From positions 1-20,886 of the IMG/VR virus record IMGVR_UViG_3300036715_000146: 20,886 nucleotides of DNA; one strand, given 5' to 3'. The notes under the pieces were generated by a model, which had not been told where the DNA came from, did no database searches, and was given only the letters and a program-made list of their open reading frames with translations. A program made the translations under genes and the position numbers. This DNA is from a virus. This document shows, one piece after another, positions 1 through 20,886 of this stretch (within the stretch, counting starts at the first letter, position 1; every line of letters starts with the position of its first letter).

Positions 1-2
1 CT

Positions 3-218
3 AGTTATTACACCGCATTAGTAGATGTAACAATGAGCGCGGCTGATGTGCAAAAGCAGAGAGTAATAATGGTTAATAGCCATATGGACAATAAAGTTAC
101 ATTAGCTGCTAATCACAGAATTGTTAAATTGCTGGATAAACCTGCTCGTGATAATGTTGGACAGCGTAGCAGAGTAAGCTGCTTTGCGTATAGCGGAATG
201 TATGCACAACAATTTTAA
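3..218 (+). CDS. Possible 3' end of a plus-strand gene, unrecognised
   Basis: This frame is open from the first bases of the window to a TAA at 216-218, giving about 71 residues. The first in-frame ATG, at 33, has no visible Shine-Dalgarno sequence, so the gene may begin outside the window. I recognise no family; the product is polar and basic with no membrane segment. The main support is context: its stop codon sits inside the strong AAGGAG ribosome site of the next gene (ATG at 229), an arrangement typical of translational coupling in phage operons. It could also be a chance open frame, since 72 codons is not long. Confidence 0.35.
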   Translation, partial: SYYTALVDVTMSAADVQKQRVIMVNSHMDNKVTLAANHRIVKLLDKPARDNVGQRSRVSCFAYSGMYAQQF

Positions 219-228
219 GGAGTATCAA

Positions 229-489
229 ATGAGTAACTGGAAAACGATAGATACCGCCCCGCATGATAAGTGTATATTGGTTTGGTCAGGAAGTGAGGTT
301 TACGCAGCACACTGGGTTAAGAATATAACGACAGACGATGAGTCTTGGATTGTAGCAGAATGGGGAGATAGTGATCAGGCATTAGTCAAGCCCCTATATT
401 GGCATGAGATGCCAGAATTTGTTAAGCCAGCATCTCGGATCGATATTATTGGACAAAACGGGGGGGATGGTCTGCATTATGCCGTATAG
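229..489 (+). CDS. DUF551-like small phage protein
   Basis: An 86-residue protein of the DUF551-like type found in many phages; its function is unknown. The pattern is an N-terminal Trp-x-x-Ile-Asp-Thr-Ala-Pro-x-Asp followed by a hydrophobic Ile-Leu-Val-Trp strand (residues 4-19), several Trp residues in the middle, and a C-terminal Tyr-Trp-His-Glu-Met-Pro. A longer reading from an ATG at 184 is possible, but the ATG at 229 is preferred: it lies about 7 bases after a perfect AAGGAG and family members start this way. It is on the strand opposite to the late genes, and its last 13 bases overlap the end of the convergent DUF1353 gene. A run of seven G at 460-466 lies near its 3' end, so the last residues could be affected by a sequencing slip. 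Confidence 0.75.
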   Translation: MSNWKTIDTAPHDKCILVWSGSEVYAAHWVKNITTDDESWIVAEWGDSDQALVKPLYWHEMPEFVKPASRIDIIGQNGGDGLHYAV

Positions 490-881
490 CTTGCGCCATA
501 GTGCGAACCACCGCCCATGCGCACACCTGCATATATCAAACTGGCTTTCCACGCTGATACCCCTGAGCATATACAAGCTTCACGTAATAACTGATCAGCT
601 TTGATTCTCGGGATTAAACCAGTGCCGTATAAGTAATCATGTACCACGCCAGCTTCGTCAGCAATGCCGTTAAGTAGCAAGTAAATAACTGGGAAACGTG
701 GAATGCTGGCCAAGTCAGTAACAAAACCCATCGGCACAGTAATAATGCACCCAAGAATGTCTGAGTAATATGATAATGGATATAGCAGCTTAAACAACTG
801 CCGCCCATCTCTATTTTTCAGCAACTTACCCGCCGAATCTGTCATGTAGTCCAGTTTCAACGGTGAAAGAAACGCGCTCAT
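477..881 (-). CDS. DUF1353 family protein
   Basis: A 134-residue member of the DUF1353 family, small proteins common near lysis or tail genes of phages; the biochemical function is unknown. The family signature is clear: Pro-x-Gly-Phe-x-Thr-Asp-Leu-Ala-Ser-Ile-Pro-Arg (residues 50-62), His-Asp-Tyr-Leu-Tyr (81-85), an Arg-x-x-Ala-Asp segment (92-96) and a C-terminal Val-Arg-x-Gly-Gly. A reading from 914 would add 11 residues, but the ATG at 881 overlaps the upstream stop as ATGA (878-881), the usual coupling in this operon. It is the last gene of the minus-strand late operon. I see no terminator after it. Confidence 0.85.
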   Translation of the reverse strand: MSAFLSPLKLDYMTDSAGKLLKNRDGRQLFKLLYPLSYYSDILGCIITVPMGFVTDLASIPRFPVIYLLLNGIADEAGVVHDYLYGTGLIPRIKADQLLREACICSGVSAWKASLIYAGVRMGGGSHYGASYTA

Positions 882-1159
882 TTTGCTACGTCTGCCGCGT
901 TCATCGCCGCCCATGCGTTATGCGTGGTAATTATTGTTTGAGTAGTTGCCGCCCACATGTCCATAATAGCCTGATCGCTGACATGCCCTTCCGTGTTGGC
1001 TTTTAACGCAGCTTGCATGACGGGCATAATTGCATTGATAGCCGCTACTGCCGCCGCTGCCTGTGGGCTGGTTGCGCTTGCAATTGCCAAGGCTGCGGGT
1101 ATAGCTGCGTTTGCTATTGCGTCAGCTTGCGGGTTTCCTGTGTTGATTAAATCGCTCAT
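878..1159 (-). CDS. Ala-rich small protein in lysis cassette, function unknown
   Basis: A 93-residue protein, very rich in Ala, beginning Met-Ser-Asp-Leu-Ile-Asn. Residues 15-50 form a long Ala/Ile/Val-rich stretch likely to be helical and possibly membrane-active; the rest looks soluble and helical. The frame is open back to 1432, but that part lies antisense-free inside the lipoprotein gene in another frame and is not protein-like. The ATG at 1159 overlaps the lipoprotein stop as ATGA (1156-1159) and is the likely start. Its position between a lipoprotein and DUF1353 suggests a role in lysis or its timing, for example as a holin or antiholin partner, but nothing in the residues proves this. 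Confidence 0.7.
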   Translation of the reverse strand: MSDLINTGNPQADAIANAAIPAALAIASATSPQAAAAVAAINAIMPVMQAALKANTEGHVSDQAIMDMWAATTQTIITTHNAWAAMNAADVAK

Positions 1160-1473
1160 TGCGCACTCGCTTTCATTGCTTCGATTGTTGCAAGTGATGT
1201 TATGGCTTGCGTTACTTTTGCCGCTGCTTCTGCGGGATCTGCTGGTAATGTACCAATGCAAATTGGCGTAATCTGGCTGTCCACTAATGTAATTTGCGTT
1301 ATCTGCGACTGGTTCAACTTGCCATCTGCTCGAAGTTGTAACGCCGTTGCAAATGCTACGCCATACGCGCCGCACGCCTCGGCATATTGTAATTGCGCTG
1401 CGCGTGGGTCGGGGTTCGGTGCTGCCGCACATCCTGCCAGTGATAATACTGCGATTAGTAATAATGACTTCAT
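1156..1473 (-). CDS. Small outer-membrane lipoprotein, possible spanin component
   Basis: A 105-residue lipoprotein. The N-terminus has a short basic start, a hydrophobic core and a lipobox Leu-Ala-Gly-Cys (residues 12-15); Ala after the Cys predicts outer-membrane sorting. The mature part is Ala/Gln-rich, has two further Cys and no second membrane segment, so it is not a unimolecular spanin. In a lysis cassette a lipoprotein of this size would fit an outer-membrane spanin (Rz1-like), but it lacks the Pro-rich character of classic Rz1 and I see no obvious inner-membrane partner with an N-terminal anchor. The start is well supported: AAGGAG about 7 bases upstream, and a TAATG overlap with the preceding gene's stop at 1473. 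Confidence 0.8.
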   Translation of the reverse strand: MKSLLLIAVLSLAGCAAAPNPDPRAAQLQYAEACGAYGVAFATALQLRADGKLNQSQITQITLVDSQITPICIGTLPADPAEAAAKVTQAITSLATIEAMKASAQ

Positions 1474-1664
1474 TAGGGTAACTCCTTGTTATGTGGTGAT
1501 TGCATATCTCTCAAAACTAAGCCTATCGTACCCGCAACCATAGCTTGATTGAGAGCGAGGAAAGATGCGCTGGCTGACGGGTCAAAGTACGCATAAACGC
1601 CCCATGCGGCATAACCTGATACGCCGATGAGGATAAGTAACGCGGTTTTTAATTCGGGTTTCAT
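1473..1664 (-). CDS. Putative holin (two-membrane-segment small protein)
   Basis: A 63-residue protein with two hydrophobic segments, at about residues 7-27 and 34-52, joined by a short turn containing Asp-Pro, and a short charged C-terminal tail. Size, topology and position after the endolysin fit a class II-type holin that would make the inner membrane permeable and release the endolysin, which has no signal peptide of its own. The ATG is preceded by AGGAG at good spacing, just after the stop of the HNH-like gene. No family was recognised from the residues, so the holin call rests on topology and context. The coiled-coil membrane protein at 4975-5244 is the only other hydrophobic small protein nearby. 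Confidence 0.6.
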   Translation of the reverse strand: MKPELKTALLILIGVSGYAAWGVYAYFDPSASASFLALNQAMVAGTIGLVLRDMQSPHNKELP

Positions 1665-1673
1665 TTGCCGCTC

Positions 1674-2135
1674 CTATTCTTGTTCATGATGGATGATTTC
1701 AACTTCGCTGAATTTATATCCGTCCTTGCCGTATCGTTGCGCCAGCCAGATGGGTTCGGGTAATGCGTGGACACCTTCGTCTTTGCAAATATGATGAGCC
1801 TTACATAGTAATCGGCCATTGACGTTCATGTCGTCCACAAAGGTGTAAGGATTTGACTCATCAAAACTTCCCCACCCGAAAATAGGAAAATCCTTGCGAA
1901 TCTGCGAACCCTCTGACCAGTCTATCATTTCGGCAAAACTTCGCTCTATTGGGTAATGGTGAGCTTCCATGCTTCCAACTTCAGATTCAGGACATCCGCA
2001 TATCCAGCACACTTTATCACGTTCTATCAATTGCTTTCGCGTTTTGATAAATAATGGAGTTGCTACCCTGTCGCTATGCTCTGGTATATCAACTGCAACG
2101 GCCAGCGTTTCCTTTTCAATATGCGAGTCTGTCAT
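1674..2135 (-). CDS. HNH-like Cys/His protein in lysis cassette
   Basis: A 153-residue protein with the layout of an HNH or zinc-finger nuclease fold: Cys-x-x-Cys at 43-46, Glu-Ala-His-His at 57-60, Asn at 106 and Leu-Cys-Lys-x-His-His at 110-115, so two Cys pairs could hold zinc and His/Asn could form the active site. The middle is unusually rich in Trp, Phe and Asp. The frame is open to a TTG at 2150, but the ATG at 2135, with GAG six bases upstream, is the better start. Cys/His proteins of this type occur in the lysis region of other phages and are often left unnamed; nuclease activity is not shown. An HNH enzyme usually helps terminase near the packaging genes, so its place between endolysin and holin is odd. 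Confidence 0.7.
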   Translation of the reverse strand: MTDSHIEKETLAVAVDIPEHSDRVATPLFIKTRKQLIERDKVCWICGCPESEVGSMEAHHYPIERSFAEMIDWSEGSQIRKDFPIFGWGSFDESNPYTFVDDMNVNGRLLCKAHHICKDEGVHALPEPIWLAQRYGKDGYKFSEVEIIHHEQE

Positions 2136-2142
2136 TTTATGC

Positions 2143-2586
2143 TCATACAAGATTATTACTTTTCATCACTGCGATTAGTTTATCCGCGTAATTTTGGTCA
2201 GTAGCATATCCAGCCGCCGCAACACGCCGCACGAACTCGACAGGGTCAGATGTTTCCAGTGCGTGCTTATAACGTGGATTGCCATGAAAGAACTTAGCAT
2301 GGTCTAGCATACACTCGCCCCAGTCAGCATACTTGCGCCACTTTGCAACGACTATTACATCCTGACCACTTAGGTGCTCTTTAGTTGGCAATGCCAGAGT
2401 TGCGCCGTGCCAAGATGCGTCCGCCTTTACACCAAACAGATTAAACCCTTTAGTCGCTAGTACAGAGCTACCCCAAGCCGATTCCAGCGCACCCTGAGCA
2501 AGCGTAAACTCATGAGGTATCCCCGCTGCTTTCTCACACCCAAGCGCGGCAGGGGTTAGCTGGGTTAGGAAGTCGGTCTTGGTCAT
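2143..2586 (-). CDS. Endolysin, GH73/FlgJ-like N-acetylglucosaminidase
   Basis: A 147-residue peptidoglycan hydrolase of the glucosaminidase (GH73, FlgJ C-domain) type, expected to cut the glycan chain of the cell wall at lysis. The catalytic motif Ala-Leu-Glu-Ser-Ala-Trp-Gly places the general acid at Glu35. It is followed by the family's Asn-Leu-Phe-Gly-Val-Lys segment (about 49-54), a Trp-x-x-Tyr-x-x-Trp strand, and a C-terminal Gly-Tyr-Ala-Thr-Asp-x-x-Tyr-Ala-x-Lys (about 126-136). There is no signal peptide or transmembrane segment and no separate wall-binding domain, so a holin is needed for export. It starts with an ATGA overlap on the glycoside hydrolase gene (2583-2586). Confidence 0.9.
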   Translation of the reverse strand: MTKTDFLTQLTPAALGCEKAAGIPHEFTLAQGALESAWGSSVLATKGFNLFGVKADASWHGATLALPTKEHLSGQDVIVVAKWRKYADWGECMLDHAKFFHGNPRYKHALETSDPVEFVRRVAAAGYATDQNYADKLIAVMKSNNLV

Positions 2587-3890
2587 GTGGAAATAACCAT
2601 TTCTCCATTCCCAGTTAACGAGTATCCCTGGTTTCCGTATAAAAATCCGGCAGAATATAGCATCTTCCCATTATATTGATTCGCTATTTGGTCAATACAA
2701 TTAGAAATTTCAGGTACTGTTGATGGATTCCCACAGAAATTATCTTCATGATTATAGAAAATACATGACTTTACTCCACCAGCGGCAAGCAACAACGCTA
2801 CCCGTTTTAACATCCCAGCACGCGCTATCGGCTGGCTTGCTAGAGTAGTGTAAAATTGCCACCCTGTCGTATACCCAACCTCAGTTCCGTAAATATCCCA
2901 TTGGACACCGAGTCCAGACTTTACCGAGGAAAGTTGATTTAACCGTGTCTGTAAACTGCGATACACTCCTGCGTTATCAACTGCAACCGAATCAAAATCA
3001 TAGAAATGATACGACAGTGCATCCGCCCAGTTTTTACCAAAACCTGCTGCGCCGTCTGAAGCTGAACCCCATGCAGTTATGTGGTCGTATTCAACGCCAA
3101 TGCTGCCATACCCATCTACAAAATCTGGTGACATAACCATAACTGACGGATTGATAGCTTTCGCAGTCTGATAGACATTCTTGCTTTGCGCCGCAAGTTG
3201 TGCAGCAGTTCCATGAAAGTAATATCGAGTCCTGAAAGTCGTATTGGTTATATAGTTACTAGCATCTTTACGGATTTGCTCTCCAACAATTAATGGCAAG
3301 CTTAATGGACTGCTTAACCGAATATCAATATTGTTTGTACCTATTGCCGTGATTGTGCCAGTAACTCCCGATGTTGCCCCAGTTACGGTATCATTAACAT
3401 ATAAAGTGCCTGTAATAGTGCCATTGCTATTAACAATAGGTGCATCTAGTTTCGGCTCATTCCAAGGACTAAGATACTTTATTTTAGAACCATATCGATT
3501 CATCAAAGCCGTTACAAAAGCATTTAATGCAACAGGGTCAGGAACAGCACAACTTCCAACCCTGCCGTTGTTATAATCGGCTACAGAAGCCCAGCTCCCT
3601 GTCGCGTGAAATGTCGGGCAAGATGTAATCTGATAGTAAAAGTCATGCCCTAATGATGTATTAAAATGAGATATAATATTATCCAGTGACGTCCAGTTAT
3701 AAACCCCATTAGATGTTTCTATATTCCACCAATCAACTCCAGAATCAATTGACCTAACCGTGCCATAGTTATACTGCGGAGTTGCTGATGCACCTGTTCT
3801 AAAGTGCATGCCCAACCACTGGCTAGGCAACTGCATAACACCTGAATATAGTCTACTAACAAAATTCCCCACCGAAAAAGATGGGGTCAC
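2583..3890 (-). CDS. Clan-A (GH39/GH5-like) glycoside hydrolase with inserted domain
   Basis: A 435-residue glycosidase of the (beta/alpha)8 clan-A type. Residues 44-70 match the barrel start of GH39-like enzymes (Arg-x-x-Asp-Ser-Gly-Val-x-Trp, then Gly-Val-Tyr-Asn-Trp-x-x-Leu-Asp). Pro-Trp-Asn-Glu-Pro at 142-146 gives the strand-4 Asn-Glu pair with Glu145 as acid/base, and Thr-Glu-Val-Gly at 336-339 gives the likely strand-7 nucleophile, Glu337. About 55 residues between them (156-208) are a beta-rich insert not belonging to the barrel. There is no signal peptide and no recognisable virion-attachment domain. Placement directly after the LamG-like gene (ATGA overlap) and before the endolysin suggests an enzyme against host capsule, exopolysaccharide or biofilm glycan; the substrate cannot be told. 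A hydrolase acting in cell lysis is the alternative. Confidence 0.8.
   Translation of the reverse strand: MTPSFSVGNFVSRLYSGVMQLPSQWLGMHFRTGASATPQYNYGTVRSIDSGVDWWNIETSNGVYNWTSLDNIISHFNTSLGHDFYYQITSCPTFHATGSWASVADYNNGRVGSCAVPDPVALNAFVTALMNRYGSKIKYLSPWNEPKLDAPIVNSNGTITGTLYVNDTVTGATSGVTGTITAIGTNNIDIRLSSPLSLPLIVGEQIRKDASNYITNTTFRTRYYFHGTAAQLAAQSKNVYQTAKAINPSVMVMSPDFVDGYGSIGVEYDHITAWGSASDGAAGFGKNWADALSYHFYDFDSVAVDNAGVYRSLQTRLNQLSSVKSGLGVQWDIYGTEVGYTTGWQFYTTLASQPIARAGMLKRVALLLAAGGVKSCIFYNHEDNFCGNPSTVPEISNCIDQIANQYNGKMLYSAGFLYGNQGYSLTGNGEMVIST
3267..3425 (-). other. Beta-rich domain inserted in the glycoside hydrolase
   Basis: Residues about 156-208 of the glycosidase read as a small Gly/Thr/Ile-rich beta domain, with a Val-Thr-Gly-Ala-Thr-Ser-Gly-Val-Thr-Gly-Thr core and a closing Val-Gly-Glu-Gln-Ile. 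This resembles a small repeat-like domain seen in many phage virion proteins (Gly-Ala-Thr-Ser-Gly-Ala-Thr-Gly pattern, then Gly-Glu). It interrupts the barrel about 10 residues after the catalytic Asn144-Glu145 pair. Boundaries are approximate. Confidence 0.55.
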
Positions 3891-4645
3891 ATAAAAACCG
3901 CATCTGCTGTGCTGATTCCTGTCCTGGTTTTACTTGCTGAAATTTTTACTATTTCATCAAGATTTATAGGCAGTGCAGAGTTAGGAAACTTCAACATCTG
4001 CAAGCCTTTTATCTCTAAAGCAACGCCGTTACCGGTCATTGTTTGACCAACGTAAAGCGCGTTTGTGATTGCGTTGTATGTTGCAGCAGTAAATGCCGAG
4101 GCGTAGGCTGTGTCTAAAATGCCATCACGATATAGACGGACTTCTTTAGTTACCCCGTTAAGAGAAAGGGCACAGTGATGGTCTGTTCCGTCAAAGAATG
4201 TGCCTATGCTATCAGCCATACCTGAAAAGAATGAATCAGCATTTATACGAACGCGCATTTTCCCAGTTGTTATAGCAACTAGAAAAAAACCATAATTACC
4301 ACTAGCAGCAGTTGCATCACAATTTCCTATGAAAGTGTCATTTGCAGCAGGAAGTGCTTTATTAACAGTAAAAAGTATAAGTACACTATCTTTATTTAGA
4401 TTCCACGAACTTTTACTATTTGGTATTTGTACATTGTGTCCAGCACCTGCACTTATCGTCAAATATCCTGCATTAGACCACGGCTCACTTAATGCGACTG
4501 ACCCGCCGTATATGGGAGCGACTAGGTTGGATGAGTAATCTAAAGGAATCACTGTATTGTTTCCAGCCTGATTTAATGGAAAGTTGAATAGGCTGTATTT
4601 ATTTGGGGACGCGATTGTTGATTGCCACACATTTTCATTAGCCAT
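3887..4645 (-). CDS. LamG/concanavalin A-like virion or adsorption protein
   Basis: A 252-residue protein beginning Met-Ala-Asn-Glu-Asn-Val-Trp. From about residue 75 to 230 it reads as a LamG or concanavalin A-like jelly roll: a strand ending Leu-Ile-Leu-Phe-Thr-Val, then Asn-Tyr-Gly-Phe-Phe, a Lys-Met-Arg-Val-Arg-Ile strand, the central Asp-Gly-Thr-Asp-His-His-Cys-Ala-Leu-Ser segment, and Val-Arg-Leu-Tyr-Arg-Asp-Gly. Such domains usually bind sugars. The frame is open to 4717, but those 24 residues overlap the previous gene and include out-of-place Cys; the ATG at 4645, two bases after the upstream TAA, is preferred. It is coupled to the glycoside hydrolase by an ATGA overlap, so the two may act on the same surface glycan. 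No catalytic residues are evident. Confidence 0.75.
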   Translation of the reverse strand: MANENVWQSTIASPNKYSLFNFPLNQAGNNTVIPLDYSSNLVAPIYGGSVALSEPWSNAGYLTISAGAGHNVQIPNSKSSWNLNKDSVLILFTVNKALPAANDTFIGNCDATAASGNYGFFLVAITTGKMRVRINADSFFSGMADSIGTFFDGTDHHCALSLNGVTKEVRLYRDGILDTAYASAFTAATYNAITNALYVGQTMTGNGVALEIKGLQMLKFPNSALPINLDEIVKISASKTRTGISTADAVFM

Positions 4646-4647
4646 GA

Positions 4648-4941
4648 TTAACCACACACCGTAAAGTAAGAAGTAGCCGACACTCCAGCAGAGCGCGTGA
4701 CACGGATATGCGAGCAACCAGCGTCTAGCCTCACGCCTTGGCTTGTCGTCGCAGTAAGCAGCGGCGTGTCATACGTTAGCCCACCGTCAAACGACTGGTC
4801 TAGCACGAGGGTATCTCCTGCGGTGACATATAGCCTGATGATTGCTGGGAGTGGTGCGCCTGCCATGGGTGCAACTACGGGTGTCGCATTGAGTAAGAAA
4901 GCTGGCTGTATTACCAGCCCTATCATGGTATGTGTTGTCAT
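4648..4941 (-). CDS. Small beta-rich phage protein, function unknown
   Basis: A 97-residue protein with alternating hydrophobic and Thr/Ser residues typical of a small beta-sandwich. A Leu-Asp-Gln-Ser-Phe-Asp-Gly-Gly segment (about 57-64) and a C-terminal Ile-Arg-Val-Thr-Arg-Ser-Ala-Gly repeat a pattern I associate with small virion proteins coded near tail fibres. There is no signal peptide. The ATG has GGGG about 7 bases upstream. It sits between a coiled-coil membrane protein and the LamG-like protein, and may decorate the fibre or help the LamG protein assemble; that is inference from position only. Confidence 0.7.
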   Translation of the reverse strand: MTTHTMIGLVIQPAFLLNATPVVAPMAGAPLPAIIRLYVTAGDTLVLDQSFDGGLTYDTPLLTATTSQGVRLDAGCSHIRVTRSAGVSATSYFTVCG

Positions 4942-4974
4942 TTTATAACCCCGTAGGAATAAATAAGTTTATAG

Positions 4975-5244
4975 TCATTGCTCATGGTCACGACGGTCCG
5001 CCTTTTTGTGTAGCATTTCTTTAATTTCATTTAGCGATTTAAATATTTCAGTAGAGAACCGAGTGAATTGGTCATTTTTAACGTACTCGCCTACCACTTT
5101 AAGTTCAAGCTGTCGTATTAGCTCCAGAGCTTTTTTTGTACCATCATTACCTTCTTTGATAGAGCTTCGGACTGAATTAACATACCCCATCAATATAAAG
5201 TTTAATAATCCAAGAGCCAATTCACCCGCCATTCCTGTATCCAT
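4975..5244 (-). CDS. Small membrane-anchored coiled-coil protein
   Basis: An 89-residue protein. Residues 7-21 are hydrophobic and could span or touch the membrane; the remaining 65 residues are charged and heptad-like (Leu-Ile-Arg-Gln-Leu-Glu-Leu-Lys-Val, then Ile-Phe-Lys-Ser-Leu-Asn-Glu-Ile-Lys), ending in a very charged tail. Small proteins with a Val-Gly-Glu-Tyr-Val-Lys-x-Asp-x-Phe centre followed by a coiled coil are common in phage late regions and remain unnamed. One N-terminal anchor followed by a coiled coil is also how an inner-membrane spanin is built, so it could be the missing partner of the lipoprotein at 1156-1473, although it is coded 3.5 kb away. The ATG at 5244 has GGTG upstream; a second ATG at 5232 has poor spacing. 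Confidence 0.65.
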   Translation of the reverse strand: MDTGMAGELALGLLNFILMGYVNSVRSSIKEGNDGTKKALELIRQLELKVVGEYVKNDQFTRFSTEIFKSLNEIKEMLHKKADRRDHEQ

Positions 5245-5251
5245 ATCAATA

Positions 5252-5737
5252 TCACCAAACTATTTTAGTCACGTCTGAAACCGTAGTCGCTGCGCGTATT
5301 GCAGACTTCTGCGTCTGTTTATGCACAAACAGAGTATTGACGTTAGCCACTCCAGTTGCGAATACTCCTTGGAGTTGTAACAGCGTCATCGTTACTGGCT
5401 GATTGTTTATATCATACCAGGCAAAGTTAGCTGGCACTGTGCCGCCCGTTGCGACAATAGATTGCAAGCCCGTAATCGCACGGTTCATCAAATCTTGGCT
5501 GTCTTTGTCGGCTTGAAATATCGTGCTCATATATGCGACTGGCTGCTGCATAGTTGTGTCGTATGCGCTGTCTATTAGTGCCAGTTGCGAGGCCTGCGCG
5601 TTAGCCAGCAATTCCGCGCTAGTCAATACAGGCGGAGTGTAAATTGTATATGACGGGTCTATGTCATCACCCGCATAAACGATTACAGGCTCACCCTCTG
5701 GTGTTAAATATGCGAGTGTTTCTGTTGCTATTGTCAT
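5252..5737 (-). CDS. DUF4376-like tail fibre-associated protein
   Basis: A 161-residue protein. The N-terminal 35 residues resemble the short fibre-binding start of tail fibre assembly proteins, and the C-terminal half (about 65-160) has the helical DUF4376-type layout: Asp-Lys-Asp-Ser-Gln-Asp near 77-82, a Thr-x-x-Trp-like Phe-Ala-Trp-Tyr-Asp segment (105-109), and a helical end with Val-x-x-x-Phe-x-His-Lys-Gln. Such proteins lie directly after fibre genes and are thought to be fibre chaperones or virion-bound accessory proteins. A GTG at 5746 is in frame, but it overlaps the AAGGTG ribosome site serving the ATG at 5737, so the ATG is the better start. Confidence 0.75.
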   Translation of the reverse strand: MTIATETLAYLTPEGEPVIVYAGDDIDPSYTIYTPPVLTSAELLANAQASQLALIDSAYDTTMQQPVAYMSTIFQADKDSQDLMNRAITGLQSIVATGGTVPANFAWYDINNQPVTMTLLQLQGVFATGVANVNTLFVHKQTQKSAIRAATTVSDVTKIVW

Positions 5738-5747
5738 TTTATTCACC

Positions 5748-7268
5748 TTATCTATAAACGAAGCGATACGCCCAATTTGCTGGTGTTGGGGCTGCAGATG
5801 CCGCCGTTGTTTTATTGGTTACGTTTACCGTATATCCAGGACCTGTCTGCAAACCTATTGTTGTGGAGGTTTTAAACATTTGCGCAAATCCAGCTGTGCT
5901 GCCGTTCCATTGTGATATGACAGTAATAACATCGCCAATTGAGTACCCGAGTTCGGAAACTAAGCATACGAGCTCTATTATCGAATCATACGGAGCGACT
6001 CCAAGTGAGTGAGAGTATGTATATTGCGACCCTGCTGCGAGTAACGGTGTTACGTTGCTGGTACGGATCAAGGCATACAGCCCGTCAGCCTGGCCTTTAT
6101 TAACCGCGTGCGTCGTTGTTGTAGCGTTGCCAACACTATAAGGTCCAGTTGTTCCTACCTCACTCCAGAGATGATGCCAAACATTTGAGCCGTCATTTAC
6201 TGCTGCCAGAGTTTGCGTGGGAGATAACGATAAAAAACTAATATCAGTTGTATTACCGCCTTGCATGGCTAGTGTTAATGTGCCAGACCCTTGATTTGAT
6301 ATAATCATCTGTATCTGGCCGCCAGACGCAGCATTCGATAGCGGTAAGGTGAATGTAGCTGTTGTACCCGTAAAATAAATCATTTGTCCTGCATTTGACG
6401 ATGTCAGTGTCGTATTTGCGCTATATGCGACAGCAGCAATTCCAAGATTCGAATAACGAGCATCAGCTTGGCTGAGGTTAACCGCCTGACTTGAAGATAC
6501 TGCATTAGCAACGCTAAACGATTGAGCAGAGCTACCCGCGAGGGCTGCATAACGAGCATCAGCTTGAGTCTGTGTTATTCCTACAATAATAGAATAAACG
6601 TTAGTGCCGTTACAGTAATATTGGTTTGCTGTTCCCTGTGTCGCTACCACGCCAGTTCCTGGCGATGTTTTTACAGTAACAGTAAATGCGCCAGTAGTAT
6701 TATTGGCAATTAGCCATTCGCCCGTTGCAGATGGAATGATTAGATTTATATTCGCCGTGAGTGCGCCAGTCAGATTTATTATGCTTGTTGCCGCTTGTAC
6801 TGTCGTCAATGTGACGTTTGCGCTACCTGCTACACTTAAACTTAGATATGATCCTGACGCTGTAGATAACGGTATCCACCCAGCGCCTGAAGCGTCTGGA
6901 TTCGTCGCGTTGTTGTCAACCGTTGAAACCCAGATGCCGTTGTTGTTAGCCATTCGCAAAACTGCGCCGCTTGGGTATCCACCAATTGCCGACGAAAATG
7001 CGGAATCATAAACAGCCATTCCGCCAGCCTGCACCCATTGCTGATTATCCGTTATTTCATTTAATATACCGTTCATGTCTTGACCAGACATAGGCACGCC
7101 ACCTGCGCCAATTGCTGTAAATGTAAGCGGAGGAAAGCCATCCGTTAATGACGCTGCGCCAGGTGTTATACTAACTTGGCTGGATTGCGGTATTGTTCTA
7201 ATATATCCTACCCCCGCTGAGTTAGCGAATGGGATATTAAATTTTGCGGGTATTTGAGATGCTAACAT
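5748..7268 (-). CDS. Modular tail fibre protein
   Basis: A 506-residue fibre. Residues 1-135 are the conserved baseplate-proximal domain of many phage fibres: Gly-Phe-Pro-Pro, Gly-Gly-Val-Pro-Met-Ser-Gly-Gln-Asp-Met-Asn-Gly, a Trp-Val-Gln-Ala-Gly-Gly strand, Gly-Gly-Tyr-Pro-x-Gly-Ala, and Asn-Pro-Asp-x-x-Gly-Ala-Gly-Trp. Residues 140-228 and 280-368 are two beta-rich shaft domains, each ending with Gly-Thr/Ser-Asn-Val. Linkers with a Gln-Ala-Asp-Ala-Arg-Tyr type motif occur at about 235, 267 and 393. Residues 405-506 form a C-terminal domain likely to contact the host receptor. It directly abuts the DUF2612 gene, which probably carries its attachment site on the baseplate. Confidence 0.85.
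   Translation of the reverse strand: MLASQIPAKFNIPFANSAGVGYIRTIPQSSQVSITPGAASLTDGFPPLTFTAIGAGGVPMSGQDMNGILNEITDNQQWVQAGGMAVYDSAFSSAIGGYPSGAVLRMANNNGIWVSTVDNNATNPDASGAGWIPLSTASGSYLSLSVAGSANVTLTTVQAATSIINLTGALTANINLIIPSATGEWLIANNTTGAFTVTVKTSPGTGVVATQGTANQYYCNGTNVYSIIVGITQTQADARYAALAGSSAQSFSVANAVSSSQAVNLSQADARYSNLGIAAVAYSANTTLTSSNAGQMIYFTGTTATFTLPLSNAASGGQIQMIISNQGSGTLTLAMQGGNTTDISFLSLSPTQTLAAVNDGSNVWHHLWSEVGTTGPYSVGNATTTTHAVNKGQADGLYALIRTSNVTPLLAAGSQYTYSHSLGVAPYDSIIELVCLVSELGYSIGDVITVISQWNGSTAGFAQMFKTSTTIGLQTGPGYTVNVTNKTTAASAAPTPANWAYRFVYR
6453..6470. repeat. Direct 18-bp repeat in fibre gene (copy 1)
   Basis: The 18 bases at 6453-6470 recur exactly at 6549-6566. They encode the Gln-Ala-Asp-Ala-Arg-Tyr linker that separates fibre domains, and suggest domain duplication or a site of recombination between fibre modules. 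Confidence 0.75.
6549..6566. repeat. Direct 18-bp repeat in fibre gene (copy 2)
   Basis: Exact second copy of the 18 bases at 6453-6470, in the same reading frame and 96 bp away, coding for the same linker motif of the fibre. Confidence 0.75.
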
Positions 7269-7910
7269 TTATAAAAAATCCTTAAAAAACGTACCATTTC
7301 CGAAAGTGGCTGCATTGCCTGATTCCGCGAATCCTATTGTTGTGCTGTCAACTTGCAAAATGGAAAACGTAACGCCAGTTGGCGGAGTAATAACGCCATT
7401 TTTGAGTATTGTAACCTCGAACGGCTGCAATGCAAATTCTATATTTATGCGGGCATTCATTCCGCCCGTGTCTGTGACGTAAGCCGCGCCGCGATTAGGG
7501 AATAAATTAGTTAAAACAGTATTATATGTGCTAATTGATGCACTCGACACATTCATATATGACTTGGCTAAAATCAACAATCTAAATGCATCATCAGATA
7601 ACGCATAATTAGCCGTTGCGATAGTGCCAGAATAAAACGGCGCTTGTCCAAATGTATCAGATATTGTGCCTGCTTCGTTGAATCCGATGTATGTACTATT
7701 ACCAGTTATTGTAACAACTCGATTAACGCCGACTATCCTACCCCAAACGTCTAGCCCATACCCTGTCGCGGTTGTAATGTTCCACACGTCATTATAAAAA
7801 TTATCTATATCTGTAGATGGATCAATTGACGAGTTGTAAGCGTCAACCAGCGCCAGCATGACTGGGCTGTTTGCATACTTTGCTTGCAATGTCTGTGTAG
7901 TAGATAACAT
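7269..7910 (-). CDS. Baseplate protein, DUF2612 family
   Basis: A 213-residue baseplate protein of the DUF2612 type, the functional counterpart of P2 gpI or Mu gp48: it sits at the tip of the baseplate wedge and holds the fibre. The N-terminal region has the family pattern Ala-Asn-Ser-Pro around residue 14, then Phe-Tyr-Asn-Asp-Val-Trp-Asn-Ile (about 38-45) and Gly-Tyr-Gly-Leu-Asp-Val-Trp-Gly-Arg-Ile-Val-Gly (about 50-61). A short Ile-Gly-Phe-x-Glu-x-Gly pattern occurs twice (near 75 and 192), an internal repeat. It begins with a TAATG overlap on the J gene and ends next to the fibre start. Confidence 0.85.
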   Translation of the reverse strand: MLSTTQTLQAKYANSPVMLALVDAYNSSIDPSTDIDNFYNDVWNITTATGYGLDVWGRIVGVNRVVTITGNSTYIGFNEAGTISDTFGQAPFYSGTIATANYALSDDAFRLLILAKSYMNVSSASISTYNTVLTNLFPNRGAAYVTDTGGMNARINIEFALQPFEVTILKNGVITPPTGVTFSILQVDSTTIGFAESGNAATFGNGTFFKDFL

Positions 7911-9304
7911 TAGATAAACAATACCGAAATATTGGATGATGATACAGTCGGCTCTTGATCAATCCGCATTAAAACAGAAAACATATTTGCCGCGTCTATC
8001 CCTAATTGTATTTCAATCGGACTCGCCCACGCACCTAGATTTATAATCGGCGCGTAAAAACGGCTGGCTAATATCTGCGAACCAATACGGGCACGTGTGC
8101 CGCCGTTTTGTCCTGCAAATGCCGCTATTATAGCGTTTTGTATTTGCGTTATTGAATCACTCGGCACGCTTGAATTATTAGTCATCGTCACGCTAAACAA
8201 AATCGGCGTTGGTGTTGGCACTTGATAAGTAACTGTATATTGTGGGTACGGATATGAATACTGTTGGCTTTGATCGTAAACGATAACAGAAGTATTTCCG
8301 TTGTAATTACAGCCAGGGCTTTTTTTATTCCAAATTGCCTGAGCCACATCGCTAGAAACTCCACCAGATACTGCTGCATATATGCTATTAGGTATTAGTC
8401 TAACGCCGCCGAATGCAGCCGTCATTGCGGTTGATGCGACTGTTTGGCTTATGGATATAGTCCAGGTTGCGCCGCTTCCGCCCGTTATATATGTGCCTGA
8501 TGTTATGCCTGTGCCTGATAGCATGTATCCGATTGATATAGTTCCATATATTGCCGATGCGGTTAATATTGTTCCGCTGATTGCGCCAGTGAACGATGCC
8601 CCTGTCGTGATTCCAGTGTCATTACTAATAACGGTCGCGTCCAGCACATTAGCAACATTAAACACTGAACCTAATATAGCTTGGTTAGTGCCTTGTGCGT
8701 TTGCTGCCACCGAATTAGATCGACGATATTCAAAGTCGGATCGGCTTTCAACATCGCGGCCTAAAACTCCAGCGGATAAATTTGTTATCGAATCCCATCC
8801 CGCTATGGATTGATAAATCTTACTCAAATATCCAACAGGGCAAGATATAGCGCCAGTTGTTACACCCGCGAATTGTAGCGTGGTATTGCCAGCCGCAGGA
8901 ATAGTCACAGATGCAGTTGATGTGTATATGTTGCCAGCTTGGTCAACCGCTTGCGCCCCAATCGGGATAATAGTACCTTCAAGCCCAGTAACTGTCGCTA
9001 CTACGGCCGTGCTTGCCGCTGCGATTCGTGTTAGATAATAAATTCTGCCAATCGCGTCTTGCATTCGTCCATCTGCATACGCTGGGTCAACGCCGTTCGC
9101 TAAAGCTAAAAGTTTATCGTTTTTATCCCCAACAATCGCAGTCAATGATTGTGATAACTGCCCTTGAGGCGTAGTAAGAGATGGATTGAGATTTCCACCA
9201 AACGCGGCATTAAAATCAGCCAATGCGCCTGTTAAAATATCAGATTCCGACGGCGCAATGAATCCGCTATTTGTAAATGTCGTTGATGGTATGTTTGTAC
9301 TCAT
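7910..9304 (-). CDS. Baseplate J-like wedge protein with inserted domain
   Basis: A 464-residue baseplate wedge protein of the gpJ/Mu gp47 family. The N-terminus has Phe-x-x-Pro-Ser-Glu-Ser-Asp-Ile and the Thr-Pro-Gln-Gly-Gln-Leu segment (45-50), then Asp-Pro-x-x-Ala-Asp-Gly (73-79) and Gly-Arg-Asp-Val-Glu-Ser-Arg-Ser-Asp-Phe-Glu-Tyr-Arg-Arg (182-195). The family's Val-x-x-Val-x-Ser-Asn-Asp-Thr strand (about 222-230) normally runs straight into an Ile-Tyr-Ala-Ala-Val-Ser-Gly-Gly strand (308-315); here about 60 residues (237-296) separate them. The J protein joins with the gp25-like and DUF2612 proteins to form the wedge that triggers sheath contraction. It follows the gp25-like gene by 10 bases. 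Confidence 0.9.
   Translation of the reverse strand: MSTNIPSTTFTNSGFIAPSESDILTGALADFNAAFGGNLNPSLTTPQGQLSQSLTAIVGDKNDKLLALANGVDPAYADGRMQDAIGRIYYLTRIAAASTAVVATVTGLEGTIIPIGAQAVDQAGNIYTSTASVTIPAAGNTTLQFAGVTTGAISCPVGYLSKIYQSIAGWDSITNLSAGVLGRDVESRSDFEYRRSNSVAANAQGTNQAILGSVFNVANVLDATVISNDTGITTGASFTGAISGTILTASAIYGTISIGYMLSGTGITSGTYITGGSGATWTISISQTVASTAMTAAFGGVRLIPNSIYAAVSGGVSSDVAQAIWNKKSPGCNYNGNTSVIVYDQSQQYSYPYPQYTVTYQVPTPTPILFSVTMTNNSSVPSDSITQIQNAIIAAFAGQNGGTRARIGSQILASRFYAPIINLGAWASPIEIQLGIDAANMFSVLMRIDQEPTVSSSNISVLFI
8417..8596 (-). other. Beta-rich accessory domain inserted in baseplate J
   Basis: Residues 237-296 of the J protein start Ser-Phe-Thr-Gly-Ala-Ile-Ser-Gly-Thr and end Ser-Gln-Thr-Val-Ala-Ser-Thr-Ala-Met-Thr. 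This is a Gly/Thr/Ile-rich module I recognise as a recurrent insert in phage structural proteins. It matches, position by position in its first third and in its Ser-Gln-Thr end, the insert of the cement protein at 20169-20357. Boundaries are approximate. Confidence 0.75.
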
Positions 9305-9314
9305 ATTTTAATAC

Positions 9315-9668
9315 CTAGTTAAATCCAACCGATACGACTGCGCCGTTGGTTGATGTGATTTGCACCTGCCCCGTCAACACCCTATCAACAAAGCCAGTAA
9401 AGTAAACCATCGCGCTATCAACCTCTGGCACAGATTCCGCAGCTTCGATATATTCAGAGCGCAACCACTCTAATGACGGTATTTTACCCAAAACCTGACT
9501 GAAGTAGGGGATTCCTTGCGTCGTGTCATAATAAACCTCACCAGAATACGTCATAATCGCACTGGCTGCGTCTTGCGCCAATGCGTATGGGTTGCTAGCC
9601 ATTGCAATGTTTCCATCTGAATCAACGGTTAAATCCCAAGTTGTAGGGTCTAAGTATAGAGTATTCAT
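9315..9668 (-). CDS. Baseplate wedge protein, gp25/gpW-like
   Basis: A 117-residue wedge protein of the T4 gp25, P2 gpW and Mu gp46 group, which joins the inner baseplate to the start of the sheath. The typical layout is present: a short strand pair with Asp-Ser-Asp-Gly-Asn (17-21), a helix with Ala-Gln-Asp-Ala-Ala-Ser-Ala, a Gly-Glu-Val-Tyr-Tyr-Asp-x-x-x-Gly-Ile-Pro-Tyr strand (43-55), and a helix Tyr-Ile-Glu-Ala-Ala-Glu-Ser-Val-Pro-Glu-Val (73-83). It starts with an ATGA overlap on the spike gene (9665-9668) and precedes the J gene, the standard order. Confidence 0.85.
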   Translation of the reverse strand: MNTLYLDPTTWDLTVDSDGNIAMASNPYALAQDAASAIMTYSGEVYYDTTQGIPYFSQVLGKIPSLEWLRSEYIEAAESVPEVDSAMVYFTGFVDRVLTGQVQITSTNGAVVSVGFN

Positions 9669-10357
9669 AGTGAATTGCTTGGTGTTCCAGTTATTCCGCC
9701 CTGCGGGTCTGTATGAGTATGCACGTTATAGTTATCCCGAACATGCTGCAATGTTCCAGAGATTCCGTTCTTGTCTGATATGTTGCCCGACACAATTAAA
9801 TTACCGTTTATCTGTGTGTTGCCGTTTATAACTGCGCCGCTTGGGGCGTTTATAGTCACAGTTGCATTTGACGTTATTGTAACGCCAGACGAGTTAATTT
9901 GCACATATTGCGATGGAGTGCCGTTCAACATTCCCCCAATATAAACCGCGTCACTAAAATCAAACATCCTGCGACTGCCTGGGTTAGCCTGCCCTTTATT
10001 TGCCATAACGCTTGATATATCTCTGTCGGCTATCATAGCCCACCCAATATCACCGACTGACGGGTCAATAATCACGGCGTTAGTGCCGCCTTGAAGTCTG
10101 AAATACGGGCAATGGTAAATGATTCCGTGCTGCGTTGCATTACCTGCGCCGTCTATCTGGTTAACTAGCGGCATAATGTCAACAAAGCCAACGGGCGATA
10201 ATCCGCCACTGTTTGTTACGCCCATGACTTCAACCATCGTGCTAGTTCTAACCTTGGCTAGTATTGACCAAATCAAGAACGATTGCGCGTTGAAGTCGTC
10301 CGCTGAATCTGCGGAGTTCTTTAGGCCAGCATAACCTAACTTATTATTGGGCTGCAT
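9665..10357 (-). CDS. Baseplate central spike, gp138-type with HxH tip
   Basis: A 230-residue membrane-piercing spike. Residues about 24-135 match the gp138 N-terminal (OB-fold) domain: Gly-x-x-x-Pro-Val-Gly-Phe-Val-Asp-Ile-x-Pro-Leu-Val, Gly-Ile-Ile-Tyr-His-Cys-Pro-Tyr, and Asp-Pro-x-Val-Gly-Asp-Ile-Gly. Residues 145-200 are short repeating strands (Val-Thr-Ile, Val-Thr-Ile-Asn, Ile-Asn-Gly-Asn) expected to form a trimeric beta-helix. The C-terminus has His213-Thr-His215, the HxH pair that binds an iron ion at the tip of spikes such as P2 gpV, followed by Asp-Pro-Gln-Gly-Gly. Its start overlaps the hub gene by 14 bases. Confidence 0.9.
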   Translation of the reverse strand: MQPNNKLGYAGLKNSADSADDFNAQSFLIWSILAKVRTSTMVEVMGVTNSGGLSPVGFVDIMPLVNQIDGAGNATQHGIIYHCPYFRLQGGTNAVIIDPSVGDIGWAMIADRDISSVMANKGQANPGSRRMFDFSDAVYIGGMLNGTPSQYVQINSSGVTITSNATVTINAPSGAVINGNTQINGNLIVSGNISDKNGISGTLQHVRDNYNVHTHTDPQGGITGTPSNSL

Positions 10358-11237
10358 AGTTTATTGCCGCGCTGAAATGAGTAAACCACTGGCCATTAGG
10401 CGTTTCGCTCTCTAGGTTGTGGGTAATGCTGAATATTCGCCATGTTGCATTGGCTACAGATAACGAACTTTCTATTTTGCACAAGCCCGCTGTAAATAAA
10501 TTTGGGTTGAATATCGTAGTCACTTCTAATCCTGCGTCATTGCTTGAATATGACGGGTAACCTACCATTCCAGTTTGGGTACTAATCAGCGGGATTAGGT
10601 TTGGCTTGCGTGCGCCATTCTTCGGCCATATTGATAACGTCCCGTAGGTCGTGTTTGTCGCGTCATAAGAAATTGCGTACTCAATTTCAGCCGCACGTCT
10701 GATTGCGTTTAGCTGATCAGTCATCGTGCCAGATAAATATTGAGTAGATAGCATTTTAGATACGCCGTTATTCTCAAACCCAAGCCCATTCGCTATCGCA
10801 ATGTCGCGCATAATATCAGCCGCATCCGCTGCGCCAGTGTAACTTTTTGGTAATATAGTTTTTAATGCTTCAAACCCACCAGCCACGGCGACTATATTCA
10901 AAACTGAATCTGGCTGATTATTCAAGTCAATCTGGCCGACTATAATCTGCCCTGCGAATATCACAGACATTGAACCACCTTCATCACCAGCTTCAATGAT
11001 AATTTTGTTTTGACGCATAACCATGTAGTTAGCATTTAATGCTGATAGCTGGTTGAGTAAACTTGGTGTCAATCCGTAAACAGCTAACTGTGCCTGCCCG
11101 ATTGTCGCGCCCACTGTTTGCACGGTGCTTAATCTAATACGCAGTCCTGATAGCTTCACTGTATTATGCCCCGTTTCGCCATAATCGCCAGTTCCAAGCA
11201 ATATCGTCAAGTCTATTTTGCGCTTAACAAAACTCAT
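10344..11237 (-). CDS. Baseplate hub protein, Pam3/gp44-like
   Basis: A 297-residue hub protein, the trimeric ring between tail tube and spike, equivalent to P2 gpD or Mu gp44. It opens with Phe-Val-Lys-Arg-Lys-Ile-Asp-Leu-Thr-Ile and a Leu-Ser-Gly-Leu-Arg strand, has the conserved Ala-x-Leu-x-Val-Tyr-Gly-Leu-Thr-Pro (51-58), a Phe-Ala-Gly-Gln-Ile strand near 93, then a helical Asp-Ile-Met-Arg-Asp-Ile-Ala (141-147) and a C-terminal region ending in a Gly-Gln-Trp-Phe-Thr-His-Phe-x-Ala motif. It is coupled to the plug gene by an ATGA overlap at 11234-11237 and to the spike gene by overlap. Confidence 0.85.
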   Translation of the reverse strand: MSFVKRKIDLTILLGTGDYGETGHNTVKLSGLRIRLSTVQTVGATIGQAQLAVYGLTPSLLNQLSALNANYMVMRQNKIIIEAGDEGGSMSVIFAGQIIVGQIDLNNQPDSVLNIVAVAGGFEALKTILPKSYTGAADAADIMRDIAIANGLGFENNGVSKMLSTQYLSGTMTDQLNAIRRAAEIEYAISYDATNTTYGTLSIWPKNGARKPNLIPLISTQTGMVGYPSYSSNDAGLEVTTIFNPNLFTAGLCKIESSLSVANATWRIFSITHNLESETPNGQWFTHFSAAINYAAQ

Positions 11238-11533
11238 AACTCACCTGGCGCAAGATATAACAATAAGTAACGAGTTCCAAACAAATCATAAGTTGGGTCT
11301 AATGTTCCTTGCTGATCTAAAAATGCCAAGTCACCAATAAAACCACGATAAACATCTCGAACTATGCGGTTCAGGTTTTGGCAAATAACACCAGTCACAA
11401 TAACTGAATTATTGACAGACACATCACAGAATAGCCCTGTTGTTTTCTGATAAAGTGATATTTGTACACTTTGTCCGCTTAACGTAACTTGTAGTGTTTG
11501 CGCTGGTACTGCTTGGATTTGGATAATTTGCAT
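11234..11533 (-). CDS. Baseplate plug protein, Pam3 gp18-like
   Basis: A 99-residue all-beta protein matching the cyanophage Pam3 baseplate plug (gp18) pattern: Pro-Ala-Gln-Thr-Leu-x-Val-x-Leu-Ser-Gly-Gln (10-21), a Gly-Leu-Phe-x-Asp-Val strand, then Tyr-Arg-Gly-Phe-x-Gly-Asp-Leu-x-Phe-x-Asp-x-x-Gly (62-76) and Asp-Pro-x-Tyr-x-x-x-Gly-x-Arg-Tyr-Leu-Leu-x-Tyr-Leu. In Pam3 the plug seals the hub channel. It starts with a TAATG overlap on the preceding gene at 11533 and lies directly before the hub gene, as in related phages. Confidence 0.85.
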   Translation of the reverse strand: MQIIQIQAVPAQTLQVTLSGQSVQISLYQKTTGLFCDVSVNNSVIVTGVICQNLNRIVRDVYRGFIGDLAFLDQQGTLDPTYDLFGTRYLLLYLAPGEL

Positions 11534-12150
11534 TATGATACCTTTCCAGCCGCTTGGATTGCTTGTGCTGTGCTTGGGTATTGCGTGCTTGCTATTCCAG
11601 ACGAAACCACACTTGAACCAGACGGCACGGACGGCGCAGTTACTTTGCCAGTTGTCGTGTAGCTAATCGTTGCTGTATTGCGCACTTCGATTAGCCAAAT
11701 ATCTACAGTCAATAACCCTGCGCCATTCTCTGCGTTTCGTCGATAATCATAATGCACTATGTTAGCGTTATGATAGGAGTATTCTGGCGTGGTTACATCG
11801 TATAAATCCAAACCTGCGACTATCTTATCAAGTGCGGTTAAGAACGTTGTTTTTTCTGATTGAGTGCCGCCCTTGGTTATCCGTAAACGTGCATCAAACG
11901 GCATTTGTACTTTATTATAACTTTGGAATGCGCCATTTTCTTGTGGATAATTTGAGATTGAATAATCTTTTTTAATCTCTACGCTAACCACCGCATCAAA
12001 TAAAATCGCAGCCTGTCCGTTTGCAAATATTCCCCATTGTTGCGTTGAGTTAAACATTCCCAATATTAAAGCCGCGTCTGCGTTTAATAAAGCGAATGTG
12101 TTGGTTATCTTTGCAACTCCGTTTAATAATGATGGGATTCCGTTTGACAT
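11533..12150 (-). CDS. Conserved baseplate/tail-tip protein
   Basis: A 205-residue conserved phage baseplate protein. The middle carries the family pattern Trp-Gly-Ile-Phe (39-42), Val-Val-Ser-Val-Glu-x-Lys-x-Asp-Tyr-x-Ile-Ser-Asn-Tyr-Pro (54-69), Gly-Ala-Phe-Gln-Ser-Tyr-Asn-Lys-Val-Gln (73-82) and, later, His-Tyr-Asp-Tyr-Arg-Arg (132-137) with Gly-Leu-Leu-Thr-Val-Asp-Ile-Trp-Leu. The position between tape measure and plug is that of the adaptor ring joining the tail tube to the hub, so I infer that role. The C-terminal 40 residues are Ser/Val-rich and look disordered. Confidence 0.75.
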   Translation of the reverse strand: MSNGIPSLLNGVAKITNTFALLNADAALILGMFNSTQQWGIFANGQAAILFDAVVSVEIKKDYSISNYPQENGAFQSYNKVQMPFDARLRITKGGTQSEKTTFLTALDKIVAGLDLYDVTTPEYSYHNANIVHYDYRRNAENGAGLLTVDIWLIEVRNTATISYTTTGKVTAPSVPSGSSVVSSGIASTQYPSTAQAIQAAGKVS

Positions 12151-12151
12151 A

Positions 12152-13771
12152 TTACATCATCCCCGTGTTAGCTTGCGCTGTGTACATGTACTTATTAAGC
12201 GCACCGTTTAAGTCGCGTGCTACGCCTTTCGCATCTGTCGCTTGCGTTTGGATGTTGATTGTGCCAATTGTAACTGGATTAGATGAACTAGATGATTTCA
12301 TTCTTGCCATAACCGACGGCGCATAGTTACGAGTTTCAAGCGGTGCGTGAGCCATGCCCTTGTTATCGAGATTACCCGATCCCCAATTGTAAGCAGATAA
12401 CGCAAGTGGCAAGTTGTTTTTATAATGACGTAGCAAATCACGCATCATTTTAGCTGCGCCAGTTGCAGATGATGATAAATCGTCTGGATTTGTTACACTA
12501 TATTGTTTTGCAGTTGCATCAACAAACTGGAAGTGCCCCTTTGCGCCAGCGGATGATCTCATGTTTTTACCGCGCCCAGATTCTTGCTCCCAAAGCGAAT
12601 CCATCAAACCAGCTGGCAATCCATACTGCTTTTCTAATCCTGCGAATAACTCCGACGTGCTTGCGTTTTTGCTGCTAGGTGCATCTGGTACGTTAGGCGT
12701 TGGATTTTTATCTTTCCAATCAGCACGACGCTTTGCCATTAACGAATCTTCGCCTTTGTTTAAGTCGCTTGAATATAAGGCCATGCCAACACCAGCGCCA
12801 GCTACTGCCACAGCGCCAGCAGCTCCAATTCCTGCCGCCCCAACACCAGCCACATCTGCTGCTGGCGCTAATACGCCAAGGCCTCTCAACAATCCTATTC
12901 CAGCGGATGCAATCATTGATTTTAATGCCAGCGTTATACCGCCTATACCAATCGCAGTTAGTAGCGAATGGTCTGTCATCCAGTCCAATGCTTTTATAAT
13001 CGCAGGTGCAGTCTGGTCTATAAATTCACGCCCAAATCCAGAGAACTGCTCTTTCAATCTGGTATAAGCATCGTTTATTTTATCTACATTCTTCTCATGC
13101 TCTTTATCGAGCTTGTTTATTTTGTCCTGGTCAGCGAGTATTGCGTTTAGTTTTTCCGATGTGGTAGAAAGTACGTTTATTTGGTCTTCTGTAAATCCAG
13201 CCTGCTGACCCCAATACTGCCTATCTTGTGGGCTGAGTTTTTGCATGGCTGCGGCTATCAACTTCATGCGCTGTTCTGCCGTTGTTGACTTGTCGATGAA
13301 TGCCGACATATCTGCGCCCATGATTTTCTGTAGTGCCGGGAATGCCGCGCTCGTTCCTTTGTTCCGCATATCCTGCATGATTTGATTTACATTGCGGAAT
13401 GCGTTGCTCATCTCGCCAGCTTGTGCGCCTAATCGCTTCCCTGCGCCTTCCCAGTTTGACAGTTGCTGTGCGCTTAATCCGACATTCTTGGATAGCCTTA
13501 CCATCCCCATGTCAGAAGTTACAATTTGAGCAACGAAGTTTTTAACGCCATTAGCCGACGCAACAATTGCCAGTCCAAGCGCCATCACTTCACGCTTAAC
13601 ACCCGAGTATGACTCAACAGTTTTTTTGTTTTGCTCTACAGTTGTTTTTTGCGTGCGAGTCGCAGAATCAGCCGTCTTTTTTAGCGCTTCTTCTGTTTCT
13701 TTGTGACCTTTTTTGAACTCTTTAGTGTCTAGTCCAAGAGTGATAAGTAAACTGTCAATAACCGTCGCCAT
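12152..13771 (-). CDS. Short tape measure protein with SLT lytic transglycosylase domain
   Basis: A 539-residue tape measure that sets tail length and is carried inside the tube. Residues 1-60 are Lys/Glu/Thr-rich and helical (Leu-Gly-Leu-Asp-Thr-Lys-Glu-Phe-Lys-Lys), 90-260 are helical, and 265-335 are hydrophobic and Gly/Ala-rich, a likely membrane-inserting segment. Residues 375-490 form a soluble lytic transglycosylase domain: Gln-Glu-Ser-Gly with catalytic Glu397, Ala-Gly-Ala-Lys-Gly-His-Phe-Gln-Phe (408-416), and Ala-Tyr-Asn-Trp-Gly (460-464). The enzyme would open the cell wall locally during DNA entry. The protein is short for a tape measure, implying a short tail. The start lies inside the end of the second chaperone frame. 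Confidence 0.9.
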   Translation of the reverse strand: MATVIDSLLITLGLDTKEFKKGHKETEEALKKTADSATRTQKTTVEQNKKTVESYSGVKREVMALGLAIVASANGVKNFVAQIVTSDMGMVRLSKNVGLSAQQLSNWEGAGKRLGAQAGEMSNAFRNVNQIMQDMRNKGTSAAFPALQKIMGADMSAFIDKSTTAEQRMKLIAAAMQKLSPQDRQYWGQQAGFTEDQINVLSTTSEKLNAILADQDKINKLDKEHEKNVDKINDAYTRLKEQFSGFGREFIDQTAPAIIKALDWMTDHSLLTAIGIGGITLALKSMIASAGIGLLRGLGVLAPAADVAGVGAAGIGAAGAVAVAGAGVGMALYSSDLNKGEDSLMAKRRADWKDKNPTPNVPDAPSSKNASTSELFAGLEKQYGLPAGLMDSLWEQESGRGKNMRSSAGAKGHFQFVDATAKQYSVTNPDDLSSSATGAAKMMRDLLRHYKNNLPLALSAYNWGSGNLDNKGMAHAPLETRNYAPSVMARMKSSSSSNPVTIGTINIQTQATDAKGVARDLNGALNKYMYTAQANTGMM

Positions 13772-14000
13772 GTTTCCCCCTCATCTCTTGCGCTACTCGT
13801 GCGTTGTGTGCGTCAACTGATAATATCTCTAACATATCCTGAACGTCCTTTGACCCGTAAACCGTATCTAACTCGTGCAGTGTAGCCAGTTTGCTAGATA
13901 CAATCACGCCTATCGCCCGTGGAACATTGGCATAATCTAAGTAGTTCCCGCCGTCGCCTAGCGATACACCAAAGTCTAATCGACGGCGGTCATAAAATGA
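13755..14000 (-). CDS. Second tail assembly chaperone frame, likely reached by -1 frameshift
   Basis: An 81-codon reading frame without an ATG at its 5' end, opening just after a TGA at 14001-14003 and ending TGA at 13755-13757. Relative to the upstream chaperone it is in the -1 frame, and the frames overlap by only 25 bases before the upstream TAG. The product is protein-like and matches the helical T-part of tail chaperones: Leu-Ala-Thr-Leu-His-Glu-Leu (38-44), Asp-Val-Gln-Asp-Met-Leu-Glu-Ile-Leu (52-60), Val-Asp-Ala-His-Asn-Ala-Arg-Val-Ala (62-70). A slip back on the TTTT at 13994-13997 would give a fusion of about 208 residues. The alternative is separate translation from a GTG inside the frame. 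Its end overlaps the tape measure start. Confidence 0.75.
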   Translation of the reverse strand, partial: SFYDRRRLDFGVSLGDGGNYLDYANVPRAIGVIVSSKLATLHELDTVYGSKDVQDMLEILSVDAHNARVAQEMRGKHGDGY

Positions 14001-14380
14001 TCAATGTGCAGCTTTAACACTTCCTGTTTTAACTTTAACAGTGTGGATACTTCTTCGGTATCGTCCTCGACTAGATGCCTATACACTTGGGGTTTATTTT
14101 GGTCAGGGATGATAGTTATGCAAGCCATCATCTCACCCATAAGTATATCTGCCTCGTCAATATTTATTCCAGACAATGCTTTAATACCAACTGCCGCAAT
14201 GCCAGCAACACCCATATCCATAATATTATCAGGAACTTCCATGCCAGACTTAGCCATGCCTAAAAATGCGCGAGTCGCCCATCGTTCAGCTTGCGTTGCT
14301 GGCATTTCTTCAATGCGGAAAACCTTACCGAAGTCGCGCCCTTTGCGGTCAATAGTTACGGTTATAATCCTGCGTGCCAT
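13976..14380 (-). CDS. Tail assembly chaperone (first frame)
   Basis: A 134-residue cytoplasmic protein, coded between tube and tape measure as tail assembly chaperones are. It opens Met-Ala-Arg-Arg-Ile-Ile-Thr-Val-Thr-Ile-Asp with the family's Arg-Asp-x-Gly-Lys-x-Phe-x-Ile-x-Glu-Met-Pro-Ala (14-28) and Ala-Glu-x-Trp-Ala-x-Arg-Ala (31-38), followed by long helices. Such proteins coat the tape measure while the tube grows and are not part of the virion. It starts with a TAATG overlap on the tube gene and ends at TAG (13976-13978), inside the 25-base overlap with the -1 frame. Confidence 0.85.
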   Translation of the reverse strand: MARRIITVTIDRKGRDFGKVFRIEEMPATQAERWATRAFLGMAKSGMEVPDNIMDMGVAGIAAVGIKALSGINIDEADILMGEMMACITIIPDQNKPQVYRHLVEDDTEEVSTLLKLKQEVLKLHIDHFMTAVD

Positions 14381-14808
14381 TATATAGGCGCTCCAACAAT
14401 ACTATTCCACTTAATACTAAACTTGCGCGGCTGCAATATCTTCTTGCCGTCGGAAAATGCGCTGTAGCCGACTAACACGCCGTTTGTCAGTATGTAGCTA
14501 CGTGATACGCCAGGCTGACGAAGAACTCCAAATGCCTTATATACTTCATTTGTGGCTTCGAGTGCTGCGTACCATGCCTCGAAGAATGTGTTAGATGCAC
14601 TATCTGCCTGCAAAACGATATTCATCGTCTTGATTTGCGGAATGCGGCCTGACGACATAATGCCGTCAACACCCATTACCACTTCAGCCACATCTACAGA
14701 ATCAACTGAGTACGCATCGCCATCACTAAAACCTTGTAATTGCTGAGGCGTAGTATATAAACCCGTTACACCTAGCATTAGTATGCTGTTTGAGCTGGTT
14801 AATGACAT
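14380..14808 (-). CDS. Tail tube protein, DUF3277 family
   Basis: A 142-residue protein of the DUF3277 family, which forms the inner tail tube of these myophages. It has the family layout: Gly-Phe-Ser-Asp-Gly-Asp-Ala-Tyr-Ser (26-34), a strand with Val-x-Met-Gly-x-Asp-Gly-x-Met-Ser-Ser-Gly-Arg-Ile-Pro (44-57), then Leu-Gln-Ala-Asp-Ser-Ala-Ser-Asn (65-72) and a C-terminal Ile-Leu-x-Pro-Arg-Lys-Phe-x-Ile-Lys-Trp. It lies right after the sheath gene with a TAATG overlap at 14808, the expected sheath-tube order. Confidence 0.9.
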   Translation of the reverse strand: MSLTSSNSILMLGVTGLYTTPQQLQGFSDGDAYSVDSVDVAEVVMGVDGIMSSGRIPQIKTMNIVLQADSASNTFFEAWYAALEATNEVYKAFGVLRQPGVSRSYILTNGVLVGYSAFSDGKKILQPRKFSIKWNSIVGAPI

Positions 14809-16304
14809 TATTGAACCTCCACAGAGCCAAGATTAATTTGTTGCACACTACCCGCGTCCATGTACCAGAACGTCATCGGAGGAGTTGTACGATTAGCGCG
14901 AGATTGTGCAGACGCTGGCAAGATTTGCAGATACCATCCTCGAGTAGCTAATATGCCATCAATCGCCAGTCCTGCTGCGTTGTTTACTTCTGCCGCTTGT
15001 AATGAAGATAACGGAACACCTGCACCAATCGCGCCGAAGTTTAACGCCGCGTTAATTGTATCCATACACGCGGCTTCAATTAGCGTATAACCTTGGACAT
15101 TGTACGGAACGGACTTAACGCTAGTTAGTAACAGCATTAAGTTAAGCTGGAATGAGCTATTCATCCAGATTTGGTTAATGAAACTATCAAGCCATTTATA
15201 CTGGCCCGTTACTGAACCGGGATAATAGAAGTTGAAACTTTGGTTAGCTGTTGCGTATGAACCATATCCGTTATATCCGTTGGCTATCAAGTTATTTAAT
15301 TGAGTTTGATTCTGCACGTCGATAATCAAACCAGACTGGCTCTTGAATGCCAGCGTTGAACGGCCGTTATGCTGTGTAAAGTCAATCGAACCAATCGCGC
15401 CACACAAGAAAGCCGCTTTTTCATAAGTCGCGCCGTAAATTGGAACGCATCCAGATGATGCAGTTGATTGTAAGATATAACCTAAGCTGGTCGTTGCTGC
15501 GTTGCTCGACAATGGTGTTACGTCAGTATCCCAAGCAATATAAGCATATCTGTTATTTTGCAGCACGTTCCATGCTTGGAATGCTTGCTTCTGTGTGTTG
15601 CCTGCACCAAAGTCAGGGTCAAACACGGTCATAAACGTAGCCCAGTTGGTCGTTGTGAGTATGAGCGAATTCATGAATGCGGTTGGTGTTGCAATTGCCG
15701 AACCTTGCGACAATACTGCGCCCGTTGCTGTTGTCAGATAAAGGCTTGCCGACAGTGTGCCAGTTGCTTCTGTGATCGTTGCTGTCGCGCCAGTCAGTGT
15801 AGTGGTAAAAGCAAATGCATTGGCTATGCTGTCATACGACACGCTAAACGGTGGGGATGTGAATCCAGCTTGGATTATAGTTGCCGCATTGCTAAAGCTA
15901 GTCGCCGCTGACAAACTAATTGTGCTTGACGTTTTTACTGTGCCGTTGACGGTTAATGTCAAAACACCTGACAGAGCCTGCAACTGCGCCAGCGTCATGC
16001 TACCTAGCGAGCCACCACGAAGGAACGCTGACACTGCCGCAGTTGGGTATTGTGCAAACAGTATCGAGCCTGGCTTAATGTTGGAATTTAGGAAGCCATT
16101 AAAATATAAAGCTGCCGCATTTGATTCCGCTGCGCCTGAGCCGAAATACGTGCTTACAGCGGACGAACTTGGGAATGATAAAACTGAGCCAATTGGCACT
16201 CGGGTTGAGTTTGATAATAGCAATCCTTGCATTACAAGGCCTGAACCGCCTGCGCTTATGACACTAGGCGTGACGGTTACTATGGCGGATGCTGGTATGG
16301 TCAT
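14808..16304 (-). CDS. Contractile tail sheath protein, DUF3383 family
   Basis: A 498-residue sheath protein of the DUF3383 family. The start Met-Thr-Ile-Pro-Ala-Ser-x-Ile-Val is typical, followed by Gly-Leu-Leu-Leu-Ser-Asn and a Val-x-x-Tyr-Phe-Gly-Ser-Gly-Ala-Ala-Glu segment (50-59). Residues about 110-205 form an exposed beta domain ending in Leu-Tyr-Leu-Thr-x-Ala-Thr-Gly-Ala (191-199), which this family normally carries. The core resumes with Trp-Asp-Thr-Asp near 253 and ends Arg-Ala-Asn-Arg-Thr-Thr-Pro-Pro-Met-x-Phe-Trp-Tyr-Met, the arm that links sheath subunits. The ATG has a strong GAGGAG site in the 70-base gap after the neck gene, in line with the high expression a sheath needs. Confidence 0.93.
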   Translation of the reverse strand: MTIPASAIVTVTPSVISAGGSGLVMQGLLLSNSTRVPIGSVLSFPSSSAVSTYFGSGAAESNAAALYFNGFLNSNIKPGSILFAQYPTAAVSAFLRGGSLGSMTLAQLQALSGVLTLTVNGTVKTSSTISLSAATSFSNAATIIQAGFTSPPFSVSYDSIANAFAFTTTLTGATATITEATGTLSASLYLTTATGAVLSQGSAIATPTAFMNSLILTTTNWATFMTVFDPDFGAGNTQKQAFQAWNVLQNNRYAYIAWDTDVTPLSSNAATTSLGYILQSTASSGCVPIYGATYEKAAFLCGAIGSIDFTQHNGRSTLAFKSQSGLIIDVQNQTQLNNLIANGYNGYGSYATANQSFNFYYPGSVTGQYKWLDSFINQIWMNSSFQLNLMLLLTSVKSVPYNVQGYTLIEAACMDTINAALNFGAIGAGVPLSSLQAAEVNNAAGLAIDGILATRGWYLQILPASAQSRANRTTPPMTFWYMDAGSVQQINLGSVEVQ

Positions 16305-16374
16305 TTGCTGCTCCTCTTTAGCGCATCACTGCGGATAAATGTAAATCTTACGCCTCACGGCGGGTTACTTAAAA

Positions 16375-16902
16375 TCAGGGTGGATAAACTGCGTCCACGT
16401 TTTTCAATCCAATTTCTAACTGCGCTGCGAAGTCCTGCGGAGTTGATACAACAGGATTATACTGCATAACAGCTTTTACTACCCATCTTTGCTCATATTG
16501 TTGTTCCCCGTCTATTAATGCTATTTGTATCGGGTCGTCAGCATATAAAGGCACTACGTTCGACGGGAATAATGAAACGCCGTACTCGTCACGGAACAAT
16601 GTTTGTACTATCATAGCCCAGTCGGCTGCACTTGCGCCGTAAAAATCTAACTGTATCGTGTACTCAATATCAGACGATACGTTTTTTGTGCCAGTTGTGG
16701 TTACAGGGTCAATATAAGTATCAGTATTGGTGCTTAATCGGCTTAATCCTACGTTATTCATAGCGACAAACGCGCCCAATGGCATTGGCACTGAATTATC
16801 CTGCGCTTGCACTACTTCCGTTCCGCTTGGCAATACAGAGATCAGGAACGTGCGCAATGCGGTAAATATGTCCTGATCAGATATTGATATAGTTACGCTC
16901 AT
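16375..16902 (-). CDS. Neck (tail terminator) protein, gp12-like/LIC_12616 family
   Basis: A 175-residue protein of the gp12-like neck family (LIC_12616), which caps the tail tube or joins it to the neck. Family marks are plain: Asp-Gln-Asp-Ile-Phe-Thr-Ala-Leu-Arg (9-17), Gly-x-Glu-Val-Val-Gln-Ala-Gln-Asp-Asn (27-36), Pro-Met-Pro-Leu-Gly, Asp-Phe-Tyr-Gly-x-x-x-x-Asp-Trp-Ala, Pro-Leu-Tyr-Ala-Asp-Asp-Pro, and Glu-Gln-Arg-Trp with Gln-Tyr-Asn-Pro-Val. The frame is open to 16941, but the ATG at 16902 overlaps the upstream stop as ATGA (16899-16902) and gives the family's usual start; the longer reading adds 13 unrelated residues. Confidence 0.88.
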   Translation of the reverse strand: MSVTISISDQDIFTALRTFLISVLPSGTEVVQAQDNSVPMPLGAFVAMNNVGLSRLSTNTDTYIDPVTTTGTKNVSSDIEYTIQLDFYGASAADWAMIVQTLFRDEYGVSLFPSNVVPLYADDPIQIALIDGEQQYEQRWVVKAVMQYNPVVSTPQDFAAQLEIGLKNVDAVYPP

Positions 16903-17282
16903 GATTGCAACGCCACCAAAACGCGTGACCATGTAGGCCATGTTTCCATTACTTGTATAACTTTCCAGTTACGGATTGCGCCGCCTGGCAATTCTTGGAA
17001 CTGTAAAATATCGCCGCCTTGCTGGTCAATCCTAACAACGCCCTGAACATTCCCAAATATATGCACTGACCTCATAACGCCTTGAATATTCAATCCGTCC
17101 GTATGCTTCAAATCTTCTGAGCTTAGTCCTTGGACTTGCGCTGAAATAACCTGGCTTGTCGTCGTTGGTGTCCGTGCGCCTGATGCGCTCGTTGTGTACC
17201 CAGTGGATTTTAACCAAGTCATGCTAATATTTGGATTTGTAACTTGGCTTACCTGATTGGCTATCATGCGAACGTCAAACAT
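16899..17282 (-). CDS. Conserved neck/head-tail connector protein
   Basis: A 127-residue conserved phage protein. A central Gln-Gly-Leu-Ser-x-x-Asp-Leu-Lys-His-x-Asp-Gly-Leu-Asn-Ile-Gln-Gly-Val (51-69) is followed by Arg-x-Val-x-Ile-x-Gly, Val-Val-Arg, Gly-Gly-Asp-Ile-Leu and the C-terminal Trp-Lys-Val-x-x-Val-x-Glu-Thr-Trp-Pro-x-Trp. This is a small beta protein of the neck module. I recognise the pattern from related myophages but not a firm biochemical name; it could be a head completion or collar protein. It starts with a TAATG overlap at 17282 and ends with an ATGA overlap on the tail terminator gene. Confidence 0.75.
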   Translation of the reverse strand: MFDVRMIANQVSQVTNPNISMTWLKSTGYTTSASGARTPTTTSQVISAQVQGLSSEDLKHTDGLNIQGVMRSVHIFGNVQGVVRIDQQGGDILQFQELPGGAIRNWKVIQVMETWPTWSRVLVALQS

Positions 17283-17749
17283 TATTCGCCCACCGTGACT
17301 GCGTGCAATGAAGCAATCATTAGCCCAGTATCAACTAATGGCTTAACGCTTGTATTCCCGCGATCCAATCGTTTGCTGATAGTGTATGCTGATATTGCAG
17401 GGGATGTTATCAGTGAGATGGTTTTTTGAATATCGCCAGCAGCACCCGAACCAACTGCATCTAATACTTGCGTCGCTGTCATGTTTATGTCCTGCACTTC
17501 AACTACACCCAAGCCCAGATTAGTAGCCCACTCTAAACTTTTATCTGCAACAGTCGGGCGCATAAATGGACGTGGTGGGATATGTTTAGTTGGCACTCCA
17601 AATTCATTTTGTGCCGCTACTTCTGCAACTGGTGTGCCGTCCTCATATTTAGCATCTTCAAACCAGCCAATATGCGCTGATTTTCCGTCAAACTCTTGGG
17701 GAACTCTACCAAGATACCCGTTTATTTTATCGAGATTAAACGTGGTCAA
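17282..17749 (-). CDS. Neck/tail completion protein, gp10-like
   Basis: A 155-residue protein with the marks of HK97 gp10-like or Mu gpG-like neck and tail completion proteins: His-Ile-Gly-Trp-Phe-Glu-Asp-Ala-Lys-Tyr-x-Asp-Gly-Thr-Pro-Val-Ala (26-42), Ala-Ala-Gln-Asn-Glu-Phe-Gly (45-51) and Ile-Pro-Pro-Arg-Pro-Phe-Met-Arg-Pro-Thr (57-66). The C-terminal half is helical with a late Pro-Leu-Val-Asp-Thr-Gly-Leu-Met (137-144), typical of the family. It is coupled to the DUF4054 gene by ATGA (17746-17749). Confidence 0.8.
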   Translation of the reverse strand: MTTFNLDKINGYLGRVPQEFDGKSAHIGWFEDAKYEDGTPVAEVAAQNEFGVPTKHIPPRPFMRPTVADKSLEWATNLGLGVVEVQDINMTATQVLDAVGSGAAGDIQKTISLITSPAISAYTISKRLDRGNTSVKPLVDTGLMIASLHAVTVGE

Positions 17750-18180
17750 AATACACCACCAGCTTTTCGGAATGATGCACGCTCTAAACTCCCTCCAATA
17801 TACGCCACAGATGCCCCAGCGATTGACAGTAAAGCGCGTAACTGTACACCATAGCCTGTAGTTGATAGCCAGTATTGATACGCGTTTTTAGCTGGAGGAG
17901 GCGTTAAACTAACTGACACGCTTCCCTCGCTTGATCCAGTAACGACTACGCTAGTTTGCCCTGCGTTTAACATAGTAAATGACTTAGCAAGATGTGCCGT
18001 CATTAGATACAGTGCAAATAATAATTGAGCGCCAGCCATTGCCTGCCCGTCGTCTGGGCTCATGTACTGAATGGCCATATCCCAGTAATTTGTGATTGTT
18101 GCGTCTGGGTATGTTGTGACGTTAGAAAACTCAGGGAATTGCGCCCTAAAATCAGAGATTACAAGCACCTGAGTTGTCAT
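17746..18180 (-). CDS. Head-tail connector, DUF4054 family
   Basis: A 144-residue DUF4054 protein, an adaptor placed at the head exit below the portal. The start has Phe-Arg-Ala-Gln-Phe-Pro-Glu-Phe (11-18), then Tyr-Pro-Asp-Ala-x-Ile-x-x-Tyr-Trp (24-33); the middle helix carries Leu-Phe-Ala-Leu-Tyr-Leu-Met-Thr-Ala-His-Leu (54-64), and a Gly-Ser-Val-Ser-Val-Ser-Leu-x-Pro-Pro-Pro strand (86-96) precedes the Tyr-Gln-Tyr-Trp-Leu-x-x-Thr-x-Tyr-Gly segment (101-111). All are family marks. It follows the upstream stop by two bases and has no clear Shine-Dalgarno sequence, so it probably depends on coupling. Confidence 0.88.
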   Translation of the reverse strand: MTTQVLVISDFRAQFPEFSNVTTYPDATITNYWDMAIQYMSPDDGQAMAGAQLLFALYLMTAHLAKSFTMLNAGQTSVVVTGSSEGSVSVSLTPPPAKNAYQYWLSTTGYGVQLRALLSIAGASVAYIGGSLERASFRKAGGVF

Positions 18181-18182
18181 GA

Positions 18183-18605
18183 TTAAATCAAGCCTACGCT
18201 ATGCACAGTCGCGCCAGTAGAATCGGCCGGGAAATCCGAATCTGTTAGCGGTGCGCTTTTGTCTTTTGTTTCCATGTCGGCAGCTACCTTTTCAGGATCA
18301 GCTTTTGCACGTTCAATAACTACAAAGCCATTATCTGCATGAATTTGAAACACTGGATTAGCTTCCAATACATCAATATCGCTTTCGTCTATTTCAGTCA
18401 TTACACCCAATGGAGTGATTAGACGGTCGTTAGCAATACCAGTGCCGCCCTTAACGAATATGCTACGCTCTTCTGTCGGCAAGTCATTATCTGCTTTTGA
18501 CCATACGATATAACGCTGGTCATTCGTCAGAGTAGAGAATACGTAAGCTTTGTTACCAGATACTAAGTTAGATGTTTGTTCTATTGCTTTGCGTGGACGT
18601 GCCAT
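18183..18605 (-). CDS. Conserved small protein after major capsid gene, function unknown
   Basis: A 140-residue protein I do not recognise by name. It has a basic N-terminus, a strand-rich middle with Lys-Ala-Tyr-Val-Phe-Ser-x-Leu-Thr-Asn-Asp-Gln-Arg-Tyr (19-32), Gly-Gly-x-Gly-Ile-Ala-Asn (53-59) and Ile-Thr-Pro-Leu-Gly-Val (63-68), and an acidic, Asp/Lys/Ala-rich tail after residue 98. In related phages a protein of this size and pattern sits just after the capsid gene; a head or decoration role is likely but unproven. It is the first gene after the only sizeable gap in the head module and has its own GAGG ribosome site 6 bases before the ATG. Confidence 0.7.
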   Translation of the reverse strand: MARPRKAIEQTSNLVSGNKAYVFSTLTNDQRYIVWSKADNDLPTEERSIFVKGGTGIANDRLITPLGVMTEIDESDIDVLEANPVFQIHADNGFVVIERAKADPEKVAADMETKDKSAPLTDSDFPADSTGATVHSVGLI

Positions 18606-18667
18606 TTTTTGCCTCGTTTGTTTAATTGACGCTTTATATTAGCATATTCCGCACGTTAGCAGAAATG

Positions 18668-18697
18668 CGCCCTAACTGGTTTTAATCAGTCAGGGCG
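18668..18697 (-). terminator. Hairpin after major capsid gene, possible partial terminator
   Basis: Ten bases after the capsid stop, the minus-strand RNA can form an 11-bp stem (18668-18678 with 18687-18697, one G-U pair, otherwise perfect) with an 8-base loop. Only three T in a row follow, so a full intrinsic terminator is unlikely. A role in limiting read-through or protecting the 3' end of an abundant capsid transcript is a fair inference. Confidence 0.5.
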
Positions 18698-18706
18698 TTG
18701 CTGCTA

Positions 18707-19819
18707 TCAGATGCCGCTGTAACGAACTACTGCGTAAGGACGTTTGAGCATTACACCAGCAGTTGCATTCGCATAATCTTCAATGTATGCCTTGCTTTGC
18801 TTTTCCACGCCAAGAGCTTGGAACTTAGCAGGCACTACCTGCATCCAGACGCGGCTATCATCACTAGCACCATCGTCCACACGTTCAGCGTACATGTAGA
18901 ACACGTTAGCTCCGCCGTTTGCAAGGTTCAGTTGAGGCGCGGAAACAATACGCATCTTCGGATATGTCTTGCTAATCCAGTCTCGCACGCTGACACCAAA
19001 ATCAGAAGTCACAGACAGATACTGGTAACTGTTTGTTGGAACGGCCAATGTTATTTCCATGTCTTCAGGGTTGATTGTGTCTTGCGAACCAGATTGCAAT
19101 GCTGCCGCAGCGGTACGAATATCAGCGTTAATCTCGCCAAAGGTTTTTTTACTCCATGTGGTGAATGTTGATACGCCAGCAGGAACTGAACCATAAGCGG
19201 ATAGCGCAGGGTCATTCAAAAATCCGTATGTACGGTTAGCGCCTGAGTTGTACCCATAGAAGCCAACAGCATTACGCTGGATTTCCAAAGCCAACGCAGC
19301 CGCGCCGCGTTTTTCAGCCGCAGTGTTGATGCGAATGCGTGCGGTGCGAGCTTCTTCCAATGCGCCAACTTTCAGACCTTTTTCAAAGCGCACTAAAGTA
19401 CGGCGCTCAAAGTTAGTGTTGAAACTGGACAGAGGCACGTTGCTATAATCGCCATATGGAACTGCGTTGCCAATTGGTTCTAAAACACCTTGGACGACTT
19501 CTTCATCTTCCCAAGAGCCTGTAGTTGAGATGCCGCACAAATCGTCGATTTTACGGGCTGCGGTAATTGTCTTTACAAAACCAGGTAACCAGTTTTGCAA
19601 GAATTGCACGGGCGTATTGATAGATGCTGTTGTGATTCCGCCTTGTTGATCATCCATCGCCATCGCATCCATGGCGTACTTGGCCATAGCTGCGACTTGC
19701 TTGCGTGGCAGGTTAATACCCAAAGACTCCAGCGCCAAATAATCAGCGCAATCGTCAGCGGTCATTTGCACCGAACCGACTTGCCGTGCGTCGATATGAC
19801 TACGTTCTACTGTTTTCAT
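18707..19819 (-). CDS. Major capsid protein, DUF2184 family
   Basis: A 370-residue major capsid protein of the DUF2184 family (HK97-type fold expected). Family marks include Pro-Val-Gln-Phe-Leu-Gln-Asn-Trp-Leu-Pro-Gly (70-80), Thr-Thr-Gly-Ser-Trp-Glu-Asp-Glu-Glu (99-107) and Asn-Val-Pro-Leu-Ser-Ser-Phe-Asn-x-Asn-Phe-Glu-Arg-Arg (126-139), with a later Gly-Phe-Leu-Asn-Asp-Pro (198-203). There is no signal for a long scaffold-like N-terminal domain. It has a good AGAGG site before the ATG, mid GC near 53% in one hand-counted line, higher than most tail genes, and is followed by a hairpin. It lies between the cement and DUF4054 genes in the usual order. Confidence 0.92.
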   Translation of the reverse strand: MKTVERSHIDARQVGSVQMTADDCADYLALESLGINLPRKQVAAMAKYAMDAMAMDDQQGGITTASINTPVQFLQNWLPGFVKTITAARKIDDLCGISTTGSWEDEEVVQGVLEPIGNAVPYGDYSNVPLSSFNTNFERRTLVRFEKGLKVGALEEARTARIRINTAAEKRGAAALALEIQRNAVGFYGYNSGANRTYGFLNDPALSAYGSVPAGVSTFTTWSKKTFGEINADIRTAAAALQSGSQDTINPEDMEITLAVPTNSYQYLSVTSDFGVSVRDWISKTYPKMRIVSAPQLNLANGGANVFYMYAERVDDGASDDSRVWMQVVPAKFQALGVEKQSKAYIEDYANATAGVMLKRPYAVVRYSGI

Positions 19820-19832
19820 GCTTTTACCTCTC

Positions 19833-20552
19833 TTAGTTAGTCAAACGAGCCGCTACTAAGCCCGCTGCGGTTGTTGGATATTGATAAATGACTGAGTTTG
19901 GCAAGAGTGCGTTAGTGCTGCCATAAGCTGCGCCTGGGCGAACTGCGCTCAACTGGCCAGTGATTACGTTATATACAATCACGTCACCAATTGCCGCCGC
20001 TGTTGCGCTTGCGATTACGATAGTGCCCATCGTCAAGAATGAAGACTGCGAGTTATCTGCAACCGCAAGAGTCGGTGTCAATGTACCTGATGTTGTGCCT
20101 GATGTAGCCTTGTCTTTTGGGTTGACCATAACGCCAGCCAGCACTGTGTTAGTTCCGCCTGAACCAGTTGCAGGACCAGACGCGAAAGTCTGTGAAGTTG
20201 CTACGGTATAAGTACCAGTACCGCCAGCGCCAGTTAAGTAACCAGTCACAGCGCAAGGGGTTGTGATGCCCGCTAATGTTTGCCCGACTTGAATAGAACC
20301 CGACGCAACTGCTGTTACTGTCATAGTTGTTCCGCTGATGCTTGCGGTAAATGACGATGCACCTGTACCGATTACACCACCAGATACAGCGATATTGGTG
20401 GATGCAGATTTTGTAAACGCATAGCCAATTACGTTCGACGTTGCGCCGTTTGAGTTGACGATAAGTGAATCCGCCCGCATAGGGCCATCCACAAGTAGTT
20501 CACCTGGAACACCAAAGCCCAGAGTGATATTTACACCAGATTGGAAACTCAT
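19833..20552 (-). CDS. Capsid cement/decoration protein with inserted domain
   Basis: A 239-residue structural cement protein, which binds the outside of the capsid and stabilises it. The family parts are the start (Phe-Gln-Ser-Gly-Val-Asn, then Gly-Phe-Gly-Val-Pro-Gly-Glu-Leu, 12-19), Ala-Gly-Val-Met-Val-Asn-Pro-Lys (139-146) and the end with Gly-Asp-Val-Ile-Val-Tyr (189-194). Between Val-Gly-type strand residues near 60 and the Leu-Ala-Gly strand at 138, about 63 residues (66-128) form an extra beta-rich domain not needed for the core fold. The ATG has AGGAG about 9 bases upstream, inside the end of the DUF2213 gene. Confidence 0.85.
20169..20357 (-). other. Beta-rich accessory domain inserted in cement protein
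   Basis: Residues 66-128 of the cement protein start [10 protein letters not shown] and contain Gly-Ser-Ile-Gln-Val-Gly-Gln-Thr-Leu, then Gly-Thr-Gly-Thr-Tyr-Thr-Val and Ser-Gln-Thr-Phe-Ala-Ser. This is the same module type as in baseplate J (8417-8596). On the cement protein it would project outward from the capsid. Boundaries are approximate. Confidence 0.75.
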
Positions 20553-20555
20553 TAT

Positions 20556-20886
20556 TTATACTCCTAAGTAACGGGTAATAAAGTTACCCTTATTTTCTTT
20601 AGCGTCCATTGCTGTTTTAGCAGATTGCACGCCCTTGCCAGCCAAGTAAGCCTCGAGGAAGTGAATTTGGTTTGCGGTTTTTGGTGCGGATACACCTAAC
20701 TTGCCAAGGCCGTATTTTGCCATTTTATCCAAGTCCATATCAGCACTATCAAACGCGCCAATGTGAGCGGATAAGCTGGAGTACAGTTTGGATTTAGCTG
20801 CAATGCGTGACTCTACTGATTTCACAATCATTTCAGCGTCCATTGCTTCGGCTTTTTCTTCCTTATCATCTTCTTTGGCTTCTTCG
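20556..20886 (-). CDS. DUF2213-type head protein, 3' end only
   Basis: Only the C-terminal part is in the window. The frame is open to the edge at 20886 and reads through an acidic linker rich in Glu, Lys, Asp and Ala before an internal Met at 20843, which is therefore not the real start. The last 95 residues are helical, with Ser-Arg-Ile-Ala-Ala-Lys-Ser-Lys-Leu-Tyr and later Ala-Lys-Tyr-Gly-Leu-Gly-Lys-Leu-Gly-Val, matching the C-terminus of DUF2213 proteins. These precede the cement and capsid genes in related phages and are thought to act as head maturation protease and/or scaffold. The acidic linker fits a scaffold role. Confidence 0.7.
   Translation of the reverse strand, partial: EEAKEDDKEEKAEAMDAEMIVKSVESRIAAKSKLYSSLSAHIGAFDSADMDLDKMAKYGLGKLGVSAPKTANQIHFLEAYLAGKGVQSAKTAMDAKENKGNFITRYLGV

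What the first reader, a model, noticed from the sequence alone, without database searches (positions are those of the whole stretch)
2583..4645. Coupled LamG-like protein and GH39-like glycosidase as a candidate glycan-depolymerising module
A lectin-like jelly-roll gene and a clan-A glycosidase gene overlap by ATGA and lie between fibre genes and the endolysin. The enzyme has both expected catalytic Glu residues (145 and 337) but no recognised virion anchor and no signal peptide. Phage depolymerases are mostly beta-helix lyases or hydrolases on fibres; a barrel glycosidase as a separate gene is less usual. GH39-type enzymes such as PslG act on biofilm polysaccharide, so capsule or matrix glycan is a reasonable target.
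Basis: partly seen in the sequence, partly recalled or inferred. Interest (0 to 1): 0.6.

Follow-up and report, generated by a model that had tools for sequence, protein, structure and literature searches.

The report
Phage glycosidase with dedicated partner gene
A contractile-tailed phage carries a divergent relative of the biofilm-cutting enzyme PslG, linked to a small beta-rich partner gene, and many other phages turn out to carry the same kind of gene pair, probably to cut through the sugar coat of their hosts.

Summary
The gene at 2583-3890(-) encodes a clan-A (beta/alpha)8 glycosidase. It has no Pfam, PHROG or PDB hit of its own, but intermediate relatives hit GH39. A 15-row profile finds PslG first (E 1e-20), and PslG also tops the fold search. 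Glu145 and Glu337 align with PslG's Glu165 and Glu276 and are the only invariant glutamates. The upstream gene (3887-4645) is an orphan: its LamG-type motif is visible but not statistically shown. The overlap is GTGA; the ATGA overlap is the one between the glycosidase and the endolysin.

The wider finding is new here. At least 24 distinct phage or prophage-like loci (90% clusters) carry this enzyme family. Twenty have a partner ORF ending at or overlapping the enzyme start. Loci found through the main partner family alone all had the enzyme next (21 of 21). Apart from one outlier the phage copies lack signal peptides; cellular relatives are mostly secreted, some encoded inside exopolysaccharide loci. 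One partner carries a virion structural domain. I infer an adaptor-plus-enzyme exopolysaccharide depolymerase. The window copy is a deep, long branch with a 73-residue insert beside the acid/base. Virion attachment and substrate remain untested.

The parts
2583..3890 (-). PslG/GH39-like clan-A glycosidase, 435 aa, GTG start, no signal peptide, ends after barrel strand 8 (no C-terminal beta-sandwich)
3456..3458 (-). Codon of Glu145 (WNEP, end of strand 4), predicted general acid/base, aligned with PslG Glu165
   Evidence: PslG numbering from PMC11912335
2880..2882 (-). Codon of Glu337 (YGTEVG, end of strand 7), predicted nucleophile, aligned with PslG Glu276
   Evidence: PMC11912335
3225..3443 (-). 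Insert of about 73 residues (150-222) directly after the acid/base, absent at this size from all relatives; weak resemblance to modules of phage structural proteins
   Evidence: phrog_697 E=8e-4; pLDDT<50
3887..4645 (-). Partner gene, 252 aa orphan, probably beta-rich with a LamG/ConA-type motif (DGTDHHCALSLNG...VRLYRDG); fold not shown
3887..3890 (-). GTGA stop/start overlap partner to glycosidase; no Shine-Dalgarno seen before the GTG, so translational coupling likely
2583..2586 (-). ATGA stop/start overlap glycosidase to endolysin
4648..4941 (-). 97-aa ORF 2 nt upstream of the partner; reciprocal best hit of the 91-aa ORF directly upstream of the partner-enzyme pair in viral contig L109
   Evidence: E=1.5e-4 and 3.4e-4 in 7,519 ORFs
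2143..2586 (-). Endolysin, Glucosaminidase PF01832
5748..7268 (-). Tail fibre protein (context)
   Evidence: phrog_12796 E=2e-62
5252..5746 (-). DUF4376 tail-fibre-associated protein (context)
14808..16304 (-). DUF3383 protein, annotated as tail sheath in related phages: contractile-tailed phage (context)

Best explanation
The two genes are a divergent member of a phage two-gene module: a small beta-rich partner that sits on the virion or binds glycan, followed by a PslG-like retaining endo-glycosidase without anchor or signal peptide. The enzyme is made late, coupled in translation to its partner, held by the partner on the particle (or released beside it at lysis), and cuts exopolysaccharide or capsule of the host so that particles can reach or leave the cell. 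Shown here: enzyme family, barrel fold by model, both catalytic glutamates, gene order, missing signal peptide, and the same kind of pair in other phages. Inferred: late expression, virion attachment through the partner, the glycan substrate, the retaining mechanism in this copy, and that the orphan partner in the window plays the role of the partners elsewhere.
For: Enzyme: profile of 15 relatives finds PslG first in the PDB (E 1e-20), PslG is the top fold match (E 2e-8, TM 0.53-0.56), E145/E337 align with PslG E165/E276. Module: 20 of 24 non-redundant phage or prophage-like clusters have an ORF of 157-319 aa ending at or overlapping the enzyme start (one, L102, has a truncated partner at its contig edge); scanning by one partner family alone returns 21 loci, all 21 with the enzyme next (most are the same contigs as, five are new). 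The window enzyme branches with the phage clade that has this partner (93/73 support), and its upstream 97-aa ORF is the reciprocal best hit of the ORF upstream of the pair in L109. Delivery: phage copies lack signal peptides except outlier L123; most cellular relatives have one. Virion link: L105's partner has an N-terminal virion structural domain (phrog_1731 E=3e-14), and pairs lie beside portal/capsid, connector or tail fibre genes. Substrate: Thiobacillus and Acidobacteriaceae relatives are inside Wzx/Wzy_C/glycosyltransferase loci. In the 56 nearest related contigs the tail genes are conserved but no homologue of this enzyme or partner was found; two that extend past the fibre carry a beta-helix (weak hit) or collagen-like protein next.
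Against: The window partner shows no sequence homology to either partner family, so its membership in the module rests on gene order and the neighbouring ORF. The window enzyme is on a long branch (2.3) whose place is unsure. The window partner carries no recognised virion domain, and only one partner elsewhere does. The pair also touches the endolysin gene, which fits release at lysis as well. No activity, proteomics or complex model.
Confidence: 0.55

Rival explanations
1. The enzyme is a soluble matrix-clearing enzyme released at lysis, not a virion part: it belongs to the lysis operon, and helps progeny escape from an exopolysaccharide-embedded colony. The partner is an unrelated small structural or glycan-binding protein.
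For: ATGA overlap with the endolysin gene, no signal peptide so that release needs lysis, no anchor on the enzyme itself.
Against: In most other phages the pair is not next to lysis genes but beside portal, capsid, connector or tail fibre genes, and the partner is tightly linked and in L105 fused to a virion domain.
Confidence: 0.22
2. It is an auxiliary metabolic gene for breaking down environmental polysaccharide (plant, algal), as viral GH39 genes have been read in virome surveys.
For: Viral GH39 has been listed as a carbon-degradation gene in Mariana Trench viromes (PMC8725595).
Against: No signal peptide, so the enzyme would stay in the cytoplasm away from such substrate until lysis; embedded among structural and lysis genes; several of the nearest cellular relatives are exopolysaccharide-locus enzymes.
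Confidence: 0.08
3. The window copy is a decaying or repurposed barrel: the insert next to the acid/base and the lost C-terminal beta-sandwich have turned it into a glycan-binding, non-catalytic protein.
For: Long branch, 73-residue insert directly after Glu145, no C-terminal beta-sandwich.
Against: Both catalytic Glu and all other invariant columns (W143, N144, H295, Y297, T336) are kept; Nitrosospira-type phage copies also lack the C-terminal domain.
Confidence: 0.1

Closest known systems
PslG of Pseudomonas aeruginosa (GH39, endo-beta-glucosidase on Psl; PDB 4zn2, 5bx9, 9g17)
   Same: Barrel fold by model, acid/base and nucleophile Glu in the same places (E145=E165, E337=E276), best profile and fold match; PslG too is encoded in an exopolysaccharide locus, as are L010, L018 and L022
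   Different: About 11-12% identity in the fold alignment; no signal peptide; a 73-residue insert after the acid/base; ends after the barrel; phage gene with a partner
Caulobacter phage Cr30 'beta-1,4 xylanase' (AGS80957) and the hypothetical protein before it (AGS80956)
   Same: Same enzyme family (28% over 142 aa plus a second segment), no signal peptide, partner ORF of 303 aa overlapping the start by 1 nt
   Different: Cr30 partner belongs to another sequence family; its enzyme keeps the C-terminal domain and has no insert
Nitrosospira-type prophage and viral-contig pairs (L012, L015, most of L102-L122, L135, L147, L150)
   Same: Enzyme of the same length class, no C-terminal domain, partner directly before it; nearest clade in the tree
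   Different: Partner family not related by sequence to the window's; placed near portal and capsid genes in many
TIM-barrel depolymerase tail proteins of Acinetobacter phages (PMC11823257)
   Same: Barrel fold used for capsule depolymerisation by phages
   Different: There the barrel is a domain of the tail fibre/spike protein itself; relation to this family not tested
RcGTA detachable tailspike TspA (PMC13420450)
   Same: Precedent for a particle-delivered, releasable biofilm-degrading enzyme
   Different: Beta-helix enzyme with its own anchor, not a barrel held by a separate protein

Membership tests
Glycoside hydrolase family 39 (clan A) | (beta/alpha)8 barrel | tested here: met
   AlphaFold2 model pTM 0.76, most core blocks above 80 pLDDT; PslG and other GH-A enzymes top the PDB fold search
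Glycoside hydrolase family 39 (clan A) | Acid/base Glu after strand 4 (WNE) and nucleophile Glu after strand 7 | tested here: met
   E145 and E337 invariant in 15 rows and aligned with PslG E165/E276
Glycoside hydrolase family 39 (clan A) | Sequence match over the curated family cut-off (Pfam PF01229) | tested here: not met
   No match for the window protein; met by relatives Cr30, Deinococcus plasmid and L008/L022. So: GH39-like, not filed as a GH39 member
Glycoside hydrolase family 39 (clan A) | Retaining hydrolysis of a beta-glycoside | not testable with these tools
   Needs enzyme assay
Phage-borne polysaccharide depolymerase | Part of the virion | tested here: inconclusive
   Only indirect: partner with virion structural domain in L105, structural neighbourhoods, no signal peptide
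Phage-borne polysaccharide depolymerase | Cuts host surface polysaccharide | not testable with these tools
   Exopolysaccharide-locus placement of some cellular relatives only
LamG / ConA-like jelly roll (partner 3887-4645) | Match to a Laminin G profile or jelly-roll fold | tested here: inconclusive
   Laminin_G_2 E=0.2, HHalign P=0.012 on the motif, PF13385 none, structure model unusable
Partner-enzyme two-gene module of phages | GH39-like enzyme without signal peptide, directly preceded by an overlapping or abutting partner ORF | tested here: met
   (beta-rich nature of the window partner judged from sequence only)
Partner-enzyme two-gene module of phages | Partner homologous to one of the partner families | tested here: not met
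   window partner unrelated by sequence to both families; only the ORF before it (4648-4941) has a syntenic homologue

The most novel reading that the evidence does not exclude
Phages of several kinds share an undescribed adaptor-plus-enzyme module: a small beta-sandwich adaptor, whose N-terminal part is exchanged to suit head, connector or tail, carries a separately encoded PslG-like glycosidase on the particle, so that even head-mounted depolymerases exist; the window phage has rebuilt the module with a LamG-like adaptor and an extra domain at the active-site rim.
Probability: 0.35. Interest if true: 0.75.

Novelty: new variant of a known kind. Interest (0 to 1): 0.55.

Why it matters
Well-known phage depolymerases are domains of tail spikes, mostly beta-helices. 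A recurrent pair in which the enzyme is a separate, PslG-like barrel with a dedicated partner would be another way to arm a phage against exopolysaccharide, seen here in uncultured contigs and prophages and, by our searches, in only one isolated phage, Cr30. It gives a ready test in a laboratory strain: Cr30 infects Caulobacter crescentus, and an exopolysaccharide capsule protects that host from Cr30 (PMC5749776). The family is also a source of exopolysaccharide-cutting enzymes that profile libraries partly miss, as the window protein shows.

Tried and rejected
Direct searches with the window enzyme in Pfam, PHROGs, NCBIfam, PDB sequences, IMG/VR and GTDB genomes gave no family or relative; only the phage and plasmid tblastn opened the family. 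Searches for partner relatives found none. AlphaFold2 of the partner failed. The insert: tblastn in phages none; IMG/VR gave two hits, of which L091 lies antisense to a capsid-like gene and is rejected, and L092 lies in a head-region protein with a short 31-residue match, so its origin stays open. A marked foreign origin of the pair by base composition is not supported: G+C 0.42/0.40 against 0.45 for the window, but neighbours range from 0.38 to 0.54. The partner as homologue of the long LamG proteins of these phages: no significant match. The 93/73 placement of the window enzyme is kept only as suggestive because of its long branch. The first alignment of partner families had no searchable stretch. 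Paper searches for a phage GH39 depolymerase found no such report.

Full report
Setting. The window is a 20,886-base virus record of a contractile-tailed phage: a DUF3383 protein annotated as tail sheath in related phages, tape measure with SLT domain, Baseplate_J, fibre, DUF4376, then the genes of the finding, then a glucosaminidase endolysin.

The enzyme. The protein of 2583-3890(-) has no hit in Pfam, PHROGs, NCBIfam or PDB sequences. tblastn finds distant relatives: Caulobacter phage Cr30 'beta-1,4 xylanase', a glycosyl hydrolase next to phage tail genes on the Deinococcus plasmid pDAETH-4, and Eleftheria. The first two hit PF01229 Glyco_hydro_39 over its cut-off, Eleftheria just under it (PDB hits of Cr30). 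A four-row alignment then found 28 loci in bacterial genomes. In a 15-row alignment W143, N144, E145, H295, Y297, T336 and E337 are invariant, and E145 and E337 are the only invariant ones of 8 glutamates. The profile finds PslG first in the PDB (E 1.1e-20), and the printed alignment puts the two glutamates on PslG's WNEP and WSTE motifs, that is E165 and E276 (numbering from PMC11912335; chain index plus 26, counted by me). AlphaFold2 with the alignment gives a barrel, pTM 0.76, most core blocks above 80, with residues 153-222 and the ends below 50; the top three PDB fold matches are PslG, and among viral models the best are an unnamed Caudovirales protein and A0A067XRB1, which I take to be the Cr30 protein by its length of 394. 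The enzyme ends after the eighth strand, without the C-terminal beta domain of the cellular relatives, as do the Nitrosospira-type phage copies.

The insert. About 73 residues (150-222) follow shortly after the acid/base. No relative has it at that size, though Nitrosospira-type and Thiobacillus proteins have short extensions there. It matches phrog_697, a structural protein, weakly (E 8e-4), and a head-region protein in L092 over 31 residues. Its origin is open.

The upstream gene. 3887-4645(-) is an orphan. The motif DGTDHHCALSLNG...VRLYRDG is what a LamG domain shows, and HHalign against four LamG_3 domains aligns exactly there, but only at P 0.012; Laminin_G_2 reaches E 0.2; the structure model is unusable. 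I call it probable, not shown. The overlap with the enzyme is GTGA; the enzyme overlaps the endolysin by ATGA. No Shine-Dalgarno is seen before the GTG, so coupling is likely.

Variable locus. 56 related viral contigs found through the baseplate protein keep the order sheath to fibre where their length allows it, but no homologue of this enzyme or partner was found in them. Behind the fibre, among those that extend so far, L036 has a protein with a weak beta-helix hit and L037 a collagen-like one; others go on to lysis genes or other ORFs. The pair sits at a place where such phages vary.

A wider module. A broader alignment found 32 loci in IMG/VR. With Cr30, the Deinococcus plasmid, the Nitrosospira prophages and the window they form 24 clusters at 90% identity. 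In 20 of them an ORF of 157-319 aa ends at or overlaps the enzyme start (counted by me, including L102, whose partner is cut by the contig edge; L123 excluded because its upstream ORF is of another kind; some enzyme starts are over-extended by the mechanical ORF rule, so the overlap lengths are upper bounds). Two partner families appear: one in the Nitrosospira-type and L105/L111/L117 loci, one in Cr30/L098/L099/L101. Searching IMG/VR with an alignment of the first family alone gave 21 loci, and every one has the enzyme directly behind (L107 and L116 as seen). Most of these are the same contigs as; five are new. The scan uses short conserved motifs and finds relatives of that family only, so distant partners without the enzyme could be missed. 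Partner-like segments of the second family occur in Sphingomonas phage Scott and Caulobacter phage Percy without an annotated GH39-like neighbour, so that family's tie is looser.

Where the modules sit. In Nitrosospira-type loci the pair lies between portal and scaffold/capsid genes; L111 has a major head protein and head closure protein near; L098 is followed by a tail collar fibre and L099 preceded by a fibre-like protein. N-termini of the partners differ between phages while the C-terminal domain is shared; in L105 the N-terminal 130 residues are a virion structural domain (phrog_1731, E 2.8e-14), of which the same contig has a second copy. This suggests an adaptor, but partners of other phages gave no informative family hits.

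Secretion. Cellular relatives mostly start with a hydrophobic segment of signal-peptide type, phage copies do not, except L123 (a simple hydrophobicity scan, not a trained predictor; ORF starts are mechanical). Relatives in Thiobacillus and one Acidobacteriaceae genome lie in loci with flippase, Wzy_C ligase/polymerase and glycosyltransferases, as PslG does in the psl cluster (PMC11912335).

Does the window belong? The enzyme branches next to the 18-row phage clade (93/73) but on a branch of 2.3, so the place is unsure. Its 97-aa ORF at 4648-4941 and the 91-aa ORF before the pair in L109 are reciprocal best hits (E 1.5e-4 and 3.4e-4 among 7,519 ORFs). The partner itself matches neither family. 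Membership therefore rests on the enzyme, gene order, and this neighbour.

Judgement. Enzyme identity about 0.95; exopolysaccharide or capsule as target about 0.75; held on the particle through the partner about 0.55. Known elements: PslG, barrel-type depolymerase domains in four Acinetobacter phage tail proteins (PMC11823257), particle-delivered releasable matrix enzymes (RcGTA TspA, PMC13420450). A search of held papers for phage GH39 depolymerases found none, but the library lacks most subscription journals. So: new variant of a known kind.

Noticed in passing
window 7910-9304 (J protein, residues about 235-300) and 19833-20552 (residues about 64-133): Both carry a 60-70 residue beta-module of the type 'ISGT-LTVTAV-SG-I-VG--I-G' that recurs inside sheath, J, fibre and other structural genes of related phages: a domain that seems to move between virion genes.
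   Followed up: partly
L105:2838-3770 and L105:6544-7122: A partner gene that fuses a virion structural N-domain (phrog_1731) to the partner C-domain, with a second copy of the N-domain in another gene of the same contig.
   Followed up: partly
L038:13684-14994 and L043:14734-15918: Acyltransferase-like genes behind the fibre genes of related phages, possibly for O-antigen conversion; judged by eye from the sequence only.
   Followed up: no
L097:12578-14308, L109:6167-7918, L114:12088-14223, L118:10513-11847: Long proteins with a LamG-type N-terminal domain (PF13385 hit in L096/L097) occur within a few genes to about 12 kb of the partner-enzyme pair in several phages.
   Followed up: partly
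L130:4578-5264 (Sphingomonas phage Scott) and L131:4353-5234 (Caulobacter phage Percy): Proteins with the C-terminal segment of the Cr30-type partner lie next to terminase and lysis genes without an annotated GH39-like enzyme.
   Followed up: partly
window 1674-2150(-): HNH-like endonuclease ORF directly after the endolysin, with a homologue in related phage L038/L066 at 20270; family judged by eye.
   Followed up: no
L042:11649-12203(-): Fragment behind the fibre with a sequence that looks like a beta-propeller glycosidase (VIFEDGVFKMWYCAG), cut off by the contig end.
   Followed up: no
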